DNA of 64,000 bases, taken from positions 30,584 through 94,583 of IMG/VR virus record IMGVR_UViG_3300045921_000950; one strand, given 5' to 3'. This stretch comes from a virus. Positions 1-64,000 of this stretch are shown one piece after another. The notes under the pieces were generated by a model that saw only the letters and a program-made list of their open reading frames with translations, searched no databases and had not been told where the DNA came from. Both the position numbers and the translations under genes were made by a program. The first letter of the stretch is position 1. The number at the start of each line of letters is the position of its first letter.

Positions 1-1
1 C

Positions 2-181
2 CGGAAGACGCTCTGGGTGGAGGTCTGGTGGCGGGACCCGAAGCTTCCGGCGGCGCGCCGGGAGTATGCCCTTGGGGCCGCCCAGGCAGGGGTCGAGGAG
101 TGGCGGCACCTGCCCGCGGGGTACCGGGTGCGGATCGTGCCGTCGAGGCGCCCGGTGGTGCAGGGGCCGGTCAGAGGCTGA
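2..181 (+). CDS. C-terminal end of an unknown rightward gene (partial)
   Basis: A reading frame open from the left window edge ends in TGA and gives 59 residues; no start codon lies inside the window. Almost every codon ends in G or C, as in the recognised genes, and the peptide is tryptophan-rich (LWVEVWWRDPK), which argues for real coding. It converges on the leftward gene whose stop is only three bases away. No family recognised. Confidence 0.6.
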   Translation, partial: RKTLWVEVWWRDPKLPAARREYALGAAQAGVEEWRHLPAGYRVRIVPSRRPVVQGPVRG

Positions 182-184
182 CCA

Positions 185-820
185 TCAGGGGACTCGAGAT
201 TCGAGCACCGGCCACTCGTCGTCAGGGGCGTCAGGAATGCGATCGCAGTACAGCAACGTGTCACCGGCGCCCGTGCGAGCCTTGATTTCAGCGAGCCGAG
301 CAGGCGTCAAGCTGCGTGCCCCGAGGCACGAGCCCGGGACGACATCAAGGCAGTTGAAGATCACGTAGGTGCCACGCTGCACGCAGATGTTCGGCGTCTC
401 TCGCGGGAGGTGCTCCGGAACGTTGCTCAGTGGAGGTGGGGCCGGGAGGATGGTGCTGGGGTCGGGCGATGGATTCGGATCCGGATCGCCATTCTGATCA
501 CCCCTCAACCCCTCGTCCTTTGGAGCAGGGGATGGCTCCGGCATTGGCAGGAGTTTTGTATCCTCACCGCCGTTGCCAACCATGTTGAGGCGACCCTTGA
601 TGGAACGCATGTCCTCTTCCAGGTGCCCCACCCGGATGGCCAACTCTCGGATGTTTCCGTGAACCCAGAAGACCGCACCGACGATCGCGATTAGCGGAAC
701 ACCGCTCGGCTCGACGATGCGTTGCCACAGCGGAAGTTGTGGCACGACGCGGACAGGATCGTTTTCCTGCCTCACCACGCCAGGCGGGTCCTGGGTATTC
801 ATCAAGTGCCAAGCTAACAC
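185..820 (-). CDS. Putative membrane protein with proline-rich stalk
   Basis: Unknown function, 211 residues. One hydrophobic segment (about residues 38-54, VPLIAIVGAVFWVHG) is followed by a short charged, possibly coiled-coil stretch, then a long Pro/Asp-rich linker and a C-terminal globular part with several cysteines. The GTG start is chosen because AGGAAGAGG lies 7 bases upstream; an ATG six codons further in (802) has no such site. It lies beyond the strong terminator that ends the gene before it, so it probably has its own promoter. It could be a lysis accessory or superinfection protein; nothing in the sequence decides this. Confidence 0.65.
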   Translation of the reverse strand: MLAWHLMNTQDPPGVVRQENDPVRVVPQLPLWQRIVEPSGVPLIAIVGAVFWVHGNIRELAIRVGHLEEDMRSIKGRLNMVGNGGEDTKLLPMPEPSPAPKDEGLRGDQNGDPDPNPSPDPSTILPAPPPLSNVPEHLPRETPNICVQRGTYVIFNCLDVVPGSCLGARSLTPARLAEIKARTGAGDTLLYCDRIPDAPDDEWPVLESRVP

Positions 821-961
821 CGGGTCACCTCTTCCTGTCCAGGGTGCCACAACGGCTCGTGGTTGAGGTTCCGTAAGCGAAGCGCTCCCGATTGACGATC
901 ATCAACTGACCGCGCGGAACTTCCCGGAAGCACAGGCTTCTTCCCAGACGAGAACAAAACG

Positions 962-1007
962 AAAAAAGGCCCCCGACCCCCGCCGGTGAGGGCGGAGAGC
1001 CGGGGGC
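962..1007 (-). terminator. Rho-independent terminator of the late operon
   Basis: On the minus strand a GCCCCCG/CGGGGGC stem (1001-1007 with 969-975) encloses an inner CCGCC/GGCGG hairpin (980-984 with 991-995) and is followed directly by six T residues and a further T-rich run. It lies just after the stop of the gene ending at 1035. It is the best intrinsic terminator in the window and probably closes the structural/lysis transcript. Confidence 0.85.
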
Positions 1008-1034
1008 GTAGGGAGGCCTAGGCGGGTAGGGCGC

Positions 1035-1832
1035 TCAGCGGAGCCGCGCGTAGCGCTCCGGACGCTCCGGGAACACGGTGACGACGCGCGGGCGCCGGTC
1101 CGCGGTGCCCGCGGGTGGCAGCGCCGTAGCAATCGCGCTCTTGGGAAGAGAGTCGTGGAGCACGATTGGCAGTTGCACGTAGCTCATCAGAGACGCCAGG
1201 TAGTCGTTCTGGGCGAACGCGACCTGAATCGCCGCCCGGTCATCGTCGCGCCCCTGGTCGAACCGCTTGCTCGCATCGCTGACAAGCTTTTCCATTGCCG
1301 TGCGATCCTCGCTCACCCGCGCTGCGTCCTTCCGCACGGCGTCGACGACGCCATCCAGGCGAGCAACAGCTCGCGCCAGCTCCCGGGCCATGTCAGGTTG
1401 GCGCCAGGCCACGATCATCGCCGTAGCCTGCTCCCCGGCCGCGGTCAGAGCTGGCGGCGAGACGTACAGCACCGCAGCCAAGGCGAGCATCAGGATCGTG
1501 GCCCGCCCAGCACTGCCCGCGCGGCTCAGAAGATCGACGATGCTCACCGCGGCTCGCGCGAAGGTGCTGTGCCGCCCGGAGTCTGGCCCGGTTCCTCGCT
1601 CCACGGGCACCGGAGCCGGACGGGGCGCTGGCGCCGCCTGTGGCTCACTCGGCGGCTCTGGGGGCGTCGCCGGGCGCGGAGCAGGGGCAGCGGGCCCCGC
1701 TTGCGGGAGCTCTGGCGGGCGCTCCACGTGGCGCGGCGGGTGCACCGGGCCGACCTCGCGCGCGGGCGGGGGGAGCGGAACGTTGCGCGCGCCCGGCACA
1801 CCGGGGCGGCGGGGCTGGTCAGGCGGGGGCAT
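1035..1832 (-). CDS. Proline-rich single-pass membrane protein
   Basis: Unknown, 265 residues. Residues 1-85 are a Pro/Ala/Arg-rich disordered tail, residues about 110-130 form a transmembrane helix (ATILMLALAAVLYVS), and the rest is a charged helical domain that may form a coiled coil. An ATG with GGAG upstream overlaps the end of the preceding coiled-coil gene by 14 bases. Last gene before the terminator. The topology (cytoplasmic Pro-rich tail, one helix, periplasmic coiled coil) would suit an inner-membrane lysis or envelope factor, but this is only inference. Confidence 0.7.
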   Translation of the reverse strand: MPPPDQPRRPGVPGARNVPLPPPAREVGPVHPPRHVERPPELPQAGPAAPAPRPATPPEPPSEPQAAPAPRPAPVPVERGTGPDSGRHSTFARAAVSIVDLLSRAGSAGRATILMLALAAVLYVSPPALTAAGEQATAMIVAWRQPDMARELARAVARLDGVVDAVRKDAARVSEDRTAMEKLVSDASKRFDQGRDDDRAAIQVAFAQNDYLASLMSYVQLPIVLHDSLPKSAIATALPPAGTADRRPRVVTVFPERPERYARLR

Positions 1833-2361
1833 CGGCTTCTCCGTTTGGCTCCGCGCCGGGCGGCTCGGGCGCGTTCCCGCGGGCGGCCTTCAGCGCTGCG
1901 ATCTCCGCCTCGATTGCGGCGTGCCGCTTCTCGCACGCGGCCTTGTCGGCCTCGAGTGCGCTCAGCCGTCCGTCGTGCTCCTCGAAGAGGTCGTCATGCT
2001 GTTCGAAGCGGTCGTCGCCTTCCGCGAGACGATCGTCGATCCCGTTGAGACGCGTCCGGAAGGTCCGGAACTGCCTGAGCAGCAGCGTCCCGTTCTCCCG
2101 GTTCAGGCGGGTCTCCCTCGCCAGCGCTCCGAAGGCACCGTTCTCGCTGAAGAACTCGGACATCCCGTCGGCGAGCTCCCGTTGCATCGCTCGTGTTTCG
2201 TCTCGTTCTGCCCGGATTTCCCCGAGCAACTCGATGAGCAGCGGCGGCGCTTCGATCGTACGCGGGTCGAGTTCTCGCGGCTCCGAGGGCACCTTGTGAT
2301 CGCGGCTCGTGGGTTCTTCAGGCGGCGGGGGAAGCATGCTGGTCTCGTGCTCGTCGCTCAT
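1819..2361 (-). CDS. Coiled-coil protein, unknown function
   Basis: 180 residues. The N-terminus is Pro-rich; residues about 40-165 are strongly charged with heptad character and contain short repeats of the type DDRLAEGDDRFEQHDDLFEEHDGRL, predicting an elongated coiled coil. It starts four bases after the tail-fibre stop with AGGT-type spacing and overlaps the next gene. Placement directly after a fibre gene makes a fibre chaperone or fibre-associated protein possible. Confidence 0.7.
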   Translation of the reverse strand: MSDEHETSMLPPPPEEPTSRDHKVPSEPRELDPRTIEAPPLLIELLGEIRAERDETRAMQRELADGMSEFFSENGAFGALARETRLNRENGTLLLRQFRTFRTRLNGIDDRLAEGDDRFEQHDDLFEEHDGRLSALEADKAACEKRHAAIEAEIAALKAARGNAPEPPGAEPNGEADAPA

Positions 2362-2365
2362 CGGG

Positions 2366-5300
2366 TTACCTGTCCATCACGGAAACGAAGAAGGACCGCT
2401 CGTCGGTCCTCGGTGGCGTGTTGTCGGTCGTGACGCGATTGGTCACGCGGTACTTCTGTCCAGCGACGCCGCCGCTCAGCCAGACGGTGGTCCGACTTCC
2501 GTCGGTCTGCGGCGCGAAGGCTCCGCTACCGATCTCGAGTTCGTCGCCGTCCGCAGTCCACGAGCTTTCGGCGATCTCCTCGTCGGCCTGCAGCCAGCTC
2601 GACCAGTTGAAGCCGTAGTCCAGAGTGGCGTCGGGGTCTTTGACGATCGTCTTCTGATGCATCGTGGAACTCGCGGAGAAGGTGCGGAGCTCGGGCTCGA
2701 TCGAGACGAAGCGGGTGGGCGGGGGAGGGGTGAACGCGCCGGCGGCCGCGGCGATCACGGCGGCTCCGAGTTCGCGAGCCACCAGAGTCGCGGCGCGGAG
2801 CGAGAGCGCGTCCGTGCCCAGCTGGAGACCCACGAGAGCGGCGAACTCGAAGCCCAGGCGGATGAGTTCCGCTTCCCCGAGCGAGAGCGCGACCAGCTCC
2901 GCCGGGGTGAGCACGAGCGTGGACGGACCGAATGGGCGCGCGGCCGCAGTGGTGGCAAGGAGCGGTGCCGAGGCGGGGCCGTGATGCAGGGCAGAGAGCG
3001 ACGTCGCCCCGAGGGGCAGCGTCGGACTTCGGAGCGCATGGGGCTCGAGCGCGGCCGGCGCGGCGACGACGACCGCGGGCCCACCGTGCACCGCAGCGCT
3101 CTGCCCCGTCGCGACCCGCAGGACGTCCGTGCCGAGGCCCAGGGCGAGCAGTGCGTCGACGGTCAGGGCGCCGCTGTCGATGAGCGCCAGGCCGAGCTCC
3201 AGGGCGACCTGAGCCGTCGTGCTGACCCCGGCCGAAGCTGGGCCCAAGAGGGGGGCGGCTGCGGCCTGCACGCTTGCCCCAACCGCTCCGCTACCGAGGA
3301 GCAGCCCGCTGGCGCTGAGCGCCGCAAGCTGCAGGGCCGCGGCGCCGTGCTCTCGTCCCGCAACGTCCGTAGACGCGACCGCCACCGCAGGAGTCCCCCA
3401 AAGCGGCGCGGAGAGCGACAGAGGCGACACGACCAGAGACGCGGTACCGAACTCGACGGCCTCGAGTTCGTCGACAGCGACCCAGCTGCTGGCAGGCGGC
3501 GGGTACCAGACCTCGGCGTCCTCCTCGAGATCGCCCGAGAAGTACATGGCCGTCGACGTGCCGCCGAGCAGCGACGCCATGGCCGAGCGGTCCATCGCGC
3601 GCTCTGGGTCACCTTGGCCGTGGCCCGGCGAAGCGTCGTAGACGTCGGCGTACAGGTCGACGAAGTCGACGAGTTCTTGCTGCGCGTCCGTGGCCGTGAA
3701 CTGCGGCCCGAGGTGGGGGGCATCGCCGAAGGTGGCGAGGAGCGTCTCCCACGCGACTTGCTGCAGGCTCTCGGCCTGCTCTCCGGTGACCGTGGACGGG
3801 TAGATCGCACCCCGCGGGTCTCGCCGGTAGAGCGTCCCGTAGATCACGAGGGCGGCGAAGTACTTGCCGAGGTCCGTCAGGTGGACGTTGTTCGTGCCGT
3901 GGTCGCTGAAGATGAGCGCGAGCGTGTCGTCGACCGTCGCGCCCGTGATTCCGGCGAGCGTGCCCGTCGTGGCCTGCTCGACCAGCTCGGCCAGGGCGCC
4001 CGACACCGGGAGGATCTGCAGACGATCGCTGCGGCCCTCAAGCGCGAGGGAGGCGTTGACGCGCGAGCACACTGCGGCATGCGCGAGGTCCTTGGCGCGC
4101 GCGTAGGCGATCCACGTCGAGAGCCCCGCCACCGTGTACGGGAGCCACGTCGTGTAGAAGTAGCCGACGCAATCCGGAGACCCCTCCCGTACGAGCTCGT
4201 AAATGTGTCGCGCGAGCGGGACGGTGTCGTGACTCGCGATGGCCTGCAGCAGGTCATGCCCTTCGCAGAAGGCGAGCGCGTCGTAGGGGCGAGCGGTCTC
4301 GCGTCCAGCGACGGCCTGCACGTTGCGGAAGTGCTCGACCAGATCGAGGTTCTCCCCCGCGCGATTGTGCCCATGCCGGTACCCCGGCCACGTCACGTAA
4401 TCGGGAGCTGGAGCGATAGGGGGGCCGCCAGCCGTTCGGTACTCCAGCGACGCTCCGATGACGTAGCGACGCCCGTAGTCCACCTCCAACCCTTCGCCGA
4501 TCGCGATGTCCCTTACGTCACCAGGGATCCGCTCGTCGGTAAGCGAGTGGCCGTCGATCTGGAAAGCGACGATGGTGCGCGACGGCCCCAGGTCGTCAGG
4601 CTCAGGTAGAGACCCGCTCGGGTCCACTGGGCCACCCTCGCCGACGGCGAGTTCGGAGGCGATCAGGAGCGGTCCCTGCCAGCTGGACCCCGTCTGGTCG
4701 AAGGTGGGCGACGTCGTGACGCCCCACCCGTGCACGACGGGGAATCGGTTTCCGAGGCGCACGCGGGAGCGCCCGGTTTCGGTGAGCGGCGACGCGGGGG
4801 CAAGGTCGAGCGTCTCTGGCCCGAACGCTGCCGCGGTGGCCGAAACCCGGTGCGCCGCGTCTCCGAGTGCGCTGAGCGTGGTGGTCAGCGCTCCGCGCAC
4901 GATCGAAGTCTGGACGTAGGCGGCAGCGCCGTTCGCCGAACTGTCGTCGTAGCCGGTGATGGCCCGCGCCTGGAACGCGAGGCGGGTCACCCCGTCGTAC
5001 GCAAAGGCGATCTTCCCGCGCGTGATGGTCGGGTCGGACTCGGAGCTTGCCGGCACGACGCCGCGCCAACGCTGGGCGAACTCTCCCCCGGAACCGCCGG
5101 AGGCAACCTGCACCCAGGTGACGCCCAGCCCGCTGGGCGTGACGTCGTCCGAGCCGAACGTGAAGATGTCGAGCTCGAGCAGTTCCCCTTCGTAGACCGT
5201 GAGCCAGCCCGTCTTCGGCTCCGGGTAGTCGTCGGTGCTGTACTCGTACCCTCCGAGGCTGCGGATCTCGAGCGAGCGCGCGGGTGGCGCTTCGGCCGCC

Positions 5301-6307
5301 GTGGTGAAGTTCCACTCGGCGGGGTCGTCGATCCCGCCCCACGGCTCGCCATCGTCCAGGGACTCGATTGCGCCGTCATCGACCAGGACGTGATAGGCGG
5401 TCTCGTGGTCGAGTGGCGCCGATAGCTCAAGCGTGACGGTCGACCCATCGAAGGTCGCGTCGGTCTCGACGTCCCACGCCTCGACCAAGCCCACGCCGGT
5501 CTCGTGGAGCTCGACGAAGCCCGCGCCCGCGGCGACGGACTGGTCGAACGTGAGCACCAGCTCCGCGTCGACCGAGACACCCGTGGCGTTGTCGGCCGGC
5601 GAGATCCCGGTGAGCACCGGGGGCTCGGGGTCTCCGCCGCCGCCCCCGGGCCCCCCGTCGCCTTCGACGAGCTCGCCGACGATGAACATCGGCCCGAGCC
5701 AGTTCGATCCGTCCTGCGTGAACCCGGGCGTCGTGGTGTCGCCGTACGCAGCTACGGCAACGTGGGGGTTGTCCTCCGGATCTGCCGGGTCAGGGACGCG
5801 CCCAACCTCGACAAGCGGGGAATCCCCTGTGAGGTCGAGACCGGGTGGCCCGAAGGCTCCGGCGAACGCTGTGGCGCGGTTCTCGGCGGCGCCGAACGTC
5901 GCCATCGTCGTGGTGAGCACACGGCGCAGGACGTCGGACTGCCCGTCTCGGTACGCGGCCGCGCCGTTGGGGAGGCTATCGTCGTAGCCGGACCACGCCT
6001 TGGCCACCCAGGCGACGCTTTCGAGTCCCGCGCCATACGCGATCGAAATCTGACCCGTGGCGTCGGACGTCGCCACGCCGCGGTAGCGCATCGCGTACTC
6101 CGCAAAGGAGCCGCCGTTCACCTCCAGTTCCCACTCGATGCCCAGCCCGGTCGGGGTGACCGTCGGCTCCGTCTCGCCGCCGAAGACGAGCAGGTCGAGC
6201 TCGATGAGCTCGCCAGCCACGACGGAGATCGACGCGGTCTGGACGGGGCTGGGCGTGTCCCAGCTCGCCGCCCTTCCGGCGGTGAGAAAGCGTACTGAAA
6301 GCGGCAT
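2366..6307 (-). CDS. Giant tail fibre/spike protein with SGNH-hydrolase-like domain
   Basis: 1313 residues, the largest protein here. Residues about 25-215 and 345-555 are two copies of one domain (shared GELxELDxxxFG, SGYDDS/TGYDDS, NGAAAY and LTTT motifs) flanking an Ig-like bacterial domain at about 230-335 (GISPADNATGVSVD). Residues about 575-830 look like an SGNH/GDSL esterase: IDGHSLTD carries a Ser588 nucleophile candidate and NNVHLTD a His809 candidate. A long Ala/Leu-rich repeat region follows, then a C-terminal domain typical of phage fibres (DYGFNWSSWL, TTVWLSGG). Likely role: receptor binding and removal of O-acyl groups from host surface polysaccharide. The nucleophile block is GHS rather than GDS, so activity is not certain. 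Confidence 0.75.
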   Translation of the reverse strand: MPLSVRFLTAGRAASWDTPSPVQTASISVVAGELIELDLLVFGGETEPTVTPTGLGIEWELEVNGGSFAEYAMRYRGVATSDATGQISIAYGAGLESVAWVAKAWSGYDDSLPNGAAAYRDGQSDVLRRVLTTTMATFGAAENRATAFAGAFGPPGLDLTGDSPLVEVGRVPDPADPEDNPHVAVAAYGDTTTPGFTQDGSNWLGPMFIVGELVEGDGGPGGGGGDPEPPVLTGISPADNATGVSVDAELVLTFDQSVAAGAGFVELHETGVGLVEAWDVETDATFDGSTVTLELSAPLDHETAYHVLVDDGAIESLDDGEPWGGIDDPAEWNFTTAAEAPPARSLEIRSLGGYEYSTDDYPEPKTGWLTVYEGELLELDIFTFGSDDVTPSGLGVTWVQVASGGSGGEFAQRWRGVVPASSESDPTITRGKIAFAYDGVTRLAFQARAITGYDDSSANGAAAYVQTSIVRGALTTTLSALGDAAHRVSATAAAFGPETLDLAPASPLTETGRSRVRLGNRFPVVHGWGVTTSPTFDQTGSSWQGPLLIASELAVGEGGPVDPSGSLPEPDDLGPSRTIVAFQIDGHSLTDERIPGDVRDIAIGEGLEVDYGRRYVIGASLEYRTAGGPPIAPAPDYVTWPGYRHGHNRAGENLDLVEHFRNVQAVAGRETARPYDALAFCEGHDLLQAIASHDTVPLARHIYELVREGSPDCVGYFYTTWLPYTVAGLSTWIAYARAKDLAHAAVCSRVNASLALEGRSDRLQILPVSGALAELVEQATTGTLAGITGATVDDTLALIFSDHGTNNVHLTDLGKYFAALVIYGTLYRRDPRGAIYPSTVTGEQAESLQQVAWETLLATFGDAPHLGPQFTATDAQQELVDFVDLYADVYDASPGHGQGDPERAMDRSAMASLLGGTSTAMYFSGDLEEDAEVWYPPPASSWVAVDELEAVEFGTASLVVSPLSLSAPLWGTPAVAVASTDVAGREHGAAALQLAALSASGLLLGSGAVGASVQAAAAPLLGPASAGVSTTAQVALELGLALIDSGALTVDALLALGLGTDVLRVATGQSAAVHGGPAVVVAAPAALEPHALRSPTLPLGATSLSALHHGPASAPLLATTAAARPFGPSTLVLTPAELVALSLGEAELIRLGFEFAALVGLQLGTDALSLRAATLVARELGAAVIAAAAGAFTPPPPTRFVSIEPELRTFSASSTMHQKTIVKDPDATLDYGFNWSSWLQADEEIAESSWTADGDELEIGSGAFAPQTDGSRTTVWLSGGVAGQKYRVTNRVTTDNTPPRTDERSFFVSVMDR

Positions 6308-6363
6308 GGGCTACCGGGCGGAAGCGGGGAGTGGTCGCGCGCGGAGGAACGGGCGAAGCGGGC

Positions 6364-7221
6364 TCACGCGCTGACAGCGCCGAGGCGGAACACACCGAGG
6401 GAGCTGTTCCAGCGGACCTCCTGGTCCGCCGTGGTCGTCAGCCCGCCACCGGGGAGCCCCTGCGCCTGTCGCTTGATCGCCACGAGTCGGCTCGTCCCAG
6501 CGCTGCCGGTGTCCAGGTAGAGCACCATCGCGACTCCGCCCGTGACCCCCGGGTCTCCCGGGAACGTGACGTCGTCGCCGTCGACCACGCCATCCACGAA
6601 GGTGAGGTTGTCGATTTCCTGCGGCGTGCCCGTGCGCTGCCCGGAGGGGACGTCGTCGAGGAAGTCGTGCCCCGCGGCGTACGTGTACGCGGCGGTGACG
6701 AAGAGCACCATCAGCGGCAAGGACGAGATGTCCGAGTTGGCCGGGCGCGAGAGCAGCGCTTCGGCGAACGCCGGATAGAGGTGGTTTTGCCCGCTCGTGA
6801 TGGCGATCGGGATCGCCGGGATCGTGACCGCCTGGTCCTCGGCGTCACCCGTGGGGGTTTCCGGGTCGGACTCGAGGAACTCGAGCGGGAGGTTCGGCGC
6901 GGAGTCGAAGTGCGCCACGAGCCGGCTCGTCCCAGCGCTGCCGGTGTCGATGTACAGGATCGCCTGCGTTGCCGTGTCGCCCGCGAGCCCCGCGCCCGAA
7001 TAGTCGGGCACCGTGAAGCCGAACGCTCCGCCCGTGTAGTCCTTGCTCGTGACCTCGACGGCGGTGCCGAGCACGCCCGTGACGTCGGACAGGAACTCGT
7101 GCGCGTCAGAGTAGCTGTAGGCGCTGGTCAGGAACGCGAACCGAACGGTGCCGCTGAGGGCGCTGTTTGCGGCGCGCGTGAGGGTCGCTTCGAGAAACTT
7201 CGGATACCACTTGTTCGACAT
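6364..7221 (-). CDS. Virion protein with internal duplication
   Basis: 285 residues made of two similar halves (about 1-140 and 145-285). Both contain TSAYSYSDAHEFLSDV/TAAYTYAAGHDFLDDV and LYIDTGSAGTSRLVA/LYLDTGSAGTSRLVA. This family occurs among tail and fibre genes of other phages as a structural protein of unknown role. It lies upstream of the giant fibre gene with a 56-base gap, so it may be a fibre-attached or decorating protein. Confidence 0.75.
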   Translation of the reverse strand: MSNKWYPKFLEATLTRAANSALSGTVRFAFLTSAYSYSDAHEFLSDVTGVLGTAVEVTSKDYTGGAFGFTVPDYSGAGLAGDTATQAILYIDTGSAGTSRLVAHFDSAPNLPLEFLESDPETPTGDAEDQAVTIPAIPIAITSGQNHLYPAFAEALLSRPANSDISSLPLMVLFVTAAYTYAAGHDFLDDVPSGQRTGTPQEIDNLTFVDGVVDGDDVTFPGDPGVTGGVAMVLYLDTGSAGTSRLVAIKRQAQGLPGGGLTTTADQEVRWNSSLGVFRLGAVSA

Positions 7222-7347
7222 GGGAGGACCTCAGAGCCCGCGGCGACACGCACCGGGGCCGACGCGCACGCGGCGCGGGTTGATGGGGAGTTGTGGGTGG
7301 CCGGCGCGATGGGGCGTCGGCGCGTGGGGTTGGGAGGAGGCTTCGTC

Positions 7348-7674
7348 CTACCGCTGGGGCCGACCACGGCCTGGACCGCGATCGGGGGCAGGATTGGGCG
7401 GCTGGGCGAGCAGCTGCCTGCGGCGCCGTCGGTGCGTGCTGAGCACCTCGATGCGCCCGCGCACATCTTCGGGGAGAGCGGACGGGAGCTCGTCAGCGTC
7501 GCCCTCCATGTACCCGGCGACTTGGTCCACCGTCGGGGCGAGGCGAGCGATCACGGCCGCGAGGGCTGCGGCGCTCACGTCGCCGGCGGGGAGCTCCGTC
7601 TCCACGAGCGGGGCCAGGGTGTCGAGTGCGAGGGTGTAGCGTCGGACGACGGCGGTGCGTTCGTTTTCTGGCAT
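7348..7674 (-). CDS. Small unknown protein in the fibre/lysis region
   Basis: 108 residues, acidic and Ala-rich for about 75 residues and ending in a basic Arg/Pro tail. ATG preceded by GGAG. It lies 16 bases after the endolysin stop. No family recognised. The 126 bases between its stop and the next gene show no ORF or clear hairpin. Confidence 0.6.
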   Translation of the reverse strand: MPENERTAVVRRYTLALDTLAPLVETELPAGDVSAAALAAVIARLAPTVDQVAGYMEGDADELPSALPEDVRGRIEVLSTHRRRRRQLLAQPPNPAPDRGPGRGRPQR

Positions 7675-7690
7675 GGGGGTCTCCGTTCAA

Positions 7691-8308
7691 CTACGTCGCG
7701 AGCAGTTCGCGCCCGGCGATCGCGGACGCGATGGCGCGAACGTGTGACATCGGCATGAGCGGTCCGGGATCCACCTTGCCGTTCGTCGCCACGGCGCTGT
7801 GGCCGACGATGCGCCGCACGGACGGATAGGCGGCGGCGATGGACCCGCAGAGCTGGCCGAGGGTGTCAATCTCCTCGTCCGTGTAGATGGCCCACCACTT
7901 CCACGGGGTGCCAGGCATGGTTGCCTGGGCCGCTTCAGATCGAAGCCATTTGCGCCCGTACGTGGTGAACAGCTCGCCGTCACGCTCCACCAGCGGGCCC
8001 GGGTTCACGACCGTCACGCCGAAGGCTCGGTCGTTCCAGCCGGCGGCATGGGCGCCCTTGAACTCCAGCGGCACGTACTGGTGAATTTGGGCAACGGAAT
8101 GCCGCTCCGAATCCATCCAGCCGTCGATGGCGAGGTGGTAGTCGAGTTTGCTCGAGAACACGGCCCGCCTGTTCATGGGCAGGTCATGGCAGACGTCGTA
8201 GTGCACCACGATCGCGTCCGGTCTCCGCAGCGGGAACAGGCGCGACGCTTCCCGCGTGGGGATGTAGTCGCAACGCTCGTCGATGAGCATGTGGTCGACG
8301 ACCTTCAT
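7691..8308 (-). CDS. Endolysin: N-acetylmuramoyl-L-alanine amidase (Amidase_2/PGRP fold)
   Basis: Cleaves the bond between MurNAc and L-Ala of peptidoglycan to release progeny. The 205-residue protein shows the Amidase_2 signature: IVVHYDV (His36), YHLAIDG, GAHAAGWNDRAFGVTVVNPG, and VGHS followed by GKVDPG (His170, Asp180). His36, His170 and Asp180 are the probable zinc ligands. There is no signal peptide or separate wall-binding domain, so it should depend on the holin encoded upstream. The ATG overlaps the stop of a tiny upstream ORF (ATGA), which favours this start over a longer frame. Confidence 0.9.
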   Translation of the reverse strand: MKVVDHMLIDERCDYIPTREASRLFPLRRPDAIVVHYDVCHDLPMNRRAVFSSKLDYHLAIDGWMDSERHSVAQIHQYVPLEFKGAHAAGWNDRAFGVTVVNPGPLVERDGELFTTYGRKWLRSEAAQATMPGTPWKWWAIYTDEEIDTLGQLCGSIAAAYPSVRRIVGHSAVATNGKVDPGPLMPMSHVRAIASAIAGRELLAT

Positions 8309-8445
8309 ACGGGAACCACCAGTCTTCGCTTTCGCTCCGCAAACTCGCGGCTCCACGCCTCGGCTTCGCGCTTGCGTCGCTTGTGGTTGGCCATCGGGGT
8401 GGACATCAATTGCCCGTCACGTGGGGCAAGCGATTGAGTTCGCAT
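8305..8445 (-). CDS. Possible basic micro-protein upstream of endolysin
   Basis: A 46-codon frame (starting MRTQSLAPRDG, with alternative ATGs at 8406 and 8394) whose stop overlaps the endolysin start as ATGA, the junction used throughout this genome. It is rich in Lys, Arg and Glu. It may be a real small protein or act as a translational coupler for the endolysin. Confidence 0.45.
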   Translation of the reverse strand: MRTQSLAPRDGQLMSTPMANHKRRKREAEAWSREFAERKRRLVVPV

Positions 8446-8528
8446 GTGTTTTTCGGACACGCCGCGTGACACGTGGGCGGACAATCACGTGCTGTCCCAC
8501 TCCGCGCTGCGGTCGTAGACCCAGGCCG
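8446..8528. promoter_or_regulatory. Short intergenic stretch with CACGTG motifs
   Basis: Non-coding gap in the lysis module. CACGTG occurs at 8470-8475 and 8486-8491, and again at 8418-8423 just inside the following micro-ORF. The three palindromes in about 75 bases could be an operator for lysis timing. No clear -35/-10 pair was seen. Confidence 0.3.
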
Positions 8529-8699
8529 TCACCCCTTGGTCGGCCCCCGACGCTTCATCCGCTCGAGCCTGAGCGGGCTCTTCAGGGACTCGGGCATCTC
8601 CGGCGGCAGGTCGTCCCGCTTGCCGTCGACGTAGTCGATCGCCGCCTGAATCAGCGGCCCGAAGAGCGTCACGATCTTGAGCACCTCGACGGCGGTCAC
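8529..8699 (-). CDS. 56-residue protein in the lysis cassette
   Basis: Short frame with GTG start overlapping the stop of the lipoprotein gene (GTGA). Codons are strongly G/C-ending. The N-terminus is mildly hydrophobic (VLKIVTLFGPLIQAAIDYV), followed by a charged, Pro-containing basic tail. It is too short for standard ORF cut-offs. It could be an antiholin- or spanin-like accessory, but no family is recognised. Confidence 0.65.
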   Translation of the reverse strand: MTAVEVLKIVTLFGPLIQAAIDYVDGKRDDLPPEMPESLKSPLRLERMKRRGPTKG

Positions 8700-9238
8700 G
8701 AGTCACCTGCCCCTCCGAGGCCAAGCCACGCCTCGGCCATAGCGAGCGCTTGCAGCGCCTCAGCAGGGACGGTGATTGCTGGGTCCGCTGCGAGTTGCCG
8801 CACGATCCGCACCGCGTCGAGCAGGGCTGTCCGCACGTCCTCCACCTTCCCCACGACGAGGTGTCCATGCGCAGCCGAGAGCGCGGCGTGGGCGAGTTGG
8901 AGTCGCTGGCTCCGGACTTCGGCCGCACGGAGGTCCTTCGCCGAGTAGCCGACGTGCTCGAGTTCCGCCAATCGTTGGTCCTCGACGGTATCGATCGCCG
9001 CGAGGGCCAGGCGAGCCGCGTCGTACGCAACGCGTGCTGGGCTGCCGACGCTCGCCGCAGGCGCGGTCGCTGGCCCGGGCGGGGTACACCCGACGGGCAC
9101 CACGAGCAGCAGGGCAACGGCGGTCACCAGGAGACCCACCAGCGCCCGCACGTAGTAGGCGAACCGCGGCCAGAGCGTGACGCGCCACAGTGCGCGAGAG
9201 AGCCGGCGCTTGCGGCCGACGGGGGCGGCTTGCGTCAT
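8696..9238 (-). CDS. Spanin-like lipoprotein/membrane protein of the lysis cassette
   Basis: 180 residues. After a basic N-terminus a hydrophobic segment ends in a lipobox-like VPVGC (Cys about 51) and a Pro/Ala linker, followed by a helical domain of about 120 residues. It overlaps the holin gene by four bases and lies two genes before the endolysin. That context and the lipobox suggest an outer-membrane spanin component or a lysis lipoprotein. The unusually long basic leader (about 30 residues) means it could instead be a simple membrane-anchored protein. Confidence 0.65.
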   Translation of the reverse strand: MTQAAPVGRKRRLSRALWRVTLWPRFAYYVRALVGLLVTAVALLLVVPVGCTPPGPATAPAASVGSPARVAYDAARLALAAIDTVEDQRLAELEHVGYSAKDLRAAEVRSQRLQLAHAALSAAHGHLVVGKVEDVRTALLDAVRIVRQLAADPAITVPAEALQALAMAEAWLGLGGAGDS

Positions 9239-9639
9239 CGGAGCAACCCCTCGTTCTTCGCCCTGACCAGGGCAGCCTCGACGTGGAGACGGAGCAGGGC
9301 GTCGGCGTCCTGCGACACGCGCTGAAGCTCCGCGAGACCGGCGGAGCCGAGCTCGACCTTCGCCGCGCTCACCGCGAATTTCAGCGCCTCGGCGGCGTCG
9401 AGCGGGTCGAGGGTGCCGTCTTCGCTCTTTTCCTTGAGCTTCTCGACGAAGGTCTGATGGGTCGTGAGCACTGCGGTCGCAGCGGCTCGCTCCACGCGCT
9501 CCAGGATCGCGCGCTGGCGGTCGGTGCCGAACCGCTGTGAGAGGAAGTGCCCGGCGCGGGTGATGCCCACGAACAGAATGGTGCTCAGGAGCACGCCGAG
9601 CGCCTCCAGCACCTCGGGGGTGAGGATCTCTTTCAACAT
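9235..9639 (-). CDS. Holin of the LLH-like superfamily
   Basis: 134 residues: an N-terminal transmembrane helix (about 10-30, VLEALGVLLSTILFVGITRAG) and a long amphipathic cytoplasmic helix region (FVEKLKEKSEDG, AAEALKFAVSAAKVEL). One-helix holins with this plan (Holin_LLH/phage_holin_6) are common near amidase endolysins. Predicted to form membrane lesions that let the endolysin reach the wall. ATG follows GGAG. Confidence 0.7.
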   Translation of the reverse strand: MLKEILTPEVLEALGVLLSTILFVGITRAGHFLSQRFGTDRQRAILERVERAAATAVLTTHQTFVEKLKEKSEDGTLDPLDAAEALKFAVSAAKVELGSAGLAELQRVSQDADALLRLHVEAALVRAKNEGLLR

Positions 9640-9694
9640 GGGGGTCTCCAAGTGGAGGTAGGGCTCCGCGCGAAGGGGCGCAGGGCGGGTGAGT

Positions 9695-10075
9695 TCAGCG
9701 GACGCGTGGATTGGCGCCGTTCGGGTTGCCGTTTCCGGGCGCTCCGTCGGGCGGTCCGCCGCCGGGCGGGATCGTCGCCGGGCCTCGCTCGATGGCGGCA
9801 CGCGCTGCGGCGCGGGCCCGTGCCGTCCCGCGGGTCTCGAGGAGGTCTGCGTGCTCGCGCTCGAGCAGGTAGGTCCCGTCCGCCTCCGGCTCGCGGTAGG
9901 TCCGAGTGCCGCCTTCGACGCGCACGAACTCGCCGCCGGACCCCGGCTGGAGCCAGGCGTCATCGACCGGTGTGCCGTCGGGGCGCTCGCCGTGGAGGTG
10001 CGGGAGCCCGAGCGCCACGTCCACGGCAGCGCGGACGTACTCGGCATCCTCGGAGGTGACACGCCCGCGGCTCAC
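9695..10075 (-). CDS. Unknown virion-region protein
   Basis: 126 residues, GTG start overlapping the LamG fibre stop (GTGA). The N-terminal half contains a compact acidic domain (SEDAEYVRAAVDVALGLP, DDAWLQPGSGG). The C-terminus is a low-complexity Pro/Gly/Asn tail. No family recognised. It lies between fibre and lysis genes. Confidence 0.65.
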   Translation of the reverse strand: MSRGRVTSEDAEYVRAAVDVALGLPHLHGERPDGTPVDDAWLQPGSGGEFVRVEGGTRTYREPEADGTYLLEREHADLLETRGTARARAAARAAIERGPATIPPGGGPPDGAPGNGNPNGANPRVR

Positions 10076-12243
10076 GCTGCCTGCCTCAGGAAGAAGTCGC
10101 GCATGGCTGCGGCCTCGCCGCGATTCGTCGCGCGATTCACTGTCACGAGCCACGAGTGCTTCATGGAGTCGCCGCTCGTGTTCCTGCCGATCTGGAAAGT
10201 ATTGAACGTCGTTGGGTTACCGACCGAGTCGGACTGCACGTTGATCGTGGAGTCCACCTGCGTGAAATTGAACGTGCTCGAGGCGGCGCGGAACGTGGTT
10301 CCTAGGAAGCGTTGCGCAGAGCTGGCAGCGAGGAAACCAGACGATGTGCCCAGGGAGTTGGCGTCGTTGTACCTCCACACGGCCCAGTTATTCGCCGTCG
10401 AAACGAACAACGTGTGCTTGGCGTCGCCCCCCGAGTTCTGCAGGCGGAACGCCCAGATCGCGTCCGCGCGCGCCACGTACTCGACCCACTGAAACACCGA
10501 GAACGCCTTGTCCGTACCGCTCGCGAAGTCGGAGTACCCTGCGCCGTTGGACAGAATCGCGCCGTCCAGGAGCACTGCCGTTTGGGTTCCGATCGTGTCG
10601 GGTGTGGCTGTTCCGGTCGTCGTTCCGAGGTGGCGTCCATTGCCAGACGTGTCGTCCCAGCCGAGCACGCTGCCACCGGACACGGTGATCGACGCGGGTA
10701 TATGCAGTGCCCAGAGATCCGTGCCGAAAAGTTCCTGGGGAGTCGCCTCCAGTGAGTGGCGCGCCATGCGCGCGGCGACGGCTTCGCGCTCGGATTGGGA
10801 AAGAGCTGCCCCGAACCCTACCGCCTCGGAGATGAAGCCGAGCATGGTCGAGCTGTTCTGCGCGAGTTGAAGCGTGGCCTGAGGCGTCGATGACGACGGA
10901 CTGGCGATTGTGCCGGTCTGGGCAGGGGTCGCCATGTCGTTCACGTAGATCTCGACGTCCGCTCCGCTCTTTCGTACGGCGATCAGGTAGGTAGTGTGCG
11001 TTGTGATTGTCCCAGCCGCTGTGCTGATCGTCGTGTTCGCGGAGCCGTTCCCGAAAAAGCAGCTCACCTGGCCCGACGGATTGATCCACCAGTACGTACC
11101 TACATTGGCCGCCGCTGAGTTGTACGTGCGTGTGAGCACGAAACCGTTCGTCAGATCATAGACGCGCACTAGGTAGAAGTCCGTGACCGAGCTCGTTCCG
11201 TCGTGCCGCGGCGTGAAACTCGACGCCGCCAATGACGAGAGCAGATTCGCCGCCGCAAAGTAGCAGGCGTTCCCGGCACCAAACGTCGTCAGGTACGGGC
11301 GACTCGCGGCCGTCGCTTGCGTGAGCGTTCCGCCAAGCGACCCTGGGTTCTGTACTGTCTGCAGGCGCCTAACGTCAGAACTGGTACCCGATTCGAGCGT
11401 GGCGTCGGAGCGGTCGAAACTCGCACCCCACGCAAGCGACAGCGGAACCGCGAGCGCAGACATGTCCCAGCGCTCCGCAAGGTACCCCTCCGCTGCGGCG
11501 CGGTCGGGAAGGTTCGTGCCAGCTGGACCGCCGAATACATGAAGCTCCGGCAGCCAGCCAACGACAGGCGTGGCTCCATTGTTCGCGTTCCCAACGACCG
11601 CGACATGAGCTGAGTTGCCTGTGTTGGGCGAGGAGATCGTTCCCGAGGCGACCTCGGACCCGTTCAGGAACACGGTCACCGTGGTTCCGACTACGCGCAC
11701 CGATACCGTGTAGTCGGTATTGGTCGTGATCGCCGCCGCCACCGAGAGCGATAGTGCGGCACTCCCCGAGCCGTTGCCCCAGCGCACCACGAGAGCGCCT
11801 GTGCTTGCGGCGCGCACCTGCATGCCAACAGTGTTCGCGTTGCCGTCGTACGTTGAGAACAGGTCGTTGTTCGCGGCGAGGCTCGTCGTCCGGAACCGGA
11901 GCGTGAGCAGGTAATCGCCCGTGCCGTCGTGTATGAAGCGCTGGTCGCTGAGCGAGAGAGAGGACAGCGCGAGCCGCCGCGTCCCACGAAAGAACGCGGC
12001 GCCGGTTTCGCGGTCGCGCATCGGCTGAGCGCTCGCGGTCGTCTGCGTCCACGCGGTGCCGAGGGAGCCTGTGTTCGGGCTGCTCGCGACGTAGTCCTCC
12101 AAGAACCCGGGCTCGATCGTCGCACCCGCGCCGGTGCCAATGGTCGAATCCCAAACGATCGCCTGGTCGTAGACGGAGGGGTCGAAAGGTGCGGGCGACG
12201 CACCGACGATAAACGCGCTGGTCAGGACCGCTAGCTGCCTCAC
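10072..12243 (-). CDS. Tail fibre protein with three LamG/concanavalin-like modules
   Basis: 723 residues. Three successive beta-sandwich-like units (about 15-265, 275-500 and 505-720) each begin with a phrase of the type TLTQATAASRPYL and carry LamG-like strands such as TTHTTYLIAVRKSGADVEIYVND. LamG/concanavalin-like modules bind carbohydrates, so this is a likely receptor-binding fibre. GTG start overlaps the stop of the preceding fibre gene. Third positions here are less strictly G/C than in neighbours, which may reflect recent acquisition. Confidence 0.75.
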   Translation of the reverse strand: MRQLAVLTSAFIVGASPAPFDPSVYDQAIVWDSTIGTGAGATIEPGFLEDYVASSPNTGSLGTAWTQTTASAQPMRDRETGAAFFRGTRRLALSSLSLSDQRFIHDGTGDYLLTLRFRTTSLAANNDLFSTYDGNANTVGMQVRAASTGALVVRWGNGSGSAALSLSVAAAITTNTDYTVSVRVVGTTVTVFLNGSEVASGTISSPNTGNSAHVAVVGNANNGATPVVGWLPELHVFGGPAGTNLPDRAAAEGYLAERWDMSALAVPLSLAWGASFDRSDATLESGTSSDVRRLQTVQNPGSLGGTLTQATAASRPYLTTFGAGNACYFAAANLLSSLAASSFTPRHDGTSSVTDFYLVRVYDLTNGFVLTRTYNSAAANVGTYWWINPSGQVSCFFGNGSANTTISTAAGTITTHTTYLIAVRKSGADVEIYVNDMATPAQTGTIASPSSSTPQATLQLAQNSSTMLGFISEAVGFGAALSQSEREAVAARMARHSLEATPQELFGTDLWALHIPASITVSGGSVLGWDDTSGNGRHLGTTTGTATPDTIGTQTAVLLDGAILSNGAGYSDFASGTDKAFSVFQWVEYVARADAIWAFRLQNSGGDAKHTLFVSTANNWAVWRYNDANSLGTSSGFLAASSAQRFLGTTFRAASSTFNFTQVDSTINVQSDSVGNPTTFNTFQIGRNTSGDSMKHSWLVTVNRATNRGEAAAMRDFFLRQAA

Positions 12244-13556
12244 GGAGCCTCCGGCTGCGCAGGCGGAACGTACGACTCGACACGAGCCGTCACGCATAGC
12301 GCAATGTTGTGCTCGCTGATGTTCGACGGCTGCAAACGCAGCACCGGCACGTTGTCCACGTGAGTCGTCATGATTCCCACGTTCATTTCGACCAGCTCTG
12401 CCGCGAACAGATCGTTCTCGGAGTCGAAGTCGTTGACAACCGTCTCACTCACCCCGAGGCTCTCGAACGACTCGCGCGCCGTGGCCCCGGTACGGCAGAA
12501 ATAGCGCCGTTGCTCGTGGAACGTGGTGCCGTTCGACGCGGTTCCCGAGACAAGCACCGTGATCCGACATTTGCGCGACGGCGGCAGGACCACGTCGACG
12601 TTCGCCGACGCGGCCGGGGCGATCGTCGTGCTCGTGTCGTGCTGCGGGACCACGCCGTCTCGGTACTGCGCGCCGCCCGAGTTGGTGTACTCGCGGCTGG
12701 CGTCGTAAACCGTCAGGCTCCACTCGTCGACAGCCACGCTGTGCAGCTGCCAACGCATGCCCGGAGCGATCGGCCGATTCCCGTGCACCGTCACGCCCTC
12801 ATCCGGGACGATCGTCAGCGCCGCACCGCCCGCGTGGTAGCCGTTGAGGATCGGGCGCACGCTGCCCGTCGTCCAGCCGAAGCTGGAGTCGGTTCCGAGC
12901 TGCAGAGCGACCGCGCCCGCATTCGTAGTCACGATCAGCGCACGAAGTACCGTCGGCGTGAGCAAGCTCGACGTGCCGGTGATCGTCTGCGGCGCAAGTG
13001 CGTGCGTCGCGTACGGCGACACCTCCCCGCGCCCGACGCTCGCCGTGTAGCGAGACGACGTGCGGACCCAGGCTCCCGTGTCTGAGTCGACGCAGCGGAG
13101 GGTAATCGCCCCCTTCCCGCCCGTCTGCAGGGGCGAGGCGCCGACGAACGACGTATCCCCGTCGATCGTCTGTCCGCCACCGGTGTGCGCGACGGCGACG
13201 CCCGCGTTCCCATCGATGAGGATCTCGATCTCCGCCCCGAGGACCCGACTCGCATCGTCCTGGAGATAGATCACCTGCTGGAAGAAGGCGGCCTCCGCGA
13301 CGATCGTCAGCCGCGTCTGGGCAGGATCGCGGCCGCCGTAGACGCTGGCGTCGACCTGGTACTCGTTGGCGATCGGCTCCTCTTCTTCGTCGAGGCGAGG
13401 GGGGAGGTCGGTGACGAGGACGATGATCTCCGTTGCGCCACGAGGCAGGTTCGCCACCTGCGCCTTCTGGTTCTGGCCGCCAGAGACCACAGGAACGAAA
13501 GCGTTCTCGGGAACTGTCTCGAGCTCCGGGAGCTCAGAAATCTTCACTTGGCCCAT
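12240..13556 (-). CDS. Tail fibre/receptor-binding protein
   Basis: 438 residues. The N-terminus (MGQVKISELPELETVPENAFVPV) is the attachment motif seen in many phage fibres. The middle is beta-rich with a parallel-helix-like feel (TIDGDTSFVGASPL), and the C-terminus forms a separate beta domain. It follows the gp48-like baseplate gene by three bases, which places it at the baseplate periphery. Confidence 0.7.
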   Translation of the reverse strand: MGQVKISELPELETVPENAFVPVVSGGQNQKAQVANLPRGATEIIVLVTDLPPRLDEEEEPIANEYQVDASVYGGRDPAQTRLTIVAEAAFFQQVIYLQDDASRVLGAEIEILIDGNAGVAVAHTGGGQTIDGDTSFVGASPLQTGGKGAITLRCVDSDTGAWVRTSSRYTASVGRGEVSPYATHALAPQTITGTSSLLTPTVLRALIVTTNAGAVALQLGTDSSFGWTTGSVRPILNGYHAGGAALTIVPDEGVTVHGNRPIAPGMRWQLHSVAVDEWSLTVYDASREYTNSGGAQYRDGVVPQHDTSTTIAPAASANVDVVLPPSRKCRITVLVSGTASNGTTFHEQRRYFCRTGATARESFESLGVSETVVNDFDSENDLFAAELVEMNVGIMTTHVDNVPVLRLQPSNISEHNIALCVTARVESYVPPAQPEAP

Positions 13557-13559
13557 GGG

Positions 13560-14648
13560 CTATGCCTCCACCATGATCAGGTCGTCGTCCTCGGTGACCA
13601 GGTCGTCACCGTCTTCGGTGGCGAGGACCGCGACGTACTCCACGCGCGTCACCACCCACTGCTGCGAGGGCTTCAGCTTCTGGATGAACCACTCGAACTC
13701 AGCGCGGCGCGCCGCAGGGATTTGGGCGCGTTCCGGGAAGTTCTCTCCGCCGATGTAGAGGAAGTACCTCCACGCGTCCGGGTCGGCAGGGATCGGAGGG
13801 GGGGCTCTCCGCGTCAGGTCGAGGTTGACGATGTAGCCCGGGTCGTTGACGAGGAAGTCGTTGCAGTACGGCGCCTCGGGTCCGTCGTAGGCTTCCGGAC
13901 AATCCGGATCGGTGTCGTCCTCGCACTGGAAGAGGCCGGTGAGCGGCTGGTCCGCATAGTGCAGCGGGTTGCGGGGAACGCGCGGTAGTTCCGGGAGAAG
14001 CGAGGGCTCCCAGAGGTTGTCGTCGGTGTATTCGACATTCAGAGGGAGCGTCAGAAAAGCGCCGGGCGCTCCAGGGACTTCGACCTCCCACGGCTCCCCG
14101 AACCAGTTCTGAGAGAGCGGGGCGGACCACGTGGCGCCACCGTCGACCGAAGTCTCGATCGTCAGCAGCGGGCCGCCCGGGTCGGTCGGCGCGATGTACT
14201 CGACGACGCGGACACCAAGCCCGGTGAGCTGGAGGTAGATGCCCGATACCGTGATCGTGGGCGGGAGTGTTCCGCTCCCCGAGAGTTCGCTCTCAATGAT
14301 CGGGACGTTCCACCACCACTCGTGGACGTATACGTCGAACCCGGCCGCTTGGAGGACATCCTGGATGTACCGCGGCGACTGCCCGCCGGTGGCCTTCCAC
14401 GACGCATCCAGCGCACGCCTCCTGCGCGAATCGCTCGGCGAAGGCCAGACCCCGAACTGCTCGCACCAGAGTCCGAGCTGTCGGGTAGTCGGAGGGAACA
14501 GGTCGAGGAAGACCTGGTCGACGTAGCCCTTCGTTTCCTGGGGCTGCTCCGCGAGCCCTTCGAAGAAGCGGCGCAGCGTCTTGTCCACGACGATGCGCCA
14601 GGCCTTCCCAGTGGGGAGGAGGGCTTTGATGGTTTCGAAGAGGCTCAT
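13560..14648 (-). CDS. Baseplate/tail-fibre connector, Mu gp48 (YmfQ, DUF2313)-like
   Basis: 362 residues. The N-terminal 120 residues match the Mu gp48 family pattern: ALLPTGKAWR, RQLGLWCEQFGVWPSPSDSRRRRAL, and the ATGGQSPRYIQDVLQAAGF block. The C-terminus is longer than usual and carries extra beta-rich sequence and several Cys. Mu gp48 is a baseplate wedge protein onto which fibres dock. It ends the baseplate series and is separated from the gp47-like gene by a rightward two-gene insertion and one fibre gene. Confidence 0.85.
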   Translation of the reverse strand: MSLFETIKALLPTGKAWRIVVDKTLRRFFEGLAEQPQETKGYVDQVFLDLFPPTTRQLGLWCEQFGVWPSPSDSRRRRALDASWKATGGQSPRYIQDVLQAAGFDVYVHEWWWNVPIIESELSGSGTLPPTITVSGIYLQLTGLGVRVVEYIAPTDPGGPLLTIETSVDGGATWSAPLSQNWFGEPWEVEVPGAPGAFLTLPLNVEYTDDNLWEPSLLPELPRVPRNPLHYADQPLTGLFQCEDDTDPDCPEAYDGPEAPYCNDFLVNDPGYIVNLDLTRRAPPPIPADPDAWRYFLYIGGENFPERAQIPAARRAEFEWFIQKLKPSQQWVVTRVEYVAVLATEDGDDLVTEDDDLIMVEA

Positions 14649-14717
14649 TGGAGCTTGGCCATGGGGCCGGCGTGGGCGTCAGTTGACGCCACCTTGCTGA
14701 GGTTCTCAGCTTGCTGG

Positions 14718-15143
14718 ATGACCAATCACTTGCAGCAGCACCTGTTGCCCGGGGAGCGCGTCCAGCACGTTGGTCGCCTTCACTGGGCGATGTACCTACC
14801 GGGGGCCATCTTCGTGCCGATTCTGATCGGGATCCCGATCGTGCTGCTCCTGTGGATCCGCAGAGTCACGACCGAGATGGTCGTCACCGACCGGAGGGTG
14901 CTCGTGAAGACGGGGCTACTCGCTCGCGAGATCGACGAGCTGCGCCTCGAGAAGGTCGAGTCCGTGCAGGCCACGACGTTTCTCGGGCTCAGCTTCGGAA
15001 GCCTGAAGATCGTTGGTAGCGGCGGAACGTTCCGCGAAATGCACTGGGTCGAGGAGCCAATGGCGTTCCGGAATGCCGTCCAGAACCAGGCAGACCGTCT
15101 GCGAACTCTCAGCAGTGCCGGGCAGTTGCGGGATAGCGCTTGA
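14718..15143 (+). CDS. Bacterial PH-domain (bPH_2/YdbS-like) membrane protein
   Basis: 141 residues reading against all neighbours. LLPGERVQHVGRLHW is the family's N-terminal hallmark. A hydrophobic segment follows (LPGAIFVPILIGIPIVLLLWI), then the bacterial pleckstrin-homology core (MVVTDRRVLVKTGLLAREIDEL, SLKIVGSGGTF). These proteins sit in the inner membrane with a cytosolic PH fold; their ligands are mostly unknown. I chose ATG 14718 because it gives the typical family N-terminus, but ATG 14661 has a better ribosome site (GGAG, 7 bases). It is a cellular-type gene, probably a moron expressed independently of late transcription. Confidence 0.8.
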   Translation: MTNHLQQHLLPGERVQHVGRLHWAMYLPGAIFVPILIGIPIVLLLWIRRVTTEMVVTDRRVLVKTGLLAREIDELRLEKVESVQATTFLGLSFGSLKIVGSGGTFREMHWVEEPMAFRNAVQNQADRLRTLSSAGQLRDSA

Positions 15144-15151
15144 CCACTAGG

Positions 15152-15207
15152 GCTAGTGCCAGCACGCTAGCGAAGATGCCCCCGCGTCGGTGCTAGCGAC
15201 CGGGGGC
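15152..15207. promoter_or_regulatory. Inverted repeats between the two rightward genes
   Basis: GCTAG (15152-15156) pairs with CTAGC (15167-15171). A stronger hairpin GCCCCCG/CGGGGGC (15178-15184 with 15201-15207) continues inward as GTCG/CGAC after one bulged C. No T-run follows on either strand, so this is a weak terminator at best. It may be an operator or attenuator for the metalloprotease gene, whose Shine-Dalgarno begins 20 bases downstream. Confidence 0.45.
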
Positions 15208-15241
15208 GTGGTCCGAATCCAGCTTGAAGGAGAATTCGAAC

Positions 15242-15922
15242 ATGAGAACAGTGGCCTGGAAGGCGCTCCTTGCCAAGGTGGCCTTGGTCGCCGTCGGATG
15301 CGGCGGGGGCTCAGGCTCAACCATCTTGGATGACTGTGCAGAGTGCGGCCAGGAGCACCAGGATGTGGCAGGCGAGTCGGAAGGGGAGACTCACGACCAC
15401 TTCGATCGATATGCACTCTTGGTCCCGGCGGACCAGTTGCAGGCGATAGAGGTGGACCCCGAGTTCGTCTCCGCTGGTGAATGGGAGGCGGTCGACGCCG
15501 CGACCCAGGCCTGGTTCTACGCCGTCCCCTTGCTCCAGATGCCTGTCGTGGTCGGGTTCTCGGAACCGGATCCGGAGCGGCCTGTTATGCGCATCCGGCG
15601 ACTCTCCGGTCCCAGACCGGACAGCAAGTGGGGAGTTCTGAACGGGGCAGCATACGCGGACAGCTCGATCGCTATATGGCCTGACGACATCCAAACCGGC
15701 GAGATCGCGAACACCGTGGCGCACGAGATCGGGCACATCTTCGGCGCAACGCATCACCCAGACGATGCACTCTCCGAGGTTCCCGCGTCGGCCGTGATGC
15801 GGACCCCGATACGGCTCGACCTGAGTTGCATCACTCGGCAGGACCTCGCGCTGCTCTGCTCTCGCCTGGAGGGCTGCGGGGAGACGAAGGCGGTCTGTCT
15901 GAAGATCCCGGGCGTGCGATAG
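15242..15922 (+). CDS. Secreted zinc metalloprotease lipoprotein (metzincin-like)
   Basis: 226 residues. A short signal peptide ends in a lipobox-like AVGC (Cys20), so it is probably an exported lipoprotein, and a Cys pair follows. The catalytic signature HEIGHIFGATH at 161-171 is a complete HExxHxxGxxH zinc site, with a candidate Met-turn at SAVMRTP (Met186). This is the metzincin/matrixin arrangement. ATG 15242 is preceded by AAGGAG at 9 bases; the upstream TTG lies inside that site. It forms a rightward pair with the PH-domain gene and ends two bases from the oppositely oriented fibre gene. It could act on the host surface or in lysogenic conversion. Confidence 0.85.
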   Translation: MRTVAWKALLAKVALVAVGCGGGSGSTILDDCAECGQEHQDVAGESEGETHDHFDRYALLVPADQLQAIEVDPEFVSAGEWEAVDAATQAWFYAVPLLQMPVVVGFSEPDPERPVMRIRRLSGPRPDSKWGVLNGAAYADSSIAIWPDDIQTGEIANTVAHEIGHIFGATHHPDDALSEVPASAVMRTPIRLDLSCITRQDLALLCSRLEGCGETKAVCLKIPGVR

Positions 15923-15924
15923 AC

Positions 15925-16683
15925 TCAAGGGACAATCGGGTCGATGCGCCGCAGTGAGACTCTCGTGCCCCACACTCCTCCGACCACATCGACGTCTCCT
16001 CCTGAGTTTTGGCTGGCCCTCACCTCGATATAGTCGGCGGCGGTGAGTGGAAACTCCATGCACCCAGAGAGCAGGGCGGTGGTCGTGGTGGCGACCCGGG
16101 TCGAATCTAGCGTCCCAACCGACGAACCGTTGAGGTACAGAGCGAGATTCCGGAAGCCGGCAGCCCCCGAGCCGAATGGAACGCGCCAGGACAGGAGGTA
16201 GTACCCTGTTGCCGGAGCGACGAGGCGTTGGGTATTCGAGGAGGTGCTGTGATAGTCGCCGACGTCCCAACTCTCCGAGTTGAAAGTGATCGCTGACTCG
16301 ACCTCGCTCGAGAGCGTCTGATTAGCCGACTTGTAAAGGGAGCAACCGCTGAACTGGTTCTCAATTGCTGCCGTGATAGCAGCATTGCGCGCTGTAACCT
16401 CGTTCGCGAGGAGAGTATCTACCTGGCCGCGCCGGTAGAAGATGGCCAGAAGCGCACCCAGGTACTGGGATACGTTGGCCGTGTCCGGGACTTCGCTCGG
16501 CGCGATGTCCGCGTCGACGAGCAGCGCCTGCAGGAAGCCCTGCAGGTCGTTGACCCAATCGCGCTCGAGCGGGAACCCGGTTCCGTCACCGACGGCGGTT
16601 GCGTTGCGCGCCTTGCCGTAGGGGTAGGCGGGGTCCGTGGTGTCGACGCGGATCCCGTAACGCTCTCTCAGGTCGAGTGCCAT
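15925..16683 (-). CDS. Tail fibre protein next to baseplate J
   Basis: 252 residues. The N-terminal domain (YGIRVDTTDPAYPYGKARN, GTGFPLERDWVNDLQGFLQALL) is found in fibres that follow gpJ-like baseplate proteins. After a short helical stalk (about 85-110) the C-terminal 130 residues are a jelly-roll-like head (ATGYYLLSWRVPFG, NLALYLNGSSVGT) resembling C1q/TNF-like domains of fibres. Predicted short trimeric fibre or its base. Confidence 0.75.
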   Translation of the reverse strand: MALDLRERYGIRVDTTDPAYPYGKARNATAVGDGTGFPLERDWVNDLQGFLQALLVDADIAPSEVPDTANVSQYLGALLAIFYRRGQVDTLLANEVTARNAAITAAIENQFSGCSLYKSANQTLSSEVESAITFNSESWDVGDYHSTSSNTQRLVAPATGYYLLSWRVPFGSGAAGFRNLALYLNGSSVGTLDSTRVATTTTALLSGCMEFPLTAADYIEVRASQNSGGDVDVVGGVWGTRVSLRRIDPIVP

Positions 16684-16687
16684 AGGT

Positions 16688-17872
16688 TCAGCTCAGGGTT
16701 CCCAGCCGGGCCTTCTGGCCCGGCGGCAGGGTGTACTCGGTGATCGGGTTTCCGTTCAGCTGCAGCTCCACCGTCGCTGCGGTTGCCCCCTCCGCCTCCG
16801 CCACGCCCATCACGATCCCCGCGACCGCGCCCTGCGTGATGCGGTCCAAACGAGGCAGAGGCGCTAGCCCCACGATGTAGGGTTCACGCGCTCGAAGGTA
16901 GTCGTCGACGCCCTCGGCGATGGCCTGGAGGACCGCATCCTCGTCTGCAGCCTCGAGCCCACCGAGCAGCACATCGAACGGCTGCCGAGTGATCGGGTAG
17001 ACGTTCACCGCAGCGTTCGCGGGCCGGCGGCTCGCGAGCCCGTTCAGGTCCGCCTCGATCGCGGCTCGGACCTCTTCGAGCTGTGGCTCGGTCGGGATCC
17101 CGTCTTCGCTTCCGGAGCTCGCCACCGTCGCCTCGACGTAGACGTCGACCTCGCCCGGAGCTCCCGTGTAGGGGTACACGTTCAGGATGCCTGCGAGTTC
17201 CTCGCCCCAGGACTGGTAGTCGGCGTAGGCCCCGCCCTGGGGGCGGCGCTGGAAGCGTCGGAAGACCCGGGCGCGATAGGTGTCGGGGTCCTCTGCGTCG
17301 GCCCCGTCGACGGTCCTCGAGACCACCGTCGCGCGGCGCTCGATGTTCGCGAGCGGGTTGGCAAACTCCAGGATGTCTCCGGGGAGCAGATTGCCGATTG
17401 ATCCGGATCCGTCTCCTCCCTGACCGTCGCCCGATGCTCGCACCGTGACCTGCACGACCGGGGCGTCCAGCGCGACGGTTCCTACCACCTGGTAGATCAC
17501 CTGGCTGGCAGGGGAGACGAGCTGTGTCCCTGCCCGGAGGTCGTCGATCTGATTGCGGACAGTGACGTCGACGACGTGCTCGGCCTGCGTCGCCTCCACC
17601 GGGTCTCCGACGCCGACGAGTCGCCCCCACTCCACAAGCGGACGGATCCGCCGGCCGAGGATGACCGTCTCCTCCATCGAGGCATGCGCGACGAAGAGTT
17701 GGAGGAGGATCCAGCCAGCGTACTTGAAGAGCAGAACGGTGACCGCCGCGAGCACCTTCGCGAGCACGTGGACGAAAGCCTTCGGGAGTAGAGGGAGGTC
17801 CTCTGAGAGCTTCGCCTCGAGCTGTGCGACGATGTTCGTCGTGAGCTCTTGGACTGTGGGCTGCTGGATCAT
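16688..17872 (-). CDS. Baseplate wedge protein, gpJ/Mu gp47 family
   Basis: 394 residues of the Baseplate_J family. Diagnostic stretches: RAGTQLVSPASQVIYQV, VTVRASGDGQGGDGSGS, LLPGDILEFANPLANIE, and the region DPDTYRARVFRRFQRRPQGG, followed by typical C-terminal strands (NVYPYTGAPGEVDVYV). With gp46- and gp48-like proteins it builds the wedges around the hub of a contractile tail. It lies four bases from both neighbours in Mu order. Confidence 0.92.
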   Translation of the reverse strand: MIQQPTVQELTTNIVAQLEAKLSEDLPLLPKAFVHVLAKVLAAVTVLLFKYAGWILLQLFVAHASMEETVILGRRIRPLVEWGRLVGVGDPVEATQAEHVVDVTVRNQIDDLRAGTQLVSPASQVIYQVVGTVALDAPVVQVTVRASGDGQGGDGSGSIGNLLPGDILEFANPLANIERRATVVSRTVDGADAEDPDTYRARVFRRFQRRPQGGAYADYQSWGEELAGILNVYPYTGAPGEVDVYVEATVASSGSEDGIPTEPQLEEVRAAIEADLNGLASRRPANAAVNVYPITRQPFDVLLGGLEAADEDAVLQAIAEGVDDYLRAREPYIVGLAPLPRLDRITQGAVAGIVMGVAEAEGATAATVELQLNGNPITEYTLPPGQKARLGTLS

Positions 17873-17876
17873 GGGC

Positions 17877-18317
17877 CTAAGAGCCTTCCTGTCCGCGCGT
17901 GAACTCGAACGTCATGGGGACGCGCCTGCCGTCCTGAAGGACGATCTCGATCTCAATGCGCACCCAGTTCAGGCGGGGAATGGTCGCGACCACCGAGATT
18001 CCCGATGCGACCGACTCCGCCATCCACGCCAAGTCGCGCCCGGCGGCGTCCTCGATGCGGCGGAGGTTCGCCGGAATTGCTGGCAGCGATCGGAGAACGT
18101 ACTGCGTTTCGCTCCGGTACTTGCGCGCGGGCGAAGTCTCGAGCTTGTTCGCCCACCACTCTTTGGGGTCATCCCCCTGGATCCCGGAGTCGTCCTCGTT
18201 GCCTCCGAAGAGGCTCAGGTAGGCGGCCGTCTCAATGCCGTCGGTCATCTCGACGCGCCCCGCCTCAATGCGGATCTCGCCCCCGTCCGGGGTGTGGAAG
18301 AGAAGGACGTCCGCCAT
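17877..18317 (-). CDS. Baseplate protein, Mu gp46 family
   Basis: 146 residues. GEIRIEAGRVEMTDGIETAAYLSLFGGN followed by acidic residues is the gp46 signature (DGLETAxxxSLF), and the C-terminal half has the conserved arrangement of a W/Y-rich strand and VRIEIEI. In Mu the protein links hub and wedge. It keeps Mu order directly before the gp47-like gene. Confidence 0.88.
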   Translation of the reverse strand: MADVLLFHTPDGGEIRIEAGRVEMTDGIETAAYLSLFGGNEDDSGIQGDDPKEWWANKLETSPARKYRSETQYVLRSLPAIPANLRRIEDAAGRDLAWMAESVASGISVVATIPRLNWVRIEIEIVLQDGRRVPMTFEFTRGQEGS

Positions 18318-18324
18318 GGGGCGC

Positions 18325-19443
18325 TCAGGACGTTTTGAAAATGCTACCGAATGCGTCCCACGCCTGCGGAGACGCAGAGGCGAGCACGATGCCGTAGGTC
18401 GAGCCGTTGGGGCCGCCCGTCGTCCCAGGCAGGCCGCCAGCGATCTCAGGGGCGAAGTCGGCGCCCAAGGCGCCCGCGGGTCCGGAGTAGGACCACATCG
18501 TCAGGCCGCCGCCCGAGAGCGAGACCTCGATGTCGTTGATGAGCTCGAGGACGTTGTCGATCTTCACCGCGACGCCGTCGATCTGGGCGTCGTAGTTGAC
18601 GTTCACGCCGAGCATGGCCTCGAGCATGTCGGGCAGTCGCTCAGTCACCCATCCGTCGATGCTCAAGCCACCGAGCGCCGCGCTGATGGCGGGTTCGACG
18701 TCGGGGATGACGACGCCGCTCAGGATCTGAAGGGTGCTCGTGATGCGGTTCCGCGTCCCCTCGAGCGTGCTGAGCGTGATGTCCAGGGGCTTCAGCACCC
18801 GGTCGAGTCCCACGCTCCAGGAGCCGGCTCCGCGCACGCCGTGGAAGGCCAGTCTCTCTTGCTTCGTGGAGGTCCCGAGGTTCGTGTTCGCCGAGCCCCC
18901 TGTGTCGATGCCCTCGGAGAAGCTCTGCCAGCTCGCGAAGTTGTTGGTGGCAACGATGACCGCGCTCACCGGCTGGTTCGGCGGGACGCCACCGAAGCCG
19001 GACTGGGTCCCTGATGCGAGCTTCGCGCCGAACCCGGCAGCGCGCCCGGAGTAGGTCCAGCCGGCGATGCCAGGGGTGTCGAGCCCCGTCCGCAGCCCGC
19101 CCACGAGCGGCGAGAGCACCGCGAGCTGAGCCTCGGCAGCGCCGAGCTCCACGGTCATCGCTGGGAGCACTGACGGTGCGACGATGAGCCCGAGCTTCGA
19201 TGGGTCGAAGTTCATTACCAGCGACGCCGGGTTCAGGGCCACCTGCGCCGCGAGTCCGTACTTCGCTGGATCTGGCGGGTTCGTGGCGAGGATCCCGGCG
19301 AGCTGGATTTGCGTCGCCCCAGCCAGAGTGAGCTTGACGATCGCCTCCTGTAGCCTGGCGACCTCCACCGCCAACCCCGCCGGCGCCGCAGCGAGGCCCA
19401 CGTTCACCGACGACGCCGGGAACGTCCCAAGATGCTGGATCAT
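18325..19443 (-). CDS. Unknown baseplate-region protein with duplicated C-terminal motif
   Basis: 372 residues. Two related segments (about 128-190 and 312-372) share WxYSGxAxxxGA, a Gly/Pro-rich loop and IVxAxxxxAWxxF, and are separated by helical stretches. No standard Mu baseplate protein has this plan. It lies between the spike (gp45-like) and gp46-like genes, with a 4-base overlap to the former, so a structural role at the baseplate is likely. Function unknown. Confidence 0.8.
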   Translation of the reverse strand: MIQHLGTFPASSVNVGLAAAPAGLAVEVARLQEAIVKLTLAGATQIQLAGILATNPPDPAKYGLAAQVALNPASLVMNFDPSKLGLIVAPSVLPAMTVELGAAEAQLAVLSPLVGGLRTGLDTPGIAGWTYSGRAAGFGAKLASGTQSGFGGVPPNQPVSAVIVATNNFASWQSFSEGIDTGGSANTNLGTSTKQERLAFHGVRGAGSWSVGLDRVLKPLDITLSTLEGTRNRITSTLQILSGVVIPDVEPAISAALGGLSIDGWVTERLPDMLEAMLGVNVNYDAQIDGVAVKIDNVLELINDIEVSLSGGGLTMWSYSGPAGALGADFAPEIAGGLPGTTGGPNGSTYGIVLASASPQAWDAFGSIFKTS

Positions 19444-19979
19444 AACTCCGTCTTGGTGACGTTCGAGCCGCCCACGATGACTCCGACGAAGTCGACCATC
19501 CCCGTGATGGGGTCGAGCATCCCGGTTCCGGTGACCGTGGCGCCCTCGTAGGCGACGCCGGTCCCAGCCGTTCTCCCGAGCTTGATCTCGGAGGCGTCGA
19601 CGATCACCGCGCCGGTGGTCTTGAGCTCGAGCGGTGCCCCCGTCTTGCTCTCGACCAGGAACGACCCATCCCGCTTCAGGTAGACCTCAAGGACGACGCC
19701 CCCCTGCGGGTTGCGGGCGTAGAGCAGGCGCTCGCCGGGAAGCGCCTTGCCGGCATTCTTGGGGTCCTGGTAGCCAACCGCGGTGGTGGACCCGCTTCCG
19801 GCAGCCCCCTCGACGCAGACAGAGACGTCGTCAGGGAGCGGCGGCGAGTCGTCGCCAGCGGGACCGAAATGCCCAGCGGTCGAGTTCCTCCCGGAGCCCC
19901 GGTCGACGGTGGTCACCGGAACGGAGACCCCGTTGATCACCTCCCGCGCGAAAGCGATGACGTCTGCGAGGAAAGCCAT
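19440..19979 (-). CDS. Baseplate spike / assembly protein, Mu gp45 (gpV) family
   Basis: 179 residues. An N-terminal OB-like part (NGVSVPVTTVDRGSGRN) and the motif LPGERLLYARNPQGGVVLEVYLKRDG lead into a beta-helix-like C-terminus with repeated short strands (LELKTTGAVIVDASEIKLG). This matches the trimeric membrane-piercing spike of contractile tails. It abuts the hub gene by one base. Confidence 0.85.
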   Translation of the reverse strand: MAFLADVIAFAREVINGVSVPVTTVDRGSGRNSTAGHFGPAGDDSPPLPDDVSVCVEGAAGSGSTTAVGYQDPKNAGKALPGERLLYARNPQGGVVLEVYLKRDGSFLVESKTGAPLELKTTGAVIVDASEIKLGRTAGTGVAYEGATVTGTGMLDPITGMVDFVGVIVGGSNVTKTEL

Positions 19980-21101
19980 TCAGCCCTCCCAGGGCATCCG
20001 CTCGGGGATCTCCGCGGGGGTCGCGGAGAACGCGCCCGGCAGACAGAGCCCGAGGCTCGCGCTGAACGATGCTTCGTTCACCCGCAGCGCGACGTTGCGC
20101 ACCAGGAGCTCGCTGTAGTTGTAGACCATGGCCTCCGGTGCCCGGAGCATCAGCGTCGTGTTCGGGTGCCAGAGGTAGTTCTCTGGGTCCGTCCACGTTG
20201 GCAGGTTGTCCACCACGTAGCTGACGATCTCACCGTGCATGCGCCCGAGGCGCGCACGGACCGCGTAGGGGACGTCGCCGCTCTCGGTGTCGTCCAAAAT
20301 GAAGCTGAGTGGGCGGAGGTTCGTGCCGAGGTAGCGCTTGTTCTCCTCCGTCCATTTTGCCGTGCCCTTGCCGGACCGCTTCGAGCCGAACCCGGTGAGC
20401 TCGCTGTAGTAGGACTCCGGCGAGAACGCCGGCGTGACGCGCGTCAGGGGCTGCCCTTCGAGCACCGCCACGGGGTTTCCCGGGGCTACCGATTGTTGGA
20501 AGACCAGGTTCCCTTGCGGGTCATCCGTGATGACGAGACCGCGCTGCTGGGCGAGGTCGACCAGGAATTCCTGGATCTTCTTGTCCGGGTCGCACTGGGC
20601 GCGGTCGAACTTGTCGCCCACCGGGGTTACCCGGGGGGCGCCCCTCCTCCGTCGCTGCTGCTTTAGCTTCGAGCTGCGGACCGCAGCGTCGATGGGCGCG
20701 TCTGCACGGACGCCGATGCCGAAGGGCTCGGCCAGCTTCTGCGCGATCTGCACCAGCGTCATCCCGTTGAACTCGAGCGGGAGGAGCGTTGGCGGGGGAG
20801 TGACCTGGAAGAGCTCGTTCGGCTTCGAATACGCGGTGACCTGGATAGACGCGCTCTCCGCCGTAACCTCCGGGACGATGTCCACGAGGCGCCCCGTGAA
20901 CATCAGGTTGTCGTCGATGAAGACCTGGCACTCCTTGAACGAGAACGGCCGGAAGAGCTCCCGGAACTCCTCTCGGTCCGGCTCGAAGGGCGCCGTGAAG
21001 CCGGCGGCCGAGTAGGAGTCCAGGCCCAGGCTCAGTTCGAACTCGGTCCAGTTGGTGAACTCGACCCCCTCGATGAGGATCGAGACGTCGGGTGCCGTCA
21101 C
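19980..21101 (-). CDS. Baseplate hub protein, Mu gp44 (gpD/gp27-like) family
   Basis: 373 residues. The N-terminus VSILIEGVEFTNWTEFELSLGLDSYSAAGF, the insert VFIDDNLMFTGRLVDIVPEV, the phage late-control domain motif LVQIAQKLAEPFGIGV, and DKKIQEFLVDLAQQRGLVIT are typical of the hub that caps the tube and holds the spike. A very basic loop (KLKQQRRRRG) is unusual. Neighbours gp43- and gp45-like are in Mu order. Confidence 0.9.
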   Translation of the reverse strand: MTAPDVSILIEGVEFTNWTEFELSLGLDSYSAAGFTAPFEPDREEFRELFRPFSFKECQVFIDDNLMFTGRLVDIVPEVTAESASIQVTAYSKPNELFQVTPPPTLLPLEFNGMTLVQIAQKLAEPFGIGVRADAPIDAAVRSSKLKQQRRRRGAPRVTPVGDKFDRAQCDPDKKIQEFLVDLAQQRGLVITDDPQGNLVFQQSVAPGNPVAVLEGQPLTRVTPAFSPESYYSELTGFGSKRSGKGTAKWTEENKRYLGTNLRPLSFILDDTESGDVPYAVRARLGRMHGEIVSYVVDNLPTWTDPENYLWHPNTTLMLRAPEAMVYNYSELLVRNVALRVNEASFSASLGLCLPGAFSATPAEIPERMPWEG

Positions 21102-21108
21102 GAGGCGC

Positions 21109-22431
21109 CTAGGCTGCCGTCGGGTAGTAGACGATCCTGCGACCCCGAGGGATCAAGAGGATCTCCGAGCCCGTCAGGTTGTTGCTGCTGATGAAGAAGT
21201 CCTCGCGGTCATCGACCGTGCCGTAGAGCTCCGCGCACAGGTCGATGACCGTGCGGGGCCGGTCGAGCACGATGGCGCGCTCCGGGACGAGGTTGAACGA
21301 CACCTGGACGAGGAAGCCCGCAGCGAGCGCCACGGCTTCCTGCAGCGCCTGGTAGGACTCGCCGGTGTCGACGATGTCGAGCTCCGCGAAGCGCTCCTGG
21401 CGCCAGGCCACGACCGCATCGAGCTGAGAGAGGATCTCCTCGGCAGCCGCCAATGCCTCGGGCTTCGTCGTGAACTCGTGGTTCAGGACGGCCCGGACGC
21501 TCCCAGCGACTGCCGCCTGGGCGCCAAGGTCAGCGAGACGGAAGTCGTTCTGCGCCTGGAGCCGCAGGTTCGCCGAGATCGCTCTGTCCGCGGAACTCGC
21601 ACGCGACGTCCCGAAGATGTCCTCGGCCATGGCGCGGTACCCCGCCAGGCGATCGAAGATCCCCGTCAGCGCCCGGGATGGCGCAGAAATCAAATTCACG
21701 ATCTGCCGAGCCAGGGACAGCGGCTGACCGACCAGCACGTCGAGACCGAAGTTCACCGTACTCTGCAGATCGCGAAACTCTCTGGTGATCGAGGACACGC
21801 CGCCCGAGACCCTGCTCAGGGCGCGGCTCACCGTCTGGAGGAGCCCCCGGACGGAGCTCTTCATGCCAGAGCGGCGGAGCCCGCTGCGGAGGTTCGCCCC
21901 GTTCGCGAACTGCTGCGCAGCCGCGATGTCGTAGGCCTCGGCCGCGGTGAGGATCTCGCTTCGCGGATTCCCTTCCGTCGAGGGGTAGACCGCGCCGGTG
22001 GTCGTCCAGAAGGTGACCTCGACGATGCTCTGGTTTGCGCCTTCGACGAGGTCATCGCGCTGCGTGATGGTGCCGAACGGAACGACGTTGAACGTCCCGT
22101 AGCGCGGGTGCTCGAGCTTCCCCTGGCCAGGCTCCAGCAGGCCAGCGAAGAAGGCGTCGGCGAGCTTGTCGCAGGAGCTCCCCGTGAAGTAGCAGAGCAG
22201 CGGGTACTTCCTCGACCCGTGGCCGTTGTCCTGGACGTAGTCGTCTCGGACCTTGATGAACGGGAAAGCGGTCGTTCGCTTGTCGACTTCGCGCCCGACG
22301 CCCTCGAACTTGAACGGGATCCGCGTGCCGCCCGGAGACGTGTATGCCCCCTCGCGGAGTCGGCTTTCCCAGCCCCCAGGACGATTGGCCCCGACGAGCG
22401 CTCCTGCGGCTGTAGTCGGCTGGAACGACAT
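21109..22431 (-). CDS. DNA circularisation/baseplate protein, Mu gp43 family
   Basis: 440 residues. The first 150 residues show the DNA_circ_N pattern (GWESRLREGAYTSPGGTRIPF, VDKRTTAFPFIKVRDDYVQD, KLEHPRYGTFNVVPFG). The rest is helical. In Mu-like phages gp43 sits between the tape measure and hub and is a baseplate component despite the family name. Its ATG overlaps the tape-measure stop (TGATG). Confidence 0.9.
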   Translation of the reverse strand: MSFQPTTAAGALVGANRPGGWESRLREGAYTSPGGTRIPFKFEGVGREVDKRTTAFPFIKVRDDYVQDNGHGSRKYPLLCYFTGSSCDKLADAFFAGLLEPGQGKLEHPRYGTFNVVPFGTITQRDDLVEGANQSIVEVTFWTTTGAVYPSTEGNPRSEILTAAEAYDIAAAQQFANGANLRSGLRRSGMKSSVRGLLQTVSRALSRVSGGVSSITREFRDLQSTVNFGLDVLVGQPLSLARQIVNLISAPSRALTGIFDRLAGYRAMAEDIFGTSRASSADRAISANLRLQAQNDFRLADLGAQAAVAGSVRAVLNHEFTTKPEALAAAEEILSQLDAVVAWRQERFAELDIVDTGESYQALQEAVALAAGFLVQVSFNLVPERAIVLDRPRTVIDLCAELYGTVDDREDFFISSNNLTGSEILLIPRGRRIVYYPTAA

Positions 22432-24542
22432 CAGAAGCCTCCCGATGGGGCCGGACGCTGAAGCCTGATGCCAGAGCCCTTGGGCGCGTCGAGTTTGGCG
22501 CGTCCGGTGCGGTCATCGATCGTGAGCTCAGCCTTCGAGGTGTTGGTCGTCTCGGAGATCGTGCGAGCTGTCCGCTCCTGCGGGCTTACCATCTGCCCAC
22601 CCGCACTGGGCGCGGAGGCATCGTCGCCTCCACCCAACGCTGCGCGGCCCACCTCCCGCACCGCGTTGACGGCCCAGCTGATCTTGTCGACCACCTTGCC
22701 GAAGATGGACATGAACGCATCGGAGACCGCCGTCCAAAGCCCCGAGAAGAAGTCGAGGATGGGGGTCCAGATGCTGACCATCAGCTCGTAGTAGAACTTC
22801 ACCCGGCCAACGATGTACTCCCACATCCCAACGAAGGCGGCTCCGATGCCATCCCAGATCGCCAGGAAGAAGCCTTTGATCGGCTCCCAGTGCTCCATCA
22901 CCCAGCCGGCAGCCTGCTTCACCACTCCGAAGAGCAGCTTGAACATCTGGATCTGCGGCCAGAACAGGATCGAGAGGATGCCGACGACGAACTCGAACAT
23001 CCCCACCAGGAAGCTCTTTACTGGCTCCCAAATGGCCATGACGAAGCCGCTCACCGCCTCAGCGACCCGAGAGGCCATGTTCTTGATGCCCTCCCAAAGG
23101 TCGGAGAAGAACGCCGTGATCTCGGGCCAGAACGCGATGATGAGGCCGATCGCGGCCACGATCGCAATCCCGATGAGGACGTAGGGGTTGGCCGCAGCAA
23201 CGGCGTTGAAGATGGCTGCCGCAGTTGTCGCGATCTTGATCGCAGCCGCCACGGAACCGAAGACGGCCGCAACGATCGCGATCTTTTCGCCCCAGTAGAT
23301 GATGTCCGGGAGGATGTCTCGGACGTCCTGGATGAACTCCTTTACCCCGGAAACGATGAGGTCCTGGTTCGCGGTGACCCAGGCCGTGACGCCCTGAACC
23401 ACACCGCGAAGGGGGCCACTCTCCAGATCGAACAGCGCGATCTTCACGCCATCCACTGCTGACCCGAGCAGCGTCAGGTCGCCGTGCAGGTTGTTCATGC
23501 GGAGTTCAGCCATCTTTTCGGCTGATCCTTCCGCGCTCCGGAGCGCCTCGGTGAGTTGCTGACCCTTTTCGGAGGTGAAGAGGTCCTGGAGGTTGAGCGC
23601 CGCCTTCTGCCCGCGCAGGCCAACGAGGTCAGCGAAGAACGCGACCTTGTCCATGTTCCCGCCGAGCTTTCCAGCGGCCTTCTGCATGTTCGCGAAGACC
23701 TCCAGCGGCGGAAGCATGTTGCCCTTCGCGTCTTTGAACGCGACGCCGAGCTTCTTCATCGTCTTGGCGACGTCGTCCGACGGCTTGCTCAGTTTGGTGA
23801 GCATCGTCGCCGTGGCCGTTCCCGCCTCCGACGCGTCCAGGCCCACGTCCTGGAGCATGGCCACCATGCCGACGGCGTCCTCAAGCCCAATCCCGAACTG
23901 CTTCGCGACAGGGGAGAGGTTCTTCATCGACTCGCCGAGCGAGCCGATAGAGCTGTTCGTTCTCGAGCTCGCCAGCGTCAGTACGTCAGCGATCCGACCG
24001 GCCTCTGAGGCCTGAAGCCCCATGCCCTTCATCACGTTCGAGACATGATTGGCGACCTCCGCCATCTCCATCCCGGAGGCGGCGGCAGCGCTCAGCACGC
24101 CGCCCACGCCCGAGAGGATCTCCTGATTGGAGAAGCCGGCGCGGGCCATGATCTCCATGGCGTTCGCGGCCTCGGTCGCCGTGAACTTGGTCGTCGCGCC
24201 TAGCTTCTTGGCCTCGGCCTCCAGATCAGCGATCTGGTCGCGAGTCTGAAGTCCGACGGCGCCGACGGCGGTGATGGCCTGTTCGAAGTCGGCCCCTGCA
24301 GAGCCGATCTTGTAGAGGACGCCACCGAGCGCTGCGCCCACAACGAGCCCGACCTTGCCCGCTTCTGTCGCGAACGACTTGAGCCCCTTGTAGGCCTTGT
24401 TGATGACCTTGTCGGCATCCTTGAAGGTCGATTCGAGCTTCTTCCCCCAGCTCCCGACCCGGCTCTGCATCTTGGCGACGGGCGCACTGATCCTATCGAC
24501 GGCGCGGAAGATCGCCTCGATTGAGAACCGGCTGCTGGCCAA
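22431..24542 (-). CDS. Tail tape measure protein
   Basis: 703 residues. Sets tail length and occupies the tube lumen. The N-terminal 350 residues carry the TP901-type core (GADFEQAITAVGAVG, AEAKKLGATTKFTATEAANAMEIMARAGFS, ASRTNSSIGSLGESMKNLSPVAKQFG). Several strongly hydrophobic segments follow at about 405-470 and 490-560 (IGIAIVAAIGLIIAFWPEI), with tandem repeats of a W-P/W-E type (FWPEITAFFSDLWEGI). The TTG start is inferred from continuous homology-like sequence and lies 7 bases after the chaperone stop. No better start precedes residue 25. Relatively short, implying a tail of roughly 100 nm. Confidence 0.9.
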   Translation of the reverse strand: MASSRFSIEAIFRAVDRISAPVAKMQSRVGSWGKKLESTFKDADKVINKAYKGLKSFATEAGKVGLVVGAALGGVLYKIGSAGADFEQAITAVGAVGLQTRDQIADLEAEAKKLGATTKFTATEAANAMEIMARAGFSNQEILSGVGGVLSAAAASGMEMAEVANHVSNVMKGMGLQASEAGRIADVLTLASSRTNSSIGSLGESMKNLSPVAKQFGIGLEDAVGMVAMLQDVGLDASEAGTATATMLTKLSKPSDDVAKTMKKLGVAFKDAKGNMLPPLEVFANMQKAAGKLGGNMDKVAFFADLVGLRGQKAALNLQDLFTSEKGQQLTEALRSAEGSAEKMAELRMNNLHGDLTLLGSAVDGVKIALFDLESGPLRGVVQGVTAWVTANQDLIVSGVKEFIQDVRDILPDIIYWGEKIAIVAAVFGSVAAAIKIATTAAAIFNAVAAANPYVLIGIAIVAAIGLIIAFWPEITAFFSDLWEGIKNMASRVAEAVSGFVMAIWEPVKSFLVGMFEFVVGILSILFWPQIQMFKLLFGVVKQAAGWVMEHWEPIKGFFLAIWDGIGAAFVGMWEYIVGRVKFYYELMVSIWTPILDFFSGLWTAVSDAFMSIFGKVVDKISWAVNAVREVGRAALGGGDDASAPSAGGQMVSPQERTARTISETTNTSKAELTIDDRTGRAKLDAPKGSGIRLQRPAPSGGF

Positions 24543-24548
24543 GCGTGC

Positions 24549-25243
24549 CTACCCGCGCCGGGAGCGGCGCGAGAAACGCGGGATGCGCGGAGCCGAAGTG
24601 GCCGGCTTTTCAGCCGTCGCCTTCTTCAGCTCCTCGCGCAGCCCGTTGTAGAAGAATACGATTTCGTGGTCTTTGAGAGTCCGCGGATCCGGTAGCCCCG
24701 AGTAGTCGCGGCAAATCTGCTGCAGCATCTCACCGAAGACTCTTGGAGCGGTGTGTCTGCACGCCCCTGAGTTTCTGTCTGGCTCGAGCCGCGCGTCGTC
24801 GCCTTTCCGAACGATTCGGTCGACTACTGGGGCGAGAAAAAAAGCGACGCGAGTACCGAGAGGGCTTTCACGTCAGCAATTTCCTCGAGTGCGGTGAACT
24901 TCTTCGACGCCACACCTGACATGTCGGCGAGCGCTTCGAAGAGGTTCGCAATCTTTTGCTTCGGGTCGTGCGTTTCGAGCGCGAGGAACGTCGCCCCCCC
25001 GGCCTTCTTGAAGGTGAAGCTCTGACCGTCGAAGCAGCGGTACGTGACGAGGACTCCGTCCTCGTGGACCTCGAGTCGCCCTTCCCGGATGAGGCGAACG
25101 ATCTCTGCGCGCATCGCGCTGAAGTCCTTCTTCTCCTTCGGCGTCATCGAGTCGACGTCTGTGTCGACGCGCCGCCCACGACACAGCCGCTCGAACTCCT
25201 GAGCGGCGGTCTCTTCATCCACCTTGTACTGTTTGCTGGTCAT
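24549..25243 (-). CDS. Tail assembly chaperone, long form made by -1 frameshift (gpGT-like)
   Basis: A slippery heptamer T TTT TTC lies at 24842-24836, six residues before the end of the short chaperone. Slipping back one base opens a 95-codon frame without stops (LAPVVDRIVRKG to RRSRRG) that ends 7 bases before the tape measure. The extension has no start of its own and contains LPDPRTLKDHEIVFFYNGL, which is typical of chaperone T-domains. Total about 231 residues. This matches the G/GT arrangement between tube and tape-measure genes in lambda- and Mu-like phages, where the ratio of forms controls tape-measure coating and tube polymerisation. Confidence 0.88.
24824..25243 (-). CDS. Tail assembly chaperone, short form (gpG/Mu gp41-like)
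   Basis: 139 residues. An ATG preceded by GGAG at 9 bases is preferred over the TTG 15 bases upstream. The protein is acidic and helical (VDEETAAQEFERLCRGR, KQKIANLFEALADMSG) and ends LASLFFSPQ, where the slippery run is located. It overlaps the methyltransferase stop by 29 bases. Translated alone when ribosomes do not slip. Confidence 0.88.
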   Translation of the reverse strand: MTSKQYKVDEETAAQEFERLCRGRRVDTDVDSMTPKEKKDFSAMRAEIVRLIREGRLEVHEDGVLVTYRCFDGQSFTFKKAGGATFLALETHDPKQKIANLFEALADMSGVASKKFTALEEIADVKALSVLASLFFSPQ

Positions 25244-25790
25244 TGTGCTGGTCTCCAAACGAAGCGGGGTCGCCCCCGCGGAAAAGCATCAGCATCCGCT
25301 TCCGGTGCTCTGGCCTCTTCACCAGGAGGCGACGCACGGGGGTCGCTCCCGCGGTCCACTCACGAATGCGTGAGACCCCGATCCCGGCGTGGGTCTTGTT
25401 CGTGCGGGTCCACCTGAAGGGGAACGAGATGAGGACGTGGCCGGATGGGCCTGCGACGCGCGCGGCCTCGAGGAACGCCGCCTCCTGTCGCCCCTCGAAG
25501 TGCTCCCAGCACTGCAGGGCGAGAACGAGGTCGTACGACGCTGAGGCTACGGGCCACGGGGTGGCGCCGGCGTCGTGGAGGTACGTGGGCGAGAAGTCCG
25601 CGGAGATGTCGAGGGTGTCGGAGCCGGGGACGAAGGGGTGCGGTCCGGGGCCGACCTCGAGGACCCGCGACGGGCTCAGCGTTGCCACCAGCCGCGCCAC
25701 GTGACGCAGGTAGACCCAGCGGCCGCGGAGGTACGGATGCACGTGCTCCGCGGCGCGGAAGTCCTCCTCCGAGATGGGTTCAAGCGGCAT
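25215..25790 (-). CDS. Class I SAM-dependent methyltransferase in the tail module
   Basis: 191 residues. Motif I is VLEVGPGPHPF (about 43-53), followed by an acidic LDISADFSP and the SYDLVLALQCWEHFEG motif typical of small-molecule or glycan O/N-methyltransferases (Methyltransf_11/25-like). ATG 25790 overlaps the glycosyltransferase stop by 11 bases. Together with the two upstream glycosyltransferase genes it looks like an inserted cassette for modifying a surface or virion glycan. Confidence 0.82.
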   Translation of the reverse strand: MPLEPISEEDFRAAEHVHPYLRGRWVYLRHVARLVATLSPSRVLEVGPGPHPFVPGSDTLDISADFSPTYLHDAGATPWPVASASYDLVLALQCWEHFEGRQEAAFLEAARVAGPSGHVLISFPFRWTRTNKTHAGIGVSRIREWTAGATPVRRLLVKRPEHRKRMLMLFRGGDPASFGDQHNDQQTVQGG

Positions 25791-26667
25791 GGGCGGAAAC
25801 CGCGGCGCGCACTCGCGCCACCTGCTCACGCCACCAGGGGGCCCCTGCGTGGGCCTCCTCCTGCATGCAGGCGAACATGGCGGTGTTCCGCGCCCGGAGC
25901 TCTTCGTCGAAGTGCAGCGGGTCCCGCTCGTGGGGCTGGTGGAGGAAGAGGACGCTGGTCAGCAGGTGCACCTCGACGAGCTGCTCGAGCACGTCGAGGA
26001 ACCGAAGCCGCCGGCAGAGGTCGATCTTGTTCGCTCCCCATCCGAGGTAGCGCTCATCGAACCCGCCCAGCGCCTCCCAGAGCCAGCGCGGCATCGAGGG
26101 AAACCCCTCGGGGAGCGTGAAGAGGTGCGTGGTCGCTGGAGCTCCGGGGCGGTAGCAGTGGTGTAGCCCGCTCGCCGTCTTCCGGTGCCGCGGGAGCGCC
26201 CACGGATCGCCCGCGTAGGAGGCCCATTCGGTGGGCGTCACGTCGGGCTCCGCGAAGCAGGGGGACACACAGACGGGCCGCTGACTCGCGCTGGCGACGG
26301 CCTTCAGGTGCTCCACGGCGCCGGGGTCGGCGAGCATGTCCGCGTCGAGCACCCAGAGGTGCTGTCCGACGGCTTCTCGGCACCCGGCGTTCCGGGCGTG
26401 GTTCCTGTGCGGGAGGTGCCCAGCGTGCGCCGTGCGCGGCGAGGGGACCACGGCAAGCCGCTTGCCCACCTGGGGCAGGTCGAGCGCGTCGATGCACGCC
26501 CAGGGGAAGTCGGCGGACGCTGCGTCGACCGCCACCACCACTTCGAAGTCCTGGTCGGTCTGGTGCTCGAGCGCCGCGACAGACCGGCGCAGGAGCGGCA
26601 ACCCCTCCTGGTGCACCGGGAAGACGAAGCTGACGAAAGGGTCAGCATTCATAGAGCTGCCAGCCAT
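25780..26667 (-). CDS. Family 2-type glycosyltransferase
   Basis: 295 residues (290 if the second ATG at 26652 is used). GT-A fold features: FVFPVHQEGLPLLRRSVAAL at the N-terminus, VVVAVDAASA, the metal-binding LWVLDADML, and C-terminal GGFDERYLGWGANKIDLCRRL, which matches the galactosyltransferase-like C-domain (GGFDExxxGWG.xD). It transfers a sugar from a nucleotide donor; the acceptor is unknown. Overlaps both neighbours. Confidence 0.85.
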   Translation of the reverse strand: MAGSSMNADPFVSFVFPVHQEGLPLLRRSVAALEHQTDQDFEVVVAVDAASADFPWACIDALDLPQVGKRLAVVPSPRTAHAGHLPHRNHARNAGCREAVGQHLWVLDADMLADPGAVEHLKAVASASQRPVCVSPCFAEPDVTPTEWASYAGDPWALPRHRKTASGLHHCYRPGAPATTHLFTLPEGFPSMPRWLWEALGGFDERYLGWGANKIDLCRRLRFLDVLEQLVEVHLLTSVLFLHQPHERDPLHFDEELRARNTAMFACMQEEAHAGAPWWREQVARVRAAVSAHAA

Positions 26668-27352
26668 GGGTCGCGGCGTGCTGTCGGATCAACCGATTCC
26701 GGCGCTCGTGCCCTTCAGCTTGCGAGGACCGGAAGATCCCCGCTGGGTCGAGGGAGGCCAGAGACTTCAGCCAGTGGGCTTCGTGCGGAATCAGCCAGAT
26801 CGGCACCTGGTTCAGCTGGGCCCAGACCGACAGCTGCATGTCAGCGAGGTTCCGCTCCGGGAAGCTCGTCGGAACCGCGAGCTTCGAAGCGTCCCAGGCC
26901 ATCACCCCGGTTCCGCCGTGGTTCACCCAGCGCCCGTTGCCAACGCGCTTGTGGATGATCCCGACGCTCCCCGGCACCACGTCGAAGACGTTCCGCGCCT
27001 GCGGGCGGTACGTCCGACCGTGCGCTGTGACGATGGCGCGACCGTCCCAACGCAGAACGGCGTCCACCATCGTGGCGACGTAGCCTTCGGCATAGACGAA
27101 GTCGTCGTCGCACGTCAGGTAGACGCCGGCGTGGGCTTGGGCCCAGTGGAACTTGCGCTCCGCTCCATGGTTTTCGGGTGAGAGGACGTACTTGTCGGCC
27201 AGGTCCTGCACGCAACAGGGGACCGCCTCGTACCCATTGAGGTACACGTGGAGGCGGTCCACCTGCGGGCGCAGAGATTCGAGCGCCTGGACGAGCAGGT
27301 GCTCGCGCTCCGGGACCGACGCGAGCGAGGCGAGGGTGAGCGGGCGTGTCAC
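26642..27352 (-). CDS. Glycosyltransferase-like protein (GT-A fold)
   Basis: 236 residues. LTLASLASVPEREHLLVQALESL and HVYLNGYEAVP resemble the start of family 2 enzymes, and VYLTCDDDFVYAEGYV contains a DDD metal-binding motif. NHGGTGVMAWDASKL and LADMQLSVWAQLN form the acceptor-side block. The start overlaps the tube-gene stop by four bases. First gene of the three-gene sugar cassette within the tail operon. Confidence 0.78.
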   Translation of the reverse strand: MTRPLTLASLASVPEREHLLVQALESLRPQVDRLHVYLNGYEAVPCCVQDLADKYVLSPENHGAERKFHWAQAHAGVYLTCDDDFVYAEGYVATMVDAVLRWDGRAIVTAHGRTYRPQARNVFDVVPGSVGIIHKRVGNGRWVNHGGTGVMAWDASKLAVPTSFPERNLADMQLSVWAQLNQVPIWLIPHEAHWLKSLASLDPAGIFRSSQAEGHERRNRLIRQHAATHGWQLYEC

Positions 27353-27732
27353 TGCTGCTGCAGCTTGCCGCCGCCGCTCATCTCGATCGTCGCGGTGGTG
27401 TTCTGGGAGTTGTAGACGACCTCACCCGTGATCGTGCCTACGGCCTCGTAGGTCACGCCGCTCGCGTAGGTCACCGAGATGTCGACGGGGTCATTCGAAT
27501 CGGCGATCCCTTGCAGGAACTCCTGGTCGCCGCGCACGTCTTTGACCTCGACCACCAGGCCGCCAAGCATCCACGGCACGCGAGTCTTCACGTAGCGAAC
27601 GGAGCCGTCCCCGTTCGGTTGGGCTTCCTTCTCCCATCCGCCGAGCTTCCGCGTGGTGTCCGCGTCGGACGCCACGACGAACCGTCGTCCCCGGATGGAG
27701 ATCTCTTGAATCGAACCGCCTGTTGCGCTCAT
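27349..27732 (-). CDS. Tail tube protein (Mu gp40-like)
   Basis: 127 residues. GSIQEISIRGRRFVVASDADTTRKLGGWEKE is the N-terminal signature of the Mu-type tube family, followed by GGLVVEVKDVRGDQEFLQGI and a C-terminal beta region. Hexamers stack to make the inner tube of the contractile tail. ATG 27732 follows AAAGGA and the conserved leader hairpin, supporting this start over one nine codons upstream. Confidence 0.9.
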   Translation of the reverse strand: MSATGGSIQEISIRGRRFVVASDADTTRKLGGWEKEAQPNGDGSVRYVKTRVPWMLGGLVVEVKDVRGDQEFLQGIADSNDPVDISVTYASGVTYEAVGTITGEVVYNSQNTTATIEMSGGGKLQQQ

Positions 27733-27749
27733 TGCGTGAGTCCTTTGGT

Positions 27750-27794
27750 GCGGGCGCACGTCAGCCCGCCCGGATGCGCAGCGAGGCGCCCAGG
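27750..27794 (-). promoter_or_regulatory. Conserved 5'-leader hairpin, copy A (tube gene)
   Basis: One of three related elements. On the minus strand the pairing arms are GGGCGC (27791-27786) and GCGCCC (27757-27752), enclosing a shared GCTGCGC block. The structure ends 20 bases before the tube ATG, immediately upstream of the ribosome site. Confidence 0.7.
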
Positions 27795-27833
27795 CAGGCT
27801 TGGTGCGGGTAGTTGCTGGTTAGGCGAGAGCGA

Positions 27834-29342
27834 TCAGGCGGCTGGCGCCGATCCGAAGTCGAAGCCCCACTCGAGAGTGATCGCCTTCTGGTTCACGTTC
27901 CCGGACAGCTGAACAGGGATGCGAAGGTTCAGCCGCTTCGGTCCGCCGATCCACGCCTGGGTGTTGGCCTTGGCCTGCTCGCGATTGGTGAGGATCGCAG
28001 CGTTGGCGAGGTTCTCGATGATCTGAGAGGCGCGCGACTTCGCATTCTTCGGCTTCTTCGCCGTGGGCTCGGTCACCGGCTCGTCATCGCCGACCAGGGG
28101 AGCGCCGTCCCATTCCGGTCGTTTGAACTCCAGCGCGATGTTGAACAGGATGTTCTGCAGCTTCACGATGTCGACCACGTGCCGGTAGGGAGGGGGCTCC
28201 TCGCCCTCCGGCCGGTAGCAGGTCACCACGTCGCTGATCCGAAGGACGTCGTCGTCCCCCTTCTCGACGGTGGAACTTCCGGACTTCACCGCGAAGTCGC
28301 GCTGGGCGTAGTCCCACTGCTCCGCGTCGGTGCCGGGGATGATGCGGTCCAGCAGCTGGCTGCCGTAGTCGTGCGCGGGGATGTTGTTTGCCAGGCGTGC
28401 GATGCGCGCCACGGCCCGAGCCGCAACGACGGCGGGAAGGTTGGGCGAGCCGGGCGCCGGCATCTGGACATTGACGGCGTCGCCTCGGCGCGCGGAGGTC
28501 TCCGTGGTGGCTGCCGCCACGTTGGCCTTCGTGTTCCCGGTGAACACGACCAGGGGCTTCTGCACGAGCGGATCCCAGCGACCCGACCCGGGCGTCGTTT
28601 CCGTGCCCGGCGTCCCGCCGAACTCCTGGTAGGCGTCGAGCGCGTCCGTGTCCTCGATGTTGAGGCCGTTGATGCCCATCGTGACCCACTGGCTACCGAT
28701 CTGCTCGAGCGCCTCGGTGACGTCGGGGTTGATCAGGCCGCCGGATGGCTGGGTGATGCCGAACGTCATGCCGCTCAACTCTCCGAGGAGCTCGACCACG
28801 ACATCGTTCCCGCTTTCGCCGGACCACTTCACCTGAAGCGTGACGCTGGTCGGGCCCGCCGTCGCAGTGACCGGCATGCGCAGTGTGCCGTTGATCGCGT
28901 TGGCGATCTTCGTGCAAATGTTCGCGATGGACTCACCCTGGAGGATGACGAACGGCGCCGAGAGCCGTCCGGCGGCGCGCACTCTGTAGCGCTTGCTCTC
29001 CGTCTGGCTGCCCGTGGGCGTGATCGCTCCGGTTGCGGCGACCCCTTCGTACCCGGGCTGGAGCGGGAACACCGTGACCCGCACGGTGCCCACACCATCG
29101 CCGCTCAGGGGCAGGAGTTCGTCGACGATCAGGTCCGCCAGGGAGCCCCATCCGAGGCGCCTCCCGACTTCTGCGGACCCACCGGTCACGACGAACTTCT
29201 CGGAGCTGTACACGGCCGAGTCGGACCCGGGCGCGAACACCGCGATGTGCTGCGGCAGGTTCAGGGCAGACCCTTGCCGCATGTCCTTGTACTGGGTCTT
29301 GATGCCGGTCACTCGGGCGACGGCTGTTGCATCGACGGGCAT
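27834..29342 (-). CDS. Contractile tail sheath protein (Mu gp39-like)
   Basis: 502 residues. N-terminal VARVTGIKTQYKDMRQGSALNLPQHIAVFAPG and the central VTEALEQIGSQWVTMGINGLNIED, the C-terminal domain NIPAHDYGSQLLDRIIPG and KLQNILFNIALEFKRPEWDG are typical of Mu-type sheath subunits. ATG 29342 follows AGGAG by 8 bases. The protein polymerises around the tube and contracts on infection. Confidence 0.92.
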   Translation of the reverse strand: MPVDATAVARVTGIKTQYKDMRQGSALNLPQHIAVFAPGSDSAVYSSEKFVVTGGSAEVGRRLGWGSLADLIVDELLPLSGDGVGTVRVTVFPLQPGYEGVAATGAITPTGSQTESKRYRVRAAGRLSAPFVILQGESIANICTKIANAINGTLRMPVTATAGPTSVTLQVKWSGESGNDVVVELLGELSGMTFGITQPSGGLINPDVTEALEQIGSQWVTMGINGLNIEDTDALDAYQEFGGTPGTETTPGSGRWDPLVQKPLVVFTGNTKANVAAATTETSARRGDAVNVQMPAPGSPNLPAVVAARAVARIARLANNIPAHDYGSQLLDRIIPGTDAEQWDYAQRDFAVKSGSSTVEKGDDDVLRISDVVTCYRPEGEEPPPYRHVVDIVKLQNILFNIALEFKRPEWDGAPLVGDDEPVTEPTAKKPKNAKSRASQIIENLANAAILTNREQAKANTQAWIGGPKRLNLRIPVQLSGNVNQKAITLEWGFDFGSAPAA

Positions 29343-29359
29343 GTGAGCTTCTCCTGGAA

Positions 29360-29408
29360 AGTGGGCGCACGAACGCATCCCCGGCCTGCGCAGCGCGGCG
29401 CCCAGGGA
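29360..29408 (-). promoter_or_regulatory. Conserved 5'-leader hairpin, copy B (sheath gene)
   Basis: Second copy of the element: TGGGCGC (29404-29398) pairs with GCGCCCA (29368-29362), with a GCGCTGCGC and GGGGATGCG interior like copy C. It ends 20 bases before the sheath ATG. Confidence 0.75.
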
Positions 29409-29430
29409 GCGAGAGAGGTTGGTTTGGCTG

Positions 29431-30126
29431 CTACGGAGCCGGCGTCGCCGGGAACTCGGCGAGCAAGAACTCGCCGTTCAGGCGATTGATGCGCACAGAA
29501 ACGCCTTCGAGCGTCTCCGGGACCGTCTCGAGCGACTCCTCGTTGAAGTCGACGTGAAAGGCGATCCTTCCAGCGTGCACGTTCTGCAGATTCCGGTTGT
29601 CGATCTGCGGCTGGAACATCGTGATCGTCTCTGCGTGACGACCCCAGACGAACTGGTTCTCGCGCCGAGGCGTGCCGAGGTACATGTACGTCCCGGCCAT
29701 CAGGATCCCGCGCACGAGCTCCGCGGTTTCATCCGCGATGCGAGCTGCAACGAGGTCGCCGGGCTCGTGGCCGTCCTCCGTCTCGCTGCTGACGCCGCAC
29801 GCGTAGCAATCGATCTGGTAGACGCCGGTGACTTTGTCGCGGGAGATCGGGTTGCTCGCCGCCTTCGTCGTGCTCCGGTTGTCGAACCAGACGTTCACGA
29901 TGGGGCGCAGGTCCCCTTCGTCCTGGGCCCCAGGAAGCCTGAACTCGTCCCAGGGATTCGTCCGCTCACGGAAGACCCGGATGTCGTAGGGGGAGGGGTC
30001 GTCGCTCTCCTCGACCGCGAGGACCCGCTGGTTCTTGGACTCGACCAGCAGGATCTTGGCGAGCAGGTCACCGATGATCCACCGGCGACTACGCACATCG
30101 ATCCTCTGCGTGATGCGCGCCGTCAC
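29431..30126 (-). CDS. Tail completion/terminator-like protein (Mu gp37-like position)
   Basis: 231 residues. The motif PIVNVWFDNRSTTKAASN, followed by YQIDCYACGVSSETEDGHEPGD, is seen in proteins lying between head-tail joining and sheath genes of Mu-like phages, which correspond to the tail terminator/gp37 position. Assigned by position and general resemblance; no catalytic motif. Overlaps the upstream gene by four bases. Confidence 0.7.
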   Translation of the reverse strand: MTARITQRIDVRSRRWIIGDLLAKILLVESKNQRVLAVEESDDPSPYDIRVFRERTNPWDEFRLPGAQDEGDLRPIVNVWFDNRSTTKAASNPISRDKVTGVYQIDCYACGVSSETEDGHEPGDLVAARIADETAELVRGILMAGTYMYLGTPRRENQFVWGRHAETITMFQPQIDNRNLQNVHAGRIAFHVDFNEESLETVPETLEGVSVRINRLNGEFLLAEFPATPAP

Positions 30127-30506
30127 CGGTAGTAGGCCTCGAGGTGACAGGTCACGATGCCGAGATCCCGATCCGGGAAGGCCTCGATGACCTTGAAGGT
30201 GTGGGGAACCCCGTCGATGTCGTTGAACACGACCACCCAGGGCTTACGCCCCGAGTCAGCTTCGCCGCGCGGGTAGGGGAGCTGGGCGGCGGCGAGCGTC
30301 TTGGTCGAGAAGGCCACAGACGCCCGGCGACCGGCTACGGCGACCCCGGTCTCAGGGTCGATGGTCTGGTGGATGTCGTTCGAGTACCCCCGAAGAGCCA
30401 CTGGGGCGCGTTCGGGGGCCTCGAGCGAGACCTCCCACGCAAAGCCGGCGTCGACGTCCTCGAGAAAACTCTGGGCGTCGGACGCCGCCAATTCGCGGAG
30501 GTTCAC
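30123..30506 (-). CDS. Head-tail joining-like protein
   Basis: 127 residues. The N-terminus NLRELAASDAQSFLEDVDAGFAWEVSL and the GRRASVAFSTKTLA region match a family of small phage proteins that follow the capsid and connector genes (related in position to lambda FII/gp attachment proteins). Beta-rich, probably part of the neck. ATGA-type junction with the following gene. Confidence 0.7.
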   Translation of the reverse strand: MNLRELAASDAQSFLEDVDAGFAWEVSLEAPERAPVALRGYSNDIHQTIDPETGVAVAGRRASVAFSTKTLAAAQLPYPRGEADSGRKPWVVVFNDIDGVPHTFKVIEAFPDRDLGIVTCHLEAYYR

Positions 30507-30513
30507 GGGGCGG

Positions 30514-30981
30514 TCAGTCCTTCACCAAGAAGCCCTTCTCGAAGAGCTCCCGCATGGTGTTCTCGCCGTCACCGAACTCTCTCGGGCTGACCACGGTCCC
30601 GGCCGGGCGAACGCCCTTGAACGTGACCAGGTCCTTCCCAGGAGCAACCTTGAAGACGCCCGCCTTCGAGGTTGGGGGAGCCGGTGGCGCATCCGGCGGC
30701 TGGCTCGAACCCTCGGGCGGGCCATCCGGAGAGGCCTCTCCCGGCGTTCCAGGAGCTGGGTCGTCCGTTGGCACTGAGGGGACCTGGGGAGCACGCGGCT
30801 CCGACGGGACCGCTTCAGGTTCCACGCGACGAGCCCCACCGTGCATCCCGACGGCTTTGACGCGCAGCTGCGCGAGCAGGTCGGACAGCTTCGCGTTGTT
30901 GAGCCCGTCGGTCGATACGTCCTCCCCAAGCTGAGCGCTCAGGGAGGCGATCTCGTCTCGCAACTCGCGGTTGGTGGCCAT
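30514..30981 (-). CDS. Connector-region protein with N-terminal helical domain and Pro-rich linker
   Basis: 155 residues; the ATG overlaps the capsid stop (TGATG). Residues 1-45 are helical with a LEM/Rho-N-like look (TDGLNNAKLSDLLAQLRVKA), 50-110 are a Pro/Glu/Ala linker, and 110-155 form a small basic-then-acidic domain (FKVAPGKDLVTFKGVRPAGT). Position just after the major capsid protein corresponds to lambda FI or a head-tail connector. Function not certain. Confidence 0.7.
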   Translation of the reverse strand: MATNRELRDEIASLSAQLGEDVSTDGLNNAKLSDLLAQLRVKAVGMHGGARRVEPEAVPSEPRAPQVPSVPTDDPAPGTPGEASPDGPPEGSSQPPDAPPAPPTSKAGVFKVAPGKDLVTFKGVRPAGTVVSPREFGDGENTMRELFEKGFLVKD

Positions 30982-32057
30982 CAGGAGTTGACGGTCAGAC
31001 GCCCGAAGGTGTCGATGCCGGTGGGGATGGTGAGGGGACGGGCAGCTGCGCCCACCACGAGCCGCTTGCCGTCCGGCGAGATGTAGGCGTTCGTGGTGAG
31101 GTCCAGGCTCGTCTTGGGGTCGGAGATCCTTCCGGGGAGGAAGCGCGCAGCGAGGTTCTCCGGCCTGCGGAACAGAGGGACTCCGCCGAAGGTGAGGTCG
31201 AGCCGGCCATTGCTGGACAGCATCAACACCTCGTTGTGGGCCACGTAGGGCGTGTCCTGCTTCGTCACCGGGTGGGTGTAGGACTCGCTGTAGCTCCACA
31301 TTTCGAACTGGTAGTGGCCCACGAAGACCCAGCCCTGGAACGTGGCACCCTGACCGCGCGGTTCCGGAGCGACCCGGCCGAGGCCCATCGAGCGGTTGTC
31401 GAGCCTGGACTTGACTTCCTCGTCGGAGAGCCAGAGGTCCAAGGCCTCCTCGCCGAAGATCAGCTTGGCGGGGGAACTCTTCCCGTCGCGACGGATCACT
31501 TCTGCGAGGCCCGCAACGTCACGCATTGGCTGGGCGCCTGTGGTTCCCCAGGGGGTGCCCACGGTGACGAAGTGGCTGGACTTGGGCTGGAAGTTCAGCG
31601 CGTAGTTCGTGCCGTCATTGCCGGCCAGTTCGAGTTCCCCACTACGGAGAACTTGGCTCGCCATGACCTCGGTGGTGCGCCGGATCATGGCGTCGAGCTT
31701 GCGAAAGACGGAGAACGCGTCGTCCATCGCCTTGTCGACGAACTCGAAGTCCTGGAAGGGATCCTGCCCGGCCAGGCGATCGAACTGGTTCCAAGCCAGG
31801 ACCAGTCCTTCCTCGTCGAGGATGGGCGGCGTGAACTCCTTGCTCGTGAACTTGTTGCTCTCGTTCTGGTTGGGACCCAGCGAGAGGTCCTTGACCACGA
31901 CGGCGATGTCTCGACCGTCACGCTGGACGTCGAGCTTCACCTTCTCGCTGTTGTGGTAGTTCCTGGGCGGGCTCTGGAAGTGCCCCGCCAGGAACATCGG
32001 CGCCGGTGCCTCTTCCTGGTACCGGGCGATCATGCGCAAAGTAGTTGCGTCGGGCAT
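30981..32057 (-). CDS. Major capsid protein, lambda gpE family
   Basis: 358 residues, usual length for phage_cap_E. Typical features: SPPRNYHNSEKVKLDVQRDGRDIAV near the N-terminus, PPILDEEGLVLAWNQFDRLAG, the helical E-loop region, and the C-terminal P-domain strands with PDGKRLVVGAAARPLTIP. It forms the icosahedral shell stabilised by the gpD-like protein encoded just upstream. The leader hairpin copy C lies 19 bases upstream of the ATG. Confidence 0.93.
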   Translation of the reverse strand: MPDATTLRMIARYQEEAPAPMFLAGHFQSPPRNYHNSEKVKLDVQRDGRDIAVVVKDLSLGPNQNESNKFTSKEFTPPILDEEGLVLAWNQFDRLAGQDPFQDFEFVDKAMDDAFSVFRKLDAMIRRTTEVMASQVLRSGELELAGNDGTNYALNFQPKSSHFVTVGTPWGTTGAQPMRDVAGLAEVIRRDGKSSPAKLIFGEEALDLWLSDEEVKSRLDNRSMGLGRVAPEPRGQGATFQGWVFVGHYQFEMWSYSESYTHPVTKQDTPYVAHNEVLMLSSNGRLDLTFGGVPLFRRPENLAARFLPGRISDPKTSLDLTTNAYISPDGKRLVVGAAARPLTIPTGIDTFGRLTVNS

Positions 32058-32072
32058 TGCTTTTCTCCTGGT

Positions 32073-32119
32073 TGAGGACGCACCTCCGCATCCCCGTAGG
32101 CGCAGCGGGGCGCCCAGGG
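32073..32119 (-). promoter_or_regulatory. Conserved 5'-leader hairpin, copy C (capsid gene)
   Basis: Third copy: GGGCGC (32115-32110) pairs with GCGTCC (32081-32076). One G-T wobble replaces a G-C pair of the other copies, so pairing is kept while sequence changes. It ends 19 bases before the capsid ATG. Confidence 0.75.
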
Positions 32120-32155
32120 ACGTTCGGTGACCCTCGAATGGTCTTGGTTCGGTGA

Positions 32156-32191
32156 GCCGCAGCGCCCGTCCCTTTCGGGGCGCGCTGCGGC
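32156..32191 (-). promoter_or_regulatory. Strong hairpin between decoration and capsid genes
   Basis: A perfect 10-bp stem GCCGCAGCGC/GCGCTGCGGC (32156-32165 with 32182-32191) with a 16-base loop that can itself fold (CCC/GGG). No T-run follows, so it is not a standard terminator. It may protect the 3' end of the gpD message or mark processing before the capsid leader. Confidence 0.55.
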
Positions 32192-32223
32192 TACATCACT
32201 GGCTCAGGTGGATCGTTTGTCGA

Positions 32224-32646
32224 TCAGGAGTCCAGGTCGTCAGGTTGCGGGTTGTCGACCTGTGCGAGTTGACGGACGCTCTTGGTCCGGATGCTGACCG
32301 CTCGGAGGAGGTCCAGAACGACAGCGTCGACGTTCTCGTTGTCGCCATCGGCGTGGATCACGAGCCGGCTCTCGTTCACGATTCCCGCGGTGAGAACCTG
32401 AGCTGGAACATTGCCCGCCCCAGTCGCCTCGAGCTCGTAGGTCAGGATCGCCTTGGGTACACCATTCCCATTCGAGCTTCCGCCCTTGACGTAGGGAATG
32501 AAGAGACCGGTCCCGGTGTGGCGAGCCAGAATCGTTCCCTCGAGAAGCTTGTCTGCTCCAGCGAAGGCGATCTCGTTCTGCTCGCGGGACTCGGTCTCGA
32601 TGACGACGGACCCGCGGTCGTTGTTGTAGATGTCGATGTTAGACAC
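32224..32646 (-). CDS. Head decoration protein, lambda gpD family
   Basis: 140 residues. GADKLLEGTILARHTGTGLFIPYVKGG, KAILTYELEATGAGNVPAQVLTAGIVNESRL and ENVDAVVLDLLRAVSIRTKSV are the gpD-type strands and C-terminal helix. Trimers bind the expanded shell and stabilise it. Overlaps the end of the protease/scaffold gene by 8 bases. Confidence 0.9.
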   Translation of the reverse strand: MSNIDIYNNDRGSVVIETESREQNEIAFAGADKLLEGTILARHTGTGLFIPYVKGGSSNGNGVPKAILTYELEATGAGNVPAQVLTAGIVNESRLVIHADGDNENVDAVVLDLLRAVSIRTKSVRQLAQVDNPQPDDLDS

Positions 32647-33031
32647 CGGGCACCTCGTTCTTCTTCTTGTCGTGGTGGTCGAGCGCTTGCTCGATCACGC
32701 TCGTGCCTTTGCCACCTGGCTCCGGGCTTGCGCCAGCGCCCTTCTCAGAATGGCTCTGGGCCCCGCCGGTGACCTCGGCTGCCTGCTGGGTCTCTTGCCC
32801 CCGCGCCGAATGGTCGGCAGCGTTGCGCCCGGCGGAGAAGTAGTCCGCCAAGACCTTCTGATTGTTGAGCGTGACGCCCGAGTCGATGGCCTTGAAGGCC
32901 ACGTCGAGAGCATTGTGGGACTTCCCCATCGTCAGATGGGCGGTGACCCGCTCGCGCTCCTGATCCACACCCACCTGCACCACCGCCTGATAGAGTTCGG
33001 GGTGCTCCTTCTCGAGAGTCTTGATGTCCAT
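32639..33031 (-). CDS. Nested scaffold protein (internal start, lambda Nu3-like)
   Basis: An in-frame ATG (MDIKTLEKEHPELYQAV) inside the protease gene is preceded by AGGAAAGG at 6 bases, a better ribosome site than that of the full gene. It would give a separate 130-residue helical scaffold lacking protease. The break falls exactly between the Pro-rich linker and the scaffold domain. Inferred by analogy with Nu3 within C of lambda. Confidence 0.65.
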   Translation of the reverse strand: MDIKTLEKEHPELYQAVVQVGVDQERERVTAHLTMGKSHNALDVAFKAIDSGVTLNNQKVLADYFSAGRNAADHSARGQETQQAAEVTGGAQSHSEKGAGASPEPGGKGTSVIEQALDHHDKKKNEVPGV

Positions 33032-34063
33032 GGGACGCCTTTCCTGTTGAGCACCGCCATCAGCGGCGGGTGCTGAGTCTTCTGGGTGGCCCTCGGCCGT
33101 TGGCACGTCCGAACTCGCGCCGGACGGAGCCGGGGCGGGATCGGGAGGGGATTCACTCGAACTCGCCTGCGTCTCCGCGGTGAGCTCGGGAGTGGTTGGT
33201 GGGGCCTGCTCCTCGGCAGCTGGGGCAGGCTGGGGCTCGGTCTCCGTGTTGGGCGCCGGAGCGATCGAGCCGGAGATGCCGCCGCCGCGGGCCACGGGCT
33301 TGGCGTTGAGTACCGCGTCGATCATTCCGCGCCGCTTGGCCTCCTTCGCCAGTACGACGGCGCCGCGTCCGAAGTCCTGGTTCACCGTGTCGACGGTGAT
33401 GGTTTTCCCGGTTGCGAACGACCGCCCTCGAGCGATGGCGTCCACGAAAAGCTCGTGGATCGCGTCGAGGTGCTTCCGGATGACCGCTTGCCCCTCCTCC
33501 GTCGTTGGGTCGGGGCGCTTGTCCGGGGCCTCGGTGCTCGTGATGTCGATGATCCCCTCTTCGACCCAGTAGGACGCCACGACGCCGACGCTGCCGACGG
33601 TGACCGCTGGGTTGACCGCCTCGATCTTGCCGGCCATCGCAGGGATGGCATAGGCCGCCGAGCACGCATACGCGCACCGAGAGACCATCGGCTTTGGGAA
33701 AGCCTCGATGGCAGCGAGCGTGTCGAATAGGCCGTGCACCTGCCCGCCAGGGCTGTCGACGTAGAAGACGACTCGCTTGATACTGTCGTCGGTCCGCGCC
33801 ATGGCCAGCGCGGCCTGGATGTCCGCGTACGTCGTGTTTCCGCCGCCAAAAAGCCAGGCGAGGAAGTCGAACTTCGGCGTGAGAACACCCTCGATACGGA
33901 TCTCTGCCACGTCGCCGGCGATACGCAGGTTTCGCGGACCCTCCGCGCTCCGTGCCTCGATGACGAAGGCATTGAATCGCGCTCGCTCGTCAGCCGTCGG
34001 CTGATACCCGTTCGTCCGCGCTCGCTCGATTTGCTCGGCGAGCCGCTTTTCCATGAGCCACAT
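32639..34063 (-). CDS. S49-family capsid maturation protease with C-terminal scaffold
   Basis: 474 residues. Residues about 45-260 are a SppA/ClpP-type serine protease: VVFYVDSPGGQVHG oxyanion loop, CSAAY with candidate nucleophile Ser135, and Lys182 as candidate general base. A long Pro/Ala/Ser/Glu linker (about 265-345) leads to a helical C-terminus that should act as scaffold (lambda C/Nu3 plan). It removes scaffold during prohead maturation. The start codon follows the portal stop directly (TGAATG). Confidence 0.9.
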   Translation of the reverse strand: MWLMEKRLAEQIERARTNGYQPTADERARFNAFVIEARSAEGPRNLRIAGDVAEIRIEGVLTPKFDFLAWLFGGGNTTYADIQAALAMARTDDSIKRVVFYVDSPGGQVHGLFDTLAAIEAFPKPMVSRCAYACSAAYAIPAMAGKIEAVNPAVTVGSVGVVASYWVEEGIIDITSTEAPDKRPDPTTEEGQAVIRKHLDAIHELFVDAIARGRSFATGKTITVDTVNQDFGRGAVVLAKEAKRRGMIDAVLNAKPVARGGGISGSIAPAPNTETEPQPAPAAEEQAPPTTPELTAETQASSSESPPDPAPAPSGASSDVPTAEGHPEDSAPAADGGAQQERRPMDIKTLEKEHPELYQAVVQVGVDQERERVTAHLTMGKSHNALDVAFKAIDSGVTLNNQKVLADYFSAGRNAADHSARGQETQQAAEVTGGAQSHSEKGAGASPEPGGKGTSVIEQALDHHDKKKNEVPGV

Positions 34064-35788
34064 TCAGGCTGCCCTTTCTGTTTGGAGGGTGTCCTCGAGC
34101 CGGTCGACGTACTCCGACAGGTACGAGACGACCGTCCGAAGGTCGGACGCGCTTGCGCCCCCCTTCTGGGGAACCGTCCCCTGGACTTCCTCGCCCGGGA
34201 TTTGCCCGGCTGCGTGCATCTCCGCGAGAAGCTTCCGCTCTCGCATCTGGCGCTTCACAACTCGGGACCACTTCTGGCCCGTGACCTGCCGCGCCGCGGT
34301 GTCAAAGGTGATGAGCCCGCAGTTCAGCTGCATAATCACAGCGCGCATCTGCTTCACGCCGTCGGTTGTCGGCTTGATCTGACCGAACCACTCGGCACCG
34401 ATCCAGGCCCCGAACGTGTCGTACTGCTGGGGGTCTCTCCAGGCTTCGAGGAAGCCTCGAGCTTCGATCCGACGGGTGAGCGCCTGCGAAATGAGCCAGT
34501 CAACGTAGATCGGCTGGCAGAAGCTGTTGCCGAACTTCGTGCGCGCGACGTCGAGGTAGATCTTGAACTCGTTGATGGCGGCCTGGCTCGCGCTGTAGTT
34601 GTTCCTGAAAGACAGCGTCAGCACCTCAGGTGGCACCTCGAGCGCCCAGGCGATGGCGTACACGATGGCTGCCTCGAAGTCGCTGAACTTCTCGTCCGTT
34701 CCCGCCGAGTTGAACCCGTGGATCTTCTCGCCGTGGTTCAGTTCCTCAACGACCCATCCGGGCACCCTTTCGTGCACGAGCCGCCGCGTCTGCTTCCCGT
34801 CGGAGGTGGCCGGGTCCGGCACGACGCGCTTCTTCGCGCCAGAGCTGAAGGCCAGGGAGCCTAGGACGTCCTCGGCCTTCTCGATCCACATGGCCAGCAT
34901 CGAGTTGATGGTGGCCTTGCGCTGCGCCGATTCGCGGTAGCGATCGATCTCACGAAGGGACTGGAGAACCAGGCCGAGCAAAGGCTGCCCGCGAACGTCG
35001 CAGTGCCGCTTGTCTGACCCATAGACGAGCCAAGCGAGGCGTCTCCCGGTCTTGCCGTAGGCGGGGAGCCGCTTGGTTTTCCCGTCCTCCTGCAAGACGT
35101 GGAACGCGACGTGGCGTCCATTCTTGTCGAGCTCGACCCCGTGGACGATCCGGTTCTCTCCCTGCTTGGGCTGCTGGCCCATAGGGGTCTGGACCTCGGA
35201 TCCTGGGACGAGGTGAACCCGCGGGAGGCCAGTCTTGGGGTCCTGAATCAGCGTGACCAGGACGTCGCCACACACCAAGGCCTCGATCAGAGCAGCCTTC
35301 TGGATCTCCCCGAACGTGCCAAGCTCGGCTTGGTCGCAGAGCTGCGGGTTCTTGTCCCAAATCTCGAACCTCCGCTCGACGTTCTCCGTCCAGGGCTCGA
35401 GCTCTTCCGCCTTGAAGCCGAGGATGTCCTCCTCCGGCACCGACTCGAGGCTTAGCCCGGTGGCGATGATGTTCGTGACAAAGCGTCTGACGATTCCGCG
35501 AGCGTACAGGTTCGTTTCGAAGAGCTGCGCAGACCGGGCTCGGAGCGTCCAGTAGTCGACGATCAGGAGCTGTGTGGGACCGAAGCCCCCCGCGAAGCTC
35601 TCACCGTCGTGCCAACGGTACTCGAACTGCGCGTTCGGCAGGTCGGAGACCTGGATGACCGGGACGTGCTTGCCATCGATCACGTGCGCGTTGTGGCTTG
35701 CGAGTGGCGTCGCGGCCACGCCGTGCGCAAGGATTCCGCCCTTCCCATAGAGAGCGTCGAAGGCATCCTTCTTCCCGAAGCCGAACAT
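34064..35788 (-). CDS. Portal protein, lambda gpB family
   Basis: 574 residues. Conserved blocks: VDYWTLRARSAQLFETNLYARGIVRRFVTNIIATGL, HLVPGSEVQTP, FHVLQEDGK..., GQPLLGLVLQSLREIDRYRESAQRKATINSM, and EVPPEVLTLSFRNNYSASQAAINEF. Dodecamers form the DNA gate at one capsid vertex and the docking site for terminase and neck. Gene order TerL, gpW-like, portal, protease is that of lambda. Confidence 0.92.
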   Translation of the reverse strand: MFGFGKKDAFDALYGKGGILAHGVAATPLASHNAHVIDGKHVPVIQVSDLPNAQFEYRWHDGESFAGGFGPTQLLIVDYWTLRARSAQLFETNLYARGIVRRFVTNIIATGLSLESVPEEDILGFKAEELEPWTENVERRFEIWDKNPQLCDQAELGTFGEIQKAALIEALVCGDVLVTLIQDPKTGLPRVHLVPGSEVQTPMGQQPKQGENRIVHGVELDKNGRHVAFHVLQEDGKTKRLPAYGKTGRRLAWLVYGSDKRHCDVRGQPLLGLVLQSLREIDRYRESAQRKATINSMLAMWIEKAEDVLGSLAFSSGAKKRVVPDPATSDGKQTRRLVHERVPGWVVEELNHGEKIHGFNSAGTDEKFSDFEAAIVYAIAWALEVPPEVLTLSFRNNYSASQAAINEFKIYLDVARTKFGNSFCQPIYVDWLISQALTRRIEARGFLEAWRDPQQYDTFGAWIGAEWFGQIKPTTDGVKQMRAVIMQLNCGLITFDTAARQVTGQKWSRVVKRQMRERKLLAEMHAAGQIPGEEVQGTVPQKGGASASDLRTVVSYLSEYVDRLEDTLQTERAA

Positions 35789-35791
35789 GGG

Positions 35792-36055
35792 TTACCAGCC
35801 CGGCGTCATCTGCTTGCTGCCTCCGCAGCCCAGGCGGGACCGCAGCGCCGCGCGCCGGTTTTCTAGGTTGGAAAGGAGGTTTTTCAACTGCCCAAGCGAC
35901 TGCTTGGTGACGGATTGCCGGGATTGTCCCGTGTCCAAACTGTACGAAAGCGTCGCGCCCGTGGAGAGCTGCAGGATCGCGTCCTCAACCTGCTCGATCA
36001 TAGCTTCGGTCCTCGCCAGGCGCCGCTTCAGCCAGGTCGAGTCGTCGCAAGTCAT
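35792..36055 (-). CDS. gpW-like small head-tail joining protein
   Basis: 87 residues. Two helices flank a short hairpin (ATLSYSLDTGQSRQSVTKQSLGQLKNLLSNLENRRAALRSRLG), the gpW plan. It lies between large terminase and portal, exactly the lambda W position. In lambda this protein plugs the portal before tail attachment. A Cys-Gly-Gly C-terminus is atypical. Confidence 0.7.
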   Translation of the reverse strand: MTCDDSTWLKRRLARTEAMIEQVEDAILQLSTGATLSYSLDTGQSRQSVTKQSLGQLKNLLSNLENRRAALRSRLGCGGSKQMTPGW

Positions 36056-36073
36056 GATCGAGTGGTGGTGAGG

Positions 36074-38035
36074 TCACCGGTTGAGGTGTTGCTGCCGGAT
36101 GTCCCAGTAGATTTGCCAGTCGACGTGAGCGCTCTTCAGTCGCTCCGTGAAGAACGCGAAAGCGAGGATCTCGAGACCAGCAAGCCCGTAGACGAGGCAG
36201 TCCCAGAGCTCGTTCCGCGCGCCGGAGGGCCGTCTCCACTCGTAGAGACCGTTGCCGAGCGGGACTTTGGTCTCGACGGTGAGTTCGTCGATCTGCTCCT
36301 GCGTGATGTCGACCGGGGCATTGAAGTGCCCCTCGCGCTGCATCCCCTGGCCGGACCACTCGTGTCGAAGTGCGGAGCTCCAGCGGTCCTTGTAGACGTC
36401 GACCTGGATGCCGAAGATCGCGATGCCGAGCGGCGAGTTCAGCTTCCGGAAGTGCTTCACCGCCGTCGCGTTTTGCGAGATCCCGGCTAGCCCCTTCACC
36501 GGGTAAACACCGGACATGTAGGTCCGGCAAAACCGGTACACCGTGTCGGCGCGGTAACCCGAGTCGATGAGGGTGATGTCGATCTGGTACTGCGTCCCGT
36601 CGTCAGCGACGTAGTTCACATCACGATCGAGCAGTTCCCCGAGGCGTCCCCAGGTTCCCGAGTCTTCGAGGTCCTCTGTGTTCCCCTCGAAGCGCCAGTA
36701 GTCGAGCAGAACGCACCGCGCCCCGCGGCACCACCCGAACACGGCCACCGCCAGGTTGTTCGCGTGCACGTCGACAGCGCACGTCACGGCCAGGATCGGA
36801 GACCCACAGGCATCGTCGGCCCATTTGTTCGGCACCTCACCGAAGCGGTACTCGGGGCGACGGTGCTTCGAAACGGCTGTATTCGTGACCTTCTCGCCGT
36901 GGTGCTTGAAGGGCTCCCCGAGCACGTTGTTGTAGAAGACCTGCAACTTCCCAGGGTCCTTCATCTGGCCACGCTGCGTATCCCAGGCCAAGAGCCAGTC
37001 CTTCACCGCTTCGGCCCAGCTGTACATGCCGGGGGGCGAGTAGAGGCCGCTCAGGTGATAGCTGCGGATCTCCCGCGACCTAGGTTGCGCCGTCGGGACC
37101 CACTTCGCCCCGTTGATGTCCAGGTCGAAGAGACGCGTCTTGTCGCCGTTGAAGTGCGGGTTCTGGCAGTTCTGGCAGAGGTACCGAACCGACTCCTCGA
37201 CGAGGAACCCGTTCTCCGTCTCCCAATGCATCCCCGAGACGACGCCGGTCTCGTTGTTCTCGTGACGGAACCGGAGCTCCTGTGGAAACCCGCATTTCAA
37301 GCACCGAACGTGGTACTTGCGCTGATCCCCCTGCTTGTAGAGCGCGTGGATCTTCGAGGCGCCCTCGATGAGGGGCGTCGACCCGTTGAAGATCTTCCGG
37401 CTTACCGCGTACGCCTTGGTCCGGCTCTTTGCGAGTTCGTAGGGGTCGCCGTCGTTGCTGACGGTCAGCGGCCACCCATCGATCTCGTCATTGAAGAGGT
37501 ACTGAACAGAGAACGTGCGGAGCTTGGCAGCGTTCCTGGCGCCGAAGGGGATTAGCGAGCCGCCTCCGACCCACTCGATCTTCTCCTTCGTCTGACCGGT
37601 CTTGCGGTTGTTGCCTTCGTCCGAACTCTTGATGAGATGCGACAGCCCGGAGAGCTGAAGCATCGGGATGATGTACCCGCTGACACGGAGGTTCGCGAGG
37701 CCGTCGTCGGCCGTCACGAGCATCATCGGAGCCGACTTCAGGTGGTCGATGCCGTACCCGATGCCGTTCTCGATGATCCCAGCCGTGTACCCGACCTGGG
37801 CCCCCTTCATCAGGGAGACCTCGCGGACCGGTGACTCCGGCGAGAGGCAGTCGATAATCTCTCGCAGGTACGGCGTGACCGCGAAACGGTAGGGGCCAGG
37901 AAGCGCGGTATGCTGGGGAGGGAGGTATCGGCTCCGTTCAGCCCATTCTGAGGGCTTCAGGACCTCCATCTGGGTGGTCCAGGAAGCGAGCCCATCCGCC
38001 AGCCACTCGAGCTGAGCGGCTTCGAAGTTTTGCAT
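36074..38035 (-). CDS. terL: Terminase large subunit, lambda gpA family
   Basis: 653 residues. The N-terminal ATPase has a deviant Walker A (SLMKGAQVGYT, about 74-84) and Walker B FNDEID (181-186). A Cys-rich insert (CLKCGF, CQNCQN) probably binds zinc. The C-terminal nuclease begins with AVTCAVDVHANNLAVAVFGW and includes DITLIDSGYRADTVYRFCR. It cuts concatemers and drives packaging. Its family usually works with cos ends, so a cos site is expected near by. Start overlaps the small-subunit stop by one base. Confidence 0.94.
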   Translation of the reverse strand: MQNFEAAQLEWLADGLASWTTQMEVLKPSEWAERSRYLPPQHTALPGPYRFAVTPYLREIIDCLSPESPVREVSLMKGAQVGYTAGIIENGIGYGIDHLKSAPMMLVTADDGLANLRVSGYIIPMLQLSGLSHLIKSSDEGNNRKTGQTKEKIEWVGGGSLIPFGARNAAKLRTFSVQYLFNDEIDGWPLTVSNDGDPYELAKSRTKAYAVSRKIFNGSTPLIEGASKIHALYKQGDQRKYHVRCLKCGFPQELRFRHENNETGVVSGMHWETENGFLVEESVRYLCQNCQNPHFNGDKTRLFDLDINGAKWVPTAQPRSREIRSYHLSGLYSPPGMYSWAEAVKDWLLAWDTQRGQMKDPGKLQVFYNNVLGEPFKHHGEKVTNTAVSKHRRPEYRFGEVPNKWADDACGSPILAVTCAVDVHANNLAVAVFGWCRGARCVLLDYWRFEGNTEDLEDSGTWGRLGELLDRDVNYVADDGTQYQIDITLIDSGYRADTVYRFCRTYMSGVYPVKGLAGISQNATAVKHFRKLNSPLGIAIFGIQVDVYKDRWSSALRHEWSGQGMQREGHFNAPVDITQEQIDELTVETKVPLGNGLYEWRRPSGARNELWDCLVYGLAGLEILAFAFFTERLKSAHVDWQIYWDIRQQHLNR

Positions 38036-38808
38036 CAGGTGCGCTTGCGCGAACCGGCCGAGGGCTTCTTCTTCGGACCGGGAGTCCGCGCGGACTTCAC
38101 AGGCGCCTTCTTCGCTGCAGCGGCCCGCTTCTTTTTCGGCGTTTCTTCGGGCGGCTCTCCATCACCGCCAGCACCGCTGCGTGCCCGTTGCGCCGCCTCC
38201 GCCGCCTTCTTCCGGAGCGAGGCTTCGATGCGACGCTGGGTTGGGACGAGGTGCGAACTCACGTCCGTCCGGATGATCCTCTCCACCTCCTCCGCAGATC
38301 CCCCTGCAGTGAAGAGTTCGAAGGCCTGGCGCGCAGTGGTCTTCGGGTGATCACGAAGGAGCCGTTGCGAGAGCTCCTCAAGCACCCCGAAGACGAACGT
38401 CTGGACGAAGCTCCGGTCGATGAGCTTGCCCGAGAGCTCCTCGTTCTTGAGGCGCTGCCCGATGACCTGCTCGTAGACCTTGTAGGCGTCGAGGTGGGCA
38501 GCGAAGCGCTCGAACGTGCCAAAGCGCTCGAAGAGCTCCCGGAACGTCAGGTCCGCGTAGATCTCGAAGTCGTCATCTTCGGACTCGACACCCGGGCCCC
38601 GCTGAGGGTCGACCGAACGGGTGAAGGCGTCGATCGCCGTGGCAGTGACGCCGTGGCGCTCCAAGTACTCCCGGACGACCGGGTGGCCCGCGTCGATGCG
38701 CCGACCCACCACGGCGGGCTGCAGCGTCGTCCTGGCGGCGTCGGAGACGGCCTGGCGGGTGATGTCTGCGAGCCGCGCCAGCTCCGCGAATGTCGTCAGA
38801 CGACGCAC
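38035..38808 (-). CDS. Terminase small subunit (Nu1-like, DNA recognition)
   Basis: 257 residues from a GTG start, or 266 from TTG 38835. Residues 1-45 hold a winged-HTH-like segment (TTFAELARLADITRQAVSDAA). The middle is helical and ends in a basic Lys/Ala/Pro tail (PKKKRAAAAKKAP), giving a longer protein than lambda Nu1. Position before gpA identifies it as the packaging-site recognition subunit. I prefer GTG because a 31-bp dyad covers the TTG and would then lie upstream of the gene. Confidence 0.78.
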   Translation of the reverse strand: MRRLTTFAELARLADITRQAVSDAARTTLQPAVVGRRIDAGHPVVREYLERHGVTATAIDAFTRSVDPQRGPGVESEDDDFEIYADLTFRELFERFGTFERFAAHLDAYKVYEQVIGQRLKNEELSGKLIDRSFVQTFVFGVLEELSQRLLRDHPKTTARQAFELFTAGGSAEEVERIIRTDVSSHLVPTQRRIEASLRKKAAEAAQRARSGAGGDGEPPEETPKKKRAAAAKKAPVKSARTPGPKKKPSAGSRKRT

Positions 38809-38820
38809 AGCAGCGCACCA

Positions 38821-38851
38821 TTCCCGACTTGACAACTTGTCACTGTCGGAA
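38821..38851. promoter_or_regulatory. 31-bp imperfect dyad before the small terminase gene
   Basis: Arms TTCCCGACTTGACAA and TTGTCACTGTCGGAA are near-perfect complements around a single central base (38836). The inner TTGACAA/TTGTCA part is exact. Such a dyad is typical of a dimeric DNA-binding protein. It may be an operator for the packaging operon or part of a cos/terminase-binding site. Confidence 0.55.
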
Positions 38852-38938
38852 GGTCAGAATGTCAGCGAGGGGCGGGGGCCCCATCAAGAACGGCGGAACG
38901 GGGGTACAGCCACACAGTACCTTTTCGCGCGATGACGG

Positions 38939-38957
38939 AAAAAGGTCGCACCTTTCA
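38939..38957 (-). terminator. Weak intrinsic terminator
   Basis: On the minus strand AAAGGT pairs with ACCTTT across a GCG loop and is followed by two more T residues. It overlaps the stop of the gene upstream of the terminase. The stem is short and A/T-rich, so termination would be partial. The adjacent gap to 38852 holds a further GGTAC/GTACC inverted repeat (38903-38921) and no gene. Confidence 0.4.
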
Positions 38958-39671
38958 GAACCCAAGCACCTTGTGCCTTCGAAGCTGTTCGAGCAGCGAT
39001 TTGCTGTAGATGGCTGGAAAAGCGCGCAGCGTGCGCTTGTACGAGCGCTCCAGGGTGGGGTTGGCCTTCACCTTCACGCTGCGCCGCGAAAGATCCCAAA
39101 GCTTCCGGACCCTGGGACGCTTCTTCGTCCCCATGACCCGGTACAAGCCCTTCCTTCCGCCGTTCAGCTCGAGAAACGCAACCTTGCCCCCCGACCCAAA
39201 AGCCTGGGCGATTGCGCGAGCGTTCCTGGCGGTACGGGACCTAGACCCCCCCCTCTTCGTGCGGGGGAGAGCCGTGACCTTATTGGGGGCGCGAACGAGC
39301 TTGGTACGGGGCGAGCTCCCCATGGCCTGGCCGGCCGCCACCTCGGTGGGGATGGCCTTGGCGCCGCTCTTGCCGCGCACCGTGCCGCCGTCCTCCTGGG
39401 TCACCATGTAGTCGGCGATAGAGCCCGTGCGGGACTGCATGCGGTGCAGGGCGAGGCCTCGCTCCTGCTCCACTCGGATAGACCCTGCGGTGTACTTGTT
39501 CCGGAGGATCATCGTCCGCCGGATCTCCCCCTGCCAGTTCTCACGCAGGGCGAACGCCGAACGGTTCAGCGCGTTGCGCGCTGCGAAGGGGACTGCTCGG
39601 TGGGCGAACTTCTGGAGGTCGCGCTGGAAGCGCTCGACGTTCCGAACCTGGAGGTGGAAGTCGTCGCTCAC
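38955..39671 (-). CDS. Putative tail-completion/neck protein
   Basis: 238 residues from a GTG that overlaps the preceding stop (GTGA). FQRDLQKFAHRAVPFAARNALNRSAFALRENWQGEIRRTM, with the RNKYTAGSI motif, recalls phage minor tail/neck proteins that prevent premature ejection (lambda gpZ-like). The remainder is very basic. Its position before the terminase rather than after the capsid is unusual, so the call is tentative. Confidence 0.55.
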   Translation of the reverse strand: MSDDFHLQVRNVERFQRDLQKFAHRAVPFAARNALNRSAFALRENWQGEIRRTMILRNKYTAGSIRVEQERGLALHRMQSRTGSIADYMVTQEDGGTVRGKSGAKAIPTEVAAGQAMGSSPRTKLVRAPNKVTALPRTKRGGSRSRTARNARAIAQAFGSGGKVAFLELNGGRKGLYRVMGTKKRPRVRKLWDLSRRSVKVKANPTLERSYKRTLRAFPAIYSKSLLEQLRRHKVLGF

Positions 39672-39847
39672 GTGACCCTCGGAGAGCGCCCGGGGCGCTG
39701 AGCGAAGAGGCGAGAGACCTCCTCGGGACGAACGCGAGAACGCCCCTCGAGCGCGCGGCGCGGCTGGACCTCGAAGGTTCCCTTGGGACTGGCCTTCTCG
39801 GGAGCGCGGCTCGCGGGGAGCTCGGAGGGGTGCTTGGGCGCGGACAT
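39668..39847 (-). CDS. Small basic protein of the pre-terminase cluster
   Basis: 59 residues, Pro/Arg/Glu-rich, ending RPEEVSRLFAQRPGRSPRVT. ATG start five bases after the preceding stop; the stop overlaps the next gene as GTGA. G/C-ending codons support coding. No family recognised. Confidence 0.6.
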   Translation of the reverse strand: MSAPKHPSELPASRAPEKASPKGTFEVQPRRALEGRSRVRPEEVSRLFAQRPGRSPRVT

Positions 39848-39852
39848 GCGTC

Positions 39853-40056
39853 TCAGGCGTGGAGAGCGCGGAACCATCGGGCCGTGCCGATGCGGCGCGT
39901 GGCACGGACCACCCTGGGGTGAGCCATGCCGTGGCGGTCGAAGACGGGGACGAGTGCCGCGCGGGCCTCGGGCTCTTCGTCGAGTGCGGGAGCCGACTCG
40001 GCGCGGAGCTTCGGGGGCCGGGCGCTCTGGAGCGTGTACTGGCCGGTGACGAGCAT
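39853..40056 (-). CDS. Small unknown protein of the pre-terminase cluster
   Basis: 67 residues (MLVTGQYTLQSARPPKLRAE...). It starts five bases after the stop of the small membrane protein. Codon use is strongly G/C-ending. Basic C-terminus (RATRRIGTARWFRALHA). No family recognised. Confidence 0.6.
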   Translation of the reverse strand: MLVTGQYTLQSARPPKLRAESAPALDEEPEARAALVPVFDRHGMAHPRVVRATRRIGTARWFRALHA

Positions 40057-40061
40057 CGGAA

Positions 40062-40226
40062 TCACCCGAGGAGGAGGCGGGCGAGCGCAAAGCCAAGAGC
40101 GCCGCCGGCGAGACCGGAGGCGAAGCAGGAGAGCCGCAGGAGCAGCGCCTTGCGGAAGGAGCGCTTGAAGGCGGGTGTCTCCTGAGCGTCGAGCTGCAGG
40201 GTGAAGACGTGGGGTTCGGTCGTCAT
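40062..40226 (-). CDS. 54-residue single-pass membrane protein
   Basis: MTTEPHVFTLQLDAQET is followed by a basic patch and a hydrophobic segment (CFASGLAGGALGFALARLLLG) running to the C-terminus. ATG overlaps the preceding stop (ATGA). Too short for usual ORF cut-offs but with typical codon use and junctions on both sides. Unknown role; the location between regulation and packaging genes does not suggest one. Confidence 0.65.
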   Translation of the reverse strand: MTTEPHVFTLQLDAQETPAFKRSFRKALLLRLSCFASGLAGGALGFALARLLLG

Positions 40227-40411
40227 GACGCGGGGAGGCAGGGAACCAGCACCAAACAGGCTTCCACGAAGGAGCCGGAGTGCAGCTCACCTTCCGGAGA
40301 GAACCAGCGGCAGTGAACGTGCCCGTCCTTGTAGTGGTCCACGGTCATGCTCGGCCCGCCGCTCTTCAGCCGAACGACGTCACCTGTCCGGAATGCATGC
40401 TCTTGGGTCAT
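40223..40411 (-). CDS. YodC-like protein (DUF2158)
   Basis: 62 residues. FRTGDVVRLKSGGPSMTVDHYKDGHVHCRWF matches the DUF2158 pattern (GDVVRLKSGGPxMTV, then CxWF) over nearly the full length. A small SH3-like beta fold common in bacteria and phages; function unknown. ATGA junctions with both neighbours. Confidence 0.85.
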   Translation of the reverse strand: MTQEHAFRTGDVVRLKSGGPSMTVDHYKDGHVHCRWFSPEGELHSGSFVEACLVLVPCLPAS

Positions 40412-40626
40412 CGGGCCTTTCCAGTTCGCTTCACGCGGATGGTCCCCATGTGCCCCTCGATGGCGAAGTGGCCCGCCTTGCGGGCGGCCTTCTTGGCGTC
40501 GGGGTCACGGAGGAGCTTGGTCACGGCGACTTCGAAAGCGCCCTCGGGGAGCTCGTTGAGCCCGACCTTCAACGTGGGGAGCCCCATGTCTCCCTGGGGG
40601 AGCGGGGGCTTAGTGGCGGAGCGCAT
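40408..40626 (-). CDS. Small unknown protein, first gene after the hairpin-rich gap
   Basis: 72 residues, LPTLKVGLNELPEGAFEVAVTKLLRD then a basic stretch (KKAARKAGHF). First gene transcribed after the 544-base structured non-coding region, so that region forms its leader. No family recognised. Confidence 0.65.
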   Translation of the reverse strand: MRSATKPPLPQGDMGLPTLKVGLNELPEGAFEVAVTKLLRDPDAKKAARKAGHFAIEGHMGTIRVKRTGKAR

Positions 40627-41170
40627 GCGAGTTCGGCGGCCTCACGCTCGAGTGCGTAGGCCTCAAAGTGAGGTGTTTGAAACGCTCGACGATGCTCGAC
40701 CGTGCTCGACGAAAAGCGCGGAGGGCCAGGTGGTAATCCGCATTACCACTGCTCTGGTAACGGCTAGGGGGGCGTTACCGAATCGTTGACCCCGTACCGC
40801 CGGAACATCGCGGTTCCGCCCGGGCTGCGCTGCGGCGGTAGCACCCCCGGGGGGGTCTACCGGGTCGCAGGTGCGCATCTCGGAAGCGTGGTACGGGGCG
40901 CCGACCCGCCCCCCGCCCAGTCCTCGCGGGCCCGGGGTGGCGAAACGCATCACGGAAACCGTGACTTGCTCTTTCGCCCAAAAGCGGTGGGGGGCAACCG
41001 ACCCCCCAGCGTGCGCGCTTCGCCAAAGTATGCTGCGCAGGTCGCAAGCGGTCGGTGGCGCCCCCGAAACTCGGCCCGCGAGTTTCGGCACAGGCGCCTC
41101 GGTCGCCCGGGCTGCTCGTCTTCGCCCCGCCTCCGAAACTCCTCGTAGGGAGTTTCCGACCAGTTCTGGC
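40627..41170. repeat. Non-coding region dense in perfect inverted repeats
   Basis: No credible gene in 544 bases. Hairpins: CCTCA/TGAGG 40661-40673; GTGGTAAT/ATTACCAC 40730-40749; GGTAACG/CGTTACC 40756-40779; CGGAAC/GTTCCG 40801-40818; CGGTAG/CTACCG with CCCCC/GGGGG inside 40836-40862; TCACGG/CCGTGA 40950-40964; TGGGGGG/CCCCCCA 40989-41009; CCGAAACTCG/CGAGTTTCGG 41064-41088; GAAACTCC/GGAGTTTC 41135-41156. Three direct 10-bp repeats (GCTCGAC plus three bases) start at 40684, 40694 and 40704. The paired GGTAA(T/C) and the two GAAACTC stems look like families of binding sites. Position between early and packaging genes suits an origin, cos region or late control region. Confidence 0.7.
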
Positions 41171-41629
41171 CTAGTCTTCGTGGCAGTCCGCTGCGACGGC
41201 ACGGCGCAAGCTGTCGAGGCTCTTTGCGAAGTGCTCCTGGCCACGCATGGCGTCGGCCTGCGACTCCTCCAGGAAGCGGACCTTCCGCTCTAGCTTCCGG
41301 AGCATCTTCGCCGTGGTTCGCTTGTGGGACACGTGGGAGTCTCTGAGGCCTTCGAGCTTCCTCGCGTTCTCCATCACGTGCTCTCGGAGCTCCTCGAGCT
41401 GGTCGATGGTCAGGCGACTCTGCTTCATGAGCAGGAGTGCCGCGGGGTTGACCCACCACTTCCGGACCTTCCGCCTGCTCCCCTGGAAGCTCACGAGCAC
41501 GCCGTCGTAGTCCTCATGGAGCGCGAGGAGCCGGCGCTTCATCTTCCAGACCGAGGTGCCGGCCTTCTCGGCCGCTTCCCGGATCGTGAGGAGGTCGTCC
41601 TCGCAGGGTTGGGGCAGGGCGGTTCTCAC
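41171..41629 (-). CDS. Helix-turn-helix protein with coiled-coil tail
   Basis: 152 residues from GTG with AAGGAG 5 bases upstream; GTGA overlap with the preceding gene. LLTIREAAEKAGTSVWKMKRRLLALHEDYDG is an excisionase/MerR-like HTH. RKVRKWWVNPAALL closes the domain, and residues 65-152 are a long charged coiled coil. Last gene before the structured non-coding region, so it may be the regulator that binds there; this is inference. Confidence 0.7.
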   Translation of the reverse strand: MRTALPQPCEDDLLTIREAAEKAGTSVWKMKRRLLALHEDYDGVLVSFQGSRRKVRKWWVNPAALLLMKQSRLTIDQLEELREHVMENARKLEGLRDSHVSHKRTTAKMLRKLERKVRFLEESQADAMRGQEHFAKSLDSLRRAVAADCHED

Positions 41630-42228
41630 GCCTTCTCCTTGGCGCTTGGTGCGTCGCTGTCCTCCCCGTTGGCCCATGCGGCGTATTGGGCACGCAGAGC
41701 GATGCGCCACTCCTCGTGGGCGCGCTGGTTCGCCTTCTGGGCGCGTCTCAGGGCGCCTTCGATCACCGCCTTCGCCGCGGTGTCGCTCGCGTTCGAGCAC
41801 GCCTTGATGACCTTCGCGGCGTCGGGAGCGAGGAACAGGGCGAGGCCCGCGAGGGGACCGAACCACCCCTCCACACCAGCGGGCCAGTCGCTGCGGGTCG
41901 TGTAGCGGACCAGGAGGCGGTCCTGGGTGGTTGGGGAGATGCGTCGCCAGACCTTCTGCAGGCGTCGGGCCTTCTCGATCTCCCCGACGAAGTGCCGGCG
42001 CTCGCCGTCGGGTGTCTCGCCCCAGCCGAGCTGCTCGTCGGAGTACAAGTCGACGTTCGGGACGCCGGAGGGGCCGATCGAGCCTTGCTGGGCAATGTTG
42101 ATCACGGCGGCCATGGTGCCGCGCTCGCCAAGCGCCGACGCCGCGCGGTTCACCCACCACTCGACGTCTCTGTCGAGTTCGGCGGCTACCTGATGCTTCG
42201 TTTCTGTTGTTTGTCCGGGATCTGCCAT
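41626..42228 (-). CDS. Unknown phage protein
   Basis: 200 residues; ATG with CAGGAG 6 bases upstream. VEWWVNRAASALGERGTMAAVINIAQQ, then SPTTQDRLLVRYTTRSDWPAGVEG and an alanine-rich helical C-terminus ending in charged residues. It resembles uncharacterised phage proteins found upstream of terminase genes. No catalytic motif seen. Confidence 0.7.
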   Translation of the reverse strand: MADPGQTTETKHQVAAELDRDVEWWVNRAASALGERGTMAAVINIAQQGSIGPSGVPNVDLYSDEQLGWGETPDGERRHFVGEIEKARRLQKVWRRISPTTQDRLLVRYTTRSDWPAGVEGWFGPLAGLALFLAPDAAKVIKACSNASDTAAKAVIEGALRRAQKANQRAHEEWRIALRAQYAAWANGEDSDAPSAKEKA

Positions 42229-42266
42229 GTTACGCTCCTGCTCGGCTGCGAGCGGCATGGCTCGGG

Positions 42267-42298
42267 AAACCCTCACCGTTGGGATGCGGTGGGGGTTT
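42267..42298 (-). terminator. Hairpin terminator/attenuator
   Basis: AAACCCTCACCG (42267-42278) pairs with CGGTGGGGGTTT (42287-42298) around an 8-base loop, with one T-G wobble. T-runs flank it on both strands, so it could terminate in either direction; on the minus strand it lies between two genes of the same orientation. Confidence 0.5.
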
Positions 42299-42329
42299 TC
42301 GCTTTCGGGAGGACGTGCATCCCAGGGCC

Positions 42330-42791
42330 CTACCGTTTCGGTAGCTGCGGTGGTGGGGGAGACGCAGGAGTTTTGGGCTCCAGTTGCCGTAGACCCTTTG
42401 CCCCACTCAGCAGTGCTCCACGAAGAGACTGTCGCATCAGGAACTCAGTGCGATCCTGGGGCGTGAGACCTTCCAGATGCCTGGTCTGCAGTCGAGAACT
42501 CGCCTTGCTGGACCGCTTCGCCGCCCCGGTGATTCTGGAGTCGCGTAGGCGAACGATGTCGATCGTGTTCCTTGGATCCGAGAAGCGCACCCCGCTCCCA
42601 GGGAGGGGGAAGTACTCCCGGTTGCGTTTGCGCATCGCTCGCCGGAAGAGTTCGCGTCCCCGGGCGTTCATCTGCACACCGCTGAGTTGCTCGATCTCGA
42701 CCCAGGACACAGTGGTCCCGTCTCCTGTCTGATCGATAAAGCTCAGGAGCGCCTCGGTGTCTGCCTTACGTTCTTGGTTCGGTTCGAACAT
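42330..42791 (-). CDS. Unknown protein behind the pentamer-array leader
   Basis: 153 residues; ATG with GAGG 7 bases upstream. TEALLSFIDQTGDGTTVSWVEIEQLSGVQMNARGRELFRRAMRKRNRE looks like a winged-helix-type domain of a family common in phages. The C-terminal third is basic then Pro-rich. Its 430-base leader holds the GGCNN arrays and tRNA-like element, so its translation or transcription may be controlled by them. Confidence 0.7.
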   Translation of the reverse strand: MFEPNQERKADTEALLSFIDQTGDGTTVSWVEIEQLSGVQMNARGRELFRRAMRKRNREYFPLPGSGVRFSDPRNTIDIVRLRDSRITGAAKRSSKASSRLQTRHLEGLTPQDRTEFLMRQSLRGALLSGAKGLRQLEPKTPASPPPPQLPKR

Positions 42792-42822
42792 CTGAGCCTC
42801 GCTTTGCTGTCGAAAGAGGAAA

Positions 42823-42879
42823 CCTTGCCTTGTGTTGCCAAGCCCCGCCGTGACAAGCCGGGCAATGCCGTGCCGCGCT
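42823..42879 (-). repeat. GGCNN pentamer array 1
   Basis: On the minus strand about 11 contiguous 5-base units of the form GGCNN, ending in the shared tail GGCAA CACAA GGCAA GG. It lies directly before the ribosome site of the gene starting at 42791. Confidence 0.8.
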
Positions 42880-42884
42880 TGGGT

Positions 42885-42915
42885 GCCCCTCCGGGTTTTC
42901 ACACCTCGAAGGGGC
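42885..42915 (-). promoter_or_regulatory. Spacer hairpin 2 of the pentamer region
   Basis: GCCCC/GGGGC stem extended by further pairs, loop TGTGAAAA. It separates arrays 1 and 2 and closely resembles spacer hairpin 1. Confidence 0.65.
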
Positions 42916-42921
42916 GAGCTT

Positions 42922-42978
42922 CCTTGCCTTGTCTTGCCGTGCTCTGCCAAGCCACGCCGATACCTGCCTAGTCACGCC
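42922..42978 (-). repeat. GGCNN pentamer array 2
   Basis: About 11 units, some degenerate (GACTA, GTATC, AGCAC), ending in GGCAA GACAA GGCAA GG. It lies just 3' of the tRNA-like element on the transcript. Confidence 0.75.
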
Positions 42979-42987
42979 GAGTCGGAG

Positions 42988-43036
42988 TCGATGGGGCGGG
43001 AGTCGAACCCGCCTACACCGGTCCATCGAAAGAACC
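42988..43036 (-). other. tRNA-Arg(UCG)-like 3' half
   Basis: On the minus strand: anticodon arm GGTTC-TTTCGAT-GGACC (anticodon TCG, U33 and A37 present), 7-base variable region, T-arm GCGGG-TTCGACT-CCCGC with all invariant T-loop bases, then CCCATCG plus discriminator A. No 5' acceptor strand or D-arm precedes it; array 3 takes that place, so no complete tRNA is made. Possible phage attachment core (tRNA 3' identity segment) or a structured RNA element. TCGATGG and CCATCGA could also pair (7 bp) to make an acceptor/T-arm minihelix. Confidence 0.65.
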
Positions 43037-43101
43037 TTGCCTTGTGTTGCCGCGCCGAGCCGCGCCGTGCCGGGCCGCGCCTCGCCCAGCCTAGCTCTGC
43101 C
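43035..43101 (-). repeat. GGCNN pentamer array 3
   Basis: The most regular array: about 13 units (GGCGC, GGCCC, GGCAC, GGCTC and similar) ending in GGCAA CACAA GGCAA GG, which runs into the tRNA-like anticodon arm. Confidence 0.85.
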
Positions 43102-43110
43102 TCATTCAGT

Positions 43111-43140
43111 GCCCCACCGAGCTTTCACACTCGTCGGGGC
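43111..43140 (-). promoter_or_regulatory. Spacer hairpin 1 of the pentamer region
   Basis: GCCCCGACGAG pairs with CTCGGTGGGGC (one mismatch, one wobble), loop TGTGAAAG. It separates arrays 3 and 4. Loop and stem base are shared with spacer hairpin 2. Confidence 0.7.
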
Positions 43141-43143
43141 GTT

Positions 43144-43205
43144 CCTTGCCTTGTGTTGCCGCGCCATGCCGCGCCGCGCCGCGTCCTGCCTAGCCCTGAC
43201 CTGAC
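43144..43205 (-). repeat. GGCNN pentamer array 4
   Basis: About 12 units, ending in GGCAA CACAA GGCAA GG. First array on the transcript, starting about 20 bases after the stop of the upstream gene. Confidence 0.8.
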
Positions 43206-43224
43206 ATGTCGGGCCTATGAAATC

Positions 43225-43803
43225 CTAGCTCTCCAGCCATTCCAGTTTTGCAACAGTGAACCGGCCGTAGAAGCCGCAACTCTCGGGGCGAAACCTTCCG
43301 ATCCCGACGAGCTTCCCAGCGTATTCCAAGACTTCTTGGAACACCTTCACATCGATGAGCGGGTCGAGGATGTAGAAGTCCACGGTGCCGCCCCATGCGT
43401 CGATGCGGGGGAAGAGCTTCGTCACCCGCTTCCCGCTTCCACGAACCCCGTCGGACGGGACGAACAGTTCGTCTGCGGGCACGTCTTCAGCTCGGACATC
43501 GAGCACAAGGGGATCTATCACCATGACGCCCGCCTCGAAGCTCTTGGTGTAGGTCTTCTGCCCCTTTCCAGGAACTCGCAGCCCCAGCCGCTTCGCGGCT
43601 TGCTTGACGGCGTTCGCGAACACCATCGGCGGGATGAAGACCAGGCCGTCTTTGGTGACATGCATGCGATGTCGCCACGTTCTGCGTTCGTACGCGTCGT
43701 GGAGTTCACGCTCCTTGGGGGGAACCTCCTCCTTCGAGTAGTGCCTACTTTGCGAGTATGCCCCGTCACTGACGAGTGATGCGCGCGCGATGATCTGCTT
43801 CAT
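43225..43803 (-). CDS. Conserved unknown phage protein with RAMP-like features
   Basis: 192 residues; ATG after AAAGGAAG. Conserved-looking blocks: ERRTWRHRMHVTKDGLVFIPPMVFANAVKQAAK, RVPGKGQKTYTKSFEAGVMVIDPL, and a Gly-rich end GKLVGIGRFRPESCGFYGRFTV. I know this as an uncharacterised phage family. The IPP, N and GxGRFRP...GxYGRF pattern recalls the glycine-rich loops of Cas5/Cas7-type RAMP folds, but that link is my inference. Confidence 0.75.
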   Translation of the reverse strand: MKQIIARASLVSDGAYSQSRHYSKEEVPPKERELHDAYERRTWRHRMHVTKDGLVFIPPMVFANAVKQAAKRLGLRVPGKGQKTYTKSFEAGVMVIDPLVLDVRAEDVPADELFVPSDGVRGSGKRVTKLFPRIDAWGGTVDFYILDPLIDVKVFQEVLEYAGKLVGIGRFRPESCGFYGRFTVAKLEWLES

Positions 43804-43860
43804 GGGGACTTCCTTTGCTCTTGCCTCGTTGTTACCTTGGTCACTCGAGAACGAACCCAC

Positions 43861-43889
43861 GGCCCCCGAGCAATGGTGCTTCGGGGGCC
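43861..43889. terminator. Perfect 9-bp hairpin in the gap before the RAMP-like gene
   Basis: GGCCCCCGA (43861-43869) pairs with TCGGGGGCC (43881-43889), loop 11. Some T residues follow on the plus strand, few on the minus strand. It may act as an attenuator within the leftward transcript. The rest of the 43804-43966 gap shows only a possible 20-codon frame. Confidence 0.5.
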
Positions 43890-43966
43890 ACTTTCGTTTC
43901 AGACCGCTGTTGGCTCCTCGGGTTCCGTGAGGCCCACGTCGGCGGGGATCGGATCGCTCACCCGCT

Positions 43967-44290
43967 TCACGCCTTGCCCCCAGGCGCGTTGACGCCGCCG
44001 CCCTTGCCCATGTTGGCGAGACTCAACTCGGCGAGCTTCCGCCCCAACTCGTCCGCAGTGGACCCGCTCTGCTTCACGACCTGGGAGAGCCCCACGAGCC
44101 CCTCGATGGCCTTCTGCCGCGCCTCGGGGAGCTCGAGCGCGAACCGCTTGGCGACGTACAGGGTGAGCTCGGCACCAAACTCGCCCATCTCGTCCACCAG
44201 GGGCCGGACCTGCTCGTAGGGGAAGCCGTAGTGGACGGCGAGGCGGCTCGCGATGGCCCAGGCTCGGATGCGGGAGAGGAGCTTCTTCAT
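43967..44290 (-). CDS. Small unknown protein
   Basis: 107 residues, amphipathic helical (AIASRLAVHYGFPYEQVRPLVDEMGEFGAELTLYVAKRFALELPEARQKAIEGL), Gly/Lys-rich tail. ATGA overlap with the preceding gene. No family recognised. Confidence 0.7.
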   Translation of the reverse strand: MKKLLSRIRAWAIASRLAVHYGFPYEQVRPLVDEMGEFGAELTLYVAKRFALELPEARQKAIEGLVGLSQVVKQSGSTADELGRKLAELSLANMGKGGGVNAPGGKA

Positions 44291-44505
44291 CCGGACCTCC
44301 GCTCGGGCTTGAATGTCAGCGGCCCGGTGGGCAACGACGGCAGCGTGCCATTCCGGATGCAGCGCTCGGTGAAGTCGCGGATCTGCATCGACTGTTCGAG
44401 GTCCACCGCGGCTCGTTGAACCTTCAGCTCGGCTTCCCGGAGTTCGGCGCGCGCCTTCTCTAGGGTGAGCTGCTTGAACTCGCGTTCGACGGACGAGTCG
44501 TTCAC
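44287..44505 (-). CDS. Small coiled-coil protein
   Basis: 72 residues from GTG overlapping the preceding stop (GTGA). Residues 5-50 form a strongly charged helix (LEKARAELREAELKVQRAAVDLEQ); a Pro-rich basic tail follows. Unknown function. Confidence 0.65.
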   Translation of the reverse strand: MNDSSVEREFKQLTLEKARAELREAELKVQRAAVDLEQSMQIRDFTERCIRNGTLPSLPTGPLTFKPERRSG

Positions 44506-45014
44506 CTCGGCATCCTCCTCACCCGGTCGATGTACTCCTCTTCGGACTCGCCCCGCTCACGCAGCGGAAGCAGTTGCGTCGCCACCTTGAGCAAGAGTTG
44601 CTCACCCGTGAACTCAATGGTCGGTCTCGGGATGAGGCCGGCGCGGACAAGGGCTTCCCGTGTGACGCCGGCGCGTTCGGCCCAGGCCCGAAGGGCACGG
44701 TCCTGTAGTTCGGTGCAGGCGCGACTCACCTCGTACCCGAAGTCCGACGCTGAGCCCGCGGGCACCCCAAGGCGGGTGACAAGCGAACCCGGTTCGGTGG
44801 CCTCGCCGAGAAGCTCTGGTGGCTTCTGCGCTTGCTCCCACATGCGCCTCGCCTCCACCGTGAGTCGCTCGATGTCCTCCGTGGTAAGTTCGAATTTTTC
44901 GCCAGGGCGCCAAACCGTGAGTAGGTATGAGGTGCCCAGGAGTACCGCAACGCCGATCTCTCCACGGTCCAGAGTGAGGTCGATGGTTGCTTCGATTTTG
45001 TGTGTGGTGCTCAT
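44502..45014 (-). CDS. Unknown protein of the early region
   Basis: 170 residues; ATG overlaps the preceding stop (ATGA), so a longer frame was rejected. N-terminal beta strands (IEATIDLTLDRGEIGVAVLLGTSYLLTVWRPG) and a helical C-terminus ending RGESEEEYIDRVRRMPR. No family recognised. Confidence 0.7.
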   Translation of the reverse strand: MSTTHKIEATIDLTLDRGEIGVAVLLGTSYLLTVWRPGEKFELTTEDIERLTVEARRMWEQAQKPPELLGEATEPGSLVTRLGVPAGSASDFGYEVSRACTELQDRALRAWAERAGVTREALVRAGLIPRPTIEFTGEQLLLKVATQLLPLRERGESEEEYIDRVRRMPR

Positions 45015-45451
45015 GAACGTCTCGTTGTCTTGGAGAGGGCTTCCAGGCACGCCTCGGCGACCATCGACTCAAACGTGGTCCGGTCGCCGATTCTGCGGAG
45101 GTGCATTCGGGAGCGGTGGCGCAAGCGGGATAGCCGGCGCTTCTTCACGCGGCGGGAGCGGTGCTCGCACTGGAGCAGAAGCGCCATCGCCGCGATCTGC
45201 GCCATCGCGCTCCGGGTCGTCTTGAGGCCCGCTTTCAACATCTGGAGGGCCGCTTGGAGCGACTGGGCCTCGTCATCCGTTGGCTGGAACTGCACCTCAC
45301 CCACGACCAGAGGTTCGTCCCTCAAGTCGCCCGCAACCGGGGGCTCTGCGGGCGCGCCAGCCGCCCGCAGCTCGACCGTCCCGATGCCCTTGGCCACCTC
45401 ACGCCCGCCGATCCGGATGCTCAGGTCGCGCGCTGCGTGTACCTCAGCCAC
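45011..45451 (-). CDS. Unknown protein of the early region
   Basis: 146 residues; GTG with GAGG 6 bases upstream, overlapping the sigma-like stop by 8 bases. First half beta-like (ARDLSIRIGGREVAKGIGTVELRAAGAP), second half helical and very basic (CEHRSRRVKKRRLSRLRHRSRMHLRRIG), suggesting nucleic-acid contact. No family recognised. Confidence 0.65.
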   Translation of the reverse strand: MAEVHAARDLSIRIGGREVAKGIGTVELRAAGAPAEPPVAGDLRDEPLVVGEVQFQPTDDEAQSLQAALQMLKAGLKTTRSAMAQIAAMALLLQCEHRSRRVKKRRLSRLRHRSRMHLRRIGDRTTFESMVAEACLEALSKTTRRS

Positions 45452-45902
45452 AGTCGACCTCCTCGTCTGCAACCCCCAAGTCGAACTCCGCCGGGAGCGC
45501 CGGCCCGTCTCCCGCCATCTCCTCGAACACACCACCCAGGGGCTCGCCGTGGAGCGTGTTCAGCCGCTGCAGCGCTCGCCCCTCGAGCTGGCGGATCCTC
45601 TCCCGGGTCACTCCGAACAGTTCGCCCACCTCCAAGAGGGAGCGAGGGCCACGGTCCGCAACGTCGAGCGAACAGGTCTCCTTCAGTTCGTGGAGCTCCT
45701 TATCGGGGAAGGCGTACGCGATGCCGCCGGTGGCGGTCACCTCAATGAACAGGTGATGTCTGCAGCTCATGAACGGGCACGGTCGCACCCCGCCCACACA
45801 CTCGCCCCGCGTCTTCGGACGTCGATGCTGCTCGATCGGTCCCTCGAGCAGGACCAGCCGGCGCATGTCCCGGGCGGATTCGGTGCGCGCCCCCTTCTTC
45901 AC
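45444..45902 (-). CDS. Sigma-70 region-4-like transcription regulator
   Basis: 152 residues; GTGA overlap with the RuvC-like gene. An N-terminal RRPKTRGECVGGVRPCPFMSCRHHLFIEV block with Cys residues is followed by ETCSLDVADRGPRSLLEVGELFGVTRERIRQLEGRALQRLNTL, which is the HTH of sigma region 4 (-35 recognition). Regions 2 and 3 are missing, so it is not a full sigma factor. I recall similar stand-alone proteins in myxobacteria. It may redirect host RNA polymerase to phage middle or late promoters. Confidence 0.8.
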   Translation of the reverse strand: MKKGARTESARDMRRLVLLEGPIEQHRRPKTRGECVGGVRPCPFMSCRHHLFIEVTATGGIAYAFPDKELHELKETCSLDVADRGPRSLLEVGELFGVTRERIRQLEGRALQRLNTLHGEPLGGVFEEMAGDGPALPAEFDLGVADEEVDCG

Positions 45903-46456
45903 CGCTTCGCCCTCCGCTTCGCCTGAGCCTTGGCCGACTTCACCCGCGCCGCGGCGGCCACGAGCGCCGGGTGAGCTGGAACGGCGCCAGCCGCCACGCC
46001 AATGCAGACCGCGTCGCTGCGGTTCAGACCGATGCGCCCCTTCGGCCAACCCAGCACTCGGGTCATCGCTGCGGTCCGGCACTCCTCCTTCGAAGCCGTG
46101 GAGCGCCCGGTCATCGCCCTCCGCCAGGTCTGCCCCGTCACCCCGACAAAGGGGATCCTGCGGATCTTCGCGAAGAGCCGCGCCTGACCGACCGAGTCCA
46201 GGATGAGGCCCGACCCGTTGCCCCGCTTCACCTCCGGGTCCTTCGTGTGGAGCGACCAGTCCACCTCCTCGTAGGCGCACACATCCACGTGAATTCCCGA
46301 GTGGTGGATCTCGGCCAGCTCCGCCGCCAGGTCGTCCAACGAGTGCAGGACTGGCAAACGAAGAATGCTCCAGCGCTGACCTTCCTTTGCCTGGAGCGCA
46401 AGGGCTGGGCTGGAGAAACCGGGGTCGAGCGAGAGAACCACGAACATGCCGCTCAC
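45899..46456 (-). CDS. RuvC-like nuclease (RNase H fold)
   Basis: 185 residues (182 if the second ATG is used). VVLSLDPGFSSPALAL carries the first catalytic Asp, VCAYEEVDW the Glu, and LNRSDAVCIGVAA the C-terminal Asp, the RuvC order. A basic tail (RVKSAKAQAKRRAKR) should bind DNA. Expected to resolve branched DNA made in replication and recombination, before packaging. Confidence 0.8.
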   Translation of the reverse strand: MSGMFVVLSLDPGFSSPALALQAKEGQRWSILRLPVLHSLDDLAAELAEIHHSGIHVDVCAYEEVDWSLHTKDPEVKRGNGSGLILDSVGQARLFAKIRRIPFVGVTGQTWRRAMTGRSTASKEECRTAAMTRVLGWPKGRIGLNRSDAVCIGVAAGAVPAHPALVAAAARVKSAKAQAKRRAKR

Positions 46457-47319
46457 TTCACCTGCAGCATCGGGATCGGCCCCGACCCGGTGTAGTGCGG
46501 AAGCTGGCCGTTCCAGCGCTCGGCGATGCGGAGCTGGATCAGGTTGGGGTTCGCCTCGAGCGCCTTCGATTCGCGGGCGATTGCCTCGGCTCGCGCCTTC
46601 GACTCGACCTCCGTCTTGAAGGCGATCGACTCGGCCGACAGCCGGCGCTCGGCGGCTTCCGCCTCCGCTTGGGTCACCCGCTTCTTCTTCTCGTTCTCCG
46701 CCTTCAAAGCCTCTTGCTCGGCCTTCACCTTCTGCTCGATGGCGTGGTTGAACTCTGGGGAGAACTCGAAGTCGGTCACCGCCACGTTGGCTAGGCGAAC
46801 GGCGCCCTGGATGTCCTTGTCACGCAAGGTCTTGTCGACGAATTCGGCAATTGCTCGCTCGATTCCACCCTTCACTTCGGCGCGGTGCGTGATGAGCCGC
46901 TCCGCGTTGTAGAGACTCGTGACGGACTTCACACTTTCCTGGATTGCTGGCTTCAGGAGCGCAGCCTCGGCCGCTTCCGAGAAGCCAAACCGCTGCGCCA
47001 TCCGCGGCGCGAACCCAGGCTGGATGCTGTACTGAACCGTCACCGCGGTTTCGACGACCTGCAGGTCCTTCGACGCCGCTTTCGCGTCCTGGCTGATCGC
47101 GCGCATCTTCACGTCGACCTTGTCGACGCTCGCCCATGGGCGGAGGAAGTGCATGCCCTCGGGGAGGGTGTACGGCTGCACGGCACCGAAGTGCTTCACG
47201 ACTCCGACGTGTCCGGAGTCGATGGTTGAGCAGCTTGTTACGAGGCAAACGAGGCTCACCAGCGCGAGTAGCGCGGCGAGGATGATGCCGGAGGGAACGT
47301 CGTCGTCGTGTCGTGACAT
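46453..47319 (-). CDS. SPFH/prohibitin (band 7) lipoprotein
   Basis: 288 residues. A hydrophobic leader ends in the lipobox-like LVTSC (Cys30). Then the SPFH domain (GHVGVVKHFGAVQPYTLPEGMHFLRPW, AVTVQYSIQPG) and a long charged helix (QEALKAENEKKKRVTQAEAEAAERR) typical of prohibitins. These form ring or cage assemblies at the inner membrane; in bacteria they modulate FtsH proteolysis. A phage copy might shield phage proteins or membrane integrity. Preceded by a TGCCATATGGCA palindrome 32 bases from the ATG. Confidence 0.88.
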   Translation of the reverse strand: MSRHDDDVPSGIILAALLALVSLVCLVTSCSTIDSGHVGVVKHFGAVQPYTLPEGMHFLRPWASVDKVDVKMRAISQDAKAASKDLQVVETAVTVQYSIQPGFAPRMAQRFGFSEAAEAALLKPAIQESVKSVTSLYNAERLITHRAEVKGGIERAIAEFVDKTLRDKDIQGAVRLANVAVTDFEFSPEFNHAIEQKVKAEQEALKAENEKKKRVTQAEAEAAERRLSAESIAFKTEVESKARAEAIARESKALEANPNLIQLRIAERWNGQLPHYTGSGPIPMLQVK

Positions 47320-47350
47320 TGGTGTGCTGGTCCTTTCAAGTGCACAGAGA

Positions 47351-47362
47351 TGCCATATGGCA
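47351..47362. promoter_or_regulatory. Palindrome TGCCATATGGCA, site 1
   Basis: Perfect 12-bp palindrome, followed by GCACTA as at site 3 (18 identical bases). It lies in the only gap around the SPFH gene, 32 bases from its ATG. Candidate operator. Confidence 0.6.
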
Positions 47363-47365
47363 GCA

Positions 47366-48112
47366 CTATCCGCGAGGGAAATCGTCTTTGGGGCCGTCTC
47401 GGTCGGGGTCGCCCGGATCGAACGCTTCGATGACTGCTGCCCCCTGAATCATCCGCCGGGCCACTGCGTCGCCGTAGACGCGCCGCAGTCTCCCCACGCC
47501 CCAGTTGCTTGTGATGATTGTGGGGTTCGGCAGGTCGTAGCGGGCGGCGAGCAGCCCGGCGATCAGCTTGTGGTCCCCCTCCCAGCCGACTTCGTCGAGG
47601 AACAGGAGCTTCGCGTAGACCGCGTCGCGGTACATGTCGCACTCGCCCTTGCCGAGCGGGTGGGCCCGCACCTCGCGCTCGAGCTGCTGGGCGCGGACCC
47701 ACCGCATGCCCTGGGCCCGAACCCACGGGTCGCCGCCACCGTACCAGGCGTCACGTAGCAAGCGCCGGAACAGGATGCCTGCGGCAGTGGACTTGCCTTT
47801 GCCGGTGGACCCGAGGAGCAGGAGGTTTCCACCTCCCCAGTTCCACTTCAGCGCGGCATCGAGGAGTTCCCGCGAGGTGACCCAGGAGGCGAGTTCCGAG
47901 GCCTTGGGTGCCACCAGGAAGCGCGGGAGTCGGTCCCGGATGACGGATGACTCCGACCAGCGGGCATGGCGTTCTGAGCGCCGCAGCGCCTCGGGATCGG
48001 GCCCGGGCGGCGGGTTGGCCATGGCGTCCCGGAGCCACGCTGGGAGGGCGTCCTCGAGCGGCGCAGGTGCGTCCTCCGGGGACATGTGCTGGGGCTTCGT
48101 CCCGTCCGTCAT
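47366..48112 (-). CDS. DnaC-like helicase-loader ATPase
   Basis: 248 residues; ATG overlaps the preceding stop (ATGA). Walker A GSTGKGKST (101-109), Walker B LLFLDEVG (169-176), and a sensor region PTIITSNWGVGRLRRVYGD typical of the DnaC/IstB AAA+ family. Residues 1-90 are a partner-binding domain. It should load the host replicative helicase at the phage origin together with the initiator-like protein encoded just before it. Confidence 0.85.
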   Translation of the reverse strand: MTDGTKPQHMSPEDAPAPLEDALPAWLRDAMANPPPGPDPEALRRSERHARWSESSVIRDRLPRFLVAPKASELASWVTSRELLDAALKWNWGGGNLLLLGSTGKGKSTAAGILFRRLLRDAWYGGGDPWVRAQGMRWVRAQQLEREVRAHPLGKGECDMYRDAVYAKLLFLDEVGWEGDHKLIAGLLAARYDLPNPTIITSNWGVGRLRRVYGDAVARRMIQGAAVIEAFDPGDPDRDGPKDDFPRG

Positions 48113-49002
48113 CGCTTCGCTCCGTGCCGGGCCAGGAAGTCGTCGGTGCTCACGGTCTGGTCGGTCGCTGGGAGCGGTGAGGCGCGCGCGTGCCGAGGCG
48201 GCGGAGCCTTCCCGAGCATCTCGTCGCGCTTCTTCGGGTCGTTCCACCAAGCCGTGAGGGTCGTGATGAGCGACCGCCTCCAGGCGCCGAGTGGCCTCTC
48301 GGCCTGGCTCGCAAATCGAGCCCGAGCCCAGGGCGTTGCGCGTTCGATGGCGTGCCTAGGAATCCCCGGGCTCTGCTCCAGTTGGGCGCACTCCGGGTCT
48401 GTCAGCACTAGGTCGGGGGGGCATGGGACCTTGCCCGTCGGCGGCTCGTCTGGGACTGGAGCCGTTGACGAGGTCCCCCCTGCACCCCCCTCAGAACAAA
48501 CATCTCCAGATCCAACACCAACACCATCACCAGAGTGACGCGGTGATGGTTGCGAGATGCCCAGTGATGCGTCACCTGGCGTCACCGGAGCTTGTGACGC
48601 GTCACGAGTCGGGTCGTGCGACTGGTCGGTAGTTTCCTCTTTCGCCCGAGAGTCCCTCCACTTGCGGGTACGTTTGGCTCCGGGCGACTCTGGATCGCCT
48701 TTACGCTCGCGGAAGCGCGGATGGTTCAGGATCGTCCAGCCGCCCTCGGTTGGCGCGATGCGTCGCCCTTCGTAGTCTCCGTTTCGCGAGTCGGGGTCCG
48801 GAGAGGAGAGCACTTGGAGTGCGCGGAGGCACTCCTCCCTGGAGCAGTTCGCGCGTCGTGCGAGCCCTGAGACGGAGGCGGAGACGATTCCCCGCTTGCC
48901 GCCCATCGCCAGCATCGTGATCCACACGATTCGTGTCGCGTGGTCCTCCAGCCAGATGCTGGAGTCGAGGATCTCCTCGTACAGCTTGACGTACCCGCTC
49001 AC
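48109..49002 (-). CDS. Replication initiator-like protein (winged helix, lambda O/DnaD-like role)
   Basis: 297 residues. The N-terminal 110 residues are a winged HTH (KLYEEILDSSIWLEDHATRIVWITMLAM, SVSGLARRANCSREECLRALQVL), the pattern of phage replication proteins. A long Ser/Pro/Gly linker leads to a C-terminal domain with QAERPLGAWRRSLITTLTAWWND that may contact the helicase loader. It directly precedes the DnaC-like gene, as O precedes P in lambdoid phages. Confidence 0.78.
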   Translation of the reverse strand: MSGYVKLYEEILDSSIWLEDHATRIVWITMLAMGGKRGIVSASVSGLARRANCSREECLRALQVLSSPDPDSRNGDYEGRRIAPTEGGWTILNHPRFRERKGDPESPGAKRTRKWRDSRAKEETTDQSHDPTRDASQAPVTPGDASLGISQPSPRHSGDGVGVGSGDVCSEGGAGGTSSTAPVPDEPPTGKVPCPPDLVLTDPECAQLEQSPGIPRHAIERATPWARARFASQAERPLGAWRRSLITTLTAWWNDPKKRDEMLGKAPPPRHARASPLPATDQTVSTDDFLARHGAKR

Positions 49003-49676
49003 GAGTTAGCCTCCTCGGTGCTGCCATTTGGCAGCGCCATAGACGCACGTGGGCCTTCGTAGAAGCGCGCCCGCCTCATCACGGGCCGGAGCTCCCCGCC
49101 TCCGAACGCCACCTGCAGCTTCTCCCAGTCGTCGTCCTTGCCGCCCCGGGCCATGACCTTCCTGCCCACGACGAGTTCGAACTCCCCGGTGGGGACCCTC
49201 TCTGGGTAGAGTGAGTGCCGGGTGCTCCGTCGCTGCCTGGCCTGTTCCTCGGGCGTAGGGCGCCCCTGGAGCGCTCCGGAGGTCTCATGCTCCGAAGCTG
49301 CGTCCGGCGCCGGCGGGCTGTCCCCTGGGCGCCTGGGAGGCCTGGGTATGTAGCGGGGCTTGCGCTGCTCCGGGGGGAGTTTGGGCCGACCGAGCTTCAT
49401 GCAGGCCTCGCAGGCCAGGGTGCACTCGATGCCACGGGCCGTGGTGCGTCGCACGAACTGCCGCATGTACTTCAGGGCGAGGTCACGGGTTCCCGTGCCG
49501 CACTTCGTGCAGGCGCAGTGCCAAACGACTCCCATGCCGGGCTCGATGCGGAGCGGGTAGCGTGGGGCAAGGAACCCGAACGTCTCTCCGGAGGCGTCTC
49601 GGACGTGGACCTTGGGGTTGTTGCCGGCAAGCTTGATGAGCTGGGCTCGGATGTCGAGTTCTGGGGCCGGTGTCAT
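48999..49676 (-). CDS. Putative zinc-binding protein, unknown function
   Basis: 225 residues. HCACTKCGTGTRDL and CTLACEACM give two Cys clusters about 30 residues apart, a likely zinc site. A Pro/Arg-rich linker follows and a C-terminal beta domain (GEFELVVGRKVMARGGKDDDWEKLQVAFGGG). Overlaps both neighbours. May be a DNA-binding replication factor, given its place between helicase and initiator. Confidence 0.7.
   Translation of the reverse strand: MTPAPELDIRAQLIKLAGNNPKVHVRDASGETFGFLAPRYPLRIEPGMGVVWHCACTKCGTGTRDLALKYMRQFVRRTTARGIECTLACEACMKLGRPKLPPEQRKPRYIPRPPRRPGDSPPAPDAASEHETSGALQGRPTPEEQARQRRSTRHSLYPERVPTGEFELVVGRKVMARGGKDDDWEKLQVAFGGGELRPVMRRARFYEGPRASMALPNGSTEEANS
49022..49033. promoter_or_regulatory. 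Palindrome TGCCATTTGGCA, site 2
   Basis: One-base variant of sites 1 and 3 (centre TTT). It lies within the last codons of the zinc-protein gene, 20 bases from the start of the initiator-like gene. Confidence 0.45.
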
Positions 49677-51457
49677 AGCAGCGATTTCTGCACGAGTTCG
49701 GGGCGCTGAGGGGGTGGGGGAGCGGGCTTCGGGCGCGCGGGGGAGGCGCGCTCGCGCCCCTTCTTGAGGTAGGCGGCGGCGAGTTCGCGGATCTGGTCAC
49801 CGGACACGTCGAGCTTCTCGATGAGGTCCTGCGTCGGGTTCCGGAGGCCCTCAAGCTGCGAGCGCTTGACCTGCAAGAGGTCGGCGACAATCGGGTCGCT
49901 CCCTTCCGGCGACAGGAGGTAGTACGCGACGACGGAGTTCTTCTGGCCGTCGCGGTGGAGGCGCCCCACGCACTGGTCCATCACCCCAGTCGACCAGTCC
50001 AGCTCACCGAAGACGATCGTTCGGCATCGCTCCTGCAGCCCGTCGAGCCCGGCCCCGGCGCGGAGGGAGATGATCATCAGCGACGTCTCGCCCGAGAGGA
50101 AGCGCTCCTTGGCTGCGTTCTTCTGGGGCTCGGACTCGCTGCCCGTGTACATCGAAGGTGCGTACTCAGCGAGGCGCTCTTGCCATACCGAGTACACGTC
50201 CCTGTGCCACCCGAACAGGACGACGGGCTCGCCGCTCTCCAGGAGGATCCGTACGAAGTCCGCAACATATGGCGCCTTGGCCACGCCGGTAGCGTGCCGA
50301 ACGAGTGCGCTCAGCTCCTGAGCCGCCTGCATCTTCTCGCCACGGAACGACTGCCCCGACTCCAGGATCACGCGGGCCAAGTCGGTCGCCGCACTTTCGA
50401 TGTCCTTCAGGTGATGCTCGTCGACGTCGACCTCATGCGGGACCCGCACCACCTCGGGGAGCTCGCGACCAACTTCCTCGCGCGTTCGACGGAGCATGAC
50501 CGCGGTCTCGCGGAGGTAGGTGCCGAACGCCTTCGGGTTCTGGAGCTTCGCTCGTCCGTGCGCGTCGACCTCTCCGCACCACTCGGTGCGGAACTCCTCG
50601 AGCGTCCCGAGTGCGTTCGGCGCAACTGGGCGCAGGACGTTCCAGATCTCCCCGCCAAGGTTGTAGATCGGGGTGGCGGTCAAAGAGAGGCGGTACTCGC
50701 ACGCGTCCGCGATCGTCCGAGCGGCAGCGCCTTTCTTGGTGCCGTCGCCCGAGCGCAATTCTTGCCCTTCATCGAAGGTGACACTGCGCACAACGCCAGC
50801 AAGCGTTTCGCTCCAACCTCCGAGCTTGTGGTAATTGGTGATGATCACGTCCGGAGATGTTCCGGGCATGGCGAGCTGCCCGCGCCTGGCCCGCGGCGAG
50901 AGCGTCAGGTCGTAGGGCGTCCCCTTCTTGAGGATGTGCGTGCTCAGCTGGGGGGCGAACTTGCGGAGTTCGGCTTGCCACTGGCGCGTCAAGTGGGTGA
51001 GCGTCACCACAAGCGCCGGGCGCGCCCGCGGGTCGGAGATCATGCAGATCGCGGAAGCGGTCTTGCCTAGGCCAAGGTCATCGCAGAGGAGCAGCCCTCG
51101 ATTCGTGAGCACGAGCTCGGCTGCCACCTTCTGATAGTCCCGGGGCGGAATGGCGAGTTCGAAGGCACGGGGGGCAGCCTGCCCTGCCAGCAGCTTCGCC
51201 ACGAGGGTTTCCCGCTCGCGGTGCACGCTCGCGCTCTCGTGGAGGCGCGCCGCGTCCTCCTTTGTCATCTCGAGTGGGTACCGCTCCAAGAACCAAGCGA
51301 GGTCCCGGCTTGTGTCGATCGTGTCGGCGAGCGTCAGGTTGTCCCCCGTCTTGCGGGTCAGCTGCGGGAACAGCCGCTTGGCCCGGATGATGACGTGGGG
51401 CTCCGCCTCGAGCTTCCACTTGCCCTTCGAGAGCTTCAGCGTTCCGTACGTCTTCAT
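49673..51457 (-). CDS. SNF2-type DNA helicase/ATPase
   Basis: 594 residues. Two RecA-like domains: motif I DDLGLGKT (126-133), motif II FDEGQ (228-232, DEGQ in place of DEAH), motif III LSLTATP, then motif IV-VI with VVLFGWHRDV, ISLRAGAGLDGL and DQCVGRLHRDGQ. The C-terminus is a basic Pro-rich tail. SNF2 enzymes translocate on duplex DNA; phage copies are thought to help replication or recombination. It overlaps a small nuclease gene by four bases. Confidence 0.92.
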   Translation of the reverse strand: MKTYGTLKLSKGKWKLEAEPHVIIRAKRLFPQLTRKTGDNLTLADTIDTSRDLAWFLERYPLEMTKEDAARLHESASVHRERETLVAKLLAGQAAPRAFELAIPPRDYQKVAAELVLTNRGLLLCDDLGLGKTASAICMISDPRARPALVVTLTHLTRQWQAELRKFAPQLSTHILKKGTPYDLTLSPRARRGQLAMPGTSPDVIITNYHKLGGWSETLAGVVRSVTFDEGQELRSGDGTKKGAAARTIADACEYRLSLTATPIYNLGGEIWNVLRPVAPNALGTLEEFRTEWCGEVDAHGRAKLQNPKAFGTYLRETAVMLRRTREEVGRELPEVVRVPHEVDVDEHHLKDIESAATDLARVILESGQSFRGEKMQAAQELSALVRHATGVAKAPYVADFVRILLESGEPVVLFGWHRDVYSVWQERLAEYAPSMYTGSESEPQKNAAKERFLSGETSLMIISLRAGAGLDGLQERCRTIVFGELDWSTGVMDQCVGRLHRDGQKNSVVAYYLLSPEGSDPIVADLLQVKRSQLEGLRNPTQDLIEKLDVSGDQIRELAAAYLKKGRERASPARPKPAPPPPQRPELVQKSLL

Positions 51458-51801
51458 AGTCCTCCCAAACAGATCGCAGCGACGCGCTTCTCGCGGAGGG
51501 CGCTCGGCAGCAGCAGGTGTTTCCGTCGCGTGCTCACCAGCACGAGCTCAGAGACGCGCTCGTGCTGGGCGTATCGGTCCAGCTGGCGGATGAGCTGCGC
51601 CAGGGACCCATCGACCTTCAGCTCCACCCCGACCGACCCCACCATGAAGTCGATGCGGTCCCGCGGAGAGAGCCGGACCTCCCGCTCGAAGGCCACGCCG
51701 GCCGCGTTGAGCAGCTGGGCTACGGCGTTGCCGAGCTCCTCCTCGTCCGTCGTGAGGACGGCGCGCCCGGAGAGGGCACGGCGGATCGTTTCGACGCTCA
51801 T
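51454..51801 (-). CDS. PD-(D/E)XK-like small nuclease
   Basis: 115 residues; ATG overlaps the preceding stop. RDRIDFMVGSVGVELKVDGSLAQLIRQLDRYAQH contains Asp in RIDF, the ExK of VELK, and the following helix with Gln, the PD-(D/E)XK core plan. It lies directly before the SNF2 helicase and overlaps it, so the two probably act together on DNA. Family assignment is by motif only. Confidence 0.7.
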   Translation of the reverse strand: MSVETIRRALSGRAVLTTDEEELGNAVAQLLNAAGVAFEREVRLSPRDRIDFMVGSVGVELKVDGSLAQLIRQLDRYAQHERVSELVLVSTRRKHLLLPSALREKRVAAICLGGL

Positions 51802-52424
51802 CCGATCGGCCACCACTCACTCCGTGGGTGGGCGAGGTCGAAGAGGAACCAAGCGAAGTCTCGGCTGCCCGAGCCTTCGCCGCCGAACTTGGGTCGGGTG
51901 CGGAAGGGGTGCTGGCAGCTCCGGTGCTTCGAGTGGATGTGCTTGCAGCGGTCGTCGCCCGTGGCGAAGGCCAGCGGCAGTAGCGTGGCAACGAACCCGT
52001 CCGGCTGGCAGAGTTCGATGGCCTTCTCCACGAACTCGCGCCCGATGGTCTCTCGCGGCTTCGAGTAGGGAGGGTTGAACAGCGCGAGCTTTCGGGCGCG
52101 ACTCTCCCGGCGGAAGCATTCGTGCAGCCGCTGCATCAGGAAGAAGTCGCCGTGGTGGAGACTCCACACTCGGTGCTTCGCCTCGAGCTCAGCGAACCGC
52201 CCGTCGTGGAGCTCCACCGCCCAGACGCCGGCAACGTCGAGGTGGGGTAGGGCAGCGTCGAGGATGGCCCCGTGCCCTGCAGCCGGCTCGAGGAGCGCCC
52301 ACCGCTCCCCCTGGGGGAGGAGCGGGAGCACGGCTTCCACGGCCCAGCGCGGGGTCGACCAGAAGTCGAGGTCGTCCCCCACCTGGGAGACGTCGATGCC
52401 TGGGAGCGCGAGGGTGCTAGGCAC
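51798..52424 (-). CDS. N6-adenine DNA methyltransferase-like protein
   Basis: 208 residues. WALLEPAAGHGAILDAAL is a SAM-binding motif I and LALFNPPYSKPRE the NPPY catalytic motif. The region EFVEKAIELCQPDGFVATLLPLAF fits motif VI. Compact, without a clear target-recognition domain. First of four DNA methyltransferases in this operon; no restriction enzyme accompanies it. Confidence 0.88.
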   Translation of the reverse strand: MPSTLALPGIDVSQVGDDLDFWSTPRWAVEAVLPLLPQGERWALLEPAAGHGAILDAALPHLDVAGVWAVELHDGRFAELEAKHRVWSLHHGDFFLMQRLHECFRRESRARKLALFNPPYSKPRETIGREFVEKAIELCQPDGFVATLLPLAFATGDDRCKHIHSKHRSCQHPFRTRPKFGGEGSGSRDFAWFLFDLAHPRSEWWPIG

Positions 52425-52704
52425 GTTCCCCCCTCAGAACCTCCTCGAGCCGGTCGAGGGACAGGTTCAGCGCGTCCCGCATGGTCGCGTAGCCCTCGCG
52501 CAGGGAGTACTGGACGACGAGCACCAAGACGTCCGCCATCTCCTTCGTGACCTTCGACCGGGGCACTCGCCCGCGCTCGTAGTCGGCGATGGCGGCGATG
52601 AGCTCCCCGCATTCACCCGTCGTCTGAAGCAACTGCTTCATGTCCTCGCGCTCGCGGACTGCCCGTTGGCAGACAGCGAGGAGGCGGCCGGTGATTTCGA
52701 TCAC
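52417..52704 (-). CDS. MazG-like nucleotide pyrophosphohydrolase
   Basis: 95 residues. LLQTTGECGELIAAIADYERGR and KEMADVLVLV form the MazG helical metal site (ExxE...ExxD pattern: GECGELIAA, EMADV). Such phage enzymes hydrolyse NTPs or dNTPs, or lower (p)ppGpp. Short, single-domain type. Confidence 0.85.
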   Translation of the reverse strand: MIEITGRLLAVCQRAVREREDMKQLLQTTGECGELIAAIADYERGRVPRSKVTKEMADVLVLVVQYSLREGYATMRDALNLSLDRLEEVLRGERA

Positions 52705-53369
52705 GCGAGCACCCGATTGCCTTTCGCGAGCACAAGGGCATCAGCTGCCGCTCTGGCCTCCTCACGCGTTGGTGCCTCGCCCACGGCTCCGTCACCACTG
52801 TCCCCGTACCTGTACCAGCCCGGGGTATCGAAGGTCGCATGTGGCGCGCCGCCGATGTTCTTGGCGTTCCAAGCGTAGAACCCGGCCTTGTCCGCCCGAC
52901 ACTCCCGGTCGTCGCCATCGCTAAGCGAGTAGCGCGACCAGGCCGGAATAACCTGAGGGGCCATCTTCGCCAACGCGAGCCGGCGCTCCTCCGGAAGCGA
53001 TGCCCAGAACTGCTCCGGGGTGAGCTCGGTGTCGGTGCAGGCGGCGGTGGGCTCCTCCACGTGCTGCGCCGCAATCGCCGCCCTCACGTCCGCCGGCAGG
53101 TTCTCCAGGAACTCCTTCGGAGCAGAGCGGATCGCCTCCCATTGCCTCGGGTCTGCGGGGTACATGGCCGCCAGCCAGCCTTGGATCTGCACGGCGGCAA
53201 ACGCGCCGATCACCTTGTCGGACTCGTCGGAGCTGGTGGTGACGACCACGACCAGTCCCTTGGGGTTCATCTCGAGTTCGATGCGAATGCCCCGTTTGTC
53301 GAACCCGCGCTCCACCGCGGCGAGAAGTTCCTGGTACCTGCGCTTGCTGAATCGCTCGGTCTTCTTCAT
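52701..53369 (-). CDS. Unknown protein of the early region
   Basis: 222 residues. An N-terminal alpha-beta part (KRRYQELLAAVERGFDKRGIRIELEMNPKGLVVVVT), a middle helical part (ADVRAAIAAQHVEE, ELTPEQFWASLPEERRLALAKM), and a C-terminal domain with FYAWNAKNIGGAPHATFDTPGWYRYGD. No family recognised. Overlaps the MazG-like gene by four bases. Confidence 0.7.
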   Translation of the reverse strand: MKKTERFSKRRYQELLAAVERGFDKRGIRIELEMNPKGLVVVVTTSSDESDKVIGAFAAVQIQGWLAAMYPADPRQWEAIRSAPKEFLENLPADVRAAIAAQHVEEPTAACTDTELTPEQFWASLPEERRLALAKMAPQVIPAWSRYSLSDGDDRECRADKAGFYAWNAKNIGGAPHATFDTPGWYRYGDSGDGAVGEAPTREEARAAADALVLAKGNRVLA

Positions 53370-53635
53370 CGCCCCGTGACCTTCCCCTCAGCCACGCAGC
53401 TCGCAGCGAACAGCAGCTGCAGCGCAGCGTGGTGCAGCTTGAGCTCCCCGCTCGCCTCGTCGCGGCCCTCGTACATCGGGCCAGCGGCGCACATCGCCGT
53501 GTCCGCCTCGTGGAAGTGGAAGTCGGCGTCGAGGTGCCGCACTTCGACGACACCCTGAGAGACGATCCGCTCGAGCGCGTCGAGTTGGGCACCGAGCCCG
53601 ATGGCGTGGAGGTTGGGGTACTTGTCGTCCTTCAT
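53366..53635 (-). CDS. Small unknown protein
   Basis: 89 residues; ATG overlaps the Dam stop (ATGA). YPNLHAIGLGAQLDALERIVSQGVVEVRHLDADFHFHEAD and a helical C-terminus. His-rich acidic centre. No family recognised. Confidence 0.68.
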   Translation of the reverse strand: MKDDKYPNLHAIGLGAQLDALERIVSQGVVEVRHLDADFHFHEADTAMCAAGPMYEGRDEASGELKLHHAALQLLFAASCVAEGKVTGR

Positions 53636-54819
53636 GAAGCCTCTCCGAACAGAGAAACCTGCCGGTTCTGCTCGAGCGGCAGGCAGTGGGGGCTGAACCA
53701 GATCCGCTCCTTTGAGCGGTTGTCGTTGCCCTCGGCGGCGTACCCGCGGGGCGCCTTCCAGGCGTACTCGCGCCACGTTGGTGGCATCTCGTGCTCACCC
53801 TCGTAGCCGCAGAGCGCGATCCGTAGGTCCGGGTCATCCCCGTGATCGAGCGCCCACTCGCGGACCCTGGAGGAGATCGCCGCCTCGTCCTCGGTGTAGA
53901 GGTACCGGCAGCGGAGGTCCAAGTCGTATGGCGGGTCGAGGAACACCGCGCATGGGCGGCGCCCCCCTACATTCTTGCCCTTGCCCAATACGCTGGGACC
54001 GAGCACCCGCGTCCAATCCCCGCAGGCAACACGAACCCGACGGAGACGCTCCTGCAGCCGGAGAAACCACTCCTCGCAAGGCGCGGCCGCAACCCCGTTC
54101 AGTCCGCGGTCGTTGCCCAGAGCAGTTAGGTGGACCCCCTGGCCCGCCTGTGAAAGAGCAGGGCGACGTCCAGGCGAGTAGGCGGCGCGCAAGGCCTCGT
54201 CCGAGTGGACTCCTCGGCCCGGGTTGTCCCCGGACATCACGGGGCGCTTCTGGTGGGTTCCGGAGTGGACTCCTCGCCCTGAGTGCATCCCGTTCCGCGT
54301 GGTGACGGCGAGGTCCGGGAGCTGGCGCTTCGGCTCGTAGCCCGCCTGGGAGTGCACACCCTTCCCGATTCCGTCCAGCTTGGGATGTTTCCTGTTCCGT
54401 GGCTCAGCGCACCAGCCGCCGCCGATCCACTGGCAGATGCCCCACACCCACCAGCCCGCAACCTTGGCGTCGTAGTAGTCCGGGTCGATGTGCATGCGCT
54501 CCCTGAACTCGTGCTGATTCACGAGCCAGAGGTGACGCGCGTGCATGTCCGCTTCGTTCACCGGGTAGTCGCACCACTCGGCCACCGCCCACGGGTCGTG
54601 CGTGATCGCACGCCAGAAGTTGGCGACGTAGCGGTCGATGTCGTTGACGGTCTCGATCTTCCCGGGGCCGCCCGGGCGAGCCAGGAGCACGGCGCCACTA
54701 CCAAAGAACGGTTCAACATAGTTGTTGATCGACGGTCCGAAGGCTTTCCAGACAACGTCTGCAACCCGCCTCTTCCCGCCGAACCAAGGAAAGGGCGCTC
54801 GTAGCGACTGCTCCGTCAC
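53632..54819 (-). CDS. DNA adenine methyltransferase, D12 (Dam) class
   Basis: 395 residues; GTG start after GGAGGGG. PFPWFGGKRRVA (motif with SAM contact), VEPFFGSGAVLL, and DPPY at 295-298 are the D12 signatures. A large insert (about 150-235) holds four copies of G(K/R/Q)GVH(S/L), at 152, 181, 201 and 226, probably part of a target-recognition loop. Would methylate N6 of adenine, perhaps in GATC-like sites, to protect phage DNA or mark replication. Confidence 0.9.
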   Translation of the reverse strand: MTEQSLRAPFPWFGGKRRVADVVWKAFGPSINNYVEPFFGSGAVLLARPGGPGKIETVNDIDRYVANFWRAITHDPWAVAEWCDYPVNEADMHARHLWLVNQHEFRERMHIDPDYYDAKVAGWWVWGICQWIGGGWCAEPRNRKHPKLDGIGKGVHSQAGYEPKRQLPDLAVTTRNGMHSGRGVHSGTHQKRPVMSGDNPGRGVHSDEALRAAYSPGRRPALSQAGQGVHLTALGNDRGLNGVAAAPCEEWFLRLQERLRRVRVACGDWTRVLGPSVLGKGKNVGGRRPCAVFLDPPYDLDLRCRYLYTEDEAAISSRVREWALDHGDDPDLRIALCGYEGEHEMPPTWREYAWKAPRGYAAEGNDNRSKERIWFSPHCLPLEQNRQVSLFGEAS

Positions 54820-54935
54820 AGGACCCCTCCAGGTCGCTCGCTCCAGCGCTTGCCGTTGAAGTAGTTCGGGCTACATTCCTGCCAATGCGCCGCGCGGATG
54901 GGACGTTTGCTCCTGGATTCCCAGCAGAGAATCAC
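54816..54935 (-). pseudogene. Remnant of a small gene interrupted by the HNH gene
   Basis: A leftward frame ends AAHWQECSPNYFNGKRW plus nine residues and its stop overlaps the Dam start as GTGA, the normal junction here. Only about 23 codons precede the HNH start; upstream codons are antisense to the HNH gene and the only start is a poor GTG. I read this as the 3' end of a small gene whose 5' part was displaced by the insertion. It may still be a real micro-gene. Confidence 0.4.
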
Positions 54936-55400
54936 CTCCCGGTCGGCACGGTGCGCATCCGAACTAGGCACAAGCGGGGCGGCGTGAAACGCGCCTGGGT
55001 CAAGGTTGCCGAGCCCAACAAGTGGAAGCTGCGGGCTCAGGTAGTGTGGGAAGCCCAGCATGGACCGATGCCGCGTGGGACGGTCGTCCACCACAAGGAC
55101 GAGAACACGCTGAACGACGCCATTGATAACCTCGAACTGCTCACGAAGGCCGCCCACCTCGATGAACATCGGGGGATGTATCTCGGGACGACGGTGCCGA
55201 AGCTGATCGAGGCACGGCGGTCGCGTCGTTGGTCGACCAAGAGCGAAACGAAGCGTACCGGGGCTCCGCCGAAGTACGACGACGCTGCGCTTGAGGCGGC
55301 CAGAGTGGAAATCGCGAGAGGCATGAGCCCGAACGAGGCGGCCAAACGGTTCGGCGTGTCGCGCACGACCTGCTACCGATTGAAGAGCGGAGTGCGCTGA
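54885..55400 (+). CDS. HNH endonuclease, homing-type
   Basis: 171 residues, one of few rightward genes. A NUMOD-like start (RADGTFAPGFPAENHLPVGTVRIRT), then PNKWKLRAQVVWEAQHGPMPRGTVVHHKDENTLNDAIDNLELLT, the HNH_3 core (His-His, Asn, His in AAHLDEHR), and a C-terminal HTH (SPNEAAKRFGVSRTTCYRLKSG) for site binding. Free-standing mobile nuclease inserted between methyltransferase genes. No good ribosome site precedes the ATG. Confidence 0.9.
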   Translation: MRRADGTFAPGFPAENHLPVGTVRIRTRHKRGGVKRAWVKVAEPNKWKLRAQVVWEAQHGPMPRGTVVHHKDENTLNDAIDNLELLTKAAHLDEHRGMYLGTTVPKLIEARRSRRWSTKSETKRTGAPPKYDDAALEAARVEIARGMSPNEAAKRFGVSRTTCYRLKSGVR

Positions 55401-55428
55401 CACGCACCACACCACGTCCCGGAGCACG

Positions 55429-55623
55429 TTAGCCATGGGAGTTCTCCAGAGATCCGACGTAGCAGAGGGCTTTGACGAACGCTCCGTTCGGCTCGCGCCG
55501 CTCCTCACCGCGCCCAAGCGGGCCGTTCTGCCATGAAATGCACAGGCCGTTCCCGCTGACGACTCCGCCTGCCGGATTGCCGTCGTTGTCGGTCCAGTTT
55601 TCGTGTTTGATGATCTGTGGCAC
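55429..55623 (-). CDS. Conserved small phage protein
   Basis: 64 residues; GTG after AAGGA. NPAGGVVSGNGLCISWQNGPLGRGEERREPNGAFVKAL is a compact motif I have seen as an uncharacterised phage family (SWQNGPLGRG, EPNGAFV). Function unknown. Confidence 0.8.
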   Translation of the reverse strand: MPQIIKHENWTDNDGNPAGGVVSGNGLCISWQNGPLGRGEERREPNGAFVKALCYVGSLENSHG

Positions 55624-55669
55624 GTCTTTTCCTTGGTTGTCCGCCTGAGGCGGTTTGACTGATTAGGGG

Positions 55670-56596
55670 TCATGCAACCTCCGCGAGCCGCTCGATGAGC
55701 TTCCGAGCCGGCGGCGGGCACACCGCGTTCCCGAGCCCGACGATCTGCTCGCGTCGCTTCGAGGTAGCTGGCCAGGCGTAGGACTCCGGGAACCCCATGG
55801 CCCTGGCGGTCTCCCGCACCGTCAGCGGCCGGTACCGGTCGCCATCGACAACGACCCACTGGTCCTTCGTGGTGATCGTCCGGATCGGCTCGTGGAGGGG
55901 CACGCCGGGGTGCCCGGTGACGTGCTGGGAGAGGCACCGGGTGCCGTGGTTCCGGACGGCGCGCACCATGCGCTCTTGGGCGTCGGCACTCGCCACCGAC
56001 CGGGGGCGCCAATCGCCGTCTTCCCAGTCGATGCAGGGGCCGAAGGGGCGCTCCACGGCCCGCTCCGTTGCGAGGTCGTGGAACTCGTAGAAGGCGCGGG
56101 CCATGCGCTTGCGTGTCGCGGCGATGAACAGCCGGGTGCGGCGCTGCGGGGCGCCATGGCGGCTCGCCGTCACCAGGAGCTCGGCCAGGTGGTACCCAAG
56201 GGCATAAAGCGCCGCACGCCACTGCGGGTAGAGCCGCCAGCGCGTGAAGCGTGGAACGTTTTCGACCAGGATCCCGCGGGGCTCGGTCGCGTCCGCGCAG
56301 TCGACGACTGCCCAGGCCGTGGCGCGCATGGCGTCGTGGATGGGTCGCCGGTTGGGCTGGGAAGCTGAGGAGTGCCCTTGGCAGGCCGGAGACGCCAGGA
56401 GCAGGTCGTAGGGCGGGAGCGCTGTCCAGTCGGCCTGACGCAAGTCCTGGCAGACGTGCTCGGTGCGCGGGTGGTTCAGCGCATGCGCCTCTACGGCGAG
56501 CGGCCAGTGGTTTGCGGCCCATGCCACTTCGACGCCGGCTTGCTCGGCCGCGCAGGTGAAACCACCCCAACCGCTGAAGAGGTCGACCGCTCTCAC
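55670..56596 (-). CDS. DNA cytosine-C5 methyltransferase
   Basis: 308 residues. Motif I VDLFSGWGGF, motif IV SPACQGHS with catalytic Cys72 (AC replaces the usual PC), motif VI ENV (111-113), motif VIII QRRTRLFIAA, and motifs IX/X LTVRETARAMGFPESY, IVGLGNAVCPPPARKL. A short target-recognition region indicates a small orphan enzyme. The P-to-A change before Cys is uncommon but compatible with activity. Confidence 0.9.
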   Translation of the reverse strand: MRAVDLFSGWGGFTCAAEQAGVEVAWAANHWPLAVEAHALNHPRTEHVCQDLRQADWTALPPYDLLLASPACQGHSSASQPNRRPIHDAMRATAWAVVDCADATEPRGILVENVPRFTRWRLYPQWRAALYALGYHLAELLVTASRHGAPQRRTRLFIAATRKRMARAFYEFHDLATERAVERPFGPCIDWEDGDWRPRSVASADAQERMVRAVRNHGTRCLSQHVTGHPGVPLHEPIRTITTKDQWVVVDGDRYRPLTVRETARAMGFPESYAWPATSKRREQIVGLGNAVCPPPARKLIERLAEVA

Positions 56597-56853
56597 CGCT
56601 TCCTCCGCCGCGCCAGCTTGGCGGCCTTGCGGCGCTCGTGGCGGTTCATGGGAGGGAGGATGGCTGGTGCTTGGAGCTTCAGCTTCTGGAACTCATTGAG
56701 CGCCGGGCTGTAGCCAGCCGAGACCTGTCCGAAGCGCAGGCTGATCGCCTCCAACTGGGCGCGAACCTCCTCAACGCTCTTGCCGATCGCGTTCGCAAGT
56801 CGCTCGCAGAATTCCTCGATGCGGCGGTCGGAAGCGAAGGTGACCTCATCCAT
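56593..56853 (-). CDS. Small basic-tailed unknown protein
   Basis: 86 residues; the ATG is chosen because it overlaps the preceding gene by 8 bases. RRIEEFCERLANAIGKSVEEVRAQLEAISLRFGQ is helical; the C-terminus NRHERRKAAKLARRRKR is very basic. No family recognised. Confidence 0.68.
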   Translation of the reverse strand: MDEVTFASDRRIEEFCERLANAIGKSVEEVRAQLEAISLRFGQVSAGYSPALNEFQKLKLQAPAILPPMNRHERRKAAKLARRRKR

Positions 56854-57178
56854 GGTCGCCTCCGTCTCGCTCGAGCTCCTCGCGGAGCCAAGCTCGTGCC
56901 AGCGCGTAGCCGCGCGCGTTCCGAGGGGCACGCATGGCCAGAGACCACGCTTGGTCCTCCAGGAGTTGGAGCTGGATCCACTCGCCGTCATTGCCGCGGT
57001 ACCGCTCCAGCAGTCGAAGCGATGAACAGATAGCTCTGACGACGCACTCGTCCGGCCTTTTCCACCAGAACAGCCCTTGCGTCGGGAGGCCCTCGCCCGT
57101 CTCCAGAGCGTGAACGCAGCGGTCTATCCACCTCGTCAGCGCGTCAGGCACGGCGGCGCCGGTGGGCACTTCAGGCAT
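56846..57178 (-). CDS. Unknown protein of the early region
   Basis: 110 residues. PDALTRWIDRCVHALETGEGLP, LFWWKRPDECVVRAICSSLRLLERYRGNDGEW and YALARAWLREELERDGGDHG: largely helical with conserved-looking Trp. No family recognised. Overlaps both neighbours by 8 bases. Confidence 0.68.
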   Translation of the reverse strand: MPEVPTGAAVPDALTRWIDRCVHALETGEGLPTQGLFWWKRPDECVVRAICSSLRLLERYRGNDGEWIQLQLLEDQAWSLAMRAPRNARGYALARAWLREELERDGGDHG

Positions 57179-57521
57179 GGGCTACACCTCCCCGGAGCTC
57201 GGCTAGACGCGCCATGAGCGAGTCAAAGAGCGCGTTCTGCTGTCGACGCGTGAGCGCCACCGAGTCCCCACCGCGAGACGGCGTGACCCACACGACTCGG
57301 CCTGGGTCCCCGGAGAACACGAGCCCGCCGGCACCCGCCGTGTAGCCGACTCCGCGCTCCCGAGCGTCGCGCAACGCATCCAGCACGGAGGCGACCTGGC
57401 GAGGCCCGAGAGCCACCTCCTGCCTGCCGCAGAAGAACTTCGTCCAGCGCCCGTCGCTCTCCACACGAACGGCGCGCCTCTCCTTGAGGTAGGGGGCGAT
57501 CGAAATGACACGTCCAGCCAT
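57171..57521 (-). CDS. Unknown protein of the early region
   Basis: 116 residues; second ATG of the frame chosen. Beta-rich N-terminus (VRVESDGRWTKFFCGRQEVALGPRQVASVLDALRDA), a Gly-rich loop and helical end. Preceded by a TGCCATATGGCA palindrome 34 bases upstream of the start. No family recognised. Confidence 0.68.
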   Translation of the reverse strand: MAGRVISIAPYLKERRAVRVESDGRWTKFFCGRQEVALGPRQVASVLDALRDARERGVGYTAGAGGLVFSGDPGRVVWVTPSRGGDSVALTRRQQNALFDSLMARLAELRGGVAHA

Positions 57522-57554
57522 GAATTGGGGGCCTCGGGTGGGGGAGGTGAATGC

Positions 57555-57566
57555 TGCCATATGGCA
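57555..57566. promoter_or_regulatory. Palindrome TGCCATATGGCA, site 3
   Basis: Same 12-bp palindrome as site 1 and flanked by GC on both sides (GCTGCCATATGGCAGC, 16-bp palindrome). In the 48-base gap between two leftward genes, 34 bases before the next start. Candidate operator. Confidence 0.6.
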
Positions 57567-57569
57567 GCA

Positions 57570-58835
57570 CTACACAACAAGGCAATTCGAACGTGTGAGG
57601 CGCACGAGCACGGTCTCCACCATCGTCCCAGCATGGGCAAAGCTCCCCTTGGGATTCTTGGTGATCGTTCCGTCGTGCTGCTCGACGAGCGCGCGGAACT
57701 CGCGACCCATCTTGTCGTCTCGGTAGAGCACTCCCGCGCTCGCGATCGCAGCGAGCCGCCCGCCTGGGCGGAGGAAGCGCAGGGCGTGGGTGATGTGGAG
57801 GATGTCCTGGCGCTTCGAGAACGGCGGGTTCATGGCCACGCCATCGAACGGTGGCAGGAGATCGTGGGGAGCCTGGAGGAAGTCCCACTGCTGCCAGAGC
57901 TTGAACCCAGCGTCGAACAGGGCGTCGCGGTTCTCCCGGAACGCCTCCACGCAGGTCACGTCCACGTCCGGGCACACGCGGAGCAGCGCCCGCACGAGCG
58001 CTCCTTTCCCGGCGGACGGCTCCAGGAAGCGCTCGCCCGGCTTCGGGTCGAGCCACCTGGCAAGCTCGTCGGCGAGCTCCGAGCCCGTCTCGAAGAACTC
58101 CGCGGCACGCGCGTCGAGGATCTCCCCCGTCTCGAGCGCGAGCCTCACGAGCTCTTGGGCGTCCGCGTCGTCGGGGAAGGCGAACCCGCCCGGGCGCTTC
58201 TTCGTCTTGCGCTGCCAGGAGCCCCCGAGGGCCTGCATGATGGCCTTCAGGAGAGCCCAGTCCTCGATGAACTCCTCCGGGACGTAGACGGCGAAGTTGC
58301 TCTCGACGCGCAGGTTCCGCAGGAGTTCGCGCTCGCGGTCGGAGAGGCGGCGCTTGCCGATGTCCTCGGGAGACTCGACCTTTGCCTTCGTCACGCGGGC
58401 GCTCGCAGCCTTCGGCCGCCCCTGGCGGAGCTCTTCCTTGCGAGCAGCCTCTTCGGCGCGTTGCGCGGCCAGCTTCTCGTCGAGCTCGTCCAACGTGCAC
58501 CCCAGGAGCTTCGCGTGCATGGTCCGAAGTTTCAGGAGGTCCCGATCTGCGCCGAGGTTCATCTCCTCCAGCGCGTCGAACAGCCAGTCGCCCAGATCCC
58601 CATCGCGCACAGGGAGTACCAGGCAGCGCTCCGCATCCGTGCCGGGGTAGGCGGCGCAGAAGAGTTCCTCTGCCGCCCCTGCGTCCGCAGCCGGTACCGG
58701 TAGCGGGCCCGGGGTGTCGAGCTTCCCGGGCGCGGCGTAGTAGACCTGCCGGACACCAGGGACTTCGGCGCGCGGAGCGTAGACCTGCGGGTCTGCAGCG
58801 GGGCCACCACCGAAGAGGTCGAGCTGGTCACCCAC
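57570..58835 (-). CDS. N6-adenine methyltransferase with DUF4942-like N-terminus
   Basis: 421 residues. The N-terminal half includes a coiled, charged segment (LDEKLAAQRAEEAARKEEL) and LRVESNFAVYVPEEFIEDWALLKAIMQALGGSWQRKTKKRPGGFAF, a DUF4942-type block. The C-terminal half has motif I FLEPSAGKGALVRALL and catalytic NPPFSKRQDILH. Probably methylates adenine in DNA; the N-terminus may recognise target or partner. Confidence 0.85.
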   Translation of the reverse strand: MGDQLDLFGGGPAADPQVYAPRAEVPGVRQVYYAAPGKLDTPGPLPVPAADAGAAEELFCAAYPGTDAERCLVLPVRDGDLGDWLFDALEEMNLGADRDLLKLRTMHAKLLGCTLDELDEKLAAQRAEEAARKEELRQGRPKAASARVTKAKVESPEDIGKRRLSDRERELLRNLRVESNFAVYVPEEFIEDWALLKAIMQALGGSWQRKTKKRPGGFAFPDDADAQELVRLALETGEILDARAAEFFETGSELADELARWLDPKPGERFLEPSAGKGALVRALLRVCPDVDVTCVEAFRENRDALFDAGFKLWQQWDFLQAPHDLLPPFDGVAMNPPFSKRQDILHITHALRFLRPGGRLAAIASAGVLYRDDKMGREFRALVEQHDGTITKNPKGSFAHAGTMVETVLVRLTRSNCLVV

Positions 58836-59211
58836 GGGGCTCCTCCTTCACGTCGATGCCAGCGGCGCGAACCCGCTCCTCCAGCCAAGCGCGGGCGGAG
58901 GGGAGGTCGGGGAACAGTGGCGACCTCTCATCGCGCAGGCAGTCGTGCGCTTGGAACCCGGCGTAGTCGCCAGCGATCCACCCGAGCTGAAGGGCCCCAA
59001 CGCGCAGGTCGTCACACCGGCCCCAGTTCCTTTTTTGCCACTCCGCCACCGGTCGCGGGCGCATGAGGGCGTTCCAGGCGGCGATGGCCTCCGCGAGCGT
59101 CAGGCGCTCCACAAGGATACCGCAGAGACACCCGACCGCCTGGTGCCCTGCCGTGTGGAGCCCGTATCGGATCGGCCCCGCCCCACACTGGCACTTGACA
59201 AGCTCAGACAC
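58828..59211 (-). CDS. Lar-like (restriction alleviation) zinc-ribbon protein
   Basis: 127 residues. CQCGAGPIRYGLHTAGHQAVGCLCGILVERLTLAEAIAAWNAL matches the Lar family plan: two Cys pairs followed by EAIxxWN. Lar of Rac prophage modulates type I restriction-modification. The C-terminal 75 residues are an extra domain (LQLGWIAGDYAGFQAHDC). Location beside four methyltransferases supports an anti-restriction role, but Lar-like folds occur in phages with unknown roles. Confidence 0.65.
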   Translation of the reverse strand: MSELVKCQCGAGPIRYGLHTAGHQAVGCLCGILVERLTLAEAIAAWNALMRPRPVAEWQKRNWGRCDDLRVGALQLGWIAGDYAGFQAHDCLRDERSPLFPDLPSARAWLEERVRAAGIDVKEEPRG

Positions 59212-59815
59212 GCGGCACGTCCCTCCACACCCGAATGAGGTTTTGCGGCGAGAGCACCGCCGGATCGCGGTACTCCACGTCCGGGGGGCTCGGCATGGTG
59301 AGGTGCACGCAGCAGGGCATGGCCACGATCGCGACCCGGTCGGCCACGATTCCGCGCAGCGACTCCTCGAGCCGAGCGTGGGAGTGGACCGCGACCACGA
59401 CGACCTGCCGCGCGTTGAAGCGCGCCTTGTCCGCCCTGCGCTGGTAGAGCTCCAGGCGATCCACCATCGCGTAGATGGGGCGCTGACGAAGCCGCGGGTC
59501 GATGCTGTAGCACTGCCACTGGGTGCGGAGTGCGAAGGTTGCCGCGGTGCGCGGAGTCCCTCCGTCGCCGGGGAAGATGGCTACCGTTCCGCGATCGTTC
59601 AGGTCCCAGCCGTGCGGGACCAGGTGGTTCAGCACAGCGTGGTACGCGCCGAAGCTCTCGGTGAGTTCCTTCACGTTGGGAAACACCTGCAGCGCAAGGA
59701 GCATCGGCCCGCACTTCAGGCGCAGGAGCTCGTTGACGTAGCGCCGTTGCGGGGCGCCGCGCCCGCGGCTGAGGGGGTACTCAGCCGCAGCAGACGTTTC
59801 GAGGTTCGCGTTCAA
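59204..59815 (-). CDS. Unknown protein, Rossmann/methyltransferase-like
   Basis: 203 residues; TTG start overlapping the preceding stop. NELLRLKCGPMLLALQVFPNVKELTESFGAYHAVLNHL precedes VAIFPGDGGTPRTAATFALRTQWQCYSIDP, which reads like a SAM- or nucleotide-binding motif I with a following acidic residue. VVVVAVHSHARLEESL and PCCVHLTMP follow. I know similar sequences only as uncharacterised phage proteins. Confidence 0.65.
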   Translation of the reverse strand: MNANLETSAAAEYPLSRGRGAPQRRYVNELLRLKCGPMLLALQVFPNVKELTESFGAYHAVLNHLVPHGWDLNDRGTVAIFPGDGGTPRTAATFALRTQWQCYSIDPRLRQRPIYAMVDRLELYQRRADKARFNARQVVVVAVHSHARLEESLRGIVADRVAIVAMPCCVHLTMPSPPDVEYRDPAVLSPQNLIRVWRDVPRV

Positions 59816-60474
59816 GCACCTCTCCCCATCGCCGCGAGGACGCGTCTCCACGTCTGGACCCGCTCACCGGCGCCCTTCCACGAGCACATCTTGCCGCCAG
59901 TGGCGTAGCCGGAGATTGCCGCGCGCACGCCCGCGTCGGTTGTGAGGTCAGGGCGCTTACACCTCTTCGCCTGGTAGCGGAGGTGGGCGAGGGCCTTGGC
60001 GGCAGCCCAGGCCATGTCCTCGGTCCGCGTCGTTCCGTGGAGCTGCCACGGGGAGAACGCTCGGCCCGAATCGCACCATCCCTTGTGGCCTTCGGAGCAG
60101 CGGGGTAGGTCCAAGTGAACGAAGGCCGCCCACTGCGACTCGTGCGAGCCTTGGGTGTACAGCAGGGCGCGCTCGTGGAGGTGCGGAGTTGCCGCGTCGA
60201 TGGCTTCGGCAAGCTCCTCCATGCGCGCTGCGCGCACCGCATCGTCTTCGTCGAGGTCCGACACCTCACGCGGTGCCTGCTGGAGCAGGCGCAGAGTGAC
60301 ACTCGAGCCCGAGGCTCGGGCGATGCCGATTACCCCGAGGGCAGCGACGGCTTGGGCAAACACAAGAACTGCAACAGCTGCCCAGCAGCGAGGTGAGAGC
60401 ATCCCGTTCCTTTCGTAGTAGTCGTCGAGTTCCGAGCCCGACGGCTCGGAGGTGAGTCGGTCGAGGTCAGCCAC
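59812..60474 (-). CDS. Membrane-anchored lytic transglycosylase-like protein
   Basis: 220 residues. One transmembrane helix at about 29-52 and a periplasmic helical segment. Then LLYTQGSHESQWAAFVHLD with candidate catalytic Glu112, SGRAFSPWQLHG, AWAAAKALAHLRYQAKRC, and ISGYATGGKMCSWKGAGERVQTW, the SLT-like lysozyme-fold order (Glu, GxxQ/S-P-WQ, Y-x-GG). It lies in the early region, far from the endolysin, so it may act in host-wall remodelling rather than lysis. Confidence 0.72.
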   Translation of the reverse strand: MADLDRLTSEPSGSELDDYYERNGMLSPRCWAAVAVLVFAQAVAALGVIGIARASGSSVTLRLLQQAPREVSDLDEDDAVRAARMEELAEAIDAATPHLHERALLYTQGSHESQWAAFVHLDLPRCSEGHKGWCDSGRAFSPWQLHGTTRTEDMAWAAAKALAHLRYQAKRCKRPDLTTDAGVRAAISGYATGGKMCSWKGAGERVQTWRRVLAAMGRGA

Positions 60475-60745
60475 GGGCGCCCCCGTTGTGCTGACGCAGC
60501 CCCAGCCCCTTGCAGACGGCGAGGAAGAGCTCGTTTGCGCGGGTCTCTGTTCGCCGCTCCGGGTCCTCGGAGTGCCAGCGGCGCGCGAGATCGCTCCAGA
60601 GCTTCCGGTCCCGCCAGCGATCGAGCTCGTTGTCCTCGGCGCGGCTCATGAGCACGTAGAGCGCCTTGAGCGAGACGAGCGAACCGCCGCACTTGGACGC
60701 GAGCTCGGCGCGCGGGCTCGACGCGGGAAAGGCCTCGTGGGTCAC
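60467..60745 (-). CDS. Small unknown protein
   Basis: 92 residues; GTG with GGAG upstream, overlapping the preceding stop (GTGA). VSLKALYVLMSRAEDNELDRWRDRKLWSDLARRWHSEDPERRTETRANELFLAVCKGLGL is helical and charged. No family recognised. Confidence 0.65.
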   Translation of the reverse strand: MTHEAFPASSPRAELASKCGGSLVSLKALYVLMSRAEDNELDRWRDRKLWSDLARRWHSEDPERRTETRANELFLAVCKGLGLRQHNGGARG

Positions 60746-61290
60746 GCGCGGTCTCCTCGCGAGCGGGCGGAGCGGCGGACGTGTGCCGGAAGTCGCCCGT
60801 CGGGGCCGCACGTGTAGTGCACGTCGCAACGCGGCTCGCCGGCAACGAGGACCGGTTTCGCCTTCCGTCCGCAATACGAGCAGGTGGACACGTCCATGTC
60901 GGGCGGGGGCGGCGGGAGCTTCGCGCGGCGAGGCCCAGCCGCTACGGACGTGCCGGTGGTCTCGAGACGGAGCTCGGTCGTGCAAGTCGGCCGTTCCAGG
61001 GCCACCGACCTGCCGGCGAATGGATTCAGCACCTCGCTCTTGCCGCGCTGTAGGCGCTTGCGAAGCCAACTCTCTGCGCGGTCGGAGAGGCAGACCACCG
61101 CGATGTCCTCGCCTCGGAGCTCGACCTGGAAGTGGTTCCGCGCGCCACTGCCGGTGCCCACGAAGTCCTCCTCGACAGCATCCGCGAGGCGCCTTGCCGC
61201 CTCGAAGCGGTCAAGCCCGGCGCTCGCAAGGCGCTTCGCGTAGGCGCGAAACGTCTCGTGGTTCCGCCGAAGCGTCGAACGGTCAGCCAC
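60742..61290 (-). CDS. Unknown protein with C-terminal zinc ribbon
   Basis: 182 residues. Residues 1-90 are an alpha-beta domain (FQVELRGEDIAVVCLSDRAESWLRKRL), followed by a Pro-rich linker and CSYCGRKAKPVLVAGEPRCDVHYTC, a four-Cys/His zinc knuckle. Basic end. Probably nucleic-acid or protein binding; function unknown. Confidence 0.68.
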   Translation of the reverse strand: MADRSTLRRNHETFRAYAKRLASAGLDRFEAARRLADAVEEDFVGTGSGARNHFQVELRGEDIAVVCLSDRAESWLRKRLQRGKSEVLNPFAGRSVALERPTCTTELRLETTGTSVAAGPRRAKLPPPPPDMDVSTCSYCGRKAKPVLVAGEPRCDVHYTCGPDGRLPAHVRRSARSRGDRA

Positions 61291-61552
61291 GCGGCACCCC
61301 CATCGCGTCGAGGCCGGCGGCTAGGCGGGTGAGTTCGCGTTCGATTGCGCGGAGACAAGGGGCACGACGGGCCCTCGAGACGGTGAAGAACTTCTCGCCG
61401 TCGAAGTACCCGTATCCGTACCAGCGACCATCTTCAGGCTCGAGCTCGACCTCGACGACGCCATGACGCCAGTGCCAATGCCCCTCACGGAACCTGACAT
61501 CCGGACCGAGTAGCCTTCCCGCCTTCCCAAACAACAACGGCGCGTCAGCCAC
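61283..61552 (-). CDS. Small unknown protein
   Basis: 89 residues from GTG, overlapping both neighbours by 8 bases. Aromatic centre (FREGHWHWRHGVVEVELEPEDGRWYGYGYFDGEKFF) suggests a small beta fold, followed by a basic helix. No family recognised. Confidence 0.65.
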   Translation of the reverse strand: MADAPLLFGKAGRLLGPDVRFREGHWHWRHGVVEVELEPEDGRWYGYGYFDGEKFFTVSRARRAPCLRAIERELTRLAAGLDAMGVPRG

Positions 61553-61805
61553 GGTCGCCTCCAGCTCTGACGATCTCCTCGTCCTCGCACGGCTCGAAGT
61601 CGCTGATGAGCTTCTGAGCCCGCTGGGCCGTCTGAGCGATCTGGCCAAGCTCGTGGCGAACCTGCGCAAGTGAGCGAGTCAGGACAGCGTCCTCGTTGCT
61701 GCGTAGCTCCTCGGCAATGTCGTGGATGGTGTTGAGCTTCTCGTAGAGCAAGCTCATGAGCTCGTACCGGTGGAGCTGGGTTCCGGTTGTGCCAATGGTC
61801 TTCAT
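61545..61805 (-). CDS. Small helical protein
   Basis: 86 residues, almost wholly helical (YELMSLLYEKLNTIHDIAEELRSNEDAVLTRSLAQVRHELGQIAQTAQRAQKLI) with an acidic C-terminus. ATGA junction with the preceding gene. No family recognised. Confidence 0.68.
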   Translation of the reverse strand: MKTIGTTGTQLHRYELMSLLYEKLNTIHDIAEELRSNEDAVLTRSLAQVRHELGQIAQTAQRAQKLISDFEPCEDEEIVRAGGDRG

Positions 61806-61993
61806 CGATCACCTCCGCCTGCAGCGACCGCGAGGCTAGCTCTCCGCTCTTCCGCCGTGCGAATCCACTTCGTCCGGACGAGTCCGCGGCCCTCGAGCTC
61901 AAGCAGGTCGACGTTCGAGACGCCCGCCGGGTAGGGCCCCGGGTTCTCGACGATCATGCGCAGAGCGCGACGTTGTTCGTCCGTCCAGCTCAC
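61802..61993 (-). CDS. Small unknown protein
   Basis: 63 residues; GTG overlaps the preceding stop (GTGA). TDEQRRALRMIVENPGPYPAGVSNVDLLELEGRGLVRTK has a small winged-helix look (helix, helix, LVRTKWI wing). Might be a tiny DNA-binding protein, but this is a guess. Confidence 0.6.
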   Translation of the reverse strand: MSWTDEQRRALRMIVENPGPYPAGVSNVDLLELEGRGLVRTKWIRTAEERRASLAVAAGGGDR

Positions 61994-62337
61994 TGGAGCC
62001 CTCGCTCGTTGGCGTGAGCCTCGCGCCAGGCGCGACGCTGTTCCTCGGTCATCACCTCGAAGCGCCGGAAGGTGGCCCAACGGCGTCCCTGCTGGGCCGC
62101 AATTCCGAGGTACATCAGACAGCCGAGACCGCATACGACGACCATGGCCAGTCGCTCATCGAGAACTGCGACGTAGGCCGATTGGGCGAAGTGGTTCGCC
62201 GCAAACAGCGCCAGGATGGCGGCCAAGCCCATGGAGTTGGCCGCGGCCCGGGTGACAGCTTCCTCGGTGCGGAAGTGGGCGTAGCAGAGCCGCTCCTTCG
62301 AAAGCCGCGGAAGGAATCGACGCCAGACGCGCTTCAC
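61990..62337 (-). CDS. Two-helix membrane protein
   Basis: 115 residues from GTG (GTGA overlap). Transmembrane segments at about 37-52 (MGLAAILALFAANHF) and 66-83 (MVVVCGLGCLMYLGIA), with basic cytoplasmic tails. Unknown role; membrane location and early expression suit superinfection exclusion or host-takeover functions. Confidence 0.65.
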   Translation of the reverse strand: MKRVWRRFLPRLSKERLCYAHFRTEEAVTRAAANSMGLAAILALFAANHFAQSAYVAVLDERLAMVVVCGLGCLMYLGIAAQQGRRWATFRRFEVMTEEQRRAWREAHANERGLQ

Positions 62338-62960
62338 ATCGCCCCCGCTTTGGTGGCCCACGATTCGTCTCTGACGCTGCGGTAGTGGTACTGCCCCGCC
62401 GCGTCGCACGTGACCCGCGCCTTGACGTGCAACGTCGTTGCGCAGGGGAAGCAGTCCCTCTCCTCGAAGCTATTGTCGCGGCAGGCGAACGCGCCGGCAG
62501 AGGTGTCGACAACGCGCCAGGGGTTCGTGTCCGCGCACCCCGTCACCGCCAGAAGCGCGGTGCACACCCCCAGCGCCCGCAGCAGGAGCCACAGTCCCCC
62601 CATCGCGAGGGGGATGCCGAGGTGGACGAGGTAGGCGCCGATCTCGCCACGGGCGGGCAGCTGGCCCCACTCCATTGGAGGTTCGCTCGCCGACACCGCA
62701 GGCGGCCCCGGGTCGAGGGGTCCCGCCTCGAGGTCGTAGCCCAGCGCTCGCAGGTCCTCGTCAGCGAGGCGCTGCGCACCCCCGTCCCACGCGCTCGCCT
62801 CCCAGCTGATGTCCAGCTCCGAACCGGGCCCGGTCCAGTAGCCGTAGTCGCCGTCTTCCGTGAGGTAGACGCAGGCAACGACGTCGCCGTGCTCGTCGAC
62901 CCTGATGAGGTGTCCGTGGGGCGAGCGCCTCCATGCGAGTGCACGCTTGCGCTCAGCCAC
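62334..62960 (-). CDS. Unknown protein with internal membrane segment and lipobox
   Basis: 208 residues from GTG. The N-terminal 110 residues are a soluble domain (HGHLIRVDEHGDVVACVYLTEDGDYGYWTG). A hydrophobic segment then ends in LAVTGCADTNP, a good lipobox, and the last 60 residues are Cys-rich. An internal ATG just before the segment (MGGLWLLLRALG) could start a separate lipoprotein of about 80 residues, so two products are possible. Confidence 0.6.
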   Translation of the reverse strand: MAERKRALAWRRSPHGHLIRVDEHGDVVACVYLTEDGDYGYWTGPGSELDISWEASAWDGGAQRLADEDLRALGYDLEAGPLDPGPPAVSASEPPMEWGQLPARGEIGAYLVHLGIPLAMGGLWLLLRALGVCTALLAVTGCADTNPWRVVDTSAGAFACRDNSFEERDCFPCATTLHVKARVTCDAAGQYHYRSVRDESWATKAGAM

Positions 62961-63213
62961 CGCGCGCCTCCGGATCTGTCCAGGTATCGGCATCGGCGAT
63001 GTCGGGCCGCGACGTCACCTTGCCGAGCAAGGCGTGAAGCATCGTGTTCTGCCGGGCGAGGCGCTGGGCCTCGGCGCGGAGCCGAAGGTATCGGCCCTCC
63101 CATTCGAGCTTCGCCTTCGCGCGCGCCTCTCGCTCCCCGAGGGCAGCTCCGATGACGAGCCCGACGAGGAACGCCGCGAAGCCGATTGACGCGAATTTGA
63201 CCCACTCAGGCAC
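62953..63213 (-). CDS. Small membrane-anchored coiled-coil protein
   Basis: 86 residues; GTG overlaps the antirepressor stop. An N-terminal transmembrane helix (FASIGFAAFLVGLVIGAAL) and a charged coiled coil (KAKLEWEGRYLRLRAEAQRLARQN). This is the plan of an inner-membrane spanin (Rz), and the next gene carries a lipobox, but the pair is far from holin and endolysin. Confidence 0.65.
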   Translation of the reverse strand: MPEWVKFASIGFAAFLVGLVIGAALGEREARAKAKLEWEGRYLRLRAEAQRLARQNTMLHALLGKVTSRPDIADADTWTDPEARGG

Positions 63214-64000
63214 GGGGTCCCTCCGGGGTGCGGGGAGGCAGCTGGGCGAGTGGCACCAGGATTGGCAGCTGAAGAGACTTCTTCCCGAAGGCGAGCTCCA
63301 TCTGGGACTTCCAGTGCTCGTAGCTCGATGCGACCCGCGCGAAGTCGGTTCCCGTCTGGACGACTCGCTTAACGGCGTCCGCGGCAACCTCGGAGAGCAT
63401 CGAGTGGTCCACCCGGGACCCCGAGGGCTTTGGGTTCCGCCTACGCCGAGCAACCTGCTGCCCTTCGACGTGGATCGCCCACTCGTAGACCATGCTCGCG
63501 AGCCTGCGCGCCCAGGGCGGGTTGCCGACCGAGCGGTCCCGGCGGAGCCGCACGAGCGCGGCGATCAGGTCCCGGAAGATGGGGGCTGACTTGCTTGGGA
63601 GGTTGGGGAAGCACTCGGCAAGGAGGCGCTCCGTTTGCTTCTCCTGTTCGACCCGGACGGCGTCGTAGAAGCCGTGCCGACGGATCGCGGGGAGGACCTC
63701 GGAGGTGACCCACTTCCGGAATGCTTTCGCCTCGGGCTTACGACTCCCAAGGATGAGAGCGAAAAGCCCCGACTCCGTGACGAAGGTCGTCTTGTAGAGG
63801 CGGGTTTGAATGCCTGTATGGCTATTTTTGGCTGGAACAGAGACGGCGTGGAGCTCGTCGCCGTCCAGACGCTCGCAGGCGTTGGAGACATCGGCGATCC
63901 CCAGCACGGCGCACACGTCCGCCGCGCAGAACAGCGGCGCGTCATGGGTACCGGCGGTGCGGACCCGCCGCCCCTGGAAATCGAAGGCTTGAAGCTTCAT
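63206..64000 (-). CDS. BRO-N antirepressor-like protein
   Basis: 264 residues, complete, with ATG at the window's right edge. N-terminal BRO domain: APLFCAADVCAVLGIADVSNACERLDGDEL, TFVTESGLFALILGSRKPEAKAFRKWVTSEVLPAIRRHGFY. The C-terminal 150 residues are helical and basic and do not match KilAC or ANT as far as I can see. Such proteins relieve phage repressors or bind DNA. First gene of the leftward array visible here. Confidence 0.9.
   Translation of the reverse strand: MKLQAFDFQGRRVRTAGTHDAPLFCAADVCAVLGIADVSNACERLDGDELHAVSVPAKNSHTGIQTRLYKTTFVTESGLFALILGSRKPEAKAFRKWVTSEVLPAIRRHGFYDAVRVEQEKQTERLLAECFPNLPSKSAPIFRDLIAALVRLRRDRSVGNPPWARRLASMVYEWAIHVEGQQVARRRRNPKPSGSRVDHSMLSEVAADAVKRVVQTGTDFARVASSYEHWKSQMELAFGKKSLQLPILVPLAQLPPRTPEGPRA

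Follow-up and report, generated by a model that had tools for sequence, protein, structure and literature searches.

The stretch of DNA analysed here (the window; 64,000 nucleotides) comprises bases 30,584–94,583 of a 94,583-bp viral contig. On its minus strand, at positions 43215–42823, four pentamer arrays of 14, 13, 12 and 11 units lie between two phage genes, vipr and vap, both of which are intact open frames (Table 1). An earlier note, made from the letters of the window, had described four GGCNN arrays with a common end in the leader of the gene starting at 42791. This description was confirmed; the counts, here 11–14, include the common end GGCAA(C/G)ACAAGGCAAGG, which is present on all four arrays.

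Table 1. Coordinates of vipr, vap, the putative vrRNAs (vr1–vr4) and their tails in the window, and of the phrog_15946 accessory gene in three other loci
Feature	Position	Strand	Remarks
vipr	43803-43225	-	192 aa; RAMP protein, phrog_4652 family; upstream of the arrays
vrRNA 1 array (vr1)	43215-43144	-	14 units including constant end; 5′ units degenerate
vrRNA 1 tail hairpin	43140-43111	-	GCCCC/GGGGC stem, TGTGAAA loop; fold z=-3.85
vrRNA 2 array (vr2)	43101-43035	-	13 units including constant end
vrRNA 2 tail, tRNA top-half-like minihelix	43029-42988	-	Fold z=-2.33
vrRNA 3 array (vr3)	42983-42922	-	12 units including constant end
vrRNA 3 tail hairpin	42915-42885	-	Stem base and loop as in the vrRNA 1 tail; fold z=-2.89
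vrRNA 4 array (vr4)	42879-42823	-	11 units including constant end
vap	42791-42330	-	153 aa; Vap1-like, predicted winged-helix DNA-binding accessory protein; downstream of the arrays
phrog_15946 accessory gene, L279	4922-5377		
phrog_15946 accessory gene, L280	4139-4720		
phrog_15946 accessory gene, L283	4190-4612		

The triplet GGC was exact in 34 of the 50 units, and at least two of its three bases were matched in 46. Exact GGC was found in 11 of the 13 units of vr2, and several units of vr1, vr3 and vr4 departed from GGC; given these units, some arrays at the locus may have decayed. The arrays are periodic, as had been claimed, but to call the pentamers strict was a little overstated. Runs of at least five exact units occurred twice in the whole contig, both at the locus, against 0.025 expected from Markov simulations, and the density of GGC was 94 per kb at the locus compared with 30 per kb in the contig. 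No array of at least six GGY units was detected elsewhere in the contig. The pentamer arrays are not a product of chance, nor do pentamers occur at random across this genome at similar density, an outcome that the earlier note had regarded as fatal to its proposal. The statement that no coding frame explains the arrays also held: the pair NN=TA, which creates TAG in one frame per strand, made up 4.1% of the units in 674 arrays from this and related loci and was not avoided, indicating that relatives do not keep a reading frame through the arrays. At the locus, Tandem Repeats Finder detected nothing but the 5-nt units, with no CRISPR array of direct repeats and spacers. The leader as a whole folded no better than shuffled sequences, as expected if the guides are single-stranded. 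No hammerhead ribozymes, which intersperse the vrRNAs in one VIPR array architecture, were found between the vrRNAs, and an Rfam scan of the window gave 0 matches.

Proteins flanking the arrays

The Viral Interference Programmable Repeat (VIPR) system, as described in the main text of a 2026 preprint (PMC13142463), consists of a RAMP protein of approximately 20 kD, vrRNAs of 9–16 GGY/NN repeats with an invariant 3′ tail, and a vap accessory gene. According to the same text, VIPR recognizes DNA with gaps, by a one-nucleotide skip, and the GGY/NN arrays of SUSP1 Vipr serve as DNA-targeting guides, by which rival DNA is repressed. To avoid circularity, we rebuilt the family profiles without the window, its duplicates, SUSP1 and L015, the locus that holds the nearest relative of the window Vipr (52% identity). 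The rebuilt Vipr family HMM detected the window Vipr at E=1.1e-29 and SUSP1 Vipr at 6e-41, and the HMM of the SUSP1-vap family detected the downstream protein of the window at E=2.8e-7 and SUSP1 Vap at 3.2e-18. Independently of these profiles, phrog_4652 covered both the window Vipr (2.7e-10) and SUSP1 Vipr (1.4e-96), and a PHROG link between the window locus and SUSP1 was also found for Vap. The Vipr-family profile matched PDB entry 36pp (‘SUSP1 Vipr protein’) at 4.5e-51. In a single-sequence phmmer comparison, the similarity of the window Vipr to the solved SUSP1 Vipr was weak; family profiles are required to see the relation.

The AlphaFold2 model of the window Vipr (pLDDT 82) gave type VII Cas7 and Csm3 as top Foldseek matches (E 4e-5). 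The model of Vap (pLDDT 88) showed an N-terminal winged-helix-like domain followed by long helices; OmpR-type profiles matched weakly (E=0.0009), and the fold search returned winged-helix-like matches, with no single significant one. By its profile matches and predicted model, the downstream protein is a distant Vap1 relative with a predicted winged helix.

Tails of the arrays

Each of vr1–vr3 was followed by a hairpin or a minihelix, the minihelix being one of three tail kinds at the locus. The two GCCCC/GGGGC hairpins with TGTGAAA loops reported earlier, and the tRNA-like 3′ half between arrays 3 and 2, were all present and folded better than shuffles (Table 1). The minihelix after vr2 comprises an acceptor stem (TCGATGG/CCATCGA), a linker (ACCGGTGTAG) and a T-arm (GCGGG-TTCGACT-CCCGC). 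The linker stands in place of the D and anticodon arms, and ARAGORN detected no full tRNA cloverleaf in the window. The sequence after vr4 had no measurable structure (fold z=+0.67). The TGTGAAA loop was also found after one array of L015; as a general tail loop it occurred in 5 of 678 tails, with 1.8 expected, indicating that it is restricted to the lineage of the window.

Minihelices of the vr2 type recur beside arrays. In loci chosen for arrays alone, 16 T-arms lay no more than 120 bp from an array, and all of them carried an acceptor stem, joined via a linker of 9–13 nt; the density of T-arms per kb near arrays was 48 times that elsewhere, and the antisense count was 0. A dedicated scan identified 96 minihelices in 39 loci, 86 of them unique (37 loci), with 58 distinct acceptor stems and 43 T-stems. 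When the minihelices were aligned with MAFFT, RNAalifold recovered the T-stem only, the acceptor stem being lost because the linkers vary; support for the acceptor stem was therefore taken from a permutation test: of 101 unique T-arms, 91 showed acceptor pairing, and the permuted sets reached 26 on average and 39 at most. Most minihelices in other loci were not called as tRNAs by ARAGORN. LittleE, Trine, L172, L298, L301, L328 and other loci carry an acceptor stem, GG linker and T-arm between arrays, as in the window; their tails are mostly minihelices, whereas the window has one among its three tail kinds. In these other loci the minihelices are annotated merely as hypothetical or non-coding. 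In the Vipr tree, loci with minihelices clustered on the side with vap1-like genes (12 changes compared with 25.6 when shuffled).

The dinucleotide GG was present in 95 of the 96 linkers, compared with 67 expected by shuffling, usually three bases past the acceptor strand, and may take the place of the GG by which the D-loop of tRNA docks on the T-loop. Among 84 unique linker/loop combinations, the two bases after this GG correlated with T-loop positions 59–60 (1.20 bits; permuted maximum, 0.42), TC occurring with CT, CA with GT or GC, and TT with TT. At least two such linker-loop classes were found within one phage in 16 loci. This coupling may reflect a tertiary contact or families of tails.

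Related loci, targets and host

BLASTN of the locus against named phages gave no match because the NN positions vary; a GGCNN-rich query recovered relatives that this search did not. The constant end, searched alone, was found in many unrelated viral contigs behind 7–10 perfect GGCNN units; in genomes, the constant-tail pattern gave mostly chance matches, with arrays beside a few. In 674 arrays (median, 11.5 units), GGC was fixed and NN variable. Among the retrieved viral and genome loci, a Vipr homologue was found in 129 of 167 diverse-array loci compared with 0 of 164 loci without arrays, and arrays lay on the same strand as vipr in 502 cases and on the opposite strand in 13; the other 38 array loci had no Vipr in the stretch examined, and some of these end at contig ends.

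Named phages with arrays include Mycobacterium phages Donkeykong (L279) and LittleE (L281), Gordonia phages Trine (L282) and ODay (L283), and Cyanophage Cy-LDV1 (L280). Homologues of both window flanking genes adjoin the arrays in the named array phages except Donkeykong, ODay and Cy-LDV1, in which the homologue of the upstream gene is accompanied by a different accessory gene. This second accessory family (phrog_15946; Table 1) takes the place of the vap1-like gene in a different Vipr clade: it was found in 31 loci and the vap1-like gene in 40, with both in none. A VIPR locus is also present in DSL-LC04 (L286), where Vipr is annotated as an HTH regulator; in this set of six, hypothetical-protein annotations cover some of the arrays. 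Pseudomonas phage vB_Pae_LESphi2 (OQ594955; L287, 2465–3944), the P. aeruginosa LES prophage 2, carries a VIPR locus with vipr, a vap1-like gene and at least two arrays, which is annotated as hypothetical.

Several further loci differed in array form. Very long unbroken arrays, far above a single guide, were observed in L163 (approximately 120 units, 6301–6900) and L185 (30–48 units). In Chloroflexota genomes (Anaerolineae, Longilinea; L103, 6421–6805, and L116, 1743–2255), vipr lies near several arrays that recurring CTCCCTGACGGAGA... units separate from one another. The viral contigs L308 and L327 carry 26–34 tRNA/tmRNA genes; a GGCNN-type array lies within the tRNA-cluster stretch of L308, in which no Vipr was found in the stretch examined. 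A shorter contig of the window phage itself (IMGVR_UViG_3300044998_000951), which otherwise matches at 100% identity, lacks 1,865 bp (42924–44788) containing vipr and vr1–vr3. The break coincides with the end of vr3 and shows a 2-nt overlap, vr4 and vap are retained, and a short piece near 38108–38158 is also missing. This contig may represent a variant in the population or a misassembly.

Under the one-skip rule, the decoded guides were CCnATnAGnAGnTAnAGnGCnGCnGCnATnGC (vr1), AGnTAnTGnGAnGCnCCnACnGCnTCnGC (vr2), TCnGTnTAnAGnTCnGTnTTnAGnAC (vr3) and GCnACnATnCCnTTnACnGGnTT (vr4). None of the four had a self-target in the 94.6-kb contig. A scan of IMG/VR with vr1 and vr2 under the same rule gave no credible target: vr2 had 0 matches, and vr1 had two chance-level matches that did not extend, the flanking NN not matching. 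When all arrays were compared with all retrieved loci (2.9 Mb) at skips of 0–4, no excess over shuffled guides was detected. The closest named terminase to that of the phage was 49% identical, and a terminase-based host search covering 274 genomes from a single class gave nothing at E<=1e-100.

Interpretation of the locus

Based on the array class, the gene neighbours and their orientation, the family membership of the proteins and the folds of the tails, all observed at this locus, we identify it as a phage VIPR locus with the four arrays as vrRNAs, at a probability of roughly 0.93. The arrays do have the geometry of a leader, as first described, but on this identification they are genes for guide RNAs, placed between vipr and vap; the guide information resides in the variable NN pairs, and the upstream gene encodes their reader. 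Two roles suggested earlier, a ladder of GGC motifs displayed by RNA and a binding platform for an oligomeric protein, were right in outline, the ladder being the vrRNAs and the protein Vipr, a Cas7-like RAMP. By analogy, the function is probably RNA-guided, gapped recognition and repression of rival DNA. Following the main text of the preprint (PMC13142463), the strand would be transcribed, and each array with its 3′ tail would yield a guide RNA of approximately 100 nt. Vipr subunits would coat the 5-nt repeats, holding GGC and presenting NN, and the NN pairs would jointly recognize double-stranded DNA with one base skipped between successive pairs (NNxNNxNN). Once bound, Vipr would, with the help of Vap, silence genes of competing phages or satellites.

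SUSP1 VIPR (type II, vap1; PDB 36pp), as presented in that main text (PMC13142463), shares with the window a phage-borne pair of vipr and vap with arrays beside the genes, GGY/NN arrays of approximately 9–16 units, and an invariant end with a structured 3′ tail. It differs in that its arrays lie both upstream and downstream, its units are mostly GGT and its tail is a pseudoknot, whereas in the window all four arrays lie between vipr and vap, the units are GGC and the tails form either UGUGAAA hairpins or a tRNA-like minihelix. With the Cas7/Csm3 RAMP of class 1 CRISPR, the window Vipr shares a predicted RRM/RAMP fold and, as a mechanistic analogy, a guide-RNA filament with periodic gaps. Unlike class 1 CRISPR, the window locus has a 5-nt repeat with two informative bases, a single-gene effector and no CRISPR array that was detected.

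Sites for TRAP, the trp RNA-binding attenuation protein, consist of 11 triplets with 2-nt spacers in RNA. The 5-nt period and approximately 11 triplets with 2-nt spacers directly upstream of a start codon might therefore suggest attenuation, with a ring protein of approximately 11 subunits binding the mRNA leader to control the downstream gene. We consider this very unlikely, since the triplet is GGC rather than (G/U)AG, arrays in L015 lie upstream of vipr and after vap as well as between them, and the linked protein is a different one, a Cas7-fold RAMP whose SUSP1 relative is reported in the main text of the preprint to use arrays as DNA-targeting guides (PMC13142463). A classic attP core is a tRNA 3′ half, and 5-base spacing is half a helical turn, so that the locus could be read as a DNA element: a replication origin, a partition site, or an attP with the arrays as arm-type sites. 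The strand of the arrays, however, follows vipr, and the 30-nt tRNA-like core had no exact copy in a collection of 84,980 species. Moreover, the 86 unique minihelices adjoin arrays, often several different ones per phage, and keep their acceptor stems paired without D and anticodon arms. The tRNA-like piece, being one of these, was rejected as an att site, and the origin, recombination or attachment region offered in the earlier note was not supported; such an element appears highly improbable.

That a RAMP-fold protein adjoins repeats would also fit a relic of type I/III CRISPR with degenerate repeats, but the units are of 5 nt rather than long direct repeats with spacers, the cassette consists of two genes only, and the best family match is Vipr rather than Cas7, which makes this reading extremely remote. 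Decay of the window copy, such that it no longer yields working guides, is suggested by the 16 of 50 units off GGC and by the shorter contig without vipr and vr1–vr3. It is nevertheless rather unlikely given the intact vipr and vap frames, the preservation of vr2 and the tails that still fold, and the shorter contig may itself be variant or misassembled.

Within the VIPR identification, the role of the minihelices is less secure. They may be the 3′ tails of vrRNAs and possibly sites of processing by RNase P and RNase Z. Such tRNA top-half-like tails (acceptor stem, D-loop-like GG linker and T-arm) might cap the guide, and might recruit both enzymes to separate polycistronic guide transcripts. 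Bacterial RNase P requires mainly stacked acceptor and T-stems (PMC11221534), which makes punctuation by tRNA-processing enzymes plausible. We tentatively propose, at somewhat less than even odds, that a large class of VIPR guides is capped and punctuated by mimics of the tRNA top half, comprising an acceptor stem, a 12-nt linker with a T-loop-docking GG, and a T-arm, and that host RNase P and RNase Z, or binding of the tRNA elbow, mature the polycistronic transcripts. If true, this would be a natural counterpart of engineered tRNA-gRNA arrays. The term ‘tRNA’ is absent from the main text of the sole VIPR paper found (PMC13142463), and the minihelix tail architecture appears to be undescribed.

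The locus was found from raw sequence, without a protein as the starting point, and led to a recurrent class of tRNA-like tails. In prophage LESphi2 and in well-studied mycobacteriophages, VIPR accounts for GGCNN tracts that lack annotation and for genes labelled ‘hypothetical’. Should the tails bring in tRNA-processing enzymes of the host, some VIPR systems would mature their guides without a dedicated nuclease. VIPR has been proposed as the ancestor of CRISPR with a non-contiguous DNA code, and each new locus helps to test that proposal.
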